Below are positions 1 through 64,000 of a stretch of 64,000 nt of DNA, in pieces (within the stretch, counting starts at the first letter, position 1; each line of letters starts with the position of its first letter). The notes under the pieces are model-generated. The model worked only from the letters and a program-made list of their open reading frames with translations, was not told the DNA's origin and did no database searches. The stretch spans positions 1 through 64,000 of the forward strand of contig CAJQTG010000017.1 of NCBI GenBank assembly GCA_905618925.1, read 5' to 3'. This stretch comes from an uncultured Candidatus Thioglobus sp. (lineage in GTDB: Bacteria; Pseudomonadota; Gammaproteobacteria; PS1; Pseudothioglobaceae). Position numbers and translations under genes: made by a program.

Positions 1-423
1 AAGCGGCTTTTGATCTTGAGAAATAATTCGATATTCAGGATGATGCATTTCAAGGCCTTGACGGCCGATTTTGATTTCACCAAAGCACTGGATGGTCTCA
101 CCTCTAACAAGAGCTTGTTTCTGATACTGCGTAAAATGAAAAAATCGCAATAGAACTCTTTGATTTTGATTATCTGACAGGTAACAAAGAAGCTGCCTTT
201 GCCTCGAAGGAGTAACTTCAATTCTATCAATGGATACTTCAATTAGGATTTCATCTGCAACGCTTGCACTGGAAAGGGGAGTGATGGTAGTTTTATCTTG
301 ATAACGACTCGGCAAGTGAAAAAGTAAATGCTCAAGCGTGTGAATCCCTAGTTGGTTTAATCTATCTGAAGTCTTCTGTCCTAATCCACTAATCGAAATA
401 ATTGGATCAGAGAGTGAGGGCAT
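1..423 (-). CDS. recG: ATP-dependent DNA helicase RecG, N-terminal part (cut by window edge)
   Basis: Only the first 141 codons lie in the window. The translation begins MPSLSDPIISISGLGQKT and continues with GIHTLEHLLFHLPSRYQD, the helix-hairpin/wedge-domain opening typical of RecG, which remodels stalled replication forks and Holliday junctions. The OB-fold wedge region follows (around residues 60-140). The helicase motor domains lie outside the window, so integrity cannot be judged. The ATG sits five bases after the ridA stop codon, so the two are probably cotranscribed. Identification rests on family pattern recognition of the N-terminus. Confidence 0.85.
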   Translation of the reverse strand, partial: MPSLSDPIISISGLGQKTSDRLNQLGIHTLEHLLFHLPSRYQDKTTITPLSSASVADEILIEVSIDRIEVTPSRQRQLLCYLSDNQNQRVLLRFFHFTQYQKQALVRGETIQCFGEIKIGRQGLEMHHPEYRIISQDQKPL

Positions 424-427
424 AAAA

Positions 428-835
428 TTAGAAACTGTAGGAGTCTGAGTTAGTGACCATTACGCCATCCATTTCGACGCTTACCCCTTTTGGGAGTGCG
501 TTTACACCAATAGCTGCCCTGGCTGGATATGGCTCCGTAAAGTAGGTCGCCATAATTTCATTTAATGTAGCAAAATTACTTAGGTCTGTTAAGAAAATAT
601 TAAGCTTAACGATATCACTTAAGCTGCCTTTTGATTCTTGACACATGGCTGATAAATTCTTAAATACTTGATGAATTTGCTCTTCAATACCACCTTTAAC
701 TACTTCCATTGTTTCAGGAACTAAAGGAATTTGCCCTGAAAAATAGATCGTAGTTCCTCCTGTAACAGCAACAGCCTGTGAATATGTGCCTACTGCAGCA
801 GGAGCCTTATTAGTTGAAATAATATATTTTTGCAT
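428..835 (-). CDS. ridA: RidA family reactive intermediate deaminase
   Basis: A 135-residue protein of normal family length. RidA hydrolyses reactive enamine/imine intermediates released by PLP enzymes such as threonine dehydratase, in the cytoplasm as a homotrimer. The substrate-binding arginine is visible at R106 in [11 protein letters not shown], and the conserved C-terminal stretch [12 protein letters not shown] includes E121. The N-terminal [12 protein letters not shown] and YFSGQIPL motifs are also typical. It lies immediately upstream of recG on the same strand and likely shares its transcript. Nothing looks damaged. Confidence 0.93.
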
Positions 836-908
836 GATAAATAATTATAGTAGTTAATAAGTTTAATTATATTCTGGATAGGTATTTTTTTGGAGAACTC
901 TTTAATAG

Positions 909-2093
909 TTATTGTATTGAATTGTCAACATCATATTTAAGACTCCAAATCAATAATCCAGCAATAATGGATAAAATAAATGCAATGAGTAGTGATGAAT
1001 TATAGTTACTGTATTGATCAAATAACCAGCCAGCAAGAGAAGGTGAAACTAAGCCTGCAAATCCCCAGGAAGTAAAAATTCTTCCATAGGCCCATGTTGA
1101 GTAATCAGGTCCAAATATTTGATTTACTAGGGTTGGGTAAATTGCAATTAACGCTCCATAAAGAGAAGCGATAAGAACTAATAAAATTAATAAAAGGTTA
1201 ATACTTGAAAATATTAAAAGACTTAAAAGGGCGAGAGAATTAATAATTAATATTACTAAAATAGGGCGCTTACAGCCAAATCGATCTGCAAGCCAACCAG
1301 CATATATACCTGCAATTCCACTTCCAAAAGCCATTAGTGAGATAGCAGTTATTGCAACAGTGGATGAGCCTCCAGCAGAACTAATAATAGGTACTGCGTG
1401 TCCTATTGTCATAAGGCCAGCAAACACACCCAAGAAAAAAATAAACCATAGCTTAATAATTTTTGCTTTAAAATTGGGATTTTTGCTTATGAGTTTTGTT
1501 TCTGTAATCAAGTTTTTATTTGCTAATCGAAAAAGAATTAAGCTGATAATAACTAGTGTGGATAAGATCATGACGCCAATCAAATAACCAGCTTTAAAGT
1601 CAAAATAACTAAACAGTAATGGATAGAGCATAGAGAAAATAACTGCACCAAATGCATAGGATGCAGTTATAGCGCCAAGTGCTAAGCCAAGTCTTTTACT
1701 AGAGGTTATAGAAGATACTGCGTAAAGAGAAAATCCATAGCCTAAGCCACTTGCGAATCCAAAGAAAAAGCCATAGCCAACTACCCATCCAATCCAACTG
1801 CTTGAACTTGTTATCAGGACGCCAATCAATGGTAAGGTTGCTATCAAAACTATGATAATTGATGGAGAGAGCTTGCGGTATATACTGTGCCCAAAAAAAA
1901 CAGCAACTGTTACGCATATTAGCCCAGTTGAATAGATAAGGCTTGATGCCATTCTTCCAGAATTAATTTGAAATTCAATATTTTCTATTAGAGTGCTAAA
2001 TGCATGAATAGAGCCCATACAAAAAGTAATTAATAGGCATGAAATAAAAACTAAAGATTGTTTATTCTTCTCAGAAGGCGTATGTTTTTCCAT
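909..2093 (-). CDS. MFS transporter, oxalate/formate antiporter (OFA)-like
   Basis: A 394-residue protein made almost entirely of hydrophobic segments (about 12 membrane helices). It has the MFS loop motif GWLADRFGCKRP near residues 262-273 and an OFA-like opening in which the first helix begins soon after the start. Transport of a small carboxylate is a reasonable family-level guess; the substrate cannot be read from sequence. It follows potC on the same strand after about 50 bp. The start codon lies inside a perfect 14-bp inverted repeat (listed separately) and there is no clear Shine-Dalgarno sequence, so translation or transcription may be controlled there. Confidence 0.75.
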   Translation of the reverse strand: MEKHTPSEKNKQSLVFISCLLITFCMGSIHAFSTLIENIEFQINSGRMASSLIYSTGLICVTVAVFFGHSIYRKLSPSIIIVLIATLPLIGVLITSSSSWIGWVVGYGFFFGFASGLGYGFSLYAVSSITSSKRLGLALGAITASYAFGAVIFSMLYPLLFSYFDFKAGYLIGVMILSTLVIISLILFRLANKNLITETKLISKNPNFKAKIIKLWFIFFLGVFAGLMTIGHAVPIISSAGGSSTVAITAISLMAFGSGIAGIYAGWLADRFGCKRPILVILIINSLALLSLLIFSSINLLLILLVLIASLYGALIAIYPTLVNQIFGPDYSTWAYGRIFTSWGFAGLVSPSLAGWLFDQYSNYNSSLLIAFILSIIAGLLIWSLKYDVDNSIQ

Positions 2094-2120
2094 TAATGAG
2101 ACTATACATTAATGGAAAAA
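2085..2120. promoter_or_regulatory. Perfect 14-bp inverted repeat covering the MFS start codon
   Basis: The arms TTTTTCCATTAATG (2085-2098) and CATTAATGGAAAAA (2107-2120) are exact reverse complements around an 8-base spacer. On the minus strand the downstream arm contains the ATG of the MFS gene. No T-run follows either arm, so it is a poor intrinsic terminator. It could be a repressor operator or an mRNA hairpin that hides the start codon. Confidence 0.6.
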
Positions 2121-2143
2121 TAATGGGATAAAAATTAAAAGCT

Positions 2144-3049
2144 TTAGTGAGGAGTAATGCCGCGAATTTTTTCAGATCTACGGCGAAGCCATTCAAGTGT
2201 GGAAAGCAAGACAATAGAGAAAATCACGAGAAGAGTTGCAGCAGCTAGAATCGTTGGACTTATCTCATTGCGAATTCCAGACCACATTTGTCTTGGCAGG
2301 GTGTATTGATCAGGGCCACCAACAAAGAGAACAATAACGACCTCATCAAACGAGGTAATAAATGCAAATAGACCACCTGCAATAACTCCTGGAGCAATAA
2401 GAGGTGCTTGTATTTTGAAAAAATTCCTTAACGGTGTTCCTCCTAAGCTTGAAGCAGCGCGCAGCAAGTTATTATCAAATCCAGAGAGTGAGGCAGAGAC
2501 TGTTATGACAACAAATGGTATCCCTAAAATAGTATGGGCAATAATAAGGCCTGGTAATGTTGCAACAAGATTGACTTTAGCAAAAAAGAAAAACATTCCA
2601 GCAGCAGTAATGATAAGCGGGACAATCATTGGAGAAATCATGAGCGCCATTATTAAACGATTAAACGGCATATGTCTATTAGACAAACCAAGTGCTGCTA
2701 ATGTGCCTAAGACACTTGCAAAGAAAGTGGCAAAAATTGCAATGATAGCACTATTTTTAAAGCCAATCATCCATCTGTCTGTGCACACTGTTGTTCCTGA
2801 ATTTTCAGAACAAATACCAAACATTTCTTTGTACCAGCGAGTTCCATAGCCATCAAAATTAAAGGTCCAAGTCTCAAAGCTAAAGAATTTCATTTCAGGG
2901 CTAAATTGAAGGAAAACTGAATTAGTAAATGATAGTGGAATAACAACAATGAGCGGTGCAACTAAGAAAAACAATACGAGACCACAAAATGTTCTATAGG
3001 AATAGTGCCAAAGTTTTTCTCGAGGTGTTGTGTAAGCAGGAAATTTCAT
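2144..3049 (-). CDS. potC: Spermidine/putrescine-type ABC transporter permease (PotC-like)
   Basis: A 301-residue inner-membrane permease with about six hydrophobic segments. The EAA-type loop that docks the ATPase is visible as LLRAASSLGGTPLRNFFKIQAPLI, split here as RAASSLGGTPLRNF followed by KIQAPLI, around residues 196-218. An extended periplasmic loop after the first helix carries two cysteines (GICSENSGTTVCTD, about residues 78-91). It starts two bases past the end of the PotB-like gene and forms the second half of the heteromeric channel. Substrate could be a polyamine or another amine; family membership is firmer than substrate. Confidence 0.85.
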   Translation of the reverse strand: MKFPAYTTPREKLWHYSYRTFCGLVLFFLVAPLIVVIPLSFTNSVFLQFSPEMKFFSFETWTFNFDGYGTRWYKEMFGICSENSGTTVCTDRWMIGFKNSAIIAIFATFFASVLGTLAALGLSNRHMPFNRLIMALMISPMIVPLIITAAGMFFFFAKVNLVATLPGLIIAHTILGIPFVVITVSASLSGFDNNLLRAASSLGGTPLRNFFKIQAPLIAPGVIAGGLFAFITSFDEVVIVLFVGGPDQYTLPRQMWSGIRNEISPTILAAATLLVIFSIVLLSTLEWLRRRSEKIRGITPH

Positions 3050-3051
3050 TA

Positions 3052-4446
3052 CTATCCCATTTTTAAGTTATCAAGGCCAATGAGTCTGTCATATGCCCAA
3101 TAAAGAACCAAAACTGCAGCTAGAAGAATTGCTCCCATAGCAGCAGCAAGACCCCAATTTAATGTTCTTTGCATTTCACGCGCAACAAAGTTACCAATCA
3201 TTATTCCATCTTTTCCGCCCACAAGTTCTGGGGTGATGTAGTAGCCAATGGCAACAATAAATACTAAGATGCATCCAGCACCAATGCCTGGAACTGATTG
3301 AGGCATATATACACGAATAAATGCTCGAGTAGGGGTGGCGCCCAGATTTTGAGCTGCCTTCATGTAGCTTGGTGGAATACCTTTCATAACACTATAGATT
3401 GGCAAAATCATAAATGGCAGAAGTATCTGCGTCATTACAATAATGGTTCCAGTAAAGTTGTACATCATAGGTAGTCGATCTTCATCACTAAAACAAAGAT
3501 CAATATTGGTAGCACCAAAAAATGGCAGGTTCACCATTCCCTCAAAGCAAGGCAGGATGTACATTAAGGTGTCATTAACAACACCATTTTGTTGAAGCAT
3601 AATCATCCAAGCAACAATTCTTACTAGGAGCGACGTCCAAAATGGCATCAATACGCATATCATTAGTATATTTGATGTTCGCATTGGAAGTGTTGCTAGT
3701 AAATAAGCAACTGGGTAGGCAAGTAGTAAACAGAAAATAGTCACCATTAAGCTTACTTGAAGAGTTCTAATCCAAATTGTATTATAAATTTTTAAATACT
3801 CTGCCTTTTGAATAATATTTTTATTTGCATCAAACTTTAAGTCGACAGCATTAAGATAATAGCCCATTGTGTAGGGATCTTTCATAGCGCCTAATGATTG
3901 CCAGAATTCAACCTTAGCCCAGCGCTTATCTCTTTTGATCATCTTCTCTTTGAAAGGTGCTTCCCATATGAAGGGCTTAACTTCTTCTTTTGATTTTTTA
4001 TCAACTTTTAAAGCTTCTTTAACTGTTTTATTTATTAAACTTTTCCATCCAGAGTACTCATAAGTCATTCGAGTGCCAGATCTACCAAGTAAATTCTTAC
4101 CAATAACATTTCCTTTACCATCTTTAACTTTGATTGTGACTCTAATATCGTTTACAACTGCGGCAAACATTTCTTCACTAGGGAGTTGGGATTTATCTTC
4201 CCATAATTCGTACTGAGCAAATGTCTGTGGAAATACTTTGTTAATAGCGATGTCATCAACACTTCTTGAAAGGAGCGAGCCTATTGGCGTAACAAACATT
4301 AATAATAGGAATAATAGTGGGGGTAGAATTAACAGAAAAGAGCGGATTTTTGTTCTACGCAAAGATTTGCGTAAGCTGACTTTAAGAGGGACGCCATCAT
4401 TCGTTAGTAATAGCTCTTGAGAATTTGTTATCGAAGTATCACTCAT
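3052..4446 (-). CDS. potB: Spermidine/putrescine-type ABC transporter permease (PotB-like) with large periplasmic insertion
   Basis: A 464-residue permease, much longer than the roughly 290 residues usual for PotB. The extra length is a hydrophilic segment between the first membrane helix (about residues 35-55) and the second (about 230). It is rich in Lys/Glu and would lie in the periplasm. The rest is typical: about five more helices and the EAA-like loop AAQNLGATPTRAFIRVY. Long insertions at this site are known in a marine subgroup of PotB-like permeases, so it is probably genuine rather than a fusion. It is separated from the upstream binding-protein gene by a terminator-like hairpin. Confidence 0.82.
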   Translation of the reverse strand: MSDTSITNSQELLLTNDGVPLKVSLRKSLRRTKIRSFLLILPPLLFLLLMFVTPIGSLLSRSVDDIAINKVFPQTFAQYELWEDKSQLPSEEMFAAVVNDIRVTIKVKDGKGNVIGKNLLGRSGTRMTYEYSGWKSLINKTVKEALKVDKKSKEEVKPFIWEAPFKEKMIKRDKRWAKVEFWQSLGAMKDPYTMGYYLNAVDLKFDANKNIIQKAEYLKIYNTIWIRTLQVSLMVTIFCLLLAYPVAYLLATLPMRTSNILMICVLMPFWTSLLVRIVAWMIMLQQNGVVNDTLMYILPCFEGMVNLPFFGATNIDLCFSDEDRLPMMYNFTGTIIVMTQILLPFMILPIYSVMKGIPPSYMKAAQNLGATPTRAFIRVYMPQSVPGIGAGCILVFIVAIGYYITPELVGGKDGIMIGNFVAREMQRTLNWGLAAAMGAILLAAVLVLYWAYDRLIGLDNLKMG

Positions 4447-4493
4447 AAAATATTTATTAAATCTATAACTTGTTTGTTAGTTTTTAAAAAATA

Positions 4494-4525
4494 AAAACAG
4501 GTCGGTATAAAAACCGACCTGTTTT
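4494..4525 (-). terminator. Attenuating terminator between binding protein and permease genes
   Basis: Perfect 13-bp stem AAAACAGGTCGGT / ACCGACCTGTTTT with a 6-base loop. Read on the minus strand it ends in a T-rich tail. It lies 40 bp after the binding-protein stop and 48 bp before the potB-like start, where partial termination would give more binding protein than membrane subunits. Confidence 0.85.
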
Positions 4526-4564
4526 ATTAAACGAGATTAAATAAGCTCGTTTTAGGTTAGCTAC

Positions 4565-5650
4565 TTATTGAGCCATCCAAGCTGCATAACGATCATTTAT
4601 TGCTTGACCACTATCTGCCCAGAAATCAGGATTGGCAAGAATACCACCTGCCATATGCTCAGCAGTATTAGGCATATGTTCCATGATAGTCACACCAGTA
4701 TTGAACCATGGCTCGCCAGCTTGCATAATATCAAGACCAGATGTACGCATAGGACCATAGTTGATCCATTTAGCTTGATCTGCTTGTGCTTGAGAACTTG
4801 AAGCATGAACTAAGAAGTGCATTGCTGCAGCACGGTTTGGAGCACCCTTAAGAAGAACTAACCATTCCTCTTCAAGGACTTGTCCGTCCCATACAGTAAC
4901 ATAGTCAGCACCATCATTAAGAACAGCACCACCGATACGACCGTTATATGCTAGTGACATAGAAACTTCACCAGAATTAACTAAGTCTAATGGCTTAGCA
5001 CCTGAAGACCAAAATACTACGTGATCTTTGATTGTGTCAAGTTTAGCAAAAGCACGATCTTGTCCTGCTTGAGTACCTAATACATCATAGATATCATCAA
5101 TAGCAACACCGTCAGCATACAATGCCATCTCTGTTATAGCGCTAGCCCAAGTGTGAATACCACGCTTACCTGGGAACTTTTCTATGTCAAAGAAGTCTTG
5201 TATAGTTGATGGTTGTTCACCTGAGAAGGTGTCAGCCTTGTGGAAAGGTACGTACGACCACCAAATTTGCGGAACTACGCAATCATTTGGAACAGGTACC
5301 ATAGTATCATCATCCATTGATACACCATTAGGTGAAGGTAGGAACATGCTGCGATCTAGCTCTTCGAAAAGACCCTCATCACAACCAATACGAGCATCTG
5401 ATGCAAGTACGTCAACGATATCCCACTGAACACTGCCTGATTCAACTTGAGCACGAACTTCACCCAAACCACCGTTATAACTAATCATATTTACTGTTCC
5501 ACTTGAGTAAGTGTCAACGTAAGCTTTTTGTTGTGAAGCTGAATAGCCACCACCCCAAGAAACCAAAGTTACTTCTGCTTGGACTGCACCAGCCAACATC
5601 GCTGTTGAAATAGCACCCGCAACCAGAGTTTTTGTTATTACATTTTTCAT
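4565..5650 (-). CDS. potD: Periplasmic substrate-binding protein of polyamine-type ABC importer (PotD-like)
   Basis: A 361-residue type II periplasmic binding protein. Residues 1-25 are a signal peptide (basic start, hydrophobic core, cleavage expected after AVQA) and there is no lipobox cysteine. The mature N-terminus EVTLVSWGGGYSASQQKAY is typical of PotD/PotF-like proteins, where this strand begins the ligand cleft. The gene is visibly richer in G+C and in preferred codons than its neighbours, as expected for an abundant protein, and a terminator follows it. It would deliver a polyamine or related cation to the PotB/PotC-like channel; the ligand is not determinable here. Confidence 0.85.
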   Translation of the reverse strand: MKNVITKTLVAGAISTAMLAGAVQAEVTLVSWGGGYSASQQKAYVDTYSSGTVNMISYNGGLGEVRAQVESGSVQWDIVDVLASDARIGCDEGLFEELDRSMFLPSPNGVSMDDDTMVPVPNDCVVPQIWWSYVPFHKADTFSGEQPSTIQDFFDIEKFPGKRGIHTWASAITEMALYADGVAIDDIYDVLGTQAGQDRAFAKLDTIKDHVVFWSSGAKPLDLVNSGEVSMSLAYNGRIGGAVLNDGADYVTVWDGQVLEEEWLVLLKGAPNRAAAMHFLVHASSSQAQADQAKWINYGPMRTSGLDIMQAGEPWFNTGVTIMEHMPNTAEHMAGGILANPDFWADSGQAINDRYAAWMAQ

Positions 5651-5678
5651 ATATTTCTCCTAAAGTTAAGTCTAGTCT

Positions 5679-6767
5679 CTAACCATCTAGAGCTAGACAG
5701 TCTTCCGACATCCAACCAATATCAACTTGTTTACCTTTTTTGAGGTCAACATTATCGATTGAATTAGGAATTTTGACGATAAAATCGTCGTGTCCACACA
5801 CACTAAAGCGCGTGCGAATATGGTCGCCATGATAGATTAATTCTTCTACCTTGGCTGAATAAGTGTTTGGTGTTTTTCCTTTTTTTGGCGCAACTATTAT
5901 GCGCTCTGGTCGTAATGATAATGTGGCACGATCTCCAACCTTACCAACATTAACCTTAGTGGCTACAACGATATCTCCAGAGTCTGTTTTTACTGTGGCT
6001 GTATTTCCCTTAATGGCTTCAACAGTTCCCATTAAGCGATTATTTTCACCAATGAAGTTTGCAACAAATGAGTTTTCAGGTTTTTCATAAAGATCTTCTG
6101 GGGAAGAGCACTGAAGAACAACACCATCATTAAACACTGCAATTCGATTTGACATTGTCAACGCTTCAGTTTGGTCATGCGTTACATAGACAACTGTTAA
6201 TCCAAGGCTTTCGTGAAGGTGCTTAATTTCATACTGCATTTGCTCTCTTAAGTTTTTATCAAGTGCACCTAAAGGCTCATCCATTAAAACTAAATCGGGA
6301 TCAAATACAAGAGATCTTGCTACAGCAACTCGCTGTTGTTGACCACCTGATAGTTGCATTGGTCGTCTTTGACCAAATTCACCAAGCTGAACCATATCAA
6401 GAGCGCGATTAACTTTTGCTTCTCTTTCAGCTTTGCCCATTTTACGAACTTCAAGCGGGAACGATAAATTTTCAGCAACCGTCATGTGCGGGAAGAGGGC
6501 GTAGTTTTGAAATACCATACCAATGCCTCGTTTATGAGGAGGAACATTATTGATTGGTTTTCCTTTTAAATAGATTGTGCCATTAGTTGTTGGCTCAAAA
6601 CCTGCAAGCATCATTAGGCAGGTTGTTTTCCCAGAGCCAGATGGCCCTAACATTGTAACAAATTCACCAGGCGCGACGTCTAAGTTAAAGTCTTTAACAA
6701 CAAGTATTTCACCATCATAACTTTTTTGCACATTTTCAAACTTTACTAGCGGTTCTGCTTTACTCAT
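5679..6767 (-). CDS. potA: Polyamine-type ABC transporter ATP-binding protein (PotA-like)
   Basis: A 362-residue ATPase with Walker A GPSGSGKTT at residues 41-49, signature LSGGQQQR at 139-146, Walker B LVLMDEP at 159-165 and the switch histidine at 197. The C-terminal 120 residues have the TOBE-type regulatory fold of the PotA/MalK group. It is the first gene of the apparent operon potA-potD-potB-potC read leftward, and it ends 28 bp before the binding-protein start. It energises uptake from the cytoplasmic face. No damage is visible. Confidence 0.92.
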   Translation of the reverse strand: MSKAEPLVKFENVQKSYDGEILVVKDFNLDVAPGEFVTMLGPSGSGKTTCLMMLAGFEPTTNGTIYLKGKPINNVPPHKRGIGMVFQNYALFPHMTVAENLSFPLEVRKMGKAEREAKVNRALDMVQLGEFGQRRPMQLSGGQQQRVAVARSLVFDPDLVLMDEPLGALDKNLREQMQYEIKHLHESLGLTVVYVTHDQTEALTMSNRIAVFNDGVVLQCSSPEDLYEKPENSFVANFIGENNRLMGTVEAIKGNTATVKTDSGDIVVATKVNVGKVGDRATLSLRPERIIVAPKKGKTPNTYSAKVEELIYHGDHIRTRFSVCGHDDFIVKIPNSIDNVDLKKGKQVDIGWMSEDCLALDG

Positions 6768-7080
6768 AAATAAACACTTTTTTTAAACAAAAAAAACACC
6801 AAAAGACGGTTTTTAACCGGCTGCTTTAGTTACTAAATAATTACGTTATATTAAGCTTTAATATTTTATCAATACTGCCTATTTAGGGCTTTGGATAAAG
6901 GCTAAATTGAACCTAAATCAATCGAACTTTATATAACTTAAACGAAATATACCATACATAATTAAATGAATGTTTCTAATATCACTTCAAATCATATTAT
7001 GAATGAGATATATATATGAATTTTTTTAGTATGAAAGGAGCTAATTAAAAATTTAATTATATGTTTTAAGGTGATCATAA
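6768..7080. other. AT-rich intergenic region upstream of potA
   Basis: No gene found on either strand in these 313 bases. It must contain the leftward promoter of the pot operon, but no convincing -35/-10 pair was picked out. A short CGGTT/AACCG hairpin at 6807-6819 is too weak to name. Confidence 0.5.
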
Positions 7081-7109
7081 AAAAAGGGTAACTTATAGCT
7101 ACCCTTTTT
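7081..7109 (-). terminator. Rho-independent terminator of the NCS2 permease gene
   Basis: Stem AAAAAGGGTA / TACCCTTTTT (7081-7090 with 7100-7109) around a 9-base loop. It lies 16 bp downstream of the permease stop on the minus strand and ends in a run of T on that strand. Confidence 0.85.
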
Positions 7110-7124
7110 TCAAGAAAACATTTC

Positions 7125-8519
7125 TTAGTCTTCTACTTTTTCTCCCATAAGAGCCGTCATAATTAGAACAGTTATACCACCAGTGGTGATTGCTGAACTA
7201 AATATACTCCCCATAAGCTTACCAAATGTACCGCCTATATTAGTGGCTAAAGCTCCTGCAAACTGAGGAACTAGTAGTACACCTAAACCCATACCAAAAG
7301 AAACAGCTAGTATGAGCATATTTCTACGATTCATATTCACCGTTGAAAGGATTTTGATTCCCGCAACTGCAACAGTACCGAACATTACGATCGTAGCGCC
7401 GCCCAAAACAGAAGCTGGTAATGCCCTAAGGATTGATCCTACATGAGGAAATAAACCCATAATAACAAGGATTATTCCAATCCAAACTCCTACATGCCTG
7501 CTTGCAATACCTGTTAACTGTATCACGCCATTGTTTTGGCTAAAAGTTGTATTAGGGAACGTATTAAAAACAGCAGCAATTGCTGAATTAACACCATCAC
7601 CTAGAACACCATTCTTGATTCGAGTTAAGTAACCTTCACCCTTAATCTCTTGTTTTGATATCATGCAGTTTGCAGTAATATCACCAGAAGATTCTATTGT
7701 AGTAATTATGTAAATTAATGCAATAGGTATAAAGGCAATAATATCAAAATCAAAGCCATACTTAAAAGGTATAGGGATACTTATAACTTGTTGAACAGCG
7801 AACAATGAGCTGAAACTAATCTTGCCCAAAACTGCAGCTACAACAAATCCTATAACTAGTCCAATAACGATTGATGCTAAGCGGATCCACTGATTGTTAG
7901 AGCGATTCAATATAATGATTGAAATCATTACGATGAAACCTAGAGCAATGTTCTGTAAAGAGCCCCAAAACTGTGGCTTATTATCTAGCAACCACTGTCC
8001 ACCACCAAGGTCAGTTAAACCAACCTTAATAAGGCTAATACCAATAATAGTAATTACTGTACCCGTTACAATTGGAGTAATTAGTTTTCTCAGCTGCGGT
8101 AAGAACTGACTTAAGCCAATCTCTATAAATGCTCCTAAGAAACATACACCCATTATCATTGCAAGAATTTCTTCTGGCCCACCACCTTGAGCTTTCGCAA
8201 GAAAACCAGCCGCAAGAACAGAGCTAAGAAACGCGAAACTTGTTCCTTGAACGCAGATCATTCCAGCACCAATATTCATTGGTTTTTTTGCTTGAATAAT
8301 TGTTCCAACGCCTGAAACCATAAGTGCCATACTTATAAGATAAGGTATTTGCTCGCCTAGTCCAAGTGCACCACCAATGATTAAGGTTGGGGTTATGACG
8401 CCTACAAAACTTGCAAGCACATGTTGCAGTGCTGCAAAGAATTTTTCAGCGGTTGGTGGATTCGCCTCTAGCTCGTAAATTAATTCTGAATCTTGAGTCT
8501 CTCCATCACTCATATTCAT
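7125..8519 (-). CDS. NCS2 family uracil/xanthine permease
   Basis: A 464-residue membrane protein with about 14 hydrophobic segments. The family signature QNNGVIQLTG is at about residues 328-337 in the context NTFPNTTFSQNNG, closer to xanthine/urate carriers (XanPQ, UacT) than to UraA. The conserved histidine in the first helix (LQHVLASF, H33) and the substrate-site glutamate in TTIESSGD (about 276) are both present. It imports a purine or pyrimidine base by proton symport. It is monocistronic: its own terminator lies downstream and about 200 bp of non-coding DNA upstream. Confidence 0.88.
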   Translation of the reverse strand: MNMSDGETQDSELIYELEANPPTAEKFFAALQHVLASFVGVITPTLIIGGALGLGEQIPYLISMALMVSGVGTIIQAKKPMNIGAGMICVQGTSFAFLSSVLAAGFLAKAQGGGPEEILAMIMGVCFLGAFIEIGLSQFLPQLRKLITPIVTGTVITIIGISLIKVGLTDLGGGQWLLDNKPQFWGSLQNIALGFIVMISIIILNRSNNQWIRLASIVIGLVIGFVVAAVLGKISFSSLFAVQQVISIPIPFKYGFDFDIIAFIPIALIYIITTIESSGDITANCMISKQEIKGEGYLTRIKNGVLGDGVNSAIAAVFNTFPNTTFSQNNGVIQLTGIASRHVGVWIGIILVIMGLFPHVGSILRALPASVLGGATIVMFGTVAVAGIKILSTVNMNRRNMLILAVSFGMGLGVLLVPQFAGALATNIGGTFGKLMGSIFSSAITTGGITVLIMTALMGEKVED

Positions 8520-8597
8520 TCTCCTTTTAATTAATAAATATTATTTTATAAAATTATCCTCGTTAGTGAAATCATATTGAAGACGCTTTTAATTGCT

Positions 8598-8610
8598 AAC
8601 AATAATTGTT
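8598..8610. promoter_or_regulatory. Short palindrome upstream of NCS2 permease
   Basis: AACAATAATTGTT is a perfect 5-bp-arm palindrome within a larger near-symmetric stretch beginning GCTAAC and ending TTAGC. It lies about 80 bp upstream of the permease start, a plausible operator position. AT-rich palindromes arise easily by chance, so support is weak. Confidence 0.25.
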
Positions 8611-8722
8611 AACATTTAGCATATTACCATTACTTTATATTTTATATAGTTAATTTTGAGCTACTAAAAAGAATCTTCTTTAGACAGTGTATTTAGGAGA
8701 ATCTTTAGTGGGATTAAGGAGA

Positions 8723-8810
8723 TGGTGCCCGGAGCCGGAATCGAACCGGCACGCCCGTTAAAGGCGCAGGATTTTAAGTCCTGTGTGTCTACCAATTTCA
8801 CCATCCGGGC
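8723..8810 (-). tRNA. tRNA-Leu (anticodon UAA)
   Basis: Read on the minus strand it starts GCCCGGATGGTGAAATTGG and ends CCGGGC-A-CCA, giving a seven-base acceptor stem with encoded CCA. The anticodon arm is CAGGA-CTTAAAA-TCCTG, anticodon TAA. A long variable arm (GCGCCTTTAACGGGCG) marks a class II tRNA, and the T arm contains GGTTCGATTCC. All elements fit tRNA-Leu. Confidence 0.97.
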
Positions 8811-8893
8811 GAATAGGGATGAAGATCGAGAAATTATATACTATCGATAATATTTTTTTTATCAATTACTCATTAAGAAAAACTAAAGAATTA

Positions 8894-9862
8894 TTAAAAC
8901 CTTTCATTGAGCCATTTAATAAACTGCTTGGTTGTTTGATCGCGATTAATTTCATTTAAACTTTCATGACGAGTACCCTCTAAAATATTGCAGGTGACAT
9001 CAGAAAGCCCAATATTTTTAAGCTTTATTGCTAGTTTTTCCATGTCACCTCCATTTAGAGTACACGGATCTTCAGCTCCACCAACAATGTGAACTGGAAG
9101 ATCTTTAGGTAATTTTTGTAAGTTCTTTTTATTGCCTGCACAGAAAACACCACCTAAGATGTCTCTCCACATGGATATTGATACTTCAAACCCACAATAA
9201 GGGTCGTTGACATATAGATTCACTTCATTCTCATCTCGAGATAGCCAATCAAATTTAGTACGATTGGGTTTAAATTTTGAATTCCAAACTTCAAAAGAAA
9301 GTTTCCAGGCAATTAAGCTTGGAAGATTTTGATTGCGAAAAAAACCTTCTATTGCTAATATTATTCTTGAAGCTTTAGGTAGAAGCCCTGTTTCAATTCC
9401 ACTATTCCAGCAGGCTAGAGCATTAACTTGATTTGGATACTTTAATGCAAAATTTAAATTAATGATTGAGCCAAGAGAGTGTCCGAAGCAAATTATCGGA
9501 GTATTAGGAAGCCTTTTTTTAATAAGATTTACAATTTCATTTTGATCTTCTAATACTGTATTTAATCCCTCAGATTTAGCAAATACCCCTTGAGGTGCAT
9601 CATCCGCTATAGTTCGTCCATGCCCTCTAATGTCATGAGCAAAAACTGCAAAGCCAGCGGCAGTTAACTGCAATGCAAATCGAGAGTATCTCCCAGAATG
9701 CTCAGCCATTCCATGGGTAATATGGACCATGGCTTTAGCTTCTCCTGAAGGCAGAAGACTATGCAGGTTAATTTTTGAGCCAGTGGGGCTTTGATGAATT
9801 TCTTTTTGCATAAAATTAATAAATTTACTATTTAATTGCTTACAAACAATATAGTAGCTCAT
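8894..9862 (-). CDS. Alpha/beta hydrolase, lysophospholipase/monoacylglycerol lipase-like
   Basis: A 322-residue serine hydrolase. The nucleophile elbow GHSLG is at 127-131 (Ser129), the acid is probably the Asp in GGAEDPC (about 268) and the base the His in GTRHESL (about 300). The early HITHGMAEHSGRY motif (about 47-59) is typical of the PldB/monoglyceride-lipase group. Residues 1-17 look unlike the family, and a second ATG at 9811 (protein starting MQKEIHQSPTG) matches the usual N-terminus better, so the true start may be there. Likely role: hydrolysis of lysophospholipids or monoglycerides; the substrate is inferred. Confidence 0.8.
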   Translation of the reverse strand: MSYYIVCKQLNSKFINFMQKEIHQSPTGSKINLHSLLPSGEAKAMVHITHGMAEHSGRYSRFALQLTAAGFAVFAHDIRGHGRTIADDAPQGVFAKSEGLNTVLEDQNEIVNLIKKRLPNTPIICFGHSLGSIINLNFALKYPNQVNALACWNSGIETGLLPKASRIILAIEGFFRNQNLPSLIAWKLSFEVWNSKFKPNRTKFDWLSRDENEVNLYVNDPYCGFEVSISMWRDILGGVFCAGNKKNLQKLPKDLPVHIVGGAEDPCTLNGGDMEKLAIKLKNIGLSDVTCNILEGTRHESLNEINRDQTTKQFIKWLNERF

Positions 9863-9983
9863 TTGATAAATACTTACAAATAATAAATATTAATGACGCG
9901 ATTAAACCTTTAACTCAGAAAGATAAATTATTTATGTAAAATTTATCTTTTATGAGTTTTAATCTCTTGAGGTTGTTTCTATA

Positions 9984-10187
9984 ATGAGTTACGTATCAGC
10001 ATTACTTTTAGGTTGGGTTGGATTTTCTCTTTTTAAGAAATTCATGAGCCAAAACTCCGTTAGCTCTTCAAAGAAAAAAACTGGGCAAAAAATGCTTGCA
10101 TGTTCAGTTTGTGAAACTTATATTCCAGAGCAAGATGCTATTATTAAAAATGGTAAAATTTTTTGCTCTAAAGAGCATTCGGAGTAA
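9984..10187 (+). CDS. Small PP0621-family-like membrane-anchored protein
   Basis: A 67-residue protein with one N-terminal hydrophobic segment and a C-terminal zinc-ribbon-like tail: CSVCETYIPEQDAIIKNG followed by a third Cys in FCSKEH. This architecture matches small proteins of unknown function annotated as PP0621 family in gammaproteobacteria. It lies four bases upstream of yciB, so it is probably cotranscribed. No function can be assigned; the Cys/His tail suggests metal binding. Confidence 0.7.
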   Translation: MSYVSALLLGWVGFSLFKKFMSQNSVSSSKKKTGQKMLACSVCETYIPEQDAIIKNGKIFCSKEHSE

Positions 10188-10191
10188 ATAA

Positions 10192-10851
10192 ATGAAGTTT
10201 ATATTTGATTTTGGTCCCATAATTCTTTTCTTTATTGTGTATAAATTCTTTGGACTTTACGCTGCTATATATGCAATGATCGCATCAACTTTTGCGCAAA
10301 TGATGTACGCCAGAATAACAACTGGAAAGTTTGTGACCTCACAGGTTCTTACTTTTATTTTATTGATAGTTTTTGGTGGAATCAGTATTGCATTAAGAGA
10401 TCCTGCATTCGTTATGTGGAAAGTGAGCGTGCTATATGTAATATTTGCAGTTGCACTTATTGGTAGTAATTGGATTGGAAGTAAAACATTGCTAGAAAGA
10501 ATGATGGGTAAAGAGCTTGAGCTGCCTAGAGCTATTTGGACTCGCCTAACTTGGTTTTGGGGCTTTGGTTTTGTAGGTATTGCAATTGTTAATGGCTATT
10601 TTGTTAATACTGCACTTACTGCTAGGCAGAATTTTTTAGATAGCGGATTACTGGTTGACCCAAAGATAGATCTAAGTAACTTTGACTGCTCTCAAACGCC
10701 TCTAGAAAATCTATGCTTATCAGCTCAACAAACTGAAGAGGCTTGGGTAAACTTTAAATTATTTGGCACTTTAGGTCTTACTTTAATCTTAATAGTTATT
10801 ACTGTATTGTCAATTAGTAAACATATTAAAGAAAAGCAGGCAGGGCTCTAA
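10192..10851 (+). CDS. yciB: YciB/IspZ family inner membrane septation-associated protein
   Basis: A 219-residue polytopic membrane protein. Its start MKFIFDFGPIILFFIVYKFF, the central FGGISIALRDPAFVMWKVSV and ERMMGKELELP, and the C-terminal WVNFKLFGTLGLT all match the YciB family. YciB is linked to envelope integrity and cell division, although its mechanism is unresolved. A loop of about 35 residues (about 145-180), containing two cysteines, lengthens it relative to the E. coli protein (about 180). It follows the small zinc-ribbon gene closely. Confidence 0.88.
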   Translation: MKFIFDFGPIILFFIVYKFFGLYAAIYAMIASTFAQMMYARITTGKFVTSQVLTFILLIVFGGISIALRDPAFVMWKVSVLYVIFAVALIGSNWIGSKTLLERMMGKELELPRAIWTRLTWFWGFGFVGIAIVNGYFVNTALTARQNFLDSGLLVDPKIDLSNFDCSQTPLENLCLSAQQTEEAWVNFKLFGTLGLTLILIVITVLSISKHIKEKQAGL

Positions 10852-10891
10852 TAGAGACTCTATTTTCTTCGGTAATTAATTGGAGTAATTT

Positions 10892-12703
10892 TTGTCAATA
10901 ATTGGCGCACTCGTTGCATATAAAGGTAAGCCGGCAAAGATTGTTGCCTCAACTACCCATAAGTATGAAGTTAGTTTTTCTGATGGATCTTCACAAAAAG
11001 TGAGAGAAAAAGATTTTCGTTATATTCATCCTAAGTTCTCAAACGTAACAGATCAATGTAATCAAGCTGACATGAGTATCTTGAATGATCTTCAAGAAGA
11101 GTCACTATCACTTCAAGAAATAACCGAGTGGATTTTTGATGACTTTACTAGCCAAAATGCTTGGTGCATTTATTTGATGTCTGTAGATGGTTTATATTTC
11201 TATTGGACTAAAGATGCTTTAATGCTTCGCCCTTTAGAACAAGTCAAATTAATTCAAATACAAAGAAATGAAAAAGCTTTGGCAGCAGAAAGTTTAGAAA
11301 GCTGCATAGCCAACTTAAATAACAATGTATTTGATAATAATGACATTGTTTGGATCAATGAAATAGAGCAGGTAGCCCTAAATCAATCAAAGCATAGTAA
11401 GGCAATGAGTGCTTTATCTATTGAGAATACTCCAGAAAATGCTCACCAGCTTCTTGTCAAACTTAAGTACTGGTCTGAATTTACTAATCCCTATCCTCAG
11501 AGACATAAAATATACTTAGATGAAGAGATCAAAGTTATATCAAAAGAATTCACTAGAAAAGATCTAACTCATTTAACCTGTCTTGCCATAGATAATAGCG
11601 ACTCTAGTGATGCAGACGACGCAATTAGCGTTGATGGGGATTGGCTTTGGATTCATATTGCAGATGTTGCAAGTTATGTAGAGATTGATAGTGAGCTTGA
11701 TATTTTTGCCAAAAAAAGATCGTCAAACTTATATCTCCCTGATCAAATTTTTCATATGCTGCCCCCAGAATTATCACGTGCTTGCTCTTTAGGTGGAAGT
11801 GGAACTTCAAACGCAATTTCGATTGGATTAAGGCTTGATAATTCTGAAATAATTGATATTGAAATACATTTGAGTGAAATAAAAGTTACAAATATGAGTT
11901 ATGAGTATGCTGATAAAGTTATAAATGAAAATGAAGTTTTATCTAAATTAAATGATATTGCTATTTTTCATAAAGCCTTTAGGAATGATAACGGTGCAAT
12001 CAAATTAAACCTGCCAAATGTTGACGTTAAAGTTAAAGACCAAAAGGTTTTTATTAGGCCTCAAGATGATAGTAACAGCAGAGATTTAGTGGCTGAAATG
12101 ATGGTGATTGCTGGGCGAGCAATTGCCCAATTTGCCATTGAAAATGGTATTTCAATGCCTTATTTAACTCAAGATACTGGGAATTTTAGTAAAGATATTA
12201 TTGAAAATATTCAAAATCTAACTATTGCAAAAGCATTTGAAGCCTCCAGAGGCTTTAAAAGATCTAAGATTACAGTAAAGCCCTCTGAGCATTCAGGCTT
12301 AGGTCTTTCCGCTTACGCAAGAGTTACTAGTCCAATGAGGCGCTACCTTGATTTATTAGTGCAGCAACAACTAGTAAGATTTCTTAATAATCTTCCAACT
12401 TTAGACGATAAGGCTATCAAAGAGAGAATTAAGTCAATTAACTCTTCGATGCCAAAAGTAAGTAAAGCAAGTCGTCAAAGTATTGAGCATTTTAAGTGCC
12501 TCTATTTGAAGCAAAATAATGATTGGGAAGGGGAGGGCGTTATTGTTGAAGTTAATGGCGAGAAGGCTTTAATAAATATTCCATCTCTTGCGATGATGAC
12601 TCAGATAAAATTCAAATCAAAAATTAATATTGAAGATAAAGTAAAGTTAAAGGTAAGCTCAATTAATCTTTTTGAGCTGTCAGTTAATTTCAAGCCATTC
12701 TAG
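10892..12703 (+). CDS. RNase II/RNB-domain exoribonuclease
   Basis: A 603-residue protein. The RNB catalytic core is marked by LAIDNSDSSDADDAISVDG (about 231-249), whose aspartates hold the two Mg2+ ions, and by YARVTSPMRRYLDLLVQ (about 475-491), the usual C-terminal RNB signature. It degrades RNA 3' to 5' in the cytoplasm. The length suits RNase II rather than the larger RNase R. The start codon appears to be TTG, preceded by TGGAG seven bases upstream; no ATG gives the expected N-terminus. The last 24 bases overlap the convergent lpxH gene. Confidence 0.85.
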   Translation: MSIIGALVAYKGKPAKIVASTTHKYEVSFSDGSSQKVREKDFRYIHPKFSNVTDQCNQADMSILNDLQEESLSLQEITEWIFDDFTSQNAWCIYLMSVDGLYFYWTKDALMLRPLEQVKLIQIQRNEKALAAESLESCIANLNNNVFDNNDIVWINEIEQVALNQSKHSKAMSALSIENTPENAHQLLVKLKYWSEFTNPYPQRHKIYLDEEIKVISKEFTRKDLTHLTCLAIDNSDSSDADDAISVDGDWLWIHIADVASYVEIDSELDIFAKKRSSNLYLPDQIFHMLPPELSRACSLGGSGTSNAISIGLRLDNSEIIDIEIHLSEIKVTNMSYEYADKVINENEVLSKLNDIAIFHKAFRNDNGAIKLNLPNVDVKVKDQKVFIRPQDDSNSRDLVAEMMVIAGRAIAQFAIENGISMPYLTQDTGNFSKDIIENIQNLTIAKAFEASRGFKRSKITVKPSEHSGLGLSAYARVTSPMRRYLDLLVQQQLVRFLNNLPTLDDKAIKERIKSINSSMPKVSKASRQSIEHFKCLYLKQNNDWEGEGVIVEVNGEKALINIPSLAMMTQIKFKSKINIEDKVKLKVSSINLFELSVNFKPF

Positions 12704-13387
12704 GCTTTCACTTAATTTAATCGCATTACCTTTATTTTGACTCCAGTCACCTAAGACATATCGCGTGTAATTTTTCATGGTATGAGTTTTTTGACGATGG
12801 GTATGTCCATGAATTAAATCATGATCTGGATACTTTGACATTAGAAGATCTGTAGCTTGTTGATTTACATCCATAATCTTTGAAGATTTATAGCTTTGAG
12901 CTTCAACACTTTTTTTGCGGAGCTGTCCTGTTAACTTGAGGCGAATATTTTTTGGCAAATGCAAAAAAATATACTGAACAAGCGGATTTCTGAGAACTTT
13001 TTTTAACTTTTGATAGTTAATATCATCAGTACAAAGACTATCTCCATGGATAAGAAGAAACTTCTTTGTATTGTGTTTAAGTTCGTAAGGCTCATTGATT
13101 AATATGCAGCCAGTTTCAGCCTCAAAATTATGTGAGAGTAGAAAATCACGATTTCCTGCCATTACAAAGACTTTAGTTTCTTTTGTTAATTCCTTTAACG
13201 AGGAAATAATAGCATTATGACTTGTAATTGAAACGTCATCTCCTAGCCAGGTATTGAATAAGTCCCCTAAAATAAATAACTGATCTACTTTGGATGCATG
13301 ATTCTTACAAAAGGTATTAAAAAAATTAACCTTATCACCCTCAACGTTTGTAAGGTGAAGATCTGAGATGATTAATGAAGTTGACAT
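12680..13387 (-). CDS. lpxH: UDP-2,3-diacylglucosamine diphosphatase LpxH
   Basis: A 235-residue calcineurin-like phosphoesterase of normal LpxH length. Metal ligands appear in order: D9/H11 in ISDLHL, GD at 41-42, GNRD at 78-81, HGD at 114-116 and HGHTH at 193-197. It removes UMP from UDP-2,3-diacylglucosamine to give lipid X in lipid A synthesis. The tail overlaps the convergent exoribonuclease gene. It follows ppiB by 35 bp on the same strand, a pairing also common in other gammaproteobacteria. Confidence 0.93.
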   Translation of the reverse strand: MSTSLIISDLHLTNVEGDKVNFFNTFCKNHASKVDQLFILGDLFNTWLGDDVSITSHNAIISSLKELTKETKVFVMAGNRDFLLSHNFEAETGCILINEPYELKHNTKKFLLIHGDSLCTDDINYQKLKKVLRNPLVQYIFLHLPKNIRLKLTGQLRKKSVEAQSYKSSKIMDVNQQATDLLMSKYPDHDLIHGHTHRQKTHTMKNYTRYVLGDWSQNKGNAIKLSESLEWLEIN

Positions 13388-13422
13388 ACTTTTATTAGCC
13401 AGAACTTAATCTGGCCCATAAA

Positions 13423-13911
13423 TTATTCTTTAATAGATGCTTTAATAATAATAACAGCCTCACCAGGAACATCAGCATGACCACCTAAGTTTATTGTTTC
13501 AACTTTTTCAATTTTATCAACAACATCTTTCCCTGCAACAACTTCACCAAAAACGCAATAGCCCCAGCCATCCTGACCTGGAAAATCCAAAAATTGGTTA
13601 TCATTAGCATTAATGAAAAACTGTGAACTTGCAGAGTGAGGAGCCGCTGTTCGAGCCATTGCGACACTATATTTAACATTCTTTAGGCCATTTTTAGATT
13701 CATTTTCAATATTTGCTTTAGTGGGTTTTTGCTGCATATCTTCAGTCATGCCTCCACCTTGCACCATAAAATTAGGAATAACCCTATGGAAGATAGTCCC
13801 ATCAAAAAAGCCATCCTCTACATAATCAGTGAAGTTCTTAGCTGTAATTGGCGCCTTTTCCGCGGCAACATTGATGTGAATTTCACCCATATTTGTCTCT
13901 AAAATAATCAT
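13423..13911 (-). CDS. ppiB: Peptidyl-prolyl cis-trans isomerase B (cyclophilin type)
   Basis: A 162-residue cytoplasmic cyclophilin without signal peptide. The active-site block FHRVIPNFMVQGG (about 41-53) carries the catalytic Arg and Gln, and SQFFIN (about 95-100) and the tryptophan in GWGYCVFG (W115) complete the pocket. It catalyses proline isomerisation during folding. The gene lies 35 bp upstream of lpxH and is divergent from rplU. A hairpin at 13918-13940 lies in its 5' leader just before the ATG. Confidence 0.93.
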   Translation of the reverse strand: MIILETNMGEIHINVAAEKAPITAKNFTDYVEDGFFDGTIFHRVIPNFMVQGGGMTEDMQQKPTKANIENESKNGLKNVKYSVAMARTAAPHSASSQFFINANDNQFLDFPGQDGWGYCVFGEVVAGKDVVDKIEKVETINLGGHADVPGEAVIIIKASIKE

Positions 13912-13917
13912 GTTTTG

Positions 13918-13940
13918 TCTCTGTTGATTTAAAACAGAGA
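13918..13940. promoter_or_regulatory. Hairpin in the ppiB 5' leader
   Basis: TCTCTGTT (13918-13925) pairs exactly with AACAGAGA (13933-13940). On the minus strand the second arm ends seven bases before the ppiB ATG and includes the only purine-rich ribosome-binding candidate (AGAGA). It could dampen ppiB translation or be an operator between the divergent ppiB and rplU genes. Confidence 0.3.
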
Positions 13941-13989
13941 ATTATAACTTATTTCGTTAACAGTGCTTTCATTAAGAGCAACGTTCAAG

Positions 13990-13995
13990 TATAAT
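13990..13995 (+). promoter_or_regulatory. Candidate -10 element of the rplU-rpmA promoter
   Basis: TATAAT lies 35 bp upstream of the rplU ATG. The -35 region about 17 bases upstream (TTTCAT) is weak. The position is right for the main ribosomal-protein promoter. Confidence 0.45.
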
Positions 13996-14029
13996 TCATC
14001 CCTTTTTAGCAATCAGATTAGGATTTGTT

Positions 14030-14341
14030 ATGTACGCAGTCATTAAAACAGGTGGAAAACAATACAGAGTTTCTGAAGGTGAGACCCTTAAGATTGAGAA
14101 ACTTGAAGTTGAGCCTGGAAAGAAAGTAACCTTTGATGAGGTCTTAATGGTCGCAGATGGCGACAAAGTTCAGGTTGGCTCTCCATTAGTTGCAAAAGCT
14201 AGCGTTGAAGCTAAAGTAATCTCTCAAGGCAAAGGCAAAAAAGTACACATTTTAAAATTCAGACGTCGAAAGCACTCTATGAAGCAACAAGGCCATCGTC
14301 AGTTGTTTACTGAAATTCAAATCGATAAAATTAAGGCATAA
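14030..14341 (+). CDS. rplU: 50S ribosomal protein L21
   Basis: A 103-residue protein of standard length, starting [18 protein letters not shown] and containing the conserved [20 protein letters not shown] segment split over about residues 76-95, which binds 23S rRNA. It is followed 10 bp later by rpmA, the conserved L21-L27 pair. A good -10 box precedes it and a strong terminator follows rpmA, so the pair forms its own transcript. Confidence 0.98.
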
Positions 14342-14351
14342 GGAGCAATCT

Positions 14352-14609
14352 ATGGCACATAAAAAAGCAGGCGGTAGTACTAATAACGGTAGAGATTCGG
14401 AATCAAAAAGACTTGGTGTAAAGCGTTTTGGTGGCCAAGTTGTATTAGCTGGAAACATTCTAGTTCGTCAAAGAGGCACTAAATTTCACCCGGGTACTAA
14501 TGTTAAAAAAGGTAAAGACGATACTTTGTTTGCAGTTGCTGATGGAAAAGTTCAGTTTGAAAAGAAGGGCAAATTTAATCGTCAATACGTTTCAATCCAA
14601 ACAGCTTAG
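14352..14609 (+). CDS. rpmA: 50S ribosomal protein L27
   Basis: An 85-residue protein starting [20 protein letters not shown], the N-terminal tail that reaches the peptidyl-transferase centre. [20 protein letters not shown] follows as in all L27 proteins. A clear Shine-Dalgarno AAGGAG precedes the ATG. It forms an operon with rplU and is followed by a rho-independent terminator. Confidence 0.98.
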
Positions 14610-14630
14610 TAATCTATCTATCTATATTTT

Positions 14631-14654
14631 AAAAAGCGCCTTCTGGCGCTTTTT
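14631..14654 (+). terminator. Rho-independent terminator after rpmA
   Basis: Stem AAAAAGCGCC / GGCGCTTTTT with a four-base TTCT loop, ending in a T-run. It starts 22 bp after the rpmA stop. Confidence 0.93.
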
Positions 14655-14686
14655 TGTTATAAATCTCATTTATAATTAGTCTTATT

Positions 14687-15622
14687 ATGAAATATTCAAT
14701 TGTTTTTCCAGGTCAAGGCTCTCAATCTCTAGGCATGCTATCTGATTTGCGCAGTAATTTCTCAGTTATAAATGAGATTTTTCAAGAAGCAAGTGATGCA
14801 ATTAATGTAGATCTGTGGAAGATTATTAATGAAGATCAAGAGTTATTAAACCTTACAGAGAATACTCAGCCAGCAATGCTTGCCGCAGGCTATGCAACTT
14901 ATAAAGTTTTAGCAAATGAAGTTAGTTTAACGCCTATTTCTATTGCTGGGCACAGTCTAGGTGAATATACGGCTCTTGTAGCCTCTGGATCTTTATGCTT
15001 TTTTGATGCTGTTCAATTAGTCAGAAAAAGGGCTGAACTAATGCAGGCAGCTGTGCCAAGTGGCTCAGGCTCTATGGCCGCTATATTAGGTCTTGATGAT
15101 CAAAAAGTTATTGAAATATGCTCTATTGCTAATGAAGTTGGTGTAGTTGAAGCTGTGAACTTTAATTCACCAGGTCAAGTAGTTATTGCTGGAGAAAAAT
15201 TGGCAGTAGTAAGCGCATGTGAGTTAATGAAAGAGGCTGGCGCAAAGCGTACTTTGGTCCTTCCAGTAAGCGTTCCATCACACTGTTCACTTATGAAAGA
15301 TGCTGCAATGGATTTTAAGTACTCAGTTGATAATATTAATTTTCAAATGGGGAGTGAGAAAGTTCTTCATAATGTTGATGCGGATTATTCAAGTAATATT
15401 AAAGAGATAAAATCAAAATTGGTTGAGCAGCTTCATAAGCCCGTTCTCTGGACTTCAATAGTTCAAGAAATGAAAAGCTCAGGGGTAGAAAAACTTATTG
15501 AGGCTGGACCTGGAAAAGTATTGGCTGGACTAACAAGGCGTATTGATAAGTCTCTTAGTGGTTCAGCTATAATAGATGTCACTTCATTAAAATCTACTAT
15601 CGAGGAAATATCAAATGCTTAA
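14687..15622 (+). CDS. fabD: Malonyl-CoA-ACP transacylase
   Basis: A 311-residue protein. The family start FPGQGSQ is at residues 7-13, the nucleophile GHSLGEYTAL includes Ser90, R115 binds the malonyl carboxylate, and His199 in VPSHCSLM completes the dyad. It loads malonate onto ACP for fatty acid elongation. Its last eight bases overlap fabG, which implies translational coupling. The usual neighbours plsX/fabH and acpP are not here. Confidence 0.95.
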   Translation: MKYSIVFPGQGSQSLGMLSDLRSNFSVINEIFQEASDAINVDLWKIINEDQELLNLTENTQPAMLAAGYATYKVLANEVSLTPISIAGHSLGEYTALVASGSLCFFDAVQLVRKRAELMQAAVPSGSGSMAAILGLDDQKVIEICSIANEVGVVEAVNFNSPGQVVIAGEKLAVVSACELMKEAGAKRTLVLPVSVPSHCSLMKDAAMDFKYSVDNINFQMGSEKVLHNVDADYSSNIKEIKSKLVEQLHKPVLWTSIVQEMKSSGVEKLIEAGPGKVLAGLTRRIDKSLSGSAIIDVTSLKSTIEEISNA

Positions 15623-16355
15623 AGAAAAATTAGTCCTTGTAACAGGTGCAAGCAGGGGAATTGGCAGAGCTATTGCATTAACATTAGGCGATGCTGGAGC
15701 TACTGTAATAGGAACAGCAACAAGTGATGAGGGGGCTGCAAATATTTCTACAACATTTACTGAAAATAACATTCTTGGTAAAGGCATGAAACTTAATGTT
15801 ACTGATAATGATCAAATTTCTGCTCTTATAAAGAGCATTACTGAAGATTACGGCTCTGTAGATATACTTATTAATAATGCTGGCATAACTCGTGATAATA
15901 TTCTTGTTCGAATGAAAGAGGATGAGTGGGATGATATTATTAATACTAATCTTTCTTCTGTTTATAAGATGTCAAAGTCTGTACTGCGAGGTATGATTAA
16001 AAAAAGATCTGGGCGAATTATCTCTATTACTTCAGTTGTAGGCTCTATGGGTAATGCTGGACAATCAAATTATGCTGCCGCTAAGGCTGGAATTATGGGT
16101 TTTACTAAGTCATTGGCGCGAGAAGTTGGAGTTCGAGGAATTACAGTGAATGCAATTGCTCCAGGTTTTATAAAAACTGATATGACTGATGCTCTCCCTG
16201 ATGAGCAAAAAGAGGCTTTAGCATCTCAAATCCCGTTGGCTCGATTGGGCACGGTTGATGAGATCGCTCAATCTGTATTGTTCCTTGCTGGTGAGAGTGG
16301 CTCCTATATTACCGCTCAGACTTTACATGTTAATGGCGGGATGTTCGCGCCATAA
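15615..16355 (+). CDS. fabG: 3-oxoacyl-ACP reductase
   Basis: A 246-residue short-chain dehydrogenase. The NADP-binding motif TGASRGIGRA is at 10-19, NNAG at 87-90, and the catalytic residues are S140, Y153 and K157 (SNYAAAKAG). The length and the C-terminal YITAQTLHVNGGMF match FabG. It reduces beta-ketoacyl-ACP with NADPH in each elongation cycle. It is translationally coupled to fabD, which supports a fatty-acid role over another SDR function. Confidence 0.94.
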   Translation: MLKEKLVLVTGASRGIGRAIALTLGDAGATVIGTATSDEGAANISTTFTENNILGKGMKLNVTDNDQISALIKSITEDYGSVDILINNAGITRDNILVRMKEDEWDDIINTNLSSVYKMSKSVLRGMIKKRSGRIISITSVVGSMGNAGQSNYAAAKAGIMGFTKSLAREVGVRGITVNAIAPGFIKTDMTDALPDEQKEALASQIPLARLGTVDEIAQSVLFLAGESGSYITAQTLHVNGGMFAP

Positions 16356-16389
16356 GGCCAGTCATTAAATATTTTTTTAAGTTATAAAT

Positions 16390-16839
16390 TTATCGACGTG
16401 AGTTAAAAAAATTCTTAAGTAGCTGTTTGCTTTCATTCTCTAGCACTCCACTAGCCAGATCAATTTTATGGTTAAAACAGCTTGCTTCCATAAAGTTTTC
16501 TGATGAACCACAAACACCCGTTTTTGGGTCATGAGCACCAAAGACAACGCGCTCAATCCTTGCGTGCATTATTGCTCCCAGACACATAGCGCATGGCTCT
16601 AAAGTAACGTAGAGTGTAGTTCCAGGTAGACGGTAATTTTTTAGCTCTTCACCTGCAGCCCTTATTAATTGAATTTCAGCGTGAGCTGTTGGGTCATTTG
16701 TAGATATAGGTTTATTGTGTGCTCTTGCTATAACAAGATCATCTTTAACTAAGATAGCTCCTACCGGAACTTCACCTTCCTTTTCAGCTTTTCTAGCCTG
16801 TTCGAGTGCAAAACTCATCCATTTTTCATCTTCAATCAT
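16390..16839 (-). CDS. tadA: tRNA adenosine(34) deaminase
   Basis: A 149-residue zinc deaminase. HAE at 53-55 supplies one zinc ligand and the catalytic glutamate, and PCAMC at 82-86 supplies the two cysteines. The following LGAIMHARIERVVFGA is typical of TadA, which converts A34 to inosine in tRNA-Arg(ACG). It is convergent with fabG and lies just downstream of the LysE-family exporter gene. Confidence 0.94.
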   Translation of the reverse strand: MIEDEKWMSFALEQARKAEKEGEVPVGAILVKDDLVIARAHNKPISTNDPTAHAEIQLIRAAGEELKNYRLPGTTLYVTLEPCAMCLGAIMHARIERVVFGAHDPKTGVCGSSENFMEASCFNHKIDLASGVLENESKQLLKNFFNSRR

Positions 16840-16868
16840 AAGTTGATTTTAACAAAGAGTTTAATATC

Positions 16869-17489
16869 TTAAAGCCAGTTTCCTGCTGAGGCTAATTTAA
16901 TTGCAATAGTGAACATAATAAATGCTATTAAGCTATCAAGGATTTTCCATGAAAAAGGGCGTAGCATTATTGGCGTTAATAACCTTGCTCCATAAGCAAG
17001 GCTAAAGAAAAAAACAAAACTAGCTAATACGGCACCCAATGCAAATGTGATTTTGTTAAATCCTGAAAATTGTTGAGATATTGACCCAATAAGAATCATA
17101 GTGTCAAGATATACATGTGGGTTTAAAAAAGTTAAAACTGCAGCAACTGATATAGTTGGGAAAAGACCCTTTAAAGTTGATGCTTCAATTTCAATAGTTT
17201 TATTAGATTTAAGTGCAGACTTTAATCTTAACAAACCATATCCAGTAAGCCAAACAGCAGACAAACCAAAGAGAATATTTGAATTTTGGCTAATGAAATT
17301 ATTTAAAAAAAATGATATACCTGCAACACCAATGTAAATTAGCAGAGCATCAGAAAGTGCACAAAATAAAGCTACGTAAAAGACATGTTGACCAAGAATA
17401 CCTTGTCTTAGAACAAAAGTGTTCTGAGCTCCAATGGCTACGATTAAAGAAAATCCAAGAAAAAAACCAGTTAAAAAAGACTGTATCAA
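16869..17489 (-). CDS. LysE/ArgO family amino acid exporter
   Basis: A 206-residue membrane protein with about six hydrophobic segments. The N-terminal FSLIVAIGAQNTFVLRQGI and the FLNPHVYLDTMILIG block are the hallmark sequences of the LysE/ArgO family, which exports basic amino acids. LysE and ArgO cannot be separated from sequence alone. No divergent LysG/ArgP regulator is present. Its 5' leader contains a short duplicate of the guaA 3' end (see repeat features). Confidence 0.87.
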   Translation of the reverse strand: MIQSFLTGFFLGFSLIVAIGAQNTFVLRQGILGQHVFYVALFCALSDALLIYIGVAGISFFLNNFISQNSNILFGLSAVWLTGYGLLRLKSALKSNKTIEIEASTLKGLFPTISVAAVLTFLNPHVYLDTMILIGSISQQFSGFNKITFALGAVLASFVFFFSLAYGARLLTPIMLRPFSWKILDSLIAFIMFTIAIKLASAGNWL

Positions 17490-17515
17490 AGTGTAATACC
17501 TATTTTGTTTGCATT

Positions 17516-17535
17516 TCTACTCATTCCCACTCAAT
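17516..17535 (-). repeat. Duplicate of the guaA 3' end (possible att-site remnant, distal copy)
   Basis: On the plus strand TCTAC-TCAT-TCCCACTCAAT. Apart from a 4-base insertion it equals the guaA terminus at 17813-17828 and, read on the minus strand, still encodes Ile-Glu-Trp-Glu-stop. guaA 3' ends are known insertion sites for integrases, so this may mark the far end of an almost completely lost island. Confidence 0.4.
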
Positions 17536-17610
17536 TATTACACACTTATAAGTCATTGATTTAAATATAATTTTTTAATACTTATCAAGTGCTTCTCAAG
17601 TTTAATGGTG

Positions 17611-17811
17611 TCACCAAACTTTATAAAAAGATTCAAAATGCATTTCTCTATCATTTTTAAACATTCCAGCAGTTTCGTCCATAAATTTATTTCTATCAAT
17701 TCTTGTTTTAAAAACCCATATACAAACTGTATCTTTACTATGATAAATTGCTTTTAATTCATCATCAATATCGCATATTTCTTGAGGTATTTCTGTCTTA
17801 ATACAAATCAT
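17611..17811 (-). CDS. Small hypothetical protein directly after guaA
   Basis: A 66-residue ORF starting MICIKTEIPQEICDIDDELK. The ATG at 17811 is preceded by GGGAG five bases upstream, formed by the end of guaA itself; an in-frame GTG at 17823 is the less likely start. The protein is soluble and acidic near the N-terminus, with FKTRIDRNKFMDETAGMFKN in the middle. I do not recognise the family. It sits between two copies of the guaA terminus, so it may be cargo left by an integrated element. Confidence 0.5.
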   Translation of the reverse strand: MICIKTEIPQEICDIDDELKAIYHSKDTVCIWVFKTRIDRNKFMDETAGMFKNDREMHFESFYKVW

Positions 17812-17812
17812 A

Positions 17813-17828
17813 TCTACTCCCACTCAAT
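17813..17828 (-). repeat. guaA 3' terminus, proximal copy of the direct repeat
   Basis: TCTAC-TCCCACTCAAT on the plus strand, encoding the last residues IEWE and the stop of guaA. It is repeated about 297 bp away at 17516-17535 in the same orientation. Confidence 0.4.
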
Positions 17829-19388
17829 AGTAGATGGTGGTTTCCCTGAAATATCGTATACCACTCTTGAGACTCGTGAAATTTCATTCATGATGCGATT
17901 AGAGACATGATCTAAAAAGTCATATGGAAGTCTTGCCCAGCGTGCAGTCATAAAATCCACAGTCTCCACAGCGCGAAGTGCTATAACAAAGTCATATCTT
18001 CTTTCATCTCCAGTAACTCCAACTGACTTAACTGGAAGGAATACTGCAAAGGCTTGATCAACCTTGTCATACAAGCCTTGATTATTAAGTTCTTCCATGA
18101 AAATATAATCTGCCTTTCTTAAGATTTCAGCGTACTCTTTTTTAACTTGACCGAGAATTCTAACACCAAGTCCTGGTCCAGGGAAAGGGTGGCGATAGAG
18201 CATTTTTTCTGGAAGACCAAGCTTTACTCCAATCTCCCTTACTTCATCTTTAAATAACTCCTTTAGTGGCTCAACCAGTTCGAACTGCATATTATCAGGG
18301 AGCCCACCAACATTATGATGAGATTTGATAACTTTAGCTTTGCCCGAAGCGGCTCCTGCGGACTCAATAACATCTGGATAAATGGTGCCTTGGGCGAGAA
18401 ACTTAATGTCTTTTATTTTTTGCGCTTCTTGATCAAATATTTCAATAAAAGCTCCGCCTATTATTTTTCTTTTTAACTCAGGATCAACCTCATCTGAAAG
18501 TTGATCATAAAAGTACTCTTGAGCATCAGCCCTTATAACATTAACACCAAGATTTTGAGAGAAAGTCTTCATTACCTCGTCACCTTCATTAAGCCTTAGT
18601 AAGCCGTTATCTACAAAAACACAGGTTAGTTGGTCACCAATAGATTTGTGGAGAAGCATTGCTACAACCGAGGAGTCAACACCGCCTGAGAGACCTAAGA
18701 GAACTTTTTTATCACCTACTTGAGATTTTATTTTTTCTAATAAGCTATCGATAATATTTTCCGTAGTCCAACTCTTTTCACACTTACAAATAGTTGTTAT
18801 AAACCTTTCTAAAATTTGAATTCCTTTTTTTGTGTGGGTGACTTCTGGATGAAATTGCAGCCCAAAGTAGTTCTTTTTACTGTTTGCAAAGCCTGCGATT
18901 GGGCAGCTATCAGTTGATGCAATTAATTCAAAGTCTTTTGGTAGTTTTGTTACCTCTATCCCATGGCTCATCCATACATCTAATAGGCCATGGCCCTGTG
19001 AATTAATTTCATCATTAATATCAGTTAAAAGGTTTGAGTGATTTCTAGCCCTAATTTGAGCGAACCCAAATTCTGCTTTTTTAGAGCTTTTGGCTTCGCC
19101 TCCAAGCTGGACTGCCATTGTTTGCATTCCGTAACATATCCCTAATATTGGTACTTTTAAATTAAATATAATATTTGGCGCTCGTGCTGAATCGTTTTGA
19201 CTCACTGTATCGGGACCGCCGGAGAGAATAATGCCACTAGGGTTAAATTTTTCAATAAAATGGGGGTTGACATCATATGGGACTAATTCGCAGTAAACGC
19301 CTATTTCTCTCACTCGTCTTGCAATGAGTTGGGTATATTGTGATCCAAAATCAATTATCAAGATTTTATTTTGTTGTAAGTTAGTCAT
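17814..19388 (-). CDS. guaA: GMP synthase (glutamine-hydrolysing)
   Basis: A 524-residue bifunctional enzyme converting XMP to GMP. The N-terminal amidotransferase has the nucleophile Cys85 in GICYG and the His/Glu pair in LQFHPEVTH (about 176-184). The ATP pyrophosphatase P-loop LSGGVDSSV lies near 233-241, and the C-terminal dimerisation domain ends PPSTIEWE, the canonical GuaA terminus. The usual partner guaB is not adjacent. A second copy of its terminal sequence lies downstream. Confidence 0.97.
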
Positions 19389-19432
19389 AAAAGATATGCT
19401 TTTAAAAACAGTTATTAATACTTTATATTTTA

Positions 19433-20515
19433 ATGAAAATTAGAGATCGTTACATTACTAAAACACTTTTAAGCTATACAATAATTGTTCTTGTGGTTTG
19501 GACTAGTATCTACAGTTTTTTTAACTTTTTAGCAGAGTTAAATAGTGTTGAAAAAGATGGCTATACAATCCTTTCTGCGCTTACTTATATTATTCTTCAG
19601 TTGCCAGAAGTTGTTTATAAGCAAGCATCGCCAATAATATTATTGGGCTGTATTTTAGGTATGGGGCACTTAGCTACAACTGGGCAGCTTCTTATTTTTC
19701 GAGTGTCTGGCGCTTCTATATTAAAAGTTACATTGCTTACTTTAAAAAATTCTCTTATCTTTGTACTTTTTTTCATTTGTATAGGGGAGTTTTTAGCTCC
19801 AATTTCAAGTAATCTTGCTAAAAGTAGCAAGTCAAATGCTATGGGAAGTTCTAGTATATCCTTTAATCAAGACGGTTTTTGGATTAGAGATGGCGATAAT
19901 TTTATTAATGTTAAAAAAAATATTGATGGTACATTATTTAGCGGTATTACAGTTATTGAAGTTAACTCATCGGATAAGATTGAAAGAGTTATTAAGTCAG
20001 AAACTGCTATATTTGATGGCAATACTTTAGATATGAGTGGCAGTGAGATTTTTTCTATTGATGAGTCAAGTTCTTTTGAGGGTATTTCATTAAAAGAGCG
20101 AAATTCATATGATAAAACAGTTTCATTTGATCAGGATTTGATAGATAGTCTAGAAAAAGAGCCTGAAGATCTTTCAACTTGGACCCTTGTTAAGCAGATT
20201 CGATTTTTGTCTGATAATAAATTACGCTCAGGTATTTTTGAGGTGGAACTATATAAGCGTTTAATTCAACCCATTACTCTTGTGGCAATGATTTTACTTG
20301 CAATGTTATTTATCTTTGGATCTACAAGGGACGTAACCTTGGGTAGAAAAATATTTTTTGGAGTAGCGCTTGGATTGTCATTTGAAATGTTGTCAAGAGT
20401 TGCTAGCGCAATGGCACTAAGTTTGGACTTTAGCCCTTTATTGAGCTCTATATTGCCATCTATTGTGGTCATGTTTATTTCAATAATTTTATTATTACAA
20501 AAATCTTTTAGCTAA
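19433..20515 (+). CDS. lptG: LPS export ABC transporter permease LptG
   Basis: A 360-residue protein of the YjgP/YjgQ family. It has the family's two trios of membrane helices (about 10-125 and 270-360) flanking a periplasmic beta-jellyroll domain (about 130-265). [20 protein letters not shown] and [19 protein letters not shown] match LptG more than LptF. It works with LptF and LptB2 to extract LPS from the inner membrane. lptF, usually adjacent, is absent here. clpS follows after five bases. Confidence 0.85.
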
Positions 20516-20519
20516 TCAA

Positions 20520-20819
20520 ATGATTCAGAATAATTTAAAAACTGTAAAGCAAAAACTAAAAATACCTAATCGATTTGACGTTATTTTGATAAATGATGAT
20601 TACACTTCAATGGAGTTTGTAGTAGATGTATTGCGGAGATTTTTTCATAAAGAGTTTCAAGCTGCTGAAGCAATTATGCTTAAAATTCATATAGATGGAG
20701 AGGCTGTATGTGGATCATATTCTTATGATGTTGCACAAACAAAAGTTAAACAAGTGATTGGTTATTCTAGAGAAAATGATCAGCCACTGATGGCTGTATT
20801 AAGGGAGCTAGGTATATAA
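20520..20819 (+). CDS. clpS: ATP-dependent Clp protease adaptor ClpS
   Basis: A 99-residue adaptor of normal size. The substrate pocket sequence ILINDDYTSMEFVVDVL (about 21-37) and the HIDGEAVCGSYSYDVAQTK block are characteristic. ClpS delivers N-degron proteins to ClpAP. clpA lies about 1.3 kb further on, with a dioxygenase gene inserted between them, an unusual break in the conserved clpS-clpA pair. Confidence 0.95.
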   Translation: MIQNNLKTVKQKLKIPNRFDVILINDDYTSMEFVVDVLRRFFHKEFQAAEAIMLKIHIDGEAVCGSYSYDVAQTKVKQVIGYSRENDQPLMAVLRELGI

Positions 20820-20889
20820 TTTTTTTTAATTTAATGCCTATTGAGATGATAAAATTTTATTACTGTATAAAATTAAATAAGGAAGAAAA

Positions 20890-21993
20890 ATGTTAATCAA
20901 ATCTATTGAATCACTAGATAAAGGTTTAAATATTTTTTGGAATGATGATTCCTTGAGTTGCTATCCTTGGTTTTGGCTTAGAGACCATAGTGAAAGCAAA
21001 GAAGACTTACATCCAGATACTAAGCAGCGTCAGATTGATTCATTTAGTGAGCCACTAAATAATACTGTTAACGACATATGGCTTGACGGTTCTTCTGAAA
21101 GTATTTTTATTAAATGGAGTGATCAATCTGAGAGTAGTCTTTCTTTTGAGTTACTTAAAACCATGTCAGTGCCAAGCCATCCTCAGTCATATACATTGAA
21201 TTCCAACAATGTATGGAATTCCTCAAATGAAATTAAAGACTTCCCTGAAATAACCTATCAGGAGCTTATGAGTGATGGAGGTATAAAAACTTGGCTAAAT
21301 CATATTCAAAGAGTTGGCTTTGCTTTAGTAACAGAGACTCCTGAAACTCCAGAGGTAACAAAAGAACTTATGGAGAGAATGGCTTATATCAGAAACTCTA
21401 TTTTTGGAGGCTTTTCTGTTTGGGATAATAAGCTTGAAAATCCTGATGATACTGCCTTTACATCACTAGCTATTGAGCCTCATACAGATGGAACATATGT
21501 TCATGACGCGCCAGGACTTCAAACTTTGCACTGCATAAAAAGAGATTCTATTGGCGGTGAAAATCAATTAATTGATGGCCTTGCAATTGCAGAAAAGATG
21601 AGATACGAGCATCCTGAGGCATTTAATATTCTGTGTAATGTTAATATTCCTGGGCGCTACATCAAGCCAGATACTTATTTAGAGGCGCATCGACCCTTAT
21701 TCCGTGTCAATGATAGTGGTGACGTTATTCAAGTAAGCTTTAATAATCATGACCGTGCGCCTTTTAGGCTGGAAAACGATCTAATGGTTAAGTTTTATGA
21801 TGCTTATAAAATATTTCATAATCTAGCAAATGACTCAAGTCGCCAATTTGAGTTTATGTTGGATCCTGGAAAAGTGTTAACGTTTGATAACTGGAGGCTT
21901 CTTCATGCGCGTTCATCTTTGACAGGCTATCGCCAACTATGTGGTGGCTATCATAACAGGGAAGATTTTGAAAGTAAATTGAGATCTATCTAA
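20890..21993 (+). CDS. TauD/gamma-butyrobetaine dioxygenase-like Fe(II)/2-oxoglutarate oxygenase
   Basis: A 367-residue protein with the two-part layout of gamma-butyrobetaine and trimethyllysine hydroxylases: a small N-terminal domain (about 1-95) and a TauD-type catalytic domain. The iron ligands are seen as IEPHTDGTYV (HxD) and NWRLLHARSSL, with a 2-oxoglutarate-binding arginine nearby. In the N-terminal domain WFWLRDHSESKEDLHPDTKQR retains the histidine but lacks the three cysteines that bind zinc in the animal enzyme. It may make carnitine or act on a related betaine; the substrate is inference. It lies between clpS and clpA. Confidence 0.78.
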   Translation: MLIKSIESLDKGLNIFWNDDSLSCYPWFWLRDHSESKEDLHPDTKQRQIDSFSEPLNNTVNDIWLDGSSESIFIKWSDQSESSLSFELLKTMSVPSHPQSYTLNSNNVWNSSNEIKDFPEITYQELMSDGGIKTWLNHIQRVGFALVTETPETPEVTKELMERMAYIRNSIFGGFSVWDNKLENPDDTAFTSLAIEPHTDGTYVHDAPGLQTLHCIKRDSIGGENQLIDGLAIAEKMRYEHPEAFNILCNVNIPGRYIKPDTYLEAHRPLFRVNDSGDVIQVSFNNHDRAPFRLENDLMVKFYDAYKIFHNLANDSSRQFEFMLDPGKVLTFDNWRLLHARSSLTGYRQLCGGYHNREDFESKLRSI

Positions 21994-22093
21994 CTATTTA
22001 TTTAAGATTAATTTGAATTTTATTTTGATTCAAATTGCCAATAGTGGTGTTAAAATTAAGTATTAATTGAGTTAATAACAAATACAGTATTTT

Positions 22094-24313
22094 ATGATTG
22101 AACAAGGATTACAGCAAGAGATTAATATGGTGATGACTGAGGCTAGAAATCGCCGCCTTGAGTTTGTAACGGTGGAGCATTTATTGCTAGCCCTTCTTAA
22201 TATGGATGAAGTTATTGCATTTCTTCGAGGAAAGAAAGTCAACATCGATGAACTTCGCGCTGAACTTGATCAATATATCGACTCTCACACTCCTATTATC
22301 TCTGAAGATGCTGAAATAGATATCGTTCCAACAGTAGGCTTTCAAAGAGTTCTTCAAAGGAGTGTTTATCAAGCGCAGTCTGCTCAAAAAAATTCTGTTA
22401 ACGCGATGAATGTTTTTGTCAGTATTTTTTCTGAAAAAGAATCGCATGCTGTCTATATGCTTAAATTAAATAATATTTCCAGGTTGGATGTTATGGAGGG
22501 GATTTCTTCTCATCTAGCTGACAATCCAGTTGAAGAAACAAAAAAAGTTGAAGGTGATAAGCAAGCTAAGCCGTCTTCTCTTGAATCTTTTACAACTAAT
22601 TTGTGTGAAAAAGCCAGACTTGGTGAAATTGATCCTCTTCTTGGCAGGGAGGAAGAAGTTCTTAGAACGGTACAAATTTTATCAAGACGGCGTAAAAATA
22701 ACCCATTACTTGTTGGGCAAGCTGGTGTTGGTAAGACTGCAATTGCTCAAGGCCTAGCTAAGAGGATTGTAGATGGACAGGTCCCTGAAGTTCTAAAAAA
22801 TACAACGATATATTCTCTAGATGTTGGCGTACTAATTGCGGGCACAAAGTATAGGGGTGATTTTGAAAAGCGATTAAAGTCAGTGCTTACAGATTTAGAA
22901 AAAGATAAAAATTCAGTGCTTTTTATTGATGAAATTCATACTTTAATTGGTGCAGGAAGTGTTTCTGGTGGCTCCTTGGATGCATCTAACCTTCTTAAAC
23001 CAGCGCTTGCAGATGGCTCACTTAAGTGCATAGGATCTACAACGTATAATGAATACCGTAAGATTTTTGAAAAAGATCATGCGCTCACAAGGCGTTTTCA
23101 AAAAGTGGATATTGAGGAACCTTCAGTTGAAGATACAATCAAAATTTTGCATGGTTTAAAAAAATATTATCAAGCTCATCATAAGGTTAAATATTCAGCT
23201 GCATCTTTAGTTTCTGCAGCAGAGTTAACGCATCGACATATTGGAGACAGGCGCCTTCCAGATAAAGCGATAGACGTCATTGATGAGGTTGGTGCGCTTC
23301 AGCAAATACTTCCTAAATCAAAGCGTAAAGTCAATATTGGTGTTCCTGATATCGAAAATATTGTTGCTAAGTTAGCCCGCATTCCTTCTCGACAAGTTAC
23401 TAGTGATGATAAATCTTTACTTAAAAGCCTAGAGAGTGATCTTAAGTTAGGTGTTTTTGGTCAAGATAGTGCAGTTGAGTCTTTATCAACCGCTATAAAG
23501 CTTTCTCGCTCTGGACTTTCTCCAGTTGAGCAGCCAATGGGCTCTTTTTTATTTGCTGGCCCCACAGGAGTCGGTAAAACTGAAATTTGTAAGCAGCTAT
23601 CAAGGATTATGGGCGTTAAATTATTGAGATTTGATATGTCTGAATATATGGAGAGGCATGCTATTTCTAAACTTATAGGCTCTCCTCCCGGCTACGTTGG
23701 ATACGACGAAGGAGGTCTATTAACTGAGGCAGTAAATAGCAATCCTTATGCGGTTCTTTTATTGGATGAGATTGAGAAGGCGCATCCTGATATTTTCAAT
23801 ATCCTATTACAAGTCATGGATCATGGAAAGCTTACTGATGCTAATGGCCGTGAAGTTGACTTTAGTAATGTGATTCTTGTTATGACTTCTAATGTAGGCG
23901 CTCAAAACGTTCAAAGAGCCTCCATTGGATTTAATGAGCAAGATCATTCCCTTGATTACGAAGGTGAGCTTAAAAAGATATTTACACCAGAATTCAGAAA
24001 CCGCCTCTCAGAAATTATTTACTTTAATAAACTTAATGAAGAGGTTGTTGTCTATGTAGTCAATAAATTTCTTTTTGAGCTTGAGGATGTTCTTGAAAAA
24101 AAGAATGTTTCATTGATTGTTTCAGATGCAGCTCGAAAATGGTTTGCCGAAAATGGCTATGACTCTATGATGGGCGCCCGTCCAATGATGAGATTAATTG
24201 AAAGAGAGGTGCGTAAACCTCTCGCTGATGAACTTCTTTTTGGTAAGCTAAGCTCTGGTGGAACTGTTAAAGTAGGTGTTAGTAAAGATAAGATTGCTTT
24301 AACTATTAGTTAA
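22094..24313 (+). CDS. clpA: ATP-dependent Clp protease ATP-binding subunit ClpA
   Basis: A 739-residue Hsp100 unfoldase. The N-domain (1-145) contains two Clp-N repeats and binds ClpS. The first AAA+ module has Walker A GQAGVGKT at 208-215; the second has GPTGVGKT near 490. There is no ClpB-type coiled-coil between them, so it is ClpA rather than ClpB. With ClpP it degrades unfolded and N-degron substrates. Its TAA stop shares a base with the surE ATG (TAATG), implying coupled translation. Confidence 0.95.
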   Translation: MIEQGLQQEINMVMTEARNRRLEFVTVEHLLLALLNMDEVIAFLRGKKVNIDELRAELDQYIDSHTPIISEDAEIDIVPTVGFQRVLQRSVYQAQSAQKNSVNAMNVFVSIFSEKESHAVYMLKLNNISRLDVMEGISSHLADNPVEETKKVEGDKQAKPSSLESFTTNLCEKARLGEIDPLLGREEEVLRTVQILSRRRKNNPLLVGQAGVGKTAIAQGLAKRIVDGQVPEVLKNTTIYSLDVGVLIAGTKYRGDFEKRLKSVLTDLEKDKNSVLFIDEIHTLIGAGSVSGGSLDASNLLKPALADGSLKCIGSTTYNEYRKIFEKDHALTRRFQKVDIEEPSVEDTIKILHGLKKYYQAHHKVKYSAASLVSAAELTHRHIGDRRLPDKAIDVIDEVGALQQILPKSKRKVNIGVPDIENIVAKLARIPSRQVTSDDKSLLKSLESDLKLGVFGQDSAVESLSTAIKLSRSGLSPVEQPMGSFLFAGPTGVGKTEICKQLSRIMGVKLLRFDMSEYMERHAISKLIGSPPGYVGYDEGGLLTEAVNSNPYAVLLLDEIEKAHPDIFNILLQVMDHGKLTDANGREVDFSNVILVMTSNVGAQNVQRASIGFNEQDHSLDYEGELKKIFTPEFRNRLSEIIYFNKLNEEVVVYVVNKFLFELEDVLEKKNVSLIVSDAARKWFAENGYDSMMGARPMMRLIEREVRKPLADELLFGKLSSGGTVKVGVSKDKIALTIS

Positions 24314-25059
24314 TGAGAATTCTTATAAGTAATGATGATGGCTACCAGGCCAAGGGCATCAAACAGCTTACAAAATCTCTGAGTGAAATTGCAGAAGTAA
24401 TTGTTGTTGCTCCAAGTGAGAATAAGTCTGCAGCAAGTAGCTCATTAACTCTTGGAAGGCCATTAAAACCAATTCAAATTGAGAAAAATATTTATGCAAT
24501 CGATGCAACGCCTACTGATTGTGTTCATTTGGCATTATGTGGTTTTATAAAGGAGTCGATTGATTTAGTGGTAACTGGTATTAATTTTGGTGCCAACCTG
24601 GGGGACGATACCATCTATTCTGGAACCGTTGCTGGAGCTATAGAAGGGCGATTTTTAGGACTTCCATCAATTGCAATGTCTTTAGCTAGTTGGGAGTGTA
24701 ATCACTTCGAAACAGCGGGAGAAATTGCTAAGAGATTAGTTACCCAAATTGATAAATCTGAACTATTTTACAACACCATTATTAATGTTAATGTTCCAGA
24801 TATTCCTCTTAGCGAAATTCAAGGTATTAAGAGTACTCGCTTAGGAAGCAGGCATAAATCTGAACCAAGTATCAAGGATAAAGAGGATACATCTCTTTAT
24901 TGGATTGGTGAAAATGGGAAGGAAGCCGACAACTCAGAGGGCACAGATTTTCATGCAATTTCCAATAACTTTGTTTCAGTAACTCCTCTTCAGATTGATA
25001 CAACTAAGCATTCTGAAGTAAAGCGAGTGAATGACTGGCTTCAAAAAATGGATTATTGA
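24313..25059 (+). CDS. surE: 5'/3'-nucleotidase SurE
   Basis: A 248-residue metal-dependent phosphatase. The starting [16 protein letters not shown] holds the metal ligands D8 and D9, and [21 protein letters not shown] (about 94-114) holds the conserved Asn. It dephosphorylates nucleoside monophosphates and is often linked to stress survival. It overlaps clpA by one base and glnS, convergent, by seven. In many gammaproteobacteria it precedes pcm and nlpD; that context is absent. Confidence 0.95.
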
Positions 25060-26720
25060 TTCCAGGTGTCTCTCAATCCAACCGTTTTATTCAATACTAG
25101 TCCCTCAGATTCACTATCTCTGCAAAAATAACCCTCTCTCTCAAACTGGTATACCATTTCAGGTTTTGCTTGTGATAAATTTGGCTCCGCAAAGCCATAT
25201 TTAGTCTTAAGTGAGTTCGGGTTAAGTGTCGAAGATAGGTCATCGAATTTGGCCGGGTTTGGGTCTAAAAAAAGGCGATCATATATTCTAAATTCGGCGC
25301 TAATAGCTTTGCTCGATTCAACAAAATGAATAACACCCTTAACTTTTCTTCCGTCCGATGGATTTTTCCCTAAGGTATCAGAGTCATAGCTGCAATAAAT
25401 AGTTTTAACTTGACCCTCTTCATCAGTCTCAAAGTGCGTTGCTTTTATGACGTAAGCATTTCTGAGGCGAACCTCTTTATTGATTGCTAGGCGTTTATAT
25501 TTATTGTTTGGCGCGACCTCTACAAAATCTTCTTTATCAATATATAGCTCACGACCAAAGAAAATTTCTCTTTCTCCCATCCCCTCATTTTGAGGGTGGA
25601 TAGCAGCCTTTAGAGATTCAAGCTTGCCAGACGGGTAATTTTCAATCACTAATTTAATGGGATTAATGACGGCCATTGAGCGAGGCGCAATTGCATTGAG
25701 GTCATCTCTAATAGAGCCCTCTAAGATTGAGACATCCGTCAAGCTGTTAACTTTTGAAACTCCAACGCGCTCCGAAAAGTCTCGTATTGATGCGGGAGTA
25801 TAGCCCCTTCGTCGGAGTCCTGAAATGGTCGGCATTCTTGGATCGTTCCATCCAGAAACATGATTACTATCAACCAACAGTTTCAGCTTTCTTTTGGATG
25901 TTGTTGTGTACTCCAGATTTAATCGAGAAAATTCATATTGGTGAGGGCGATCGGTTTTCTTGAATTCATCTAAGTGCTCTAATAGCCAATCATAAATTCG
26001 ACGGTTATCTTGAAATTCCAAGGTGCAGAGTGAGTGTGTCACACCTTCAATAGCGTCACCAAGGCAGTGAGCAAAGTCATACATCGGATAAATACACCAG
26101 TCGTCATTTGTTTGGTGGTGTGTCTCAAAGCGAATTCGATAAAGAGTTGGGTCACGCATACACATAAAGCTAGAAGACATATCAATTTTGGCCCGCAATA
26201 CGCATTCACCTTCTATAAATTCACCTTCCTTCATTTTCTTAAAGAGAGTTTGATTATGCTCAATACCACTATCACGATCAGGGCTATTTTTACCAGGCTG
26301 TTTTAGTGTTCCACGGTATTCACGAGTCTCATCCGCACTCAAAAAACAGACATATGCTAGCCCCTTAGAGATAAGCTCTTCAGCACATTTATAAAAGATA
26401 TTAAAATAACTTGAGCTGTATTTGACTTCACCATTCCAATCAAAGCCAAGCCATTTTATATCTTTTTTTATTGAGTTAACGTATTCAATATCCTCTTTAG
26501 CTGGATTTGTATCATCAAACCTTAGATTGCACCATCCATCATAATCTTTGGCTGTTCCAAAGTTAATACATATTGATTTTGCATGGCCAATGTGAAGGTA
26601 GCCATTCGGCTCTGGTGGGAAGCGTGTAATAACAGAGCTATGAAGCCCAGAGTCTAAATCTGTATTAATTTGATTACGAATAAAATTCGTTGGCTTTTTT
26701 AGCGGAATGGTGTCGCTCAT
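25053..26720 (-). CDS. glnS: Glutaminyl-tRNA synthetase
   Basis: A 555-residue class I synthetase of standard length. The HIGH box appears in [16 protein letters not shown] (about 35-50) and the KMSKS equivalent as TTSKRKLK (about 271-278). The C-terminal half has the two beta-barrel anticodon-binding domains. It charges tRNA-Gln directly with glutamine. It is the last conserved core gene before the polysaccharide locus; its divergent upstream region of about 190 bp separates it from manC. Confidence 0.96.
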
Positions 26721-26913
26721 GGTTACATCATTTACATGTAAAATTATATGAATATTATATCATTAAACATTAGCAGTCCATGATGGAGCAATCATTAGGC
26801 CAAAAGTACTCTTAATTTGCAAATGAACAGTTATTATGGCATCAAAAAAATGAAACACTCAATACAGAGAGTGGCTTCTTATTGTAAAAATCTAATAAAA
26901 AAAGGAAGATAGT

Positions 26914-28314
26914 GTGAGTATTTGCGCAGTGATTATGGCAGGAGGATCTGGCACTCGATTGTGGCCATTATCGAGGGCTTCGCATCCTAAACAGTTTTTG
27001 TCACTTCATGACAATGCGACTATGCTTCAGTCTACTGTAATGAGGCTGAAAGGGTTAGATATTCAGTCACCTGTAACAATATGCAATGAAGAGCACCGTT
27101 TCTTTGTTGCAGAACAGCTCCGTGCAATCGACAAGTTGGGGCCCATTATTTTAGAGCCAGTAGGCCGGAATACTGCTCCAGCAATTGCCCTTGCAGCTTT
27201 ATTAGTAGAAGATGACCCATTGTTATTAGTGCTTGCTGCTGACCATGTGATTCAAGATGAAGCTGCTTTTACTAGTGCTGTGTATGCTGCTATTCCGTTG
27301 GCTGAGTCTGGTAAGCTTGTGACTTTTGGAATAGAGCCAAATGAGCCACATACAGGCTATGGTTATATTAAAAGAGGTGAACAGAAAGATGCCGGTTTTG
27401 CTGTAGATCAGTTTGTAGAGAAGCCATCCGTTGAGATAGCTGAAAATTATGTTAGCTCGGGAGATTATTACTGGAATAGTGGAATCTTTCTTTTTAAAAC
27501 CAGTAAGTATTTGGAAGAGTTAAAGAACTTTCGTCCCGATATTTATGAAGCCTGTGAATCTTCAGTAGCAGATATGCAAACAGATTTAGATTTTTTGAGA
27601 GTTGATAAAGAAAAGTTTGAATCATGCCCCAGTGAATCCGCTGACTATGCTGTTATGGAAAAAACTAAAGATGCTGTGGTTGTTCCATTGGATGCGGGCT
27701 GGAGTGATATAGGCTCTTGGTCGTCACTCTGGGATATTAGTGAAAAGGATGTTAATGGAAATGTCACTCAAGGTGATGTTATGCTTCATAGTTCGAATAA
27801 TTCCTATGTCAGAACTGATGGTAAATTAGTTGCTGCTATTGGTGTAGATGATTTGGTTATTGTTTCTACTAAAGATGTACTAATGGTCTCTCACAAAGAC
27901 AGCGTTCAGGATATAAAGACTATAGTAGATAAATTAAAAACCAGTTCACGCAATGAATGGAAGCTTCATCGTGAGGTTTATCGCCCATGGGGTAAGTATG
28001 ATTTAATTGATACTGGTGATCATTATCAGGCTAAACGAATTACAGTAAAGCCTGGCGCGAAACTAAGCGTTCAAATGCATAATCATCGAGCTGAGCATTG
28101 GATTGTAGTGTCTGGTGAGGCTAGGGTGACTAATGGTGATAAAACCTTTTTACTTTCTGAAAATGAATCTACATATATACCAGTTGGGGTTGTTCATGCA
28201 CTTGAAAATCCTGGAAAAGAAGAGCTTAAGTTAATAGAGATTCAGTCGGGCAGCTATCTGGGTGAGGATGATATTGTTCGCTTTGAAGATATCTATGATC
28301 GCCTCTCAAAGTAA
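26914..28314 (+). CDS. manC: Mannose-1-phosphate guanylyltransferase / mannose-6-phosphate isomerase
   Basis: A 466-residue bifunctional type II enzyme. The nucleotidyltransferase signature [16 protein letters not shown] is at 6-21, and the C-terminal cupin isomerase domain (about 345-466) contains [12 protein letters not shown] and the metal-ligand motif [10 protein letters not shown]. It makes GDP-mannose, the precursor for Gmd and Fcl encoded next. The start is GTG with AAGGAAG upstream. A truncated second manC start lies at 40036, so this is the only complete copy in the window. Confidence 0.95.
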
Positions 28315-28347
28315 ACTAAATTAATTACTGTTTTTATTGGAAACTAA

Positions 28348-29331
28348 ATGATCAAAAAAACAAAAATTTATATCGCTGGACACCAAGGTATGGTGGGTTC
28401 TGCTATTGTTCGAAAGCTTAAGAGTCTCGGATACAATAATATATTGACGCGTTCACATGATGAGCTTGATTTAACAAATCAAACTCAAGTTCAAAATTTT
28501 TTTGCAGCTGATAAGCCAGATCAAGTTTATTTATGCGCAGCGAAAGTTGGTGGTATTCATGCGAATAATACTTTTCCTGCTGAATTTATATATGACAATT
28601 TAATGATCGAGTCCAATGTCATTCATAATGCTTGGAAGGCTGGGGTTAAAAAACTACTTTTCCTAGGCTCAAGTTGTATCTATCCAAAACTTCCTGATCA
28701 AATTATTAAAGAAAATGCAATGCTAAGTGGTAAGGTAGAGCCAACTAATGAGCCTTATGCAGTTGCGAAGATTGCAGGTATCAAATTGTGTGAAAGCTAT
28801 AATCGTCAATACCGACAAAGTCATGGGACTGACTATCGCAGCGTCATACCCACAAGTCTTTATGGGCCAGGTGATAATTACCACTCAGAAAATAGTCATG
28901 TAATTCCAGCTTTAATTCGTAAAATTCATGAGGCTAAGATTCATCAGCTACCTGAAGTTGTGGTTTGGGGTTCGGGCCGACCTAGAAGAGAGTTCGTATA
29001 TATTGATGATATGTCAGCAGCCATTATTCATGTTATGAATTTAGATTTAGCTCAATATAGGGAGCATACAGAGGATATGGTTAGTCATATTAATATTGGA
29101 TTTGGGGATGATGTTGCCATCAAAGAACTTGCTAAAAAATTGGTTAAAATTGTAGGGTATAAAGGTAAACTAATTTTTGATTTAAACAAGCCTGATGGTG
29201 TTCTTCGTAAATTAATGGATAGCTCACTCATTGAATCTCTTGGCTGGAGAGCCACTGTTAGCTTAGAAGATGGACTTGCCCTTACTTATGCTGATTATTT
29301 AAAAAATAAGAGCCTATTGAGGTCAGATTAG
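28348..29331 (+). CDS. fcl: GDP-L-fucose synthase
   Basis: A 327-residue SDR-family epimerase/reductase. The Rossmann motif [10 protein letters not shown] is at 11-20, and the catalytic Ser and Tyr-Lys are in GSSCIYPK and PYAVAKIAG (about 107 and 137-141). It converts GDP-4-keto-6-deoxymannose to GDP-L-fucose. The substrate is made by the next gene, gmd; the order manC-fcl-gmd is an unusual but functional arrangement. It is intact. Confidence 0.94.
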
Positions 29332-29350
29332 TCTTATAAAATTGGAATGT

Positions 29351-30460
29351 ATGAATAATAAGAAAATTGCATTGATTACTGGTATTACTGGGCAAGATGG
29401 CTCTTATTTGGCAGAGTTACTCTTGGAGAAGGGGTATGAAGTGCATGGTATAAAACGCCGCTCAAGTTCATTCAATACTCAGCGTCTTGATCATATTTAT
29501 CAGGATCCACACGATGATAATTTAAATTTAAAATTACATTATGGCGACTTGACCGACTCAAGTAACTTAATCCGTATTATTCAAGAAGTAAAGCCTGATG
29601 AAATATATAATTTGGGCGCTCAGAGTCATGTAGCTGTTAGCTTTGATAGTCCAGAGTATACCGCCGACGTGGATGCTTTGGGCGCGCTGAGAATTTTGGA
29701 GGCAATTAGAATTCTAGGTCTTGAAAAACAAACAAGATATTATCAAGCATCAACTTCTGAGTTATATGGTGAAGTTCAAGAATCTCCTCAAACAGAAACA
29801 ACACCTTTTAATCCCCAAAGCCCATATGCGGTTGCTAAGCTATACGCCTATTGGATTGTTGAAAATTATAGAAAGGCCTATGGAATCTATGCATGTAATG
29901 GAATTCTTTTTAATCATGAAAGCCCGAGGCGAGGTGAAACTTTCGTTACAAGAAAGATAACTCGTGGGCTTACAAATATTGCAGTAGGGTTGGAAAAGTG
30001 TTTGTATATGGGTAATTTAGATGCACTTCGTGACTGGGGTCACGCACGTGATTATGTTCGCATGCAGTGGATGATGTTGCAGCAGGATTATCCAGAAGAC
30101 TTTGTAATTGCAACGGGAATTCAATATAGTGTTCGTGATTTTATACTGTGGTCTGCAAAAGAATTAGGATTGATAATAGAGTTTGAAGGCAAAGGCTTAA
30201 ATGAGTTAGGAGTTGTTAGAAAAATTCAAGGCGATAGATATCCATCTTTATCGGTTGGAGATGTAATTATAAAAATCGACAAGAGGTACTTTAGGCCTCT
30301 TGAAGTTAAAACTTTGCTAGGGGATCCGACAAAAGCAAAAAAGGTTCTTGGTTGGAGCCCACAAGTTTCAGCCCAGGAAATGTGCGCTGAAATGGTAGCA
30401 TCAGATCTGGAGTTAGCTCGAAAAACAACTATGATATTAGAAAATGATTTCTCTGCTTAG
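29351..30460 (+). CDS. gmd: GDP-mannose 4,6-dehydratase
   Basis: A 369-residue SDR dehydratase. [20 protein letters not shown] (about 8-27) binds NADP, and the catalytic Thr and Tyr-Lys are in [10 protein letters not shown] and [22 protein letters not shown] is the usual Gmd tetramer loop. The ATG at 29351 is preferred over an in-frame TTG nine bases upstream, as it follows a GGA ribosome-binding core and yields the standard N-terminus. Together with ManC and Fcl it gives a complete GDP-L-fucose pathway. Confidence 0.95.
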
Positions 30461-30544
30461 ATTATCAAAAGTCAACTCATTTATCATCGAGAAATTCTAT
30501 AGTCTGTAAAAATAATTTTAATTACAAAAAGATATCAATCTATT

Positions 30545-31762
30545 ATGGGACAATCATCAAGTCAAAACTATTCTAAAGTTGTAAATACACTTATTTTTAT
30601 TTTTCCAATCGTTATTATTACATTGCAGGTTGTTGGTGATCTAGTTTTACTTATCCTGGCAATGATGGGCATATATGTAGCTATTTCACAAAAATTATCA
30701 CCATTTATTATTAAGGATATTAAAGTTTTTTCTTATCTAGCTATAGTGTATTTTTCAGCTGTTTGTTTATCAGTACTTTTTTCAGGTCAGGCGGCAGAGC
30801 TGGCACATTATATACCCAGAGATCTTGCTTTTTTATTTGCACCTTTTATTGCACTTGCAATGTTCAAGGCAGAAATTAATATGAACTACTTAATAGTTGG
30901 GACTAAAGTTGCATTATTGGTTATGGGGGGCGTTGTTATTTATCACGGGGGAGGGCGAGGAACTGGTGTAATTAATCCAGCTGTATTTGGCAATCTTGCA
31001 GTTATAGTGTTTTTTATTGCTCTTGTTTTTCCTTATTATGATTCATTAAAGCACAAAGTATTCAGTCTTGTCGCATTATTATTTGGTTTAGTGGCAATAA
31101 TAGGGTCAGGCACTCGCGGCGCCTGGTTATCATTTTTGTTATTATTTGCTACTTATTTGTACTTTTTTTACAAAAAACAAACTAAATTAACTTCAAAATC
31201 AATAATTATTATAGTTCTCATTATTGCCTCTATAGTTACTTTTGCTAGTTTTAACCAATCTATAAAGAATAGATCACAGGTAGCATATACAGAAATTGAC
31301 AACTGGATGTCGGGAGATACTTCTCCTAACTCTGTAGGTATACGACTTGATATGTATGAAAAAGCAATTGACAACATAAAAAATGTACCTTTCTTTGGCC
31401 ATGGATATCGCACCTCAAATATTATAATATTTCAAAATGATTTGAGCGCCATGGGAAGAATATCAGTAGGGTTTAACCACCTTCATAATGCTTACTTAAC
31501 AAACTATTACAATGGTGGTATTGTTTTACTGAGCGCTCTTTTGTTATTACTATTTGTTCCGCTGAAACTATTTATAAAAGCAAATAGTCAAAACCGTGAA
31601 AATCCTGTATTTATTGCTGGTGTATTGCTAACACTTGGGTATATGTCTATCGGTATGGTTAATATTTTATTAGGCGACACATATATGAACGGATTCTATG
31701 TATTCTTTTTAGCTATTTTTATGCTTCTAGATGCTAAGTCCGTAAAAATACCATCAACGTGA
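30545..31762 (+). CDS. O-antigen ligase/polymerase family membrane protein
   Basis: A 405-residue protein with about 10-12 hydrophobic segments. A larger periplasmic loop (about 225-320) contains FFGHGYRT and NHLHNAYLTNYYNGG, the histidine-bearing Wzy_C/WaaL-type signature. It either joins the finished polysaccharide to lipid A core (WaaL) or polymerises repeat units (Wzy); sequence alone does not decide. A second, more divergent protein of this type lies at 45535, which makes a division of labour likely: one ligase, one polymerase. Confidence 0.75.
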   Translation: MGQSSSQNYSKVVNTLIFIFPIVIITLQVVGDLVLLILAMMGIYVAISQKLSPFIIKDIKVFSYLAIVYFSAVCLSVLFSGQAAELAHYIPRDLAFLFAPFIALAMFKAEINMNYLIVGTKVALLVMGGVVIYHGGGRGTGVINPAVFGNLAVIVFFIALVFPYYDSLKHKVFSLVALLFGLVAIIGSGTRGAWLSFLLLFATYLYFFYKKQTKLTSKSIIIIVLIIASIVTFASFNQSIKNRSQVAYTEIDNWMSGDTSPNSVGIRLDMYEKAIDNIKNVPFFGHGYRTSNIIIFQNDLSAMGRISVGFNHLHNAYLTNYYNGGIVLLSALLLLLFVPLKLFIKANSQNRENPVFIAGVLLTLGYMSIGMVNILLGDTYMNGFYVFFLAIFMLLDAKSVKIPST

Positions 31763-31820
31763 AAACTGCTTCTCATTCATGTAAAAAATAATATTTTTTA
31801 ACTTAACGATTGATATCATA

Positions 31821-32612
31821 ATGAATCATAGAGATTTGATAAGGCAATTATTACTAACATCCGGTAAATCCATTACTGATGCCACGGATATAAAAGACCT
31901 TGAGCGCTTTATTGAAAAATTTCGCCCCAAATCAGTAGGAAAAGAACTTATCCGTGTCGGCGGAAAGGGTGATGGTGCTTATTTACTGCCTGATGATTTA
32001 TCTGGCATTAGCGCGTGCTTTTCTCCAGGTGTTGATGTGTCGTCAACGTTTGAAGAAGAGCTTGCCGAGAGTTACGGTATAGATTCATTTATGGTTGATT
32101 TTTCAGTTGATAAGCCACCAATTGAAAACAAACACTTTCACTTTGAAAAAAAATTTCTAGGAAATAAAAATAATGAAAAATTTATCAGACTAGAAGATTG
32201 GGTAAAAAACAACATTAATGATAATTCTGACTTGCTTTTACAAATGGATATTGAAGGTGCAGAATATGAGGTGATTATTGACACCCCCCTCGAAATATTC
32301 AAAAAATTCCGTATCATGGCAATTGAATTCCACTCTCTTGATATGATTTTCAATAAAAACTCTTTTAAGATCGTTGAAGCGTTATTTGAAAAACTCAGTA
32401 ATGATTTTACGGTTGCCCATATACATCCAAATAATTCACGCCCAATTATTAATAAGAACTCAATAAATATTCCAGAACTCTTAGAATTTACTTTCTTGCG
32501 AAATGATCGGGTTGAGTTAAATGACGAAAAATTACAGTTTCCACATGCATTAGATGAAAAGTGTGCGCCTCATCGCCCACCTAGGCATTTACCAAAATGT
32601 TGGTGGAGTTAG
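31821..32612 (+). CDS. FkbM-family-like methyltransferase
   Basis: A 263-residue protein. LIRVGGKGDGAYLLPDDL and SACFSPGVDVSSTFEEEL (about 42-76) resemble the start of FkbM-type SAM enzymes, and LLLQMDIEGAEYEVI (about 139-153) is the acidic motif seen in many of them. It probably O-methylates a sugar of the surface polysaccharide. It is the last plus-strand gene before an antisense block begins. It ends with a Cys/His/Pro-rich tail (CAPHRPPRHLPKC) of unknown meaning. Confidence 0.65.
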   Translation: MNHRDLIRQLLLTSGKSITDATDIKDLERFIEKFRPKSVGKELIRVGGKGDGAYLLPDDLSGISACFSPGVDVSSTFEEELAESYGIDSFMVDFSVDKPPIENKHFHFEKKFLGNKNNEKFIRLEDWVKNNINDNSDLLLQMDIEGAEYEVIIDTPLEIFKKFRIMAIEFHSLDMIFNKNSFKIVEALFEKLSNDFTVAHIHPNNSRPIINKNSINIPELLEFTFLRNDRVELNDEKLQFPHALDEKCAPHRPPRHLPKCWWS

Positions 32613-32689
32613 TCTTGTTAAATTCTAAATAATGGTGGAGTAAAATTATTTAAACGCCTTAAGTCGGCTTCGTTGCCAAGCAATTTTTT

Positions 32690-33463
32690 TTACACATCTT
32701 TATTCCTAACGTAACCCTTAAATGGAATTAACCAGCAATATTTTTTAACGTCAGCAATAATTTTATAACCCAGCCTAGAGAATACATACTTTAAGCTTCT
32801 ATTCTTGATTGCTTTATTTCTAGCACCCATCAAATTTGATTCAAATACGTTTAAATTTTGCCTGATTATTGTTGGAATGACACTAAAAATATCAACGTTT
32901 GCATGTCTTTTATATCTTACCCAATCATCAGCAATAAACCATGCTCTAGAGTTTGCATCAATCAATTTTTTGGCCGTTTTTCGGTTAATAATATAGCCCG
33001 AACTATCCCAAGATTGAACGACTTGCACAACTTTATAGTTAGCACTCAAATTTATTAAATTTTTATTTAAGTATGAAATTACTGGGGTTAATAAATATAC
33101 TTGGGGTTTATTTCTATCAATTATTTTTGTAATTAGATTGATGACATGATTAAATTCATCAGCAATAAAATCAGCATCATCTTCCAAAATAATTGCAATA
33201 TTATTTTCAGAGTCTAAAAATTTTTCATAACAAAGTATGTGATTGAGTGTACTTGCTAACTCTCCTCGAGTTAGATCCCTTCCCAAAGCATCTATCGTTC
33301 TTTTTGAATCGTGATTATTCTTAATTGCAGTATGTGTTAATTCAATATCGTCATTAATAGACATAAATTGAAATTGAAATGGCGTTTTTCCAAGAAGTTC
33401 AGTCAGCATTTTTCTTCTTTCGAAATTTTTGTCTGGATTCATGATGTATATAATAATTTTCAT
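32690..33463 (-). CDS. Glycosyltransferase family 25 (LPS biosynthesis)
   Basis: A 257-residue protein. RRKMLTELLGKTPFQFQFM and GELASTLNHILCYEKFL (about 67-83) precede IAIILEDDADF (about 89-99), the acidic motif of GT25 enzymes such as LpsA/LgtB-type galactosyltransferases. A C-terminal part with WFIADDWVRYKRH is also GT25-like. It would add a hexose to LPS or capsule. It is the last gene of a minus-strand block and follows a methyltransferase pseudogene. Confidence 0.8.
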   Translation of the reverse strand: MKIIIYIMNPDKNFERRKMLTELLGKTPFQFQFMSINDDIELTHTAIKNNHDSKRTIDALGRDLTRGELASTLNHILCYEKFLDSENNIAIILEDDADFIADEFNHVINLITKIIDRNKPQVYLLTPVISYLNKNLINLSANYKVVQVVQSWDSSGYIINRKTAKKLIDANSRAWFIADDWVRYKRHANVDIFSVIPTIIRQNLNVFESNLMGARNKAIKNRSLKYVFSRLGYKIIADVKKYCWLIPFKGYVRNKDV

Positions 33464-33478
33464 TCTAGTGCCTTAGGC

Positions 33479-34178
33479 ATGTTATAAGTGTGGGAAGATT
33501 CCCTTATATGTCTTTTCAATAGACAAAATGTTGTCAATTGAATCTTGCTTGTTTTTTCTCCAATTTGATACTTCATCAGCAACAAATAGGCCATTAATTT
33601 CCTGGTCTATATTGGTTACTTTGAATCTTGCATAATTAGTCACATTCACTATGGTGCTCCTGGTGAAATCGCTCACGTGAGCTATATGAAAGTATCTCCT
33701 TAGATCGTTTTTATAATCCCCCTTGAGCTGTATCCTATCTCAATGATAGATAAGTCAGCTAGTTTTTCTGAAAGGCTATTATTAAGAAAATAATCTAGAT
33801 ATTTTTTTTGCCTTATCACTTTGCTCTTTAATAACATCCCCATAGTTTACTGTTTCACTTTTAAGGTAGAGCGGACAGTAGTGATAACTATAGAACTCCT
33901 CATGAAACTCTCTTGAGACTGATGGATACGTTTGGATTAGGCCACATTCATTACAGAACTGTTTTTTTTAGGTCAAATCCATAGCGATCGCCTTCACTAA
34001 CAAGAGTGAAATTTTTACTTTCACATAGACTGCAACCACCACTCACTAGCCCAAATTTTTTATATAGAGCGATAATCTTACTGATTTTTTTGCGCCTACT
34101 TCGTAAGGTACGATTGACCCAAGCAAAGGCCGGCCCAAACCTGTAGTATTCCAATATCCTACTAGACATTGAAATCAC
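33479..34178 (-). pseudogene. Broken SAM-dependent methyltransferase with N-terminal zinc motif
   Basis: Reading leftward, the first frame (from 34178) gives CSLCESKNFTLV and stops at KKTVL just after an eight-A tract (33962-33969). Skipping one A restores QFCNECGLIQTYPSVSREF and then EEFYSYHY, the second half of a CxxC..CxxC methyltransferase N-terminus. A second A-tract near 33805-33812 requires another shift to continue YLDYFLNNSL. The SAM motif IEIGYSSRG then ends abruptly, and a third frame carries the C-terminal RRYFHIAHVSDFTRST. So there are two homopolymer indels and an internal deletion. It probably once methylated a sugar. Confidence 0.75.
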
Positions 34179-34947
34179 TATTTCGAATTGATATATAGCG
34201 CCTCTGTGATTTGGTTAATATGTATAACTGCCTCAAAGCCAGTTTTAATTGATAGAACAATCTCTTTAAAATAAAGTAGGTACCGCCCCTGTAATTGTCA
34301 CGGACACTAACTGTTGAGCTGGAGAATACTTTGAGATATGGAATTTGCACATTGTAATTATTACACTGGTCATATTGAATTATAGGCGACGGCTCAACTT
34401 GATATGCATTTAGGGTATGGCAGGAAGTTATATGAGCATCAGCCAGCCCAATGCCATTATTTTTTTCGAGTTGAATGAGTTTATTCGCCCCTGATGGCCA
34501 CAATATATAGCCAGCTGCACCATTTCTATCTTGGTAAAGCCTTATCAATTTTGAATTGCAACTAATATCTATGTGTGACCTTGAAACAAATTTTTTTCTG
34601 TATGCGTTCTCTAGATTTATTAAGTCGCTATTCTCGATATCATTGAGATTATCAAGCAGTTCTGGTACACAAAGAGACAGCAGGGCATCGTCCTCTAAAA
34701 TAAGTGCAGGCTTTCGACTTTTGATTACCCTGTCCCAGGCTGACCTATGGGAGTAGTAGCAAGCAACCTCAGTTTTTCTTAAGGGCCTTTGCCAGTCAAA
34801 ATAATGTTTTTTATAGGTAGCCTCACTGATATCCTCAACAGATGTAGCATCCAGAATTGTATATTCTAGCCCTAGTTTAGTAAGCTGGTCTTTTTGGAAT
34901 TTACGACGCTCAACGGCATCAGGTAAATTAATAAGAAATATCTGCAC
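34162..34947 (-). CDS. Glycosyltransferase family 25
   Basis: A 261-residue GT25 protein. It has IFLINLPDAVERRKFQKDQL at the N-terminus, RKTEVACYYSHRSAWDRVI (about 57-75), ALILEDDALLS (about 80-90) and AGYILWPSGANKLI (about 145-158), all in family order. Residues 200-261 are basic and variable. The end overlaps the start of the methyltransferase pseudogene by 17 bases, and the start abuts the stop of the upstream unknown gene, so the block was transcribed as one operon. The acceptor sugar is unknown. Confidence 0.85.
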   Translation of the reverse strand: MQIFLINLPDAVERRKFQKDQLTKLGLEYTILDATSVEDISEATYKKHYFDWQRPLRKTEVACYYSHRSAWDRVIKSRKPALILEDDALLSLCVPELLDNLNDIENSDLINLENAYRKKFVSRSHIDISCNSKLIRLYQDRNGAAGYILWPSGANKLIQLEKNNGIGLADAHITSCHTLNAYQVEPSPIIQYDQCNNYNVQIPYLKVFSSSTVSVRDNYRGGTYFILKRLFYQLKLALRQLYILTKSQRRYISIRNSDFNV

Positions 34948-35688
34948 CTACCACCAGCCCGTTTTGTTTCTTCTGTGCCTATCCCTAAGCCGCTTGAAAA
35001 CGGTGTCATGCTCCTGCAGTCGAAGAAATATTTCAAGTAGTATCGCACCAGCAGTATTTATTTTTGCCACCTTGTCAATCCTCCATCTCATATTTCTAAG
35101 GGTATCATCTGTTCCTATTTTAAAGACAGAGGTGCCATCAAAGAGAGGAATTCTCTCTTCATTATCCAGTTTGGTAATTTTTTCTTTATCGTCGATGAAA
35201 CTGTGTGCATTCGTGATAAAGCGTTCAGACTCCTGCATCTTGACAGTATTGAGTAGACACGAGCATGCCACAGAGAGGCTTTTAATAGCGTCATCTTCTG
35301 AAAAATCTGCAAAGGTGTCGGTGGCAGATATAAGCCAGCGCGAGTTTAAGTGTTTTAATAGATAGTCTTTTTCCTCTTCCCAGAGTTGCTCAAAGATGGC
35401 AAAGTGATTTTTTGCCTCAAAATCGCGCCTAATAAGTACAATGATTTTTGCGTGCGTATAGCAGAGCTCGCTCTGACCAACAAACTCATCCCTAAGAGCC
35501 TCAAAATGCCCATCTAAGTCATTGGAGCTGCCGTGAGTGTATTGAATTTCATCACCGTCAATAATTATTTTCCTCTGCTTGGTAAAGTCAGTTGATATTT
35601 GTTCTGAAAGTTTTATCGCTCCAGAACGTCTTTTATGTCTACTTAATGAGAACCATTGTTCAAATCGCGACTTTTTTCTACGCCCCAT
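34948..35688 (-). CDS. Hypothetical protein in glycosylation block
   Basis: A 246-residue soluble protein that I do not recognise. It begins MGRRKKSRFEQWFSLSRHKRR, strongly basic, followed by a charged body with IIIDGDEIQYTHGS (about 41-54), AKIIVLIRRDFEAKNHF (about 80-96) and LWEEEKDYLLKHLNSRWLIS. It has no signal peptide or membrane helix, and ends RHRRNKTGWW. It overlaps the upstream FkbM-like gene by 11 bases and abuts a GT25 gene, so a role in modifying the same glycan is likely. The GC content is clearly higher than in the Wzx/Wzy region. Confidence 0.75.
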   Translation of the reverse strand: MGRRKKSRFEQWFSLSRHKRRSGAIKLSEQISTDFTKQRKIIIDGDEIQYTHGSSNDLDGHFEALRDEFVGQSELCYTHAKIIVLIRRDFEAKNHFAIFEQLWEEEKDYLLKHLNSRWLISATDTFADFSEDDAIKSLSVACSCLLNTVKMQESERFITNAHSFIDDKEKITKLDNEERIPLFDGTSVFKIGTDDTLRNMRWRIDKVAKINTAGAILLEIFLRLQEHDTVFKRLRDRHRRNKTGWW

Positions 35689-36436
35689 GCTCAGTTTTCC
35701 TAGGTATTGCCACTAACCACTCTCCAAGAACCCGGCGACCTTCAGAGCAAACCAGGGCCCTGTCATTATCACTCAGTGCTGTAATCTGATCTATGTCAGA
35801 CCACTGTTTTGGCTTAGATTTTACCATCTCAACATCAAAGCCCTTAAAGGAATCAATTAATGCCTTCCTCTTATTTTGGCCGTCATCAAATTTAAAATCA
35901 TGGACTTCAATAATAAATGTTGACTGACTAAAGGTGTTTATAACCTCGTCAGTAAATAGCTCAAACTCACCACCCTCAATATCACACAATACTAAATTGT
36001 TAACACCAACAACGCCTTCTGGGAGCTGCTTGTAGAATTGGGAATCGGCTCTACCGTAGATACTAATGGCGCCATCCAGACGATTCAATTTTGCATTTTG
36101 ATTGATGTATTTCGCTCCAAGTGGGTTCTCCTCAAAGCAGTAAGCATGGCTAACCCTCTTTTTCATGAGCATCCCAATCGGATAATAGCCATCGGCGGCG
36201 CCCAGATTCACAAGTGATTCATAGTGCTTATCTTTGATAAACTCCATCACTTCCGATTCGTACAAGCCATAAATTTTTGACGCCACATCAGCCTTGCCCC
36301 AGTGAATCTCTTCACCAAGATGCATGCCTTCAAATAGACCCCTATTAACGATGCCATTGGCTTCAATAAATAATTGCTTGGCAATCTTCTTGCGGTATTC
36401 TTTTACAAAAAATTTTAACAATGGATTCCTACTCAT
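35678..36436 (-). CDS. FkbM-like SAM-dependent methyltransferase
   Basis: A 252-residue protein. LVNLGAADGYYPIGM (about 76-90) is the SAM-binding motif I, CFEENPLGAKYINQNAKLN follows, and LVLCDIEGGEFELF (about 148-161) is the motif-IV-like acidic stretch shared with FkbM enzymes. It likely methylates a sugar hydroxyl. It is translationally coupled to the downstream unknown gene (11-base overlap) and shares that block's higher GC. Confidence 0.75.
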   Translation of the reverse strand: MSRNPLLKFFVKEYRKKIAKQLFIEANGIVNRGLFEGMHLGEEIHWGKADVASKIYGLYESEVMEFIKDKHYESLVNLGAADGYYPIGMLMKKRVSHAYCFEENPLGAKYINQNAKLNRLDGAISIYGRADSQFYKQLPEGVVGVNNLVLCDIEGGEFELFTDEVINTFSQSTFIIEVHDFKFDDGQNKRKALIDSFKGFDVEMVKSKPKQWSDIDQITALSDNDRALVCSEGRRVLGEWLVAIPRKTEHGA

Positions 36437-36539
36437 AATTCGATTTTTATAAAAGTTAGCTTACAATGTGATTTCTTATTATATTGTTTTTATGTGGGCA
36501 ATCGATACGGATAAATGCCTATAGATTGCTATTAGATAA

Positions 36540-37259
36540 TCATTCAGTCCAATAATCTTTAATCCAGGGTGATGGCTGAATGTGCCGATACCATTTTCCG
36601 CTATGCCCAGTAATAGCCTCAGGCGGATTGGGCAAGCCATGAAACAATATAACCCGAGCTCCTTTGGGCACTGAGGGGGCCACGAACCAGGATTTAAACC
36701 AGGACGGGCAGCACTTATACTTAAAGCTCGGGACCCAGTCATCTGACCAAAATTCTAGTTTACCAAGTTTATCAATTTCACGTGACAGATAGGCCTGTTC
36801 ATGACGAACCTCATTTTTTACCTGTTCAGAGTTCTTCTCAAAGTGCTCAAGTATTTGTGGGTATTGCCCAATCTCAAATCGAAATACTGAGGAGTTCCCC
36901 TCTCTTTTCTTTGTATTTTTTTTGTCGTGTGCTATTAAAAAATCACCCGCTTGACTAAAGAATACATTCAATTTTCCAACAATTACGACGTCCAAGTCAA
37001 GAAAAAGTGTTGGCCCAGAAAGTCCGCCAAAATCTTTTTTAAATACAGTAAGCTTCCTCCAGCCGCGCTCGGGTGATCCAGGGGGAAGTTCCAGCTCTGG
37101 GAGTGCTTGTATCTCTACTTCGGGCCTGATGCCTGTACTGTTTTCAGTGAAGCAGACAAATCTGAACTTGGCGTGCATATTTCGAGACACCATTGCATAG
37201 AGGCGGTTTACGTAGTCTACTGGGAACTTGTCTCCCCATTTCATGCAAATAATATTCAT
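36540..37259 (-). CDS. GT-A fold glycosyltransferase (GT8-like)
   Basis: A 239-residue protein. MNIICMKWGDKFPVDYVNRL, FRFVCFTENSTGI and the DxD motif in TLFLDLDVVIVG (about 88-99) match a family of small putative glycosyltransferases common in marine bacterial surface loci. A C-terminal segment ARVILFHGLPNP (about 200-211) is the usual nucleotide-sugar-binding HG motif. It is the first gene of the minus-strand block 37259-32690. Sugar and acceptor are unknown. Confidence 0.75.
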   Translation of the reverse strand: MNIICMKWGDKFPVDYVNRLYAMVSRNMHAKFRFVCFTENSTGIRPEVEIQALPELELPPGSPERGWRKLTVFKKDFGGLSGPTLFLDLDVVIVGKLNVFFSQAGDFLIAHDKKNTKKREGNSSVFRFEIGQYPQILEHFEKNSEQVKNEVRHEQAYLSREIDKLGKLEFWSDDWVPSFKYKCCPSWFKSWFVAPSVPKGARVILFHGLPNPPEAITGHSGKWYRHIQPSPWIKDYWTE

Positions 37260-37570
37260 TGCTTGATTGGGGTTAAGGACCCTACACTGCAGGAGAAGTT
37301 ATTAATAGAACAATTTTCAGCAATAGTAAAGAGCAATTTTTTTGTATTAGAGTCGATAACGCGGTTCATCTGTTTGTATTAATAATGTTGTTTAATTATA
37401 GAGCATCATTAATTAAGCATCCATCAAGAAACACAAAAAAGGCAAAACAATCAATACTCGTTACAAGAAATAAATGGTTAAGATTTTAGGCGTTAATTCA
37501 CATACTTGTAGCTCAAGTGCTCTTTAGGGGGCTTGGTAGTTATGAGTGTCACCATGCTTATAGTTAAAAC

Positions 37571-37589
37571 GTGTTCATTGATTGAACAC
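37571..37589. promoter_or_regulatory. Operator-like palindrome upstream of EPS regulator 1
   Basis: GTGTTCA-TTGAT-TGAACAC, perfect 7-bp arms with a 5-base spacer. It overlaps a candidate -35 (TTGATT, 37578-37583), 16 bases before TATGAT (37600-37605). The core GTTCA-N5-TGAAC recurs at 39616-39630 before the second regulator. Confidence 0.6.
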
Positions 37590-37658
37590 TAACCATAGTT
37601 ATGATAGAATGACAGTTCAGAAGGGCCTCTATTGTGCAATTTTTCTTGTGTGATAGAG

Positions 37659-37671
37659 TGTGGTAGCCTGC
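37659..37671 (+). promoter_or_regulatory. ops-like element in leader of EPS regulator 1
   Basis: TGTGGTAGCCTGC matches the E. coli ops element (GGCGGTAGCGTGC) at 10 of 13 positions, including the GGTAGC core. It lies in the presumed leader 35 bp before the regulator ATG, where RfaH-type antiterminators are recruited in polysaccharide operons. Confidence 0.35.
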
Positions 37672-37705
37672 CTACTATTTAATTTTTTTTAATTTCTTGT
37701 GACTA

Positions 37706-38044
37706 ATGAATAATAAAGACATACGCCTTGATCTGCTTCGTAGATTAGAATCAAACCCTGAATACACTCAAAGAGAGCTCTCCCAAGATATGGGAGTGAG
37801 TCTGGGCAAGGTAAATTACTGTATGAAAAAACTGACTGAGAAGGGGTGGGTAAAGCTAAAAAACTTCAGTCGTAGTTCAAATAAATTGGGCTATATGTAT
37901 CTCCTTACCCCCCAAGGAATAGAGCAGAAGGCAAGACTCACCACTTCATTTCTAAAAACAAAGTTGGAAGAGTTTGAAATACTAAAAGACGAGATCAGTA
38001 AGCTAAAGCTAGACGCAGAAGAAATGTCTACTGAAAGGCGATAA
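37706..38044 (+). CDS. MarR-family EPS-associated transcriptional regulator (copy 1)
   Basis: A 112-residue winged-helix protein. The DNA-binding part [20 protein letters not shown] (about 20-39) is followed by the wing (NFSRSSNKLGYMYLLTPQGI) and a C-terminal coiled coil (about 75-108) probably used for dimerisation. This is the small MarR-like type found at the head of exopolysaccharide clusters. A close paralogue lies at 39701. Both have the same palindrome in their promoters, suggesting autoregulation. The next downstream item is a broken ugd. Confidence 0.85.
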   Translation: MNNKDIRLDLLRRLESNPEYTQRELSQDMGVSLGKVNYCMKKLTEKGWVKLKNFSRSSNKLGYMYLLTPQGIEQKARLTTSFLKTKLEEFEILKDEISKLKLDAEEMSTERR

Positions 38045-38114
38045 GAGCCATTATCGTTTTTAAAAAAAATAGTCTATCTAAAATCATCAAAGGGCCTATG
38101 TTAAAGGAATTTAA

Positions 38115-38339
38115 ATGAAAATAGCAATAGCCGGAACCTACTATGTCAGACTTTCCAATACCATACTCCTATCCCAAAATCATGACGTTATTGCTTTTGA
38201 TATCATCCCTGAGAAGATTGACAACTTAGATGACTTTAAATAAGTCAGTGATGTCATTGTTGACAATAGAATGGTAGATAAATTGAAGGATGTTAAGACT
38301 AAAGTTTATGCAAGAGATTTATTTATCAGTGATAGTTGA
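38115..38339 (+). pseudogene. ugd: Remnant of UDP-glucose 6-dehydrogenase (internal deletion plus stop)
   Basis: Starts [20 protein letters not shown] and runs to IPEKIDNL, matching the first 36 or so residues of the intact Ugd at 40209. It then jumps in frame to the last 35 residues (DDFK-stop-VSDVIVDNRM...KVYARDLFISD). The stop is a CAA-to-TAA change relative to the intact copy, and the NAD motif GTGYVG has decayed to GTYYVR. About 310 codons are deleted. It follows regulator 1 just as the intact ugd follows regulator 2. Confidence 0.88.
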
Positions 38340-38342
38340 AAG

Positions 38343-39398
38343 ATGAAAGAAAATAATTTTGATCTATTAAGGTTATTTGCTGCCATACAAGTTCTCCTTG
38401 TGCATGCCAATACTCATATTATGTTAGATTCTGGACATAGCTCAACAGGATTTTTTGCAGGCATATTTTCGTTATTAAGTCATATTCCAGGAGTTCCTAT
38501 ATTTTTCTTAATTAGTGGTTTTTTGATTTACATGAGCTATGAAAGAAATCCAAACCTAAAAGAGTATTTTGCAAATAGAATATTACGAGTCTATCCGGCG
38601 CTATATGTAAATATATTCCTCGGAATGCTTATTCTTTTTTATTTTGACTTTGTTCAGTTTAATGGTGAGTTATTTGGCTGGCTACTGGCTCAAATGAGTA
38701 TTGTTCAAATCTATAATGCAGAGATGTTTAGGGGTTTTGGTGTAGGAACTATAAATGGAGTTGTGTGGACTTTATCTGTAGAGTTAGTCTTTTATATAGT
38801 ATTACCATTTTTAATTTATTTGCATAATAAAAATAAATTTCTAATATATGGATTACTCTTGATTTCATATCTGATATATAACTATGACTTATCTAGCGAT
38901 AAAGAAGTTTTTTACAACAAGTTGCTTGTGGTAACAATTTTTCCATATATTTTTTTATTTCTTACAGGCATGGGTTTTTACAAATATTACGACACTATAA
39001 AAAGATTTGTAAATGGAAAATTTATGTGGTGGTTTTTGTTGTTTATTGTGACCGAGGTAGTAAAAACTTATTTTATTATTGATTTTGGAGTTGTGATAAA
39101 TATTTTAATATGGGTAATATTCTCTTTTATGGTATTTTCTTTTTCTTTTTCTTTTAGAAGCTTAAGTGATAGTTTGTTAAAAAGGGTCGATTTCTCCTAT
39201 GGCATTTATATATATCACATGCTGATAATTAATATATTTGTGCATTTAAAGATGCTGGGAGAAATAAAGTATGTTGCAGCTGTAATCACTTTAACTATTG
39301 CATTTGGAGCAATAAGTTGGTTTTTTATAGAAAAACCATTTTTACAACTTAAAAAGAATAGTATTTTTAAAGAGATGCACAAAAACAATATACAATAA
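38343..39398 (+). CDS. Acyltransferase 3 family membrane protein (OafA-like)
   Basis: A 351-residue protein with about 10 hydrophobic segments. FDLLRLFAAIQVLLVHAN at the N-terminus contains the catalytic His, and the conserved PIFFLISGFLI and RILRVYPALY (about 50-83) are family hallmarks; YGIYIYHM lies near the C-terminus. It O-acetylates sugars of the polysaccharide during export. It starts just after the ugd remnant, so it appears to be the surviving gene of the older cluster version. Very AT-rich. Confidence 0.88.
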   Translation: MKENNFDLLRLFAAIQVLLVHANTHIMLDSGHSSTGFFAGIFSLLSHIPGVPIFFLISGFLIYMSYERNPNLKEYFANRILRVYPALYVNIFLGMLILFYFDFVQFNGELFGWLLAQMSIVQIYNAEMFRGFGVGTINGVVWTLSVELVFYIVLPFLIYLHNKNKFLIYGLLLISYLIYNYDLSSDKEVFYNKLLVVTIFPYIFLFLTGMGFYKYYDTIKRFVNGKFMWWFLLFIVTEVVKTYFIIDFGVVINILIWVIFSFMVFSFSFSFRSLSDSLLKRVDFSYGIYIYHMLIINIFVHLKMLGEIKYVAAVITLTIAFGAISWFFIEKPFLQLKKNSIFKEMHKNNIQ

Positions 39399-39615
39399 AT
39401 GTGTCATGGGTGTAAGCGATATTGATAAAATTGAAAGTAATTAACCAGGTTAACTAAGTCTAAGATATTTAAACCATAAGATCCAGCCCATGCAAAAATT
39501 CACCTATTACTAAGGTGGTCAATGCTTTAAATAGATTTAGAGTTGTTGCCACATCAAAGTTATTAGCTATCCACACCGAAAAAGTATCAGTAATAACAAC
39601 CTTCTTAATTTATGC

Positions 39616-39630
39616 GTTCAACTACTGAAC
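39616..39630. promoter_or_regulatory. Operator-like palindrome upstream of EPS regulator 2
   Basis: GTTCA-ACTAC-TGAAC, the same half-sites and 5-base spacing as at 37571-37589. It ends seven bases before TATAAT (39638-39643), so it covers the -35 position. Confidence 0.6.
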
Positions 39631-39637
39631 CGTGTTA

Positions 39638-39643
39638 TATAAT
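39638..39643 (+). promoter_or_regulatory. -10 element of EPS regulator 2 promoter
   Basis: TATAAT, 58 bp upstream of the GTG start codon of the regulator, with the palindrome just before it. Confidence 0.5.
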
Positions 39644-39700
39644 GAACCATATTATAAATAAGGCTGTATAAATATTTACTATATTCAGCAAAATGGTAGA

Positions 39701-40039
39701 GTGTCTAAAAAACAGAATCAATTTCAAATTTTAAAATCTTTAGAGCAAGACTCACATTCTACTCAAAGGCAACTATCTAATAATTTAGGCGTTAGCCTTG
39801 GTAAAGTTAATTATTGCATAAAAAGTCTTATTGAAAAAGACCTCATCAAGGTTAATAATTTTAGAAATAATAAAAATAAAATCCAATACTCATATCTACT
39901 AACCCAAAAAGGAATTGAAGAAAAAGCAAAACTTACTTTGGGCTTTTTAAGAATAAAGACTCAAGAATACGATGCTCTAAAACAGGAAATTGAGAGTCTA
40001 AAGGAAGAGGCAAAGGGTATGGGCGAGGAGTCATTATGA
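39701..40039 (+). CDS. MarR-family EPS-associated transcriptional regulator (copy 2)
   Basis: A 112-residue paralogue of the protein at 37706, the same length and strongly conserved in the helix-turn-helix ([20 protein letters not shown]) and in [14 protein letters not shown] near the coiled coil. It uses a GTG start; ATGGTAGA just upstream supplies only a weak ribosome-binding core. It overlaps the next reading frame (a manC remnant) by four bases. It probably controls the polysaccharide operon that follows and its own promoter. Confidence 0.85.
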
Positions 40040-40212
40040 GAATAATTCCAGTCATCCTCTCAGGCGGTTCCGGAGCACGACTTTGGGCGCTATCTCGTAA
40101 AGAGCATCCTAAGCAGTATTTACAACAATATAAATTTAACAGATATTTAATGCATAAATATAGTAAAGAAAACTTTCTAAATCAGTGGTTTTTGGTAAGG
40201 AGAAAGCTATGA
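40036..40212 (+). pseudogene. manC: Truncated manC remnant
   Basis: A 58-codon frame starting [20 protein letters not shown] and continuing RKEHPKQYL, the N-terminal nucleotide-binding signature of mannose-1-phosphate guanylyltransferase. After about 32 residues the similarity ends and the frame runs through unrelated AT-rich sequence to a TGA that overlaps the ugd ATG. The canonical GTRLWPLSR has become GARLWALSR. The complete manC is at 26914. Confidence 0.8.
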
Positions 40213-41387
40213 AAATAGCTATTGCCGGCACCGGCTACGTTGGCCTTTCCAATGCCATGCTACTATCTCAAAATCATGAAATTTTTGCTCTTGATATTAT
40301 TCCTGAGAAGATTGAGCAACTTAACAACAAAATCTCTCCTATTATAGATAAAGAAATTGAAGACTTCCTAGCTAATAAAGAGCTTAACTTTACTGCTACC
40401 CTAGACAAAGAACTGGCTTATAAAGATGCTGACTTTGTCATCATTGCTACACCCACTGATTACGATACTACCAATAACCACTTTAACACTTCATCAGTAG
40501 AGGCAGTCATACAAGATGTTATCAATATTAATCCTCAGGCAACAATGATCATTAAGTCAACCGTACCGGTTGGCTATACTCAAAGCATTAAAGGCAAGTT
40601 CAATATTGACAATATCATCTTCTCGCCAGAGTTCTTAAGAGAAGGTTTGGCACTTCATGATAATCTATACCCATCACGCATTATTGTCGGTGAGATATCA
40701 GATAGAGCCAAGCAATTTGCAGGTCTTTTAGTAGAAGGCGCTATTAAAGAAGATATTGATGTTTTGTTTATAGACTCTACTGAAGCTGAAGCAGTTAAAC
40801 TTTTTAGTAATACTTACCTTGCTATGAGAGTCTCATACTTTAATGAACTAGACTCATACGCTGAAGCATATAACCTAGATTCTAAACAAATCATTGAGGG
40901 TGTGGGTCTTGACCCAAGAATTGGATCACATTACAACAACCCATCCTTTGGTTATGGTGGATACTGCTTGCCTAAAGACACCAAACAACTTAAAGCTAAC
41001 TATAAAGATGTGCCCAATGTGTTAATCAGTGCCATTGTTGAAGCCAACTCAATGCGTAAAGACTTTATTGCAGATTCAATCATTAGCAAGAATCCTAAAG
41101 TGGTTGGAGTGCACCGACTTCTTATGAAGAGTGGAAGTGATAATTTTAAAGCATCCTCCGTTCAAGGTATTATGAAGCGTATTAAAGCTAAAGGCATTGA
41201 AGTGGTGATTTACGAACCTGTGTTAACACAGCAAGGTGAGAGTGAGTTTTTCCACTCTAGAGTGATTAATAACTTAAATGACTTTAAACAAATCAGTGAT
41301 GTCATTGTTGCTAATAGAATGGCAGGTGAGTTAAACGATGTTAAGGATAAGGTCTATACAAGAGATTTATTTAACAATGATTACTGA
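40209..41387 (+). CDS. ugd: UDP-glucose 6-dehydrogenase
   Basis: A 392-residue enzyme oxidising UDP-glucose to UDP-glucuronate. The NAD motif [16 protein letters not shown] is at 1-16, and the catalytic cysteine is in [15 protein letters not shown] (about 248-262). [20 protein letters not shown] is also typical. The ATG at 40209 follows AAGGAGA and gives the normal N-terminus; an in-frame GTG 24 bases upstream is unlikely. Its start overlaps the stop of the manC remnant. A decayed paralogue lies 2 kb upstream. The UDP-glucose would come from GalU at 56163. Confidence 0.95.
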
Positions 41388-41448
41388 TTGTTATGGCAAT
41401 GCTGTTTGTTGGGCAACTTCAGGCAGAACAGACTTCATGGGCTGTACA

Positions 41449-41577
41449 GTCATTCGTCATATTGTTTACAATCGACTCTGGCATACTCAACAGACAGTTG
41501 AAGTAATGCGAAAAAATGAATTAGCAAGAGCATCAGAATTATTGATATACAGTGATGAAGCAAAGGAATATAGATGA
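41449..41577 (+). pseudogene. Glycosyltransferase N-terminal fragment
   Basis: The frame ending here reads VIRHIVYNRLWHTQQTVEVM, then RKNELARASELLIYSDEAKE. This is the opening of a family 2 glycosyltransferase (usually VYNRPWHTQQT...ELFIYSDGAK) and stops after about 40 residues at TGA. The rest of the enzyme is missing. The upstream part of the open frame back to 41338 overlaps ugd and has no recognisable identity. Confidence 0.65.
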
Positions 41578-41613
41578 CTGTTGTTAAGAAATTCAAAAGA
41601 CGTATTAAAAAAA

Positions 41614-42924
41614 ATGATAAAACAAATACAGCGTCTTAAGAGTCACCAAGGTTTTGTAAAATATTTTAAAAATACTTCTTGGCTTCTTTCTGAAAAAATA
41701 TTCAAAGCTTTCACTGAGGTTTTTGTAGGTATTTGGATTGCAAGATATTTGGGTCCTGAACAATTTGGTTTGTTTAGTTATGCACAGAGCTTTGCCGCTC
41801 TTTTTTTGGTGCTCGCTACTTTAGGGCTTGATGGGATAGTTATCCGTGAACTTGTTAAAGATGAAAATAGGGCGGAAAAATTAATTGGAACAGCGTTTGT
41901 CTTAAAGTTAATCGGCGCTATTGTAGTATTTTTAATTTTAGCAGTTGTAGTAAATTTTACTTCAAACGATACTTATACAAATACGTTAGTTTTCATAATT
42001 GCATCAGCAACGATTTTCCAGGCGTTTAATGTTGTCGACTTTTACTTTCAGGCAAAAATACTATCCAAGTATGTCGCTTTTGTAAATACAATAGCTTTGT
42101 TTATAGGTAGTGTGGTTAAGATAGTGTTAATCTTAAATGAAGCGCCACTTATTGCTTTTGCTTGGGTTGTTCTTTTTGAAAGTGTTGTTTTGGCTATAGG
42201 GTTTATTTATATCTATATTAAAAAAAATACAACATCTAGCATCCAACATTTGTCTTTTAATACATTAACTGCTATCGATTTATTGCGAGACAGCTGGCCT
42301 TTGATTTTGAGCGGTATAGTGACTTCAATTTATATGAGAATAGATCAGGTTATGATAAAAGAGATACTTAACACCGAGGCAGTAGGGCAGTATGCGGCTG
42401 CAGTTAGGCTAAGTGAGGCTTGGTATGTTATTCCAGTGGTTGTCGCATCTTCACTATTTCCTGCAATTGTGAATGCCAAAAAACAAAATGAAGAGTTATA
42501 TTATTTGAGACTTCAAAAGCTTTATAGTTTGATGACATGGACAGCAATTACTATAGCAATTGCCATGACATTCTTGAGTGACTGGGTTGTGGATTTGCTC
42601 TATGGTGATCAGTATAATCAGGCTGGCGCAGTTCTAATGATTCACGCATGGGGTGGAATATTCGTATTTTTAGGCGTTGCAAGTGGAAAGTGGTTTTTAT
42701 CTGAAAATTTGCAAATATTGGCATTTTGGCGAACCTTCTTTGGAATGATTGTTAATATTTTATTGAATATCTTATTAATTCCAAAATACGGAATTCAAGG
42801 CGCCGCAGTCGCAACTTTAATAAGTTATTTTGTTGCAGGGTTGTTATTTGACTTGTTTACTATAAAGACTAGGAGGATGTTTTTTATGAAGTTGAATTCA
42901 TTTAATTTAAAGAGGATGTTATGA
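41614..42924 (+). CDS. Wzx-type polysaccharide flippase
   Basis: A 436-residue MATE/MVF-superfamily protein with about 12 hydrophobic segments. VGIWIARYLGPEQFGLFSYA near residue 35-55 is typical of Wzx proteins. It flips undecaprenyl-linked repeat units to the periplasm. An in-frame TTG at 41581 would add 11 residues; the ATG at 41614 gives the usual Wzx start (MIKQIQRLKSHQGFVKYFKN), so it is preferred. The gene end overlaps the next gene by four bases (ATGA). Confidence 0.88.
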   Translation: MIKQIQRLKSHQGFVKYFKNTSWLLSEKIFKAFTEVFVGIWIARYLGPEQFGLFSYAQSFAALFLVLATLGLDGIVIRELVKDENRAEKLIGTAFVLKLIGAIVVFLILAVVVNFTSNDTYTNTLVFIIASATIFQAFNVVDFYFQAKILSKYVAFVNTIALFIGSVVKIVLILNEAPLIAFAWVVLFESVVLAIGFIYIYIKKNTTSSIQHLSFNTLTAIDLLRDSWPLILSGIVTSIYMRIDQVMIKEILNTEAVGQYAAAVRLSEAWYVIPVVVASSLFPAIVNAKKQNEELYYLRLQKLYSLMTWTAITIAIAMTFLSDWVVDLLYGDQYNQAGAVLMIHAWGGIFVFLGVASGKWFLSENLQILAFWRTFFGMIVNILLNILLIPKYGIQGAAVATLISYFVAGLLFDLFTIKTRRMFFMKLNSFNLKRML

Positions 42925-43619
42925 TAAGAAAGATTGTAAAAAAATATGCACCAGAAAAACTCAAAAGAATAGCAAGGCAACTTATAAACTTTAAGATACT
43001 ATCTGTTGATTATGCTCAATATAAAACTATTTCAAATTGGGAGTGTGTCGATAGAAAAGGTGATGAGATAGGTTGGTATACTTATCCAGCTATTGAATAT
43101 TTGAATAATCTAGATTTTTCTCAAAAGTCAATTTTTGAATATGGAAGTGGTAACTCGTCTATTTTTTGGGCGAAAAAAGCGAAAAATGTTATTTCTGTAG
43201 AGCATGATGCACAGTGGTTTCAAAAAGTTAAGTCAAATTTAAGAGAAAACCACACTTTATTGCTAAAGAATAATGAAGATTATGAGAATTCCATTTCAGA
43301 GGTAAATAAGAATTTCGATGTAGTCGTAATTGACGGGATAAGACGTGTTGAATGTTCAAAGGTAATCCAAAGGTGTTTAAATAAAGATTCGAATGAGGGG
43401 TTTATGATTATTTTGGATAATTCAGATCGATATAAAGATACATCTAGATATTTAAGAGAAGAGTTAGATTTGATTGAAGTGGATTTTCACGGATTTGGCC
43501 CAATAAATGGTTATACATGGACAACTTCAATATTTTTGTCAAGAAATTTTAACTTTAAGCCAAATAATGGTATACAGCCACATTTCCCAATTTCAGGCAT
43601 TATAGGATATGGAGAGTAA
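42921..43619 (+). CDS. Class I SAM-dependent methyltransferase-like protein
   Basis: A 232-residue protein. SIFEYGSGNSSIFWAKKAKN (about 69-88) is a Rossmann-type motif I, VISVEHDAQWF the acidic strand after it, and FDVVVIDGIRRVECSK (about 132-147) a motif like that of SAM enzymes in surface loci. It is coupled to wzx by a four-base overlap. It likely modifies a sugar; the acceptor is not predictable. Confidence 0.68.
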   Translation: MIRKIVKKYAPEKLKRIARQLINFKILSVDYAQYKTISNWECVDRKGDEIGWYTYPAIEYLNNLDFSQKSIFEYGSGNSSIFWAKKAKNVISVEHDAQWFQKVKSNLRENHTLLLKNNEDYENSISEVNKNFDVVVIDGIRRVECSKVIQRCLNKDSNEGFMIILDNSDRYKDTSRYLREELDLIEVDFHGFGPINGYTWTTSIFLSRNFNFKPNNGIQPHFPISGIIGYGE

Positions 43620-43621
43620 AC

Positions 43622-44347
43622 TTGTTAAAAGAGATACTTAAGGCTTCATTGCCAGGTAAATTAATCAGAAGATTGTCTGAAATAAATGGTCGTTATTTTG
43701 ATGGATATTCAACTAAGTCATACTCTCAAGAGGGAGAAGATATGATTCTGAAGGCATTATTTAGAGGGCAAAAAAATGGTTTTTATGTAGATGTTGGCGC
43801 ACATCATCCTAAGAGATTTTCTAATACTTACTTTTTTTATAAACAGGGCTGGAGGGGTATAAATATCGATGCCATGCCAGGAAGTATGAAGTTATTTAAC
43901 ATGGTTCGCCCTAAGGATGTAAATATAGAAAAGCCAGTGTTTGATAAAAAACAAACCCTAACATATTATGCCTTTAATGAGTCGGCACTAAATGGATTTT
44001 CCAAAGAATTGTCAGTAGAAAGAGATAAAAAAAAGGAGTATTTTATAGAGTTTACAAAAGATATAGAAACCTCAACTTTAGCAGAGATTTTAGATAATAA
44101 TTTGCCTGAAAATCAACAAATAGACTTCTTATCAATTGATGTTGAGGGGTTGGATTTTATGGTTTTAAAGTCCAATAATTTTGATAAATACAAGCCGAAA
44201 ATTATTTTAATAGAAATACTTGGAAGTACTATTACAGATATTGAGGATGGAAAAATTGCTGAGTTTTTAAAAACTTTTAATTATTCTTTTTATGCAAGAT
44301 CAGTACGCACAGCATTTTTTATTTACGATGAAAATTCCTGGGGTTGA
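43622..44347 (+). CDS. FkbM family methyltransferase
   Basis: A 241-residue protein. YSQEGEDMILKALFRGQKNG and YVDVGAHHPKRFSNTYFFY (about 55-73) are the standard FkbM opening, and IDFLSIDVEGLDFMVLKS (about 164-181) is the second hallmark. It O-methylates a sugar. The start appears to be TTG, two bases after the previous stop and preceded by GGAGAG. It is part of the plus-strand wzx-wzy operon. Confidence 0.83.
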   Translation: MLKEILKASLPGKLIRRLSEINGRYFDGYSTKSYSQEGEDMILKALFRGQKNGFYVDVGAHHPKRFSNTYFFYKQGWRGINIDAMPGSMKLFNMVRPKDVNIEKPVFDKKQTLTYYAFNESALNGFSKELSVERDKKKEYFIEFTKDIETSTLAEILDNNLPENQQIDFLSIDVEGLDFMVLKSNNFDKYKPKIILIEILGSTITDIEDGKIAEFLKTFNYSFYARSVRTAFFIYDENSWG

Positions 44348-44458
44348 GCAACATGAGAAAGAACTGATGCTATTACGAGAAACATACCGTATATTATTAT
44401 TTTCCTTGTTAATATTTATACCTGCCTTTCTTTCGATTGGGCATAATAGCGTTATTTT

Positions 44459-45538
44459 ATGAAGTTTCTTTTTTTTACGAAGACAATGTGGCATGAAATG
44501 CCAAGAATAAGACATCAATTAGCAAGATTGTTGTGTAAAAATCAACACGATGTTTTTTTTGTGCAAAAACCGTGCTTCTTTTGGGAGAGATCCAAACCTA
44601 CATTTACAGATGAGAATATTAAATTTTTTCAATTTAGGCAGTTAGTTCATCATCAATTAAGAATTACATCAATAGTCCGTGCAGCCAACTCTCTATATGA
44701 GAGTTTTCACATTAAGAATTTCTTTAGTGATATTGATGAAGATGTAGTTATTATTAATTTCAACTATGACTATTATTTTTTAAAAAAAATATTCCCCTCT
44801 AATAAAATAATAACTATTCTTAATGATGATTTTGTGTCTCAATGTAGATTACCATTTAATCATCATATGCAGCATGTGTTAGAGAAGACATGCTTATCAA
44901 GTGATGTTGTGTTGACTACATCAGAATCATTACAAAAAAAATTAAAGAAACATACGCCGGCTAGAGTCTTTTTCCCGTGGTCAAGTTCGACTTATAATTT
45001 CACTAAAGAAAAGTTAAGAACAAAAGTATTGATCTGGGGTTATATTACAGAGAGGTATGATTTTGAATTAATATCTAATTTAATTAGTGAGAACCAGCAT
45101 AATATGTTTTATTTAGTTGGCGAGACAAATAAAGAATGTAGAAAAGTCTTGCATGATCTTAGTAAAAAACATAAGAATATAGTCATTAAAGAGCCAACAA
45201 CTTTAAATAATTTACCTATGACTGAATTTTGCGCAAGTTTGACTATCTATAAAAATGGTGTTGGTGCAATAGAGTCTATCACTGTTACAAATAAAGCATT
45301 TCAATTGCTTTCATATGGTATTCCTCTAATAGTGCATGGGATGCCAAATTTTATGAAGAATCAAGCTATTTTTATTTGCAAAGATAAGGAAATGATTAAT
45401 AAAAGCATTCAATACTGTCATCAAAATATTGATCAACTTCAGAAGTATATTTCTATGCTAGTTATGAAAAATTCAGAAAATAATCGGCTGGATGAATTCA
45501 TTGAAATTATTAATAAACCAAATATTTCAGCGTCATGA
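44459..45538 (+). CDS. GT-B type glycosyltransferase
   Basis: A 359-residue protein starting MKFLFFTKTMWHEMPRIRHQ. The C-terminal half has KVLIWGYITERYDFELI, MFYLVGE and a region with KAFQLLSYGIPLIVHGMP (about 276-293), the usual nucleotide-sugar site of GT-B enzymes. No signal or membrane segment. It overlaps the wzy start by four bases. Sugar specificity is unknown. Its upstream 110 bp contain no gene. Confidence 0.72.
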   Translation: MKFLFFTKTMWHEMPRIRHQLARLLCKNQHDVFFVQKPCFFWERSKPTFTDENIKFFQFRQLVHHQLRITSIVRAANSLYESFHIKNFFSDIDEDVVIINFNYDYYFLKKIFPSNKIITILNDDFVSQCRLPFNHHMQHVLEKTCLSSDVVLTTSESLQKKLKKHTPARVFFPWSSSTYNFTKEKLRTKVLIWGYITERYDFELISNLISENQHNMFYLVGETNKECRKVLHDLSKKHKNIVIKEPTTLNNLPMTEFCASLTIYKNGVGAIESITVTNKAFQLLSYGIPLIVHGMPNFMKNQAIFICKDKEMINKSIQYCHQNIDQLQKYISMLVMKNSENNRLDEFIEIINKPNISAS

Positions 45539-46770
45539 TTACATATGATAAGTTTAGTATTTTTGTTAGAGAGCACTATTTAACCTTTTTATTTGTAATC
45601 ATACTAAGTCCTGTTTTTATAAATTTAGATTTATCTCATTCAACGCCTTTTGGGGTCTGGAGATTTGGGAATCATTCAGAACTCCCATCGATACCAATCT
45701 CTATGGTTCTGATAGCTGTTCTTTTAATGTTTAATACCAAACATTTTGTTGTGAATAAAAAAAATATACAAATATTTGTAATCTTAATTTTTGTATATGT
45801 GGGCTTTAGTCTTTATTTTGATATCAAAAGATCGGCAATTGTAGGTTTTGGCATGCTATTAATTCTTATCTCTTATTATGTATTTAGTGCCATAATCATA
45901 AATAAGAAGAATGCTTTCAAATATTTTTATTTAATATTATCTGCAATATTGGTTTTAAAATTTATATCAGATCTCTTTATATATCAATATTATCTTTCAC
46001 CAAAAGCTTTGGTCTTATTGGAAAGAGTCAGCACGTTCCCATCGACTCCTTTTTTCTTAAATAAAGGTATTGGTATTTATAATTATTTTGATTATTTTCC
46101 ATTTGTTTATTTTTTATCTATCGCCTTGTCGTTTGATAATATTTTGAAAAAAAAATATTTAGCATTTTCTATTTTGATGATAGTGATATCTAGTGTTGCG
46201 ATACTGGGCACAAGCTCTAGGCTGTTTATATATGCGACATATCTTTTACCTGCTTTGTATTTGTTTTTTCTTATTACAAAAGTGAAATTGCAATATTATT
46301 ATTTTTTGTTTTTCTTTACAAGTCTCATTTTCACCTTCTTTATTGGCTTTATTGACTTTGGAATTTCAGATGTTTCAATACTTGCAAGAAAAACTCACAT
46401 CTATGAGTTTTTTAATAATTTTAGTGTAATTAACTTAATCTTTCCGTCTTTAAATGAGTACAGAATAAATACAGCAGGATCTTTACACAATGAGTTTCTA
46501 GAAATTTTTAGTTTTTTTGGGTTTGTTGGAGTGTATTATTTTTTTATATTAAAAGATATTTTTTGTGATGTTGCAGCTGAATTTAAATTACTATCCTTTT
46601 TCTTAATGTTTGTTTTGTTAATTGGTGGTCTGATTCAAATTAATATATCCAATCCTTATATTGGCATTATTGTCGGGTTGCTTTTTGCATTAATGTCACA
46701 ATCCAGGCCTGAAAGTAATATCAATGGTTTAAGCATAAAAAATAAAGTTAATTATTTAAAGAATACATAA
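45535..46770 (+). CDS. Wzy-like O-antigen/EPS polymerase
   Basis: A 411-residue, extremely hydrophobic protein with about 11 membrane segments and a loop around residues 285-330 carrying NTAGSLHNEFLEIFSFFG, which resembles the Wzy_C histidine motif. It sits between glycosyltransferase genes in the Wzx operon, the usual place of Wzy. The assignment depends on topology and context, as Wzy proteins are poorly conserved. It belongs to the lowest-GC stretch of the window. Confidence 0.68.
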   Translation: MITYDKFSIFVREHYLTFLFVIILSPVFINLDLSHSTPFGVWRFGNHSELPSIPISMVLIAVLLMFNTKHFVVNKKNIQIFVILIFVYVGFSLYFDIKRSAIVGFGMLLILISYYVFSAIIINKKNAFKYFYLILSAILVLKFISDLFIYQYYLSPKALVLLERVSTFPSTPFFLNKGIGIYNYFDYFPFVYFLSIALSFDNILKKKYLAFSILMIVISSVAILGTSSRLFIYATYLLPALYLFFLITKVKLQYYYFLFFFTSLIFTFFIGFIDFGISDVSILARKTHIYEFFNNFSVINLIFPSLNEYRINTAGSLHNEFLEIFSFFGFVGVYYFFILKDIFCDVAAEFKLLSFFLMFVLLIGGLIQINISNPYIGIIVGLLFALMSQSRPESNINGLSIKNKVNYLKNT

Positions 46771-46811
46771 ATTAAACTATTTAGCTGATAGTGATCAAGG
46801 GAGAGGAATAA

Positions 46812-47843
46812 TTGTTTAAGAACAAAATATTATTAATAACAGGTGGTACAGGATCATTTGGAAATGCAGTTTTGCGTAGATTCCTAGATGTGAATATTAA
46901 AGAGATACGTATCTTTAGTCGAGATGAGCAAAAACAAGACGATATGAGACGGAAATATGCTGATGATCGTTTAAAGTTCTATATTGGAGATGTAAGAGAT
47001 TACGAATCAATAATGAATGCAGTTAGAGGCGTGGACTATATATTTCATTCTGCAGCGCTTAAACAAGTTCCGTCGTGTGAATTTCATCCAATTGAAGCGG
47101 TAAAGACTAACATAATAGGCACTGAAAATGTTTTAACAGCCGCTATTAATGCAAATGTTAAAAAGGTTATTTGTTTGAGTACAGATAAAGCAGTGTATCC
47201 AATTAATGCTATGGGAATATCTAAGGCAATGATGGAAAAAGTTATTGTTGCGAAATCACGACAATGTGCAAATTCGACTGTGATTTGTTGTACAAGATAT
47301 GGTAACGTGATGGCATCCAGAGGATCTGTGATCCCTTTATTTGTGGAACTAATTCACGCGAATAAAGAATTGACACTTACCGATCCAAATATGACTCGTT
47401 TTATGATGACTTTAGAGGATGCAGTAGACCTTGTTTTATTTTCTTTTAGTAACGGAAAGCCTGGCGATATTTTTGTACAAAAAGCACCAGCGGCAACGGT
47501 TGGCACAGTAACCCAAGCATTATGTGAACTAATGGGTAAACCTAGTTATCCAACGCGAGTTATTGGTACAAGGCATGGTGAAAAACGCTATGAATCTTTA
47601 CTGTCTAGAGAAGAAATGGCATGTGCCGAAGATATGGGTGACTACTATAGAATCCCTCCAGATCTAAGAGATTTAAATTATGCTAAATATGTAGATCTTG
47701 GGGAGGAGGACATTACCAATGCAGATGAATATAATTCAGATAATACTGTTCGGCTGGATGTTAAGGGCATGAAGTTATTATTAAATAAATTAAGTTTTAT
47801 TCAAGCCGCATGCAGAGGTGAAATTATTGACCCTGAAGAATAA
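46812..47843 (+). CDS. wbjB: UDP-GlcNAc 4,6-dehydratase/5-epimerase of UDP-L-FucNAc synthesis (WbjB/CapE/FnlA)
   Basis: A 343-residue SDR enzyme. LLITGGTGSFGNAVLRRFLD (about 6-25) binds NADP, FSRDEQKQDDMRRKY is typical of the CapE/FnlA group, and the active site is the S-M-K type (STDKAVYPINAMGISKAMME, about 120-139). It starts the conversion of UDP-GlcNAc to UDP-N-acetyl-L-fucosamine. The start is TTG after GGGAGAGG. wbjC and wbjD follow directly, so the pathway is complete. Confidence 0.92.
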   Translation: MFKNKILLITGGTGSFGNAVLRRFLDVNIKEIRIFSRDEQKQDDMRRKYADDRLKFYIGDVRDYESIMNAVRGVDYIFHSAALKQVPSCEFHPIEAVKTNIIGTENVLTAAINANVKKVICLSTDKAVYPINAMGISKAMMEKVIVAKSRQCANSTVICCTRYGNVMASRGSVIPLFVELIHANKELTLTDPNMTRFMMTLEDAVDLVLFSFSNGKPGDIFVQKAPAATVGTVTQALCELMGKPSYPTRVIGTRHGEKRYESLLSREEMACAEDMGDYYRIPPDLRDLNYAKYVDLGEEDITNADEYNSDNTVRLDVKGMKLLLNKLSFIQAACRGEIIDPEE

Positions 47844-47844
47844 T

Positions 47845-48948
47845 ATGAATGTATTAGTCACAGGATCAAATGGCTTTATCGGAAAAAATTTAGTTGTTCG
47901 TTTGAATGAGTTAGATATGCATGTCATAACTTATACTCGTGAAAACTCTATTCAAGATTTGCCAGATTTGATAAAAAAATCAGATTTTATTATTCATCTT
48001 GCAGGAGAAAATAGGCCTGTAGACGAAAAAGATTTTGATACTGTTAACGCTGGATTGACAGAGTCGATTTGTGAATCAGTGCGCTCTGTAGGTAAAAAAA
48101 TTCCTATTCTTTTAGCGTCATCCATACAGGCTGCGTTTGATAATATTTATGGAAAGAGTAAGTTAGATGCAGAATTGATTGTAAAGAGGCTTGAGAGTGA
48201 TATAGGAAATCCTGTCTACATATGTCGATTACCAGGAGTGTTCGGAAAGTGGTGTAGGCCTAATTACAATTCTGTCGTTGCTACATTTTGCCATAATATA
48301 AGTCACAATCTTCCCATACAGGTTAGCAATCCATCTTTTAAATTGAGTCTGGTGTATGTAGATGATGTAGTTGAAGAATTTGTTAGAATAATACAAGGGC
48401 GACAGGATAATAAAAAAGAATTATCTGTTCAGCCGGAATATAAAATCAAACTGGGAGATTTAGCCACTCAAATCAAACTCTTTAGAAAAGGTCGGGACTC
48501 ACTTATTTCAGAAAGGGTTGGCGATGGATTTATTCGTAAGTTGTATTCAACGTATGTTAGCTACCTTTCTCCTGAGCAATTTTCTTATTCGATACCTTCT
48601 TATGGCGATGAGAGGGGAATGTTTGCAGAAATGTTAAAAACAAAAGACAGTGGTCAGTTTTCATTTTTTACTGCAGGACCCGGGGTGACTAGAGGTGGTC
48701 ATTACCACCACTCCAAAACTGAAAAATTTTTAGTTGTTCAAGGTGAGGCAAAATTTGGCTTTAGACATATAGTCACAAATGAAACGAATGAGATTATCAC
48801 AAGAAGTAAAGAGTTGAAAATTGTTGAAACCGTGCCAGGATGGTCACACGATATTACCAATATTGGTACAGAGGAAATAATAGTCATGCTTTGGGCTAAT
48901 GAAATTTTCGATCCTGATAATCCAGACACCATAGCTCACAAAGTGTAG
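47845..48948 (+). CDS. wbjC: Reductase/epimerase of UDP-L-FucNAc synthesis (WbjC/CapF/FnlB)
   Basis: A 367-residue two-domain protein: an SDR domain starting MNVLVTGSNGFIGKNLVVRL and a C-terminal cupin (about 245-367) with GGHYHHSKTEKFLVVQGEAK, as in CapF. It performs C3 epimerisation and C4 reduction. The ATG at 47845, two bases after the wbjB stop, gives the canonical N-terminus; an upstream in-frame GTG inside wbjB is unlikely. It is followed by wbjD. Confidence 0.92.
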   Translation: MNVLVTGSNGFIGKNLVVRLNELDMHVITYTRENSIQDLPDLIKKSDFIIHLAGENRPVDEKDFDTVNAGLTESICESVRSVGKKIPILLASSIQAAFDNIYGKSKLDAELIVKRLESDIGNPVYICRLPGVFGKWCRPNYNSVVATFCHNISHNLPIQVSNPSFKLSLVYVDDVVEEFVRIIQGRQDNKKELSVQPEYKIKLGDLATQIKLFRKGRDSLISERVGDGFIRKLYSTYVSYLSPEQFSYSIPSYGDERGMFAEMLKTKDSGQFSFFTAGPGVTRGGHYHHSKTEKFLVVQGEAKFGFRHIVTNETNEIITRSKELKIVETVPGWSHDITNIGTEEIIVMLWANEIFDPDNPDTIAHKV

Positions 48949-48961
48949 AGGCAAATCAAAT

Positions 48962-50092
48962 ATGAAAAAATTAAAAATTGCAACAGTAGTTGGAACACGT
49001 CCAGAAATCATACGTCTTGCATGCGTCATTAAGAAGCTTGATGAGCATTGTGAACATATTCTGATTCATACAGAGCAAAACTATGATTATGAATTAAATG
49101 AGATTTTCTTTGATGATTTAGGAATTAGAAAGCCAGATTATTTTTTAGGCGCTGCTGGTGCAACTGGTGCTGAAACTATTGGAAATGTAATTATTGCAGT
49201 CGATAAAGTTTTAGAAGAGATTCAACCTGAAGCTATGCTTGTTCTAGGTGACACTAATAGTTGTATGGCTCTCTTACCTGCCAAGCGTAGAAAAATACCG
49301 ACATTCCATATGGAAGCTGGTAATCGTTGTTTTGATCAGCGTGTTCCAGAGGAGATTAATCGTCGTTTAGTTGATCATATGGCTGATATTAATTTAACTT
49401 ACAGCAGTATTGCTAGAGATTATCTTTTGAGCGAAGGCTTGCCAGCGGATATGGTTATCAAAACAGGTAGTCCGATGTTTGAAGTGTTGAATACTTATCG
49501 TGATGGCATTGAGAGTTCCGATGTATTGACGAGATTAGGGCTTAAAGTTCATAAATTTTTTGTTGTTAGTGCGCATCGTGAAGAGAATATTGAATCTGAT
49601 AAGAATTTCTTAAATTTAGTAGAGTCTTTGAATGCAATTGCAGAGGCTTATCAAATGCCAATTATCGTCTCCACACACCCAAGAACTCAGAAGCGTATTG
49701 ATGAAATGAAAGTTAAGTTAAACCCAATGATTCAATTGTTGAAGCCATTAGGATTTAAGGACTATAATAAGCTTCAAATATCTGCTAAAGCGGTATTATC
49801 AGATAGTGGTACCATCAATGAAGAAGCCTCTATTATGAATTTCCCTGCACTTAACTTGCGTGAAGCACATGAACGACCAGAAGGCATGGAAGAAGCTGTG
49901 GTTATAATGACAGGGTTAGAGAAAGAAAGAATCATGCAGTCACTGGCTATTATTGATAATCAACCAAGGGGCGAGCAAAGGCTTATGCAACAAGTTTCTG
50001 ATTATTCTATGCCTAATGTGTCGGATAAGGTAGTTCGTATAATTCACAGTTATACTGATTACGTAAATAGAGTGGTTTGGAAAAAGTATTAG
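48962..50092 (+). CDS. wbjD: UDP-N-acetyl-L-talosamine/GlcNAc-type 2-epimerase (WbjD/CapG/FnlC)
   Basis: A 376-residue GT-B-like epimerase. VVGTRPEIIRLACVIKKLD is at 9-27, LVLGDTNSCMALL near 93-105 and FHMEAGNRCFDQRVPEEINR near 115-134, all WecB-family hallmarks. The local variant and genomic order match CapG/FnlC, which completes UDP-L-FucNAc. The stop codon shares one base with the GTG start of the next glycosyltransferase gene. Confidence 0.93.
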   Translation: MKKLKIATVVGTRPEIIRLACVIKKLDEHCEHILIHTEQNYDYELNEIFFDDLGIRKPDYFLGAAGATGAETIGNVIIAVDKVLEEIQPEAMLVLGDTNSCMALLPAKRRKIPTFHMEAGNRCFDQRVPEEINRRLVDHMADINLTYSSIARDYLLSEGLPADMVIKTGSPMFEVLNTYRDGIESSDVLTRLGLKVHKFFVVSAHREENIESDKNFLNLVESLNAIAEAYQMPIIVSTHPRTQKRIDEMKVKLNPMIQLLKPLGFKDYNKLQISAKAVLSDSGTINEEASIMNFPALNLREAHERPEGMEEAVVIMTGLEKERIMQSLAIIDNQPRGEQRLMQQVSDYSMPNVSDKVVRIIHSYTDYVNRVVWKKY

Positions 50093-51294
50093 TGCCTAAG
50101 AAAATATTAATTGTTACAGAGTGCTTTTACCCTGAAGAATTTAAGATAAATGATGTTGCTTTGTCATGGAAAGACAAGGGCTATGATGTCGATGTGCTGA
50201 CTTTAGCTCCGACTTATCCATTGGGAAGGGTCTATCCGGGCTACAAGAATAAAATTTATTCAAAAGGTGAGTGGCAAGGAGTTAATGTTTATCGAGTACA
50301 TGCAACTTTGGGATATAAAGATAGTACGTTTAAGAAGATATTAAAGTATGTGAATTTTATGATTCTTGGTAGTATCGTATCACTTTTTATTGGCAAAAAA
50401 TACGATTATGTCTTTGGGTTTAATATGAGCGCTTTGACTGGCATGCTACCTGCGACACTGATGGGAAAACTTTACAAAAAACCCGTGACTTTTTGGGCTT
50501 TAGATATTTGGCCCGATAGTCTTTATGCTTATGGCTTCAAAAAAACCAAAGCTTTATCTTATTTCTTGGATAAATTTGTTAAGTTTATGTATTGTAACGT
50601 TGATAACATTGCTCTTTCAAGTAAAGGATTTGAGTCAAAGTTAAAGTCTTATACTAGAAGTGATTTAACTTTTAATTATTTGCCCCAATGGGCAGATGAT
50701 TTGGACATGAGCATGGAGCTTGCTGATCTTGGCACTAATGATAAGATTCAATTCACATTTGCCGGGAATGTTGGCAAGGTGCAAAATCTAGAAAATATTA
50801 TTAACGCTTTTTGTTTGCTTTCCAGTGAGTATCAAGAAAAATCCCAACTTAATATTATTGGAGATGGCTCTAATCTTGATAATCTAAAGTTACTTGCTAA
50901 TAAGAATCCAAATATTATTTTTCATGGGAAAAAACCAAGATCAGATATGGCTAGTTATTATAAGGCTAGTGATTTCCTAATTATCTCCCTCATTGATGAG
51001 CCTATTTTTTCAGTAACAGTACCTGCCAAAACACAAACTTATATTGCAGCCAAGAAACCTATACTTGCGATTATTAATGGCGATACAGCTAGTATTATTC
51101 AAGATAATAATCTTGGACTATGTACTGATCCATCAAAAATTGATACTATTGCCGCAATGTTTCAGAGATGTGCCAACATGAGTCAGACAGAGAGACAGAA
51201 TTTTACCAATGAAAATGATCGTTTATTAGCCACAATTTTTAATAAAGAAAAAACGATTGATAAGTTGTTAAAGCTTGTGACAAGTAAAGATTAA
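50092..51294 (+). CDS. wbuB: WbuB-like GT4 glycosyltransferase (probable L-FucNAc transferase)
   Basis: A 400-residue GT-B enzyme. ILIVTECFYPEEFKINDVAL opens the protein, ALDIWPDSLYAYG is mid-protein and IQFTFAGNVGKVQNLENII starts the donor domain. This matches WbuB, which transfers FucNAc in E. coli serotypes carrying the fnl genes and fits the upstream wbjBCD. GTG at 50092 is preferred, overlapping the wbjD stop; an in-frame TTG at 50077 would add five residues. The specific sugar is inferred from context. Confidence 0.85.
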   Translation: MPKKILIVTECFYPEEFKINDVALSWKDKGYDVDVLTLAPTYPLGRVYPGYKNKIYSKGEWQGVNVYRVHATLGYKDSTFKKILKYVNFMILGSIVSLFIGKKYDYVFGFNMSALTGMLPATLMGKLYKKPVTFWALDIWPDSLYAYGFKKTKALSYFLDKFVKFMYCNVDNIALSSKGFESKLKSYTRSDLTFNYLPQWADDLDMSMELADLGTNDKIQFTFAGNVGKVQNLENIINAFCLLSSEYQEKSQLNIIGDGSNLDNLKLLANKNPNIIFHGKKPRSDMASYYKASDFLIISLIDEPIFSVTVPAKTQTYIAAKKPILAIINGDTASIIQDNNLGLCTDPSKIDTIAAMFQRCANMSQTERQNFTNENDRLLATIFNKEKTIDKLLKLVTSKD

Positions 51295-51855
51295 ATGAAA
51301 AGACTTTTTGATTTTCTGTTGGTAGTGATTGTTTTCATTCTATTGATCGTTCCAATAATACTGGCCGCTATTGCTGTACGTATAACCTCAAAAGGAGGGG
51401 TTTTGTACTGGTCTGATAGGATTGGTAGAAATAATGAAATATTCAAGATGCCTAAGTTTAGATCAATGTTGATTGATGCTCCCAGTGTAGCAACACATTT
51501 GCTGAATAATCCAGATTCTCATTTATCACCGATTGGTGGTTTTTTGCGTCGAACTAGTTTAGATGAGCTACCGCAACTATTTTCAGTCTTAAAGGGTGAT
51601 ATGAGCTTCATAGGACCGCGACCTGCACTTTATAATCAAGATGATTTGATTGCTTTGCGCACTGAAAATGGCGTGGATAAATTGCTACCAGGTATTACAG
51701 GCTGGGCACAAGTGAACGGACGGGATGAGCTATCAATTCATGATAAAGTCGCATTGGATGTAGAATATCTAAACCATCAATCCTTTTGGCTTGATATGAA
51801 AATTTTATGGATGACTTTCTTAAAGGTTGTGAAGCGTGATGGCGTGAGTCACTAG
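51295..51855 (+). CDS. Initiating sugar-phosphate transferase (PglC/WbaP-type)
   Basis: A 186-residue monotopic phosphoglycosyl transferase. One N-terminal membrane helix (about 5-28) leads to KMPKFRSMLIDAP, then RRTSLDELPQLFSVLKGDMS and FIGPRPAL (about 81-107) with the catalytic Asp-Glu. The size matches the minimal PglC form. It links the first sugar-1-phosphate to undecaprenyl phosphate and so starts the repeat unit. The start codon abuts the upstream stop. It is the last gene before the integrase module. Confidence 0.92.
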   Translation: MKRLFDFLLVVIVFILLIVPIILAAIAVRITSKGGVLYWSDRIGRNNEIFKMPKFRSMLIDAPSVATHLLNNPDSHLSPIGGFLRRTSLDELPQLFSVLKGDMSFIGPRPALYNQDDLIALRTENGVDKLLPGITGWAQVNGRDELSIHDKVALDVEYLNHQSFWLDMKILWMTFLKVVKRDGVSH

Positions 51856-51901
51856 TAAAGATGGTGGTTGTGTTAAATGAGGTTATTGGCTTTTCTTGTA
51901 G

Positions 51902-52792
51902 TCAATTAATAATCAACCAGTTACTATCATTCCAATTTTGAAGATATCTCATCGCACTAGCTTCTGATTTCCAGCCACCTCTAAGCATAATTTTCTCTAG
52001 TGGGATGTTTTTATTTAATAGATCAATCGCAGCACCAACTCTAAAAGAGTGACCTGATAGTTCCCCAATTTGATTCAGACCAGCTTGTTTTTGAAGGCTC
52101 TTTAAAATATGATTAATTGATGCCGGAGTGAGAGAAGATTTGGTGAATAGATTTCTTTTGAAGCTTCTGAGGATGCAGCCACTCTCCTGATCAATTGCTA
52201 GTGACCATTTTGAAATCATCTCAGACAGCTCGCTAGATATTGGAATTATTTTTCCTTCGTTGTACTGATCAGTTTTAGAGTGTCTAAGTAAAAGTGCATG
52301 TTTGTGATTACTGAAATGTTGCAGGTCTTCAAATTTAAATTTACAAATTTCAGAACGTCGACGCATGGTTTCATAACCGAGCTGTAAGAGCAGCTTATTT
52401 CTAAGACCAACTATATCACCAGAGCAAACATCTTTAAGTTTTATTAGAATATCATAAATTAGGGGTACTGCCTGTTTTTGAGGTTTACCAAATTTTCTTC
52501 GAAGCTTTTTAAAAGTCAGAATGACTACAGGCTCTTTTGTGGGGTTGGTGCTTTTAGTGAGATTGAATATACTGCTAAGGCTGGCTACTCGCCTTTGGAT
52601 TGTTGCAACAGTTAGACTCTCGCCCATTTCTAGAATATAGTCTGCAAATTTATCTTCATGAATATCTAGAGGGTCGTATTGATATTGCTGACACCAGTCG
52701 GAATAATGCATATAATCTGATCTATACGATCTGATTGTGTTGGGCGCATAAGCACCCTCTAAAGAATCGAACAGGAGATTTGTTCTATGCAT
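51902..52792 (-). CDS. Tyrosine recombinase / site-specific integrase
   Basis: A 296-residue recombinase. An N-terminal SAM-like core-binding domain (about 10-95) is followed by the catalytic domain, in which the expected residues are present: R145 (ETMRRRSEIC), K173 (HSKTD), H248 and R251 (GHSFRVG), W274 (RGGWKSEA) and Y283 (MRYL). It therefore looks active. The nearest neighbours are a divergent XRE-type gene and an unknown minus-strand gene. It is not XerC/D-like in context. No att repeats were found around it. Confidence 0.88.
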   Translation of the reverse strand: MHRTNLLFDSLEGAYAPNTIRSYRSDYMHYSDWCQQYQYDPLDIHEDKFADYILEMGESLTVATIQRRVASLSSIFNLTKSTNPTKEPVVILTFKKLRRKFGKPQKQAVPLIYDILIKLKDVCSGDIVGLRNKLLLQLGYETMRRRSEICKFKFEDLQHFSNHKHALLLRHSKTDQYNEGKIIPISSELSEMISKWSLAIDQESGCILRSFKRNLFTKSSLTPASINHILKSLQKQAGLNQIGELSGHSFRVGAAIDLLNKNIPLEKIMLRGGWKSEASAMRYLQNWNDSNWLIIN

Positions 52793-52805
52793 TTTAATTC
52801 CAAGT

Positions 52806-52820
52806 GGTATTTAAAGTACC
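52806..52820. promoter_or_regulatory. Imperfect palindrome between divergent integrase and XRE genes
   Basis: GGTATTTAAAGTACC: outer arms GGTA/TACC are exact and the centre is TTTAAA-like. It lies 13 bp upstream of the integrase ATG and 17 bp before the XRE ATG, so a protein bound there could control both. Confidence 0.4.
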
Positions 52821-52836
52821 ATTATATACTATTTTT

Positions 52837-53076
52837 ATGATTTCATCAAGACAAATTAAAGCTGCACGTTCGCTCCTTGGGTGGAAGGGTAAAGACCTTG
52901 CTGATAAGAGTGGAGTTGGAATTACAACGTTAAGAAGGTATGAGGCTCAAGACGGAATTCCTAACGCAAACAAATTTGTTCTTAAAGCCATTAAAGGCTG
53001 TCTTGAGGAGGTAGGAATAGTGTTTTCTGGAGACCCTATTAAGAGCCCAGGCGTATCACTAAACCAAAAAGATTAG
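52837..53076 (+). CDS. Small XRE-type helix-turn-helix regulator
   Basis: A 79-residue protein starting MISSRQIKAARSLLGWKGKD. The HTH covers about residues 6-45 (DLADKSGVGITTLRRYE), followed by a short strand segment EEVGIVFSGD and a PGVSL end, a common small XRE-like architecture in proteobacteria. ATG at 52837 is preferred over an upstream in-frame GTG within the palindrome. It is divergent from the integrase and ends one base before the stop of the convergent unknown gene. Confidence 0.8.
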   Translation: MISSRQIKAARSLLGWKGKDLADKSGVGITTLRRYEAQDGIPNANKFVLKAIKGCLEEVGIVFSGDPIKSPGVSLNQKD

Positions 53077-53979
53077 TTATACATCGCTTCGTATTTCTCG
53101 CAGCTTAAGCAACTCTCCAAGTGTTTTAGAAAACTGCCTTTCTTCCGCAGTTCGATAGCGTTGAATTAAACTTAATTTATGAGGGTCAGGCATAGCAGCG
53201 TCTTTGACTTGCTGAGATCTTTTTTCTACATTGTTAAGAATTGTTTGTGCCTGTATGTCGCTACCAAGGTTTCTAGAGAGTTGTTCGAGATATCGTTGTA
53301 GTGAAGTTGATTGAACTTTGTTAGAGTCTTTTGTTATCTCTGCTTCGGACAAGGGCTCGTTATTAGAAGGGCCGTCTATATCTATAAATTTTATCTTTAA
53401 ATTGAAATTGTTTGACTTGTCAGTTTCTCGAAGTATGAAACTATACAAATCAAGATCTTCCTCGAAACACTTTTTGATAATATGATCTTTGGCCATTGGC
53501 ATATTTTTTTCGACATAACCCCATCCGGATACATCACTTAGATTTTGAAAGTCAATTTCATCCATTAGATTAATCTTATCTATTACGATGTTAGGATTGT
53601 ATGTTGGATATCCAAGACGGGCAGTCTCTATGGCATCGATCAATCTTGAGTCTATTTTGTAATCATTGCTAAGGCTTTTGATAGCTTCAATAATATGTTC
53701 AGCCTCACTACTGGCAAGATCAAACATGGCATTCTCAACCTGCTGAATACGCATCAGCCTCACGGTGCACTCGGCCAGTTTAGAGATGAGAACTTTTTCA
53801 ATGGAAGTTTTAGGATCAAAATCAACTATTAAATTTTTAACAGTCTCGTCATAAAGAGACTGTTCATTTGCATCTAACCAGTTTCTTGCAGTAAGGCCGT
53901 GAGTGATTGAATTACGACTGGAGATGGCCCTGCCCTTGTCGGTTTTTGGGCCACCGCTGTGTTTATCTTTATTAGACAT
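53077..53979 (-). CDS. Unknown protein with N-terminal GPKT...RN...HGLTA motif
   Basis: A 300-residue protein. The N-terminal GGPKTDKGRAISSRNSITHG, continuing LTARNW (about 9-34), is a widespread signature of proteins of unknown function. The C-terminal LIQRYRTAEERQFSKTLGEL (about 270-289) matches the other end of that family. Between them is a helical, charged body (IEKVLISKLAECTVRLMRIQ). It has no signal peptide or membrane helix. It lies with an integrase and an XRE gene, so a mobile-element or DNA-related role is plausible. I cannot assign a function. Confidence 0.75.
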   Translation of the reverse strand: MSNKDKHSGGPKTDKGRAISSRNSITHGLTARNWLDANEQSLYDETVKNLIVDFDPKTSIEKVLISKLAECTVRLMRIQQVENAMFDLASSEAEHIIEAIKSLSNDYKIDSRLIDAIETARLGYPTYNPNIVIDKINLMDEIDFQNLSDVSGWGYVEKNMPMAKDHIIKKCFEEDLDLYSFILRETDKSNNFNLKIKFIDIDGPSNNEPLSEAEITKDSNKVQSTSLQRYLEQLSRNLGSDIQAQTILNNVEKRSQQVKDAAMPDPHKLSLIQRYRTAEERQFSKTLGELLKLREIRSDV

Positions 53980-54146
53980 AATGTAAGGGTTATAATTGAA
54001 CTATTAGCTTATTTTAACTGGATTTATAAAATTATATATGTACAAAAAATACCTTTTTTACGAAACGAACTTACCTTTGATAAATGCCCTTATCAACTCT
54101 AAAAGCGCTTATACTTAACTAACGAAATTATACTGATTCGTATCCT

Positions 54147-56072
54147 GTGAGAAACGCACTCGTTAATTTGTCACGATTTCAAAAACAACTTGTCCTGTTG
54201 TTTTTTGATTCTGTCGCCCTTGTGTCTATACTGCTGACATCGTTTACAATCCGACTTGGATACTTCTACGTTCCAGAAGGTGATTTGGTCTGGATGGTAT
54301 TGGCTGCGCCTATTGTTGCCATCCCTATCTTTTTTCGCTTCGGGCTTTATCGAGCAATTATTCGTTATATTGGCTTTAAGGCGTTATGGTCTATCATTCA
54401 GGCTGTAACGCTATATGCCCTAGTGTGGGGGGTGATGGGCTTTATGACTGCGGTTGAAGGTATGCCGCGCTCGGTTATATTAATTAATTGGCTCTTGGCC
54501 GTGATAGTCATTGGCGGCTCGAGGATGGTTGGGCGCTGGCTGCTATCAGAGCAACAAAATAATCAAACCATTAATGTGATAGTTTATGGAGCGGGCTCTG
54601 CAGGCAGGCAGCTGTCGATCGCTTTAACGCAGTCGAGTGAGTACAATACGGCGGCTTTTATTGATGATAACACTGACCTGCAGCGTCAATCTATTAATGG
54701 CATTGAGATTTATTCAAGAAATGATTTAGATCGCCTGATTGAGCAAAAAAACGTCACTGAAGTGTTGCTGGCGATTCCCACATTGTCTCGTGCACGGCGT
54801 AAAGAAATTATTCATTTTCTGGAGCCTTTTCGGCTGTTTGTGCGTTCATTGCCAGGCGTTTCAGAGTTGGCTCAGGGCAAGGTAAAAATTGCCGATTTGC
54901 GCGAGATAAGCATTAAGGATCTGCTTGGCCGTGATTCTGTAGCTGCCAACAAGGAGCTATTGAGCCTAAATATTACCAATAAAGTGGTCATGGTAACCGG
55001 TGCTGGCGGCTCTATCGGCTCTGAGCTTTGTCGGCAGATATTATTTTTAAAACCGCAAGTGTTAATACTATTTGAGCGAAATGAGTTCGCTCTGTACAAC
55101 ATTAATAAAGAGCTCTCACGTATCGCTATACCCTATGTTGAGATATTACCAATGCTGGGCTCTGTCAATAACAGAAAGCGCTTAAGCCATATAATGACGC
55201 GCTTTAATGTGCATACAATTTATCATGCAGCAGCATACAAACATGTGCCGATGGTGGAGTTTAACAATACCGAAGGGGTGAATAATAATATTTTTGGCAC
55301 CCTTAATTGTGCACAGGTTGCGATTGATAATGAGGTAGAGATTTTTGTGCTTATTTCAACCGATAAGGCGGTGCGTCCAACTAATACCATGGGGGCAACA
55401 AAGCGCTTTGCTGAGATGGTATTGCAGGCCTTGACATTCAGCCAAAGCCAAACAGAGCAAAACTCTCAGGACGGTGCTGAAAAGGACTCTGCAGGACAAT
55501 ACAGTACACGCTTTAGCATGGTGCGATTTGGTAATGTGTTGGACTCCAGCGGATCGGTGATACCGCTGTTCAAAGAACAGATTAAAGAGGGCGGTCCGAT
55601 TACTGTGACCGATGCTGAAATTCTGCGTTATTTTATGAGCATACCCGAGGCTGTTGAGCTGGTTATTCAGGCAGGTTCCATGGCTAAGGGAGGGGATGTG
55701 TTTGTGCTTGATATGGGTGAGCCTGTGCGCATTGTTGATCTGGCTAAAAAAATGATTCGTTTAAGCGGCCTTAAGATTAAGGACAAGCTCCATCCGGATG
55801 GTGATATTGAAATTGAATTTACCGGGCTGAGGCCAGGTGAAAAGCTTTATGAGGAACTGCTGATTGGTGATAATGTGTCCAAGACTGACAATCCAATGAT
55901 CATGCGCGCAGAGGAAGAGATGGTGGCCTGGGATGATTTAAAGTTAATTATTGATGAGTTAGAGCAGGCTATTGATAGCGACAATCAGGATAAGCTGCGT
56001 CAGCTACTAATAAAAGCCGTGCCGGGTTTTAAACCACAATCTAAGATTACCGATATTTTGTATGATGCTTAA
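54147..56072 (+). CDS. wbpM: WbpM/CapD/PglF-type membrane UDP-GlcNAc 4,6-dehydratase
   Basis: A 641-residue protein. Four N-terminal membrane helices (about 15-125) precede a first Rossmann segment (IVYGAGSAGRQLSIAL, about 146) and the catalytic SDR domain with VTGAGGSIGSELCRQ (about 284-298) and the S-M-K active site STDKAVRPTNTMGATKR (about 411-427). It makes UDP-4-keto-6-deoxy-GlcNAc for QuiNAc-type sugars. The start is GTG. Part of the gene (line 54481-54540, 33 of 60 bases G or C) is far richer in GC than the Wzy region, suggesting a different history. Confidence 0.92.
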   Translation: MRNALVNLSRFQKQLVLLFFDSVALVSILLTSFTIRLGYFYVPEGDLVWMVLAAPIVAIPIFFRFGLYRAIIRYIGFKALWSIIQAVTLYALVWGVMGFMTAVEGMPRSVILINWLLAVIVIGGSRMVGRWLLSEQQNNQTINVIVYGAGSAGRQLSIALTQSSEYNTAAFIDDNTDLQRQSINGIEIYSRNDLDRLIEQKNVTEVLLAIPTLSRARRKEIIHFLEPFRLFVRSLPGVSELAQGKVKIADLREISIKDLLGRDSVAANKELLSLNITNKVVMVTGAGGSIGSELCRQILFLKPQVLILFERNEFALYNINKELSRIAIPYVEILPMLGSVNNRKRLSHIMTRFNVHTIYHAAAYKHVPMVEFNNTEGVNNNIFGTLNCAQVAIDNEVEIFVLISTDKAVRPTNTMGATKRFAEMVLQALTFSQSQTEQNSQDGAEKDSAGQYSTRFSMVRFGNVLDSSGSVIPLFKEQIKEGGPITVTDAEILRYFMSIPEAVELVIQAGSMAKGGDVFVLDMGEPVRIVDLAKKMIRLSGLKIKDKLHPDGDIEIEFTGLRPGEKLYEELLIGDNVSKTDNPMIMRAEEEMVAWDDLKLIIDELEQAIDSDNQDKLRQLLIKAVPGFKPQSKITDILYDA

Positions 56073-56162
56073 GCGATGGGTGATGAGAAATTCTCAAAGC
56101 CCAGGCTGAGTATTTCTTTAGTTGTTAAACCGCACTTATCATTAGGTTTTTTTGCTTAAGAC

Positions 56163-56993
56163 TTAGGCAATACCCTGTTGCTTGGCAAAGTAATTTGTAG
56201 CCTCTACGTAGCCCTTAATACCACCACAATCAAAGCGCCTTCCTTTAAACTTATAGGCAATCACCTTGCCTTGTTTGGCTTGAGTGAGTAGTGCATCGGT
56301 GATTTGAATCTCACCACCCTTGCTCGGCTTCGTATTTCGAAGAATATCAAAAATATCTGGCGTTAGGATATAGCGTCCAATAATTGCCATGTTGGTTGGC
56401 GCATCTTTTGGCTCGGGTTTTTCAATCATATCGGTTACACGATAGGTATCATCCGTTTCATCGACTAAGTTACCAGCGATAATTCCATATTTGCTGGTTT
56501 GGTCCAATGGGACTTCTTCAATGGCTACAACTGAGCATTTATATTGGTTGTATATTTCAATCAATTGCGAAATAACACCGCTTTCATCGCAATCACAAAG
56601 GTCATCTGCCAGAACTACAGCAAAAGGCCCATCTCCAATAAGGGGCTCGCCTGTAAGTATGGCGTGACCTAGCCCAAGCATTTGCTTCTGGCGAACATAG
56701 GTAAAGGTCGAATTCTTAATTACCTCCTTGATTTCTTTTAGGTAGTGCTCTTTTGAAGTGCCGCTTAACTGCATTTCAATCTCAAATGCATTATCAAAGT
56801 GATCCTCAATCGCTCTCTTGCCTCTACCTGTAACAATTGCCATGTTGGTTATGCCCGCAGACAGTGCCTCTTCGACTCCATATTGTAATAAAGGTTTGGT
56901 TAGTATTGGAAGCATTTCTTTGGGGACTGCCTTGGTGGCAGGTAGAAAACGGGTTCCGTAGCCAGCCGCAGGGAAAAGACATTTTTTAATCAT
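56163..56993 (-). CDS. galU: UTP-glucose-1-phosphate uridylyltransferase
   Basis: A 276-residue nucleotidyltransferase of normal GalU length. LFPAAGYGTRFLPATKAVPK (about 6-25) is the nucleotide-binding signature. KEMLPI and VEEALSAGITNMAIVTGRGK follow in family order, and FKGRRFDCGGIKGYVEA is the C-terminal hallmark. It produces UDP-glucose for Ugd and other sugar routes. It is convergent with wbpM and closes the polysaccharide locus. Confidence 0.95.
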   Translation of the reverse strand: MIKKCLFPAAGYGTRFLPATKAVPKEMLPILTKPLLQYGVEEALSAGITNMAIVTGRGKRAIEDHFDNAFEIEMQLSGTSKEHYLKEIKEVIKNSTFTYVRQKQMLGLGHAILTGEPLIGDGPFAVVLADDLCDCDESGVISQLIEIYNQYKCSVVAIEEVPLDQTSKYGIIAGNLVDETDDTYRVTDMIEKPEPKDAPTNMAIIGRYILTPDIFDILRNTKPSKGGEIQITDALLTQAKQGKVIAYKFKGRRFDCGGIKGYVEATNYFAKQQGIA

Positions 56994-57532
56994 TTATTAC
57001 TACTTTTTGTTTTTTTATAAGGATGTTATACCAGACTAAACATTATGCTGTTATGGGCATTGATATAAATTTCATAACTCGTAAAACTAAATAATAAGAA
57101 GTTCAAATGACGAAAAATATAAGAGCTTATTCAACAGTTGCCGAATGAATTTGTATTGTACCCTACAAGAAAATGTAATCCCATGTCTAGAATTCTCAAT
57201 CTAATTCCAATCCAACAATCTCATATATAACAAAGAATACATCAAGCGACAGTTGAATGATTCCGTACAGAACCTTTCAAATAGTCAGAATATTGTAAAT
57301 CTTGTAAGAGTTTAAAGAATGTTAAATCTTTTAAAAATGTTGTTGACAAACCAAAATTAGATTTCCTAGTCTAGATGCCTGATTTTAACTGGTTATATTT
57401 TTTTATATTTTATAATAAGTTCTCTAAAGCCATGCCTACTATTGACTTGTAGGACAGTTATTTAAATTGTACATTCGTATTTGATTACAATATAATATGT
57501 TCTTATCATTTTATAATAAGTTAGGAGTGTAT
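56994..57532. other. Intergenic region between divergent galU and the T1SS operon
   Basis: No supported gene in about 540 AT-rich bases. A TTGACA (57343-57348) followed 18 bases later by TAGTCT is a possible rightward promoter, but its -10 is poor. The rest shows nothing I could name. Confidence 0.5.
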
Positions 57533-58819
57533 ATGTTAGGTAAGCAATCAAAGTTAGCTAAGACAGTTTTAGTGTTCTTTGGCCTGCTATTAAATAGTAC
57601 CTTGATAAGTGCAAATGATAACATCTGCAATACAGCATTTGATGAATTAGTATTGGAAGGTTTGAGCTCTCACCCTAGTATTGAGGTATCAAAAAAAATA
57701 GTTATAGGAGCAGACCTTCAATTAAGTAGTGCCAAGTGGGGATACTATCCTACACCATCAATTGACGTAGCCAAGTCATTAAGTAAGACTAGAATAACTT
57801 TGAGACTTGATCAACCATTGTGGGACGGTGGTAAAATTAATGCTGTTCGCGACAAAGCTCAAGCCCGGAAAACTGAGGCGACTTATGTCTATGCTGAAAG
57901 CCAATATCAGCTAATTGAAGACTATCTAAATACACTACAAAAGTATCTTCAAGCGCAAGACAAAATAAGTATTATGAATAGTGGGATAGGTCAGCTTAAA
58001 TCTCTCATGCAAGTAATAGACAGAATGATAGTGGCCGGTGAGTTAAGTATTGCGGATAAGAATTTATTAAGTACAAAAATTGCAGATATATATTCTAGCT
58101 TGGAGACTACCAGGGCAGAATTCGATGTGGCAAAAATCCAATTTGAAATACTTACAGGACATAACGTTGAATGTGATGTTTCTTTCAATGATAAACCAAT
58201 ATTCAGAGGCAGTATCAATATAGAGTTGTTAGTTGATGATGCGTTAAACTTTAGCCCATCATTAAAAATACTAAATGCTAGAATTGAGGCGGCAAAATCA
58301 GATGTTGATTCTGCAGAATCTAAGTTACTTCCAACTTTAAAACTAAGAGGTGAATATAAACAAGGTGCATTGTACGATGGCGAAAATGGCGAAAAAGAAG
58401 GTTTAATCTATTTAGTATTCGAGATGTCTACAGGCGCTGGAGCATCTTTACTATCTAATATTGGACGATCAGAAATAAACGTATTAAAAGTTAAGAATGA
58501 AAAACTTTCTAAAGAAAAAGAAGTTATAGACAAACTAATGAACAATTACACTAGATTTGTTGCAGTGAAAAATAATATAGAGATTTTATCAAACGATATA
58601 ATAATTGCGGAAAAAGTTTTTGATTCTAATAACAGGCTGTTCTTTCTGCAACAAAAAAAATGGACTGATGTGGTTAATGCATTAACTGCGTTGAATAAAA
58701 AGAAAATTAGCAAAGCCCAATTGCTGGGCGAATATAAAGTTTTGGAAATGAAGCTAGCTCTAAAAACAAATCGATTGTCACTAAAAACTGGAGGGTTTTT
58801 GAGTGAAGTATTACAGTAG
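57533..58819 (+). CDS. TolC-like outer membrane protein of type I secretion system
   Basis: A 428-residue protein. Residues 1-26 look like a signal peptide (MLGKQSKLAKTVLVFFGLLL then NSTLISA). Two OEP repeats of long helices follow (about 40-225 and 240-420), with RITLRLDQPLWDGGKINAVR typical of TolC-family proteins such as LapE/AggA. It forms the outer membrane channel. ATG at 57533 has the ribosome site TAGGAGTG; an upstream in-frame ATG at 57497 does not. The end overlaps the ABC transporter gene by 17 bases. Confidence 0.87.
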   Translation: MLGKQSKLAKTVLVFFGLLLNSTLISANDNICNTAFDELVLEGLSSHPSIEVSKKIVIGADLQLSSAKWGYYPTPSIDVAKSLSKTRITLRLDQPLWDGGKINAVRDKAQARKTEATYVYAESQYQLIEDYLNTLQKYLQAQDKISIMNSGIGQLKSLMQVIDRMIVAGELSIADKNLLSTKIADIYSSLETTRAEFDVAKIQFEILTGHNVECDVSFNDKPIFRGSINIELLVDDALNFSPSLKILNARIEAAKSDVDSAESKLLPTLKLRGEYKQGALYDGENGEKEGLIYLVFEMSTGAGASLLSNIGRSEINVLKVKNEKLSKEKEVIDKLMNNYTRFVAVKNNIEILSNDIIIAEKVFDSNNRLFFLQQKKWTDVVNALTALNKKKISKAQLLGEYKVLEMKLALKTNRLSLKTGGFLSEVLQ

Positions 58820-61304
58820 TGTAGAGCAGCTCAAAAATGATTTTAATTGGTTAAGCAGAGATTGCACATTAGATCATTTTTCATATTCGAAACTGTCAGA
58901 GCATGAGCATGAAAAACTCATTAAAACAATCGTAAAAGGTACAGGCAATAGCTTTGTAAAAAATCTATTTAATCAATTATTACTCAAATTAAATCTTCAG
59001 TCCACAGCATGGGAGTCAACACTTACTAATTCTATGCTGCCGGCACTTGCACTTGTTCCTGGTGCTGGTATGAAAGTTATTATTGATATTGATACAAATG
59101 GTGATTATGAATCTATAGACGCAAGCGGTTCTAACAAGCATCAGTCTTTTCCTAAGAAAACAACCTTTAGAGTGCTAAAGTTTGATTTGTATTATGGCAG
59201 TGTAGAGCAGCTGAAAAATGATTTTAATTGGGTAAGCAGAGATTGCACATTAGATCATTTTTCATATTCTAAACTGTCAGAGCATGAGCATGAAAAACTC
59301 ATTAAAACAATTGAACAACGTATAGATAATGACTTTGTAAAAGAGCTATTTAATCAATTATTACCCAAAATAAATCTTCAGTCCACAGCATGGGAGTCAA
59401 CACTTACTAATTCTATGCTACCGGCACTTGCACTTGTTCCTGGCGCGGGCATGAAAGTTATTATTGATATTGATATAAATGGTGATTGTAAATCTATAGA
59501 CGCAAGCGGTTCTAACAAGCACCAGTCTTTCCCTAAGAATACAACCTTTAGAATGCTAAAGTTTCAAGCAAGAGAAACAGCTACAAGCTCTGCAAAAGCA
59601 ATGTTTAAATCCATTGCAAAAAAACAAATCAAATACCTGAATTATGCAATTATCGCCTCTATTAGTATTAACATTTTGGCGCTAGCATCTTCATTTTACA
59701 CAATGCAAATATACGACAGAGTAATACCAACTAATGGACTTTCAACACTGATAGCTTTAACAATAGGTGTTAGTATTGCAATGTTTTTAGAAATGATATT
59801 AAAACTATCGCGTGGATCTATTGTTGATCAAGCATCAAAAAATATGGACATAGAGTATTCTCATAATATTTTTGATCGTTTTCTGAGTGTGCGCTCAGAC
59901 AATCTACCTAAAGGTATTGGCACACTCTCTAGCAAAATCAATAGTTATGTTTCAGTTAGGGGATTTATTACTACTGCAACTATATTTACCGTAATAGACT
60001 TTCCTTTTGCCTTCTTTTTCTTGGGCATTATTATGTTGGTCGGCGGTTTCGACATAGGATTGCTAATATTTGCGTTTATCGTGGTTACTGTTTTAATGAG
60101 TTTTATCTTTAAAAATAAGATAGAGGCGTTAATTAAATCTTCAACAATGGCATCACATAAGAAGCACGGACTTTTGGTAGAGAGCGTTGAGAATGCACAA
60201 AAGATTAAAACAACAGGTGCTAGTTGGAGCGTGATGAATAAATGGAGTCAATTTTCAGAGGATGCTATTAATGATGATATACACATTAAACATTACACTG
60301 ATATATCATCTTATTTGGCTACCTTTGTGCAGCAAAGTAGCTATGTTGCAACAGTAGCTTTCGGTGCATATTTGATTGGATCAACTTCTGACTTGACCAT
60401 GGGCTCTTTAATAGCTATAACAATTATATCGAATAAAGTATTTCAGCCGATGGCGCAAATTCCGGGTCTTTTTGTACAATGGGGCAAGGCAAAAGTAGCT
60501 ATTGAAGATTTAGATGGTCTTTATGAGTTGGCTGGCGATAACGAGGGCGTGGATAGGCCTATTACTTCACAATTGCAATCATACAATATTCAGTGCAGCG
60601 ATTTAAAATTTGCATACAACCAAGATTCAGTTGTATTGAATATACCAAGCTTACAAATTCAGCCGGGTGAAAAGGTTGCAATCTTGGGAGTCATTGGTGC
60701 AGGTAAATCAACACTATTAAAAATGCTGTCAGGCTTGTACAAGCCTAGTGTGGGCAAAGTGTTGCTAGATGGTATTGATATGCAACAACTTTCTAAAGAC
60801 AATATTAGCAATACCATAGGTTATCTTGAGCAGGATACAAAATTATTCTCAGGCACTCTGCGAGACAATTTATGTATTGGCTTAGTTCATGCAACGGATG
60901 ATCAGATCTTAAAAGTTTGTAAGTTAACTGGACTAATAGGTCTAATATCAGCCTTGCCCAAAGGCTTAGATACCGAAGTGCCTGAGGGCGGAGAAAGTGT
61001 ATCTGGCGGTCAGAGGCAATTGATTGCATTAACTAGAATGCTGATTGGTGAAAGCAAGATTCTCTTACTTGACGAGCCAACAGCGAGCATGGATGAAGGC
61101 ACTGAAAGGCGTATCTTGAATACACTTCATCAAAATCTAACTAAAGAACAAACCTTAGTAGTGGTGACGCACAAACCAGCCTTATTGAGTTTAGTTGATA
61201 GAATTGTCATTATGACTGAAAAAGGCATTGTGGCAGATGATACAAAGGAAGCTGTATTAAAAATGTTAGAAGATAACAAAACTCATCAAACGAATCAATC
61301 ATGA
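58803..61304 (+). CDS. Type I secretion ABC transporter with duplicated N-terminal domain
   Basis: An 833-residue exporter. Residues 1-255 consist of two near-identical 127-residue units (C39-like in position and in LPALALVPGAGMKVIIDID, but without a catalytic Cys-His context). A six-helix membrane domain (about 275-560) follows, then an ATPase with Walker A near 629-636 (GVIGAGKS), signature VSGGQRQ near 732 and Walker B ILLLDEP near 752. It exports the giant adhesin encoded downstream. Family members usually have one N-terminal domain; the total is about 120 residues longer than LapB-type exporters. Confidence 0.88.
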   Translation: MKYYSSVEQLKNDFNWLSRDCTLDHFSYSKLSEHEHEKLIKTIVKGTGNSFVKNLFNQLLLKLNLQSTAWESTLTNSMLPALALVPGAGMKVIIDIDTNGDYESIDASGSNKHQSFPKKTTFRVLKFDLYYGSVEQLKNDFNWVSRDCTLDHFSYSKLSEHEHEKLIKTIEQRIDNDFVKELFNQLLPKINLQSTAWESTLTNSMLPALALVPGAGMKVIIDIDINGDCKSIDASGSNKHQSFPKNTTFRMLKFQARETATSSAKAMFKSIAKKQIKYLNYAIIASISINILALASSFYTMQIYDRVIPTNGLSTLIALTIGVSIAMFLEMILKLSRGSIVDQASKNMDIEYSHNIFDRFLSVRSDNLPKGIGTLSSKINSYVSVRGFITTATIFTVIDFPFAFFFLGIIMLVGGFDIGLLIFAFIVVTVLMSFIFKNKIEALIKSSTMASHKKHGLLVESVENAQKIKTTGASWSVMNKWSQFSEDAINDDIHIKHYTDISSYLATFVQQSSYVATVAFGAYLIGSTSDLTMGSLIAITIISNKVFQPMAQIPGLFVQWGKAKVAIEDLDGLYELAGDNEGVDRPITSQLQSYNIQCSDLKFAYNQDSVVLNIPSLQIQPGEKVAILGVIGAGKSTLLKMLSGLYKPSVGKVLLDGIDMQQLSKDNISNTIGYLEQDTKLFSGTLRDNLCIGLVHATDDQILKVCKLTGLIGLISALPKGLDTEVPEGGESVSGGQRQLIALTRMLIGESKILLLDEPTASMDEGTERRILNTLHQNLTKEQTLVVVTHKPALLSLVDRIVIMTEKGIVADDTKEAVLKMLEDNKTHQTNQS
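58818..59183 (+). repeat. Tandem repeat in T1SS ABC gene, unit 1
   Basis: 366 bases repeated in frame 381 bases later with only scattered substitutions. Translation starts SVEQLKNDFNWLSRDCTLDH and ends FRVLKF. Synonymous and non-synonymous differences are both few, so the duplication is recent. Confidence 0.95.
59199..59564 (+). repeat. Tandem repeat in T1SS ABC gene, unit 2
   Basis: Second copy of the unit at 58818-59183, offset by 381 bases (127 codons). It differs mainly in a short central segment (IEQRIDNDFVKELF instead of IVKGTGNSFVKNLF). Confidence 0.95.
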
Positions 61305-62476
61305 GTGACACAAGATTGCCTTACATATTAAGAGTTAACCCTTTGTTTATTATCTTTTGTGCTTTATTTATAGTTATTATTCCGGTGTTAATTTGGGCCA
61401 ATTTTGCTGAAATCGAACAAAGAAGTACCACTCGGGGTGTTGTTATTGCAGCTGATCAAACTCAAAAAATACAAGCACCAATAGATGGCGTGGTTGACAA
61501 TATTACAGTTATAGAGGGTCAAAAAGTAAAAAAAGGCGATATTTTAGTTGTACTAGAAAAAGAACAAAATCAAGCATCTCTTGATGCTGCAGCTTCAAAA
61601 GTGGCCTCATTACAAGCAAAACTTAAAAGATTAAAAACAGAGGTTAGTGGCGAAGATTTAATTTATCCAATAGGATTTTTAGATGGTAATTACCAAGAAT
61701 TCATTAAAACGCAGCAGAATCTTTTTTTATTAAGAAAAAAATCATTAGAGGATGAGACCTCCTCATTAATTAGTGCATTAATGTTAAAGGAGGAAGAGTT
61801 AATTTCTAATCAAAGGCTTGTCGAGTCTGGCGATATCGGGCGCAATAAGATCTTAAAGATTGACAGAGAAATAGTCGACCTTAATGGCAAGATTTTAAAT
61901 ATACAAAATACATTCCTTCAAAATGCTCAAGAGGAGATGACCAAAACAGAGGAAGAGTTGTCAATCAGAAAAGAAATGCTAACAGAGAAGAGGGTGACAC
62001 TTGAGCGCTCTGAAATCATCTCGCATATGAACGCTGTAGTCAAAGAGATTATCATTACCACAAAGGGCGCGAAAGTTAGGCCAGGTGATATCATTCTGGA
62101 ATTGGTTCCCTTGGGTCAAGAGCTTATCATTGAGGTAAAACTTAAACCAACCGATATCTCTTTTGTTAAAACGGGTCAAAAGGCTTCGGTTAAATTAGAC
62201 ACTTATGATTTTAGTATTTACGGTTCTTTTGACGGCAAAGTTGATTATATTAGCCCAGATACCATTATTGAACAAAGCTCTAGAGGCGAAGAGTACTTTT
62301 TTAAAGTCCTTATTTCGCTTGATCAAGGCAATCTATTTACCAAAAAAGGCACAGCGATTGACGTCACAACAGGTATGGGTGCACAAGTCGACATTATTAC
62401 CGGAAAAAGAACGGTATTACACTATCTAACCAAGCCAGTCATTAAGGTTCTTGATGAGTCATTTACCGAAAGATAG
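61301..62476 (+). CDS. HlyD-family membrane fusion protein of type I secretion
   Basis: A 391-residue periplasmic adaptor. One membrane anchor near the N-terminus (about 13-32), then the biotinyl-lipoyl-like half (KIQAPIDGVVDNITVIEGQK, about 55-74), a long coiled-coil hairpin (about 85-235) and the second lipoyl half with SHMNAVVKEI (about 243-252). It bridges the ABC exporter and the TolC-like channel. Its ATG overlaps the ABC gene stop by four bases (ATGA), so the three genes are one operon. Confidence 0.9.
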   Translation: MSDTRLPYILRVNPLFIIFCALFIVIIPVLIWANFAEIEQRSTTRGVVIAADQTQKIQAPIDGVVDNITVIEGQKVKKGDILVVLEKEQNQASLDAAASKVASLQAKLKRLKTEVSGEDLIYPIGFLDGNYQEFIKTQQNLFLLRKKSLEDETSSLISALMLKEEELISNQRLVESGDIGRNKILKIDREIVDLNGKILNIQNTFLQNAQEEMTKTEEELSIRKEMLTEKRVTLERSEIISHMNAVVKEIIITTKGAKVRPGDIILELVPLGQELIIEVKLKPTDISFVKTGQKASVKLDTYDFSIYGSFDGKVDYISPDTIIEQSSRGEEYFFKVLISLDQGNLFTKKGTAIDVTTGMGAQVDIITGKRTVLHYLTKPVIKVLDESFTER

Positions 62477-62530
62477 GACATAGTGCAAGTGTTGATCTTT
62501 TTCGAGCTCCATATCACTTTAAAAATTTAA

Positions 62531-62552
62531 TACACACACGCGTATATATATA
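62531..62552. repeat. 22-base alternating purine-pyrimidine tract upstream of adhesin
   Basis: TACACACACGCGTATATATATA (given here as TACACACACG plus CGTATATATATA) alternates purine and pyrimidine throughout. It lies 56 bp upstream of the adhesin ATG, in its probable promoter. Such tracts melt easily or adopt left-handed DNA. Confidence 0.6.
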
Positions 62553-62607
62553 GTATATTCATGACCAGGTAATTTAACTCAATATTTTAGAATAATTAAG
62601 GCTTAAA

Positions 62608-64000
62608 ATGAACTATTCTGTAAAGATTTTAGCAAAAAATAACGAAGCAAGAATTATCGAAATTATTGGCTCTGGAAAAATTCCCGTACATTCAGCTGAC
62701 AAAATTCAAATTTTAGCAAAAAACATTGAAAATCTAATTGCTTTAAAAAATGGCAATAATTTAGAGATAATTCTTGAAAATAACGATGTTTTAACTTTTA
62801 CAAACTTCTACAACTACAAAGGCGCAACCAGCATAGAGTTTGTTGGTGGCGATGATAATGTTCATACATTATTATCAACCGATAATACAATGGCTGATAT
62901 GGGTAGCGGCTCTTTCCTTGTCTACTTCCACGGTAATGACTCTGTGCTTTTATCAATGTCATGGGCACACAGTGCGTTTAGTGTGTTATCCAGCAAGTCT
63001 AATATAGATACTCCTGCAGATGACTCTTCTGGAAGTTCTTATGGATACCTCGGTTTATTAGGATTAGCAGGGGCCGTAGCCATGTCTTCTGGTAGTAGTA
63101 GTTCATCTGGTAGTAGTGCATCAACATCGGACACAACAGCCCCTACAGTTGCTTTAACAAGTGATGTATCAGCCGTAAAAATTGGTGAAACAGCAACTAT
63201 TACAGCCACATTCTCAGAAGCTCCAACAAGCTTCGTGGTTACTGATTTAGTCTCAACAGCTGGAGCGTTTAGTGACTTCGCAGTCGATACAAGTGATGCG
63301 ACAGTTTATACAGTAATTTTTACACCAACCGCTGATTCAACGGCAACAGATTCTGCCATTACAATCTCAGTTGGTTCTTACACAGATGCAGCTGGAAACA
63401 ATGGTGTAGCTGGTTCAGCTCCTACATTAACAATGGATATGGCTGCCCCTACAGTGACCATCACAATGGCAGACACTGCCCTTAAAGTAGGTGAAACTAG
63501 CGTGGTAACCTTTACCTTTAGTGAAGTGGTTACTGGTTTTGCAGCAGCAGACGTAACGGTTGCAAATGGATTAATTACTGAACTATCTTCATCTAACGGA
63601 ATAACTTACACAGCAACTTTCACGCCAACGGAAGATATAACGGATACCACTAACGTTATTACTGTTGATAAAACAGTTGTCGCTGATAGTGCAGGTAACG
63701 CAGGTCTAAGTACCACTGATTCAGCTAACTATTCAGTTGAAACAGATCCATCAATTCCTGATCATAGTGCCGATGTTAATTCCGACGCAGCAGTTGCGAT
63801 CTCATTAACAACAATCAACAATGCAGCCAAAGACACAGTAGAGTTCACAGTAACAGGTCTTGATGGTGATGCCACTGGTGTTGTCACCTTTACAAATGTT
63901 GCAGGCGACTTTTCTGCACCTGTAGTCACAGCGAATGTTTCAGCTAACGGCACTGCAACGGCAGACTTATCAACTTTAGCAGACGGTACAATTTCAGCGT
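62608..64000 (+). CDS. Giant T1SS-exported adhesin, 5' part (BapA-like prefix and bacterial Ig-like repeats)
   Basis: An open frame of at least 464 codons that runs off the window. Residues 1-135 resemble the prefix domain of BapA/LapA-type biofilm adhesins (KNGNNLEIILENNDVLTFTN). A hydrophobic GYLGLLGLAGAVAMSS and a Ser-rich linker (about 150-172) follow. Ig-like repeats of about 100 residues then begin at about 174 and 278, each with TAPTV or AAPTV, VGETA/S and DAAGN-like motifs. It is carried by the TolC-ABC-HlyD system just upstream. The C-terminal secretion signal is not in the window, and no Shine-Dalgarno better than TTAAGGC is seen. Confidence 0.85.
   Translation, partial: MNYSVKILAKNNEARIIEIIGSGKIPVHSADKIQILAKNIENLIALKNGNNLEIILENNDVLTFTNFYNYKGATSIEFVGGDDNVHTLLSTDNTMADMGSGSFLVYFHGNDSVLLSMSWAHSAFSVLSSKSNIDTPADDSSGSSYGYLGLLGLAGAVAMSSGSSSSSGSSASTSDTTAPTVALTSDVSAVKIGETATITATFSEAPTSFVVTDLVSTAGAFSDFAVDTSDATVYTVIFTPTADSTATDSAITISVGSYTDAAGNNGVAGSAPTLTMDMAAPTVTITMADTALKVGETSVVTFTFSEVVTGFAAADVTVANGLITELSSSNGITYTATFTPTEDITDTTNVITVDKTVVADSAGNAGLSTTDSANYSVETDPSIPDHSADVNSDAAVAISLTTINNAAKDTVEFTVTGLDGDATGVVTFTNVAGDFSAPVVTANVSANGTATADLSTLADGTISA

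Follow-up and report, generated by a model that had tools for sequence, protein, structure and literature searches.

A small module of a Cre-type integrase, a divergent XRE protein and an HGL protein at surface-polysaccharide loci: probably a little-known mobile element

Polysaccharide loci are known general hot spots of genetic exchange. The fast change of capsule and O-antigen clusters is usually ascribed to homologous recombination and IS elements, and is still an open question. Several described systems combine a site-specific recombinase with genes that come and go. Cre and Dre, from the phages P1 and D6, act on a core formed by a short inverted repeat around a 6-bp spacer. In small integrative elements and phage-derived islands, an integrase gene lies at one end, together with a divergent HTH repressor gene, a promoter palindrome and a site-specific junction. 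In integrons, a fixed recombinase sits beside exchanged genes, with toxin-antitoxin genes nearby. We analyzed a module that shares features with all of these, located in a 64,000-nucleotide stretch (hereafter the window) of contig C17 from a 1.25-Mb, 70%-complete genome (G000). Because the same module occurs in the relative BHECKSOX, a thiotrophic symbiont of Bathymodiolus heckerae, we take the family of this genome to be Thioglobaceae (SUP05 clade). The module recombinase (Int) has the same catalytic residues as Cre and Dre and a core of the same layout, the arms and spacer of which differ from those of loxP and rox. Unlike Cre and Dre, however, it is encoded together with XRE and HGL genes in a module carried by chromosomes or plasmids. 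The module likewise shares its general plan with the small integrative elements and phage-derived islands, but comprises only three to five genes, occupies a polysaccharide niche and, in the window copy, is devoid of replication, conjugation and packaging genes.

The int gene (51902..52792, minus strand) encodes an intact protein of 296 residues (Phage_integrase, 1.3e-19). Profile search against the PDB reports Cre/Tre as the top match (2.5e-40), well ahead of XerD (1.3e-13), and the closest phage protein is Dre (~28% identity). On these scores Int is a member of the Cre/Dre branch of tyrosine recombinases, nearer to Cre/Dre than to the Xer type. In an alignment with ten relatives, residues R145, K173, H248, R251 and W274 are invariant and Y283 is present in all except one relative truncated at a contig end, so the R, K, H, R, W, Y set that the original prediction had recognized is conserved in full. 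The XRE-type HTH protein is encoded divergently from int (52837..53076, plus strand; HTH_3, 1.3e-5) and comprises 79 residues from the ATG at 52837, where sequence conservation begins; the open reading frame list gives an alternative GTG at 52804. Convergent with the XRE gene, the HGLTA gene (53077..53979, minus strand) encodes an intact protein of 300 residues with an N-terminal HGL motif, which returned no Pfam or NCBIfam match above cut-off. Its predicted structure is mostly helical and of low confidence (pLDDT 53, pTM 0.39), too weak for a fold search. The three-gene unit was therefore confirmed in full, as was its position in a polysaccharide locus, between a sugar transferase gene (ST; 51295..51855, plus strand) and a capD-like nucleotide-sugar epimerase/dehydratase gene (54147..56072, plus strand). 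Domain searches identified no terminase small subunit or other packaging or replication gene in the window copy, which does not fit a phage satellite of the PICI type. The HGGxSTG proteins that partner int in Rhodobacterales have weak matches to PHROG terminase small subunits (3e-7), and Terminase_2 genes lie near int in three Rhodobacterales plasmids only; in contrast, the window HGLTA has no such match and nothing points to packaging.

The palindrome reported between int and XRE is real (TGGTATTTAAAGTACCA, 52805..52821, in the promoter region) and is presumed to be the XRE operator, but its sequence varies among modules and the decisive site lies beyond HGLTA. Many modules carry a palindrome in this spacer, related in G000, G142 and G071 and different elsewhere; individually these palindromes are weak, five having shuffle fractions of at most 0.04. 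They differ where the XRE proteins differ, which would suit an immunity-type diversification, and the spacer palindrome may thus be an operator that changes with its repressor. Beyond HGLTA lies an end signature that the original prediction had overlooked, made of an accessory motif (CGAAACGAAC, 54061..54070, plus strand) located 6 bp inside a lox-like core, TTGATAA-ATGCCC-TTATCAA (TTGATAAATGCCCTTATCAA, 54077..54096, plus strand). The core is a perfect 7-bp inverted repeat with a 6-bp spacer. The same layout, with the HGL end followed by C[GA]AAAC[GA]AAC and the core, is found in G031, G026, G067 and G071. In G142, from another gammaproteobacterial family, CAAAACGAAC precedes the core TCGATAA-CTGCAC-TTATCGT, as read on the contig, while in G809 the accessory motif accompanies a different palindrome, GCATTAG-GTGCG-CTAATGC. 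Allowing one mismatch, the accessory motif is present at the module end in five Thioglobaceae loci, G142 and G809, and at the equivalent place in the plasmid copies of Gemmobacter, Aestuarium and Marivivens. Sulfitobacter plasmids carry five TGC[AG]CGTTATCG sites beyond or beside HGGxSTG or CcdAB genes. A search of 83 Thioglobaceae genomes with the combined DNA pattern AAACRAACN{3,32}GATAANTGCNNTTATC returned six matches, and none with the reversed pattern as control. Five are the known loci; the sixth, in G004, immediately follows the C-terminal end of an HGL gene and has wzb, wecA-like, wza and wzc genes alongside, so a DNA-only pattern led to an additional HGL gene within a different polysaccharide locus. 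The G004 contig starts inside this HGL gene, and no int was detected in the genome. The core itself occurs once per module.

The original prediction had suggested a minimal mobile element and a comparison of strains at 51.9-54.0 kb. This comparison reveals presence and absence of the module rather than a fixed unit with invariant junctions. In G008 (126 bp, empty), G020, G009, G025, G007 and G010, the gap between ST and capD is empty or short, whereas G000, G067 and G071 have it filled, with a span of 2.3-4.3 kb in G000 and G067. It is also occupied in G031, where the contig ends inside HGLTA, while in G026 a remnant retains just the right end and the beginning of HGLTA. One chromosomal site is therefore known in both an occupied (G000, G067, G071 and G031) and an empty (G008) form. 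Right of the core, the occupied G031 and the empty G008 align as homologs, whereas the sequences on its left side are unrelated, a switch that maps the right junction of the module; by this alignment, the core is the boundary between element and chromosome on the side away from int. The filling of the same gap in other genomes, together with the six signature matches in 83 genomes and none in the controls, takes the unit beyond chance. The left edge is approximate (GTTAAATGAGGT, 51872..51883, plus strand; near GTTAAATKAGGT): similarity between G000, G067 and G071 begins there, ~20-30 bp beyond the int stop codon. No clean attL, second clean core or target duplication was found at this edge, so that an intact element bounded by an att site on either side is putative. 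Other genomes of the G067 genus resolved the left junction no better, and the block boundaries of the Rhodobacterales plasmids have no left-end motif in common. The HGL gene is interrupted by a TAA in G067 and split into two overlapping frames in G071; with the remnant of G026, this suggests that these copies may be decaying, a point against a mobile element. The three other integrases reported by the family search (two in G071 and a XerC-like one in G082) are devoid of the XRE/HGL module. Toxin-antitoxin genes (MazEF, ParDE, VapBC, CcdAB and PrlF) repeatedly adjoin the module or its former site (L008:5855-6474; L009:2848-3398; L111:1-830; L081:5886-6436; L085:3128-6693).

The module genes do not share one recent history. 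Between G000 and G067, dS is 0.58 for int, as compared with 1.56 for XRE, 1.54 for HGL, 1.54 for ST and 2.28 for capD. The window Int is 87-89% identical in amino acids to the G067 and G071 copies; the three Thioglobaceae Ints are 87-90% alike mutually and 47-49% identical to the G142 Int. In contrast, XRE identity is 53-61% among the three Thioglobaceae modules and 61-65% to the G142 XRE. These contrasts indicate different recent histories for int and for the XRE/HGL side, a pattern that would not be predicted for one unit moving as a whole. They would suit a resident, integron-like recombination platform, in which Int stays in place and swaps cassettes, sugar genes on its 3' side and XRE/HGL or toxin-antitoxin genes on its 5' side. 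Such a platform could account for the greater likeness of int between genera (dS 0.58-0.69) than of XRE/HGL, and for the sharp fall in identity at the int start codon, from ~90% to 55-69%. It also fits the toxin-antitoxin genes beyond the core in G067 and G071, the galE gene present between ST and int in G067 only, the Int 3' end that faces convergent polysaccharide genes in several lineages, and the varying order of CcdAB and HGGxSTG blocks relative to int on Sulfitobacter plasmids. However, that block order could come from ordinary rearrangement. Unlike in an integron, the recombinase is of the Cre type and not of the IntI type, scoring 52 bits with the NCBIfam integron-integrase model, far below its cut-off of 220, and the search for repeated cores at each locus found no repeated cassette site or attC-like array around the module. 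We regard a resident platform as rather unlikely.

Pairs of int and divergent XRE genes were collected by int similarity alone, irrespective of context. They were found in G142, G809, G454 and G482, in eleven units on ten Rhodobacterales plasmids and on one IMG/VR contig (L071), and thus span the Gamma- and Alphaproteobacteria. Most of these units carry an HGL gene (fused, or as ORF1 + HGL) or an HGGxSTG gene; G454 and G482 carry instead an HD-domain protein and two large ORFs. The recombinase and XRE partners expected to recur around HGLTA-type proteins thus do so in other families and in another class, but weakly when viewed from the HGL side: for the majority of HGL proteins sampled in other places, neither a recombinase of this kind nor an XRE gene lies within 1.5 kb. 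The partnership is therefore a property of the int + XRE group and not of the HGL family, and what recurs, in terms of gene content, is a Cre-type int + XRE pair carrying an HGL or HGGxSTG gene. ORF1 + HGL pairs also occur with no int or XRE within 1.5 kb (L138, L139 and L152), indicating that this pair is a wider unit. In the genome contigs database, a peptide-pattern scan with HGLTA alone returned no match and one with Int returned BHECKSOX as its sole match. Viral contigs yielded only distant int/XRE relatives, and the plasmid search with HGLTA only matches of 25% coverage, on two Picosynechococcus plasmids. Literature searches retrieved no paper describing a module of this kind or the HGGxSTG proteins. 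A paper on S. faviae SCSIO W_1866 describes toxin-antitoxin systems and genomic islands, some encoding integrases, recombinases or transposases, and a term search of it returned nothing on the module (PMC10221251).

All 18 readable loci, including G004, which was found by its DNA pattern, and leaving aside the L071 contig, lie in or beside polysaccharide clusters. The setting was scored with tblastn markers within ~9 kb, markers from the own lineage of each locus being left out. Polysaccharide markers from other lineages were found at 14 of the 18 module loci and at none of 21 controls, integrases from the same superfamily that lack an XRE partner (Fisher p ~2e-7, a value that serves only as a guide since the markers were chosen from these loci, flank lengths vary and the controls are more distant). 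Of the four marker-negative loci, G142 is a 3.8-kb contig with an O-antigen ligase gene, while W027, Marivivens and Gemmobacter, when viewed more widely, adjoin large polysaccharide islands. Six settings can be told apart at the lineage level, namely the Thioglobaceae ST-capD gap, G004, G809, G142, G454/G482 and the Rhodobacterales plasmids, the cases of which are not independent of one another. An ordinary integrase island could nevertheless produce this association passively, as these loci collect mobile genes of all kinds: polysaccharide loci are established exchange hot spots where toxin-antitoxin genes, IS elements and unrelated genes pile up too, and no special relation would be needed. 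The absence of polysaccharide markers near all the control integrases and the conserved DNA signature specific to the module argue against this explanation, which we consider unlikely.

We favor, with moderate confidence, the reading that the window unit represents a family of very small integrative elements with polysaccharide loci as their niche. Its recurrence at surface-polysaccharide clusters in several unrelated groups and its conserved end signature make it probable that the module is a little-known mobile element linked to surface-changing genes. In such an element, the Cre-type Int would catalyze integration and excision at the lox-like core, the accessory motif alongside serving as the site of an accessory protein or as an arm site. 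XRE would repress the int and XRE promoters via the intervening palindrome, as phage repressors do. HGLTA, ORF1 + HGL, or HGGxSTG and its partner may be DNA-binding accessories in recombination, target choice or regulation; this role is suggested by the HGGxSTG motif, which resembles the N-terminal portion of certain small subunits of phage terminases. The likely reason for the niche is that the elements travel with, and persist among, constantly exchanged polysaccharide genes. A dedicated targeting mechanism toward these loci is possible; we rejected the core alone as the basis of target choice, as ATAANTRCCCTTATC has 16 matches elsewhere in the family against six for the reversed controls, mostly background inside unrelated genes. 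Two points count against the niche: the hot-spot nature of polysaccharide loci in general, and L071, whose contig ends at the int stop codon and whose int-distal flank consists of phage terminase genes and not of polysaccharide genes. A bolder proposal, which we hold to be improbable, is that of a Cre-type module dedicated to surface-polysaccharide loci across Proteobacteria, a non-integron platform at whose conserved lox-like site genes for sugars, HGL proteins and toxin-antitoxin systems would be gathered and swapped. If true, it would help drive the turnover of capsule and O-antigen clusters. A module present in six lineages with its own end signature offers a concrete, searchable agent of cluster change, and it places the uncharacterised HGL/HGGxSTG proteins in a recurring context, with DNA recombination as a candidate function.

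The remaining two roles put forward by the original prediction fared poorly. A defence or addiction unit, with XRE and HGL acting as a pair, could draw on the weak resemblance of XRE to antitoxin HTHs (NCBIfam 5e-5, below cut-off); however, PADLOC gave positive evidence for none of the genes, with weak generic HTH or chance matches for int and XRE and none for HGLTA, and relatives keep XRE while HGL is broken, making this role very improbable. A DNA-inversion (phase-variation) switch, for which a recombinase beside surface-polysaccharide genes has a Tsr-type precedent in Bacteroides, is more doubtful still and largely refuted, as the single core has no inverted partner in the window (next-best matches at chance level, 2 found as against 1.5 expected with up to two mismatches) and the pattern GATAAATGCCCTTATC occurs just once in the genome.

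Several of the relatives have further peculiarities. In G454 and G482, the HD-domain protein is encoded between int and XRE, and the two large ORFs adjoin the module (L075:211-5041 and L076:8491-13264); one has a weak Phage_integrase match (1.1e-8), and they are perhaps a second, larger element. The plasmid L082 of Sulfitobacter sp. OXR-159 carries two modules (654-3499 and 7315-9867), one apparently decayed and one intact. On L071, int, XRE, HGGxSTG and a 205-residue ORF lie beside a terminase large subunit gene and an HNH gene. Lastly, genes for a type I secretion set (TolC-like, ABC exporter and HlyD-like proteins) lie at 57497-62476 of the window, and the ABC exporter ORF (58803-61304) contains an N-terminal block of ~125 residues that is tandemly duplicated.
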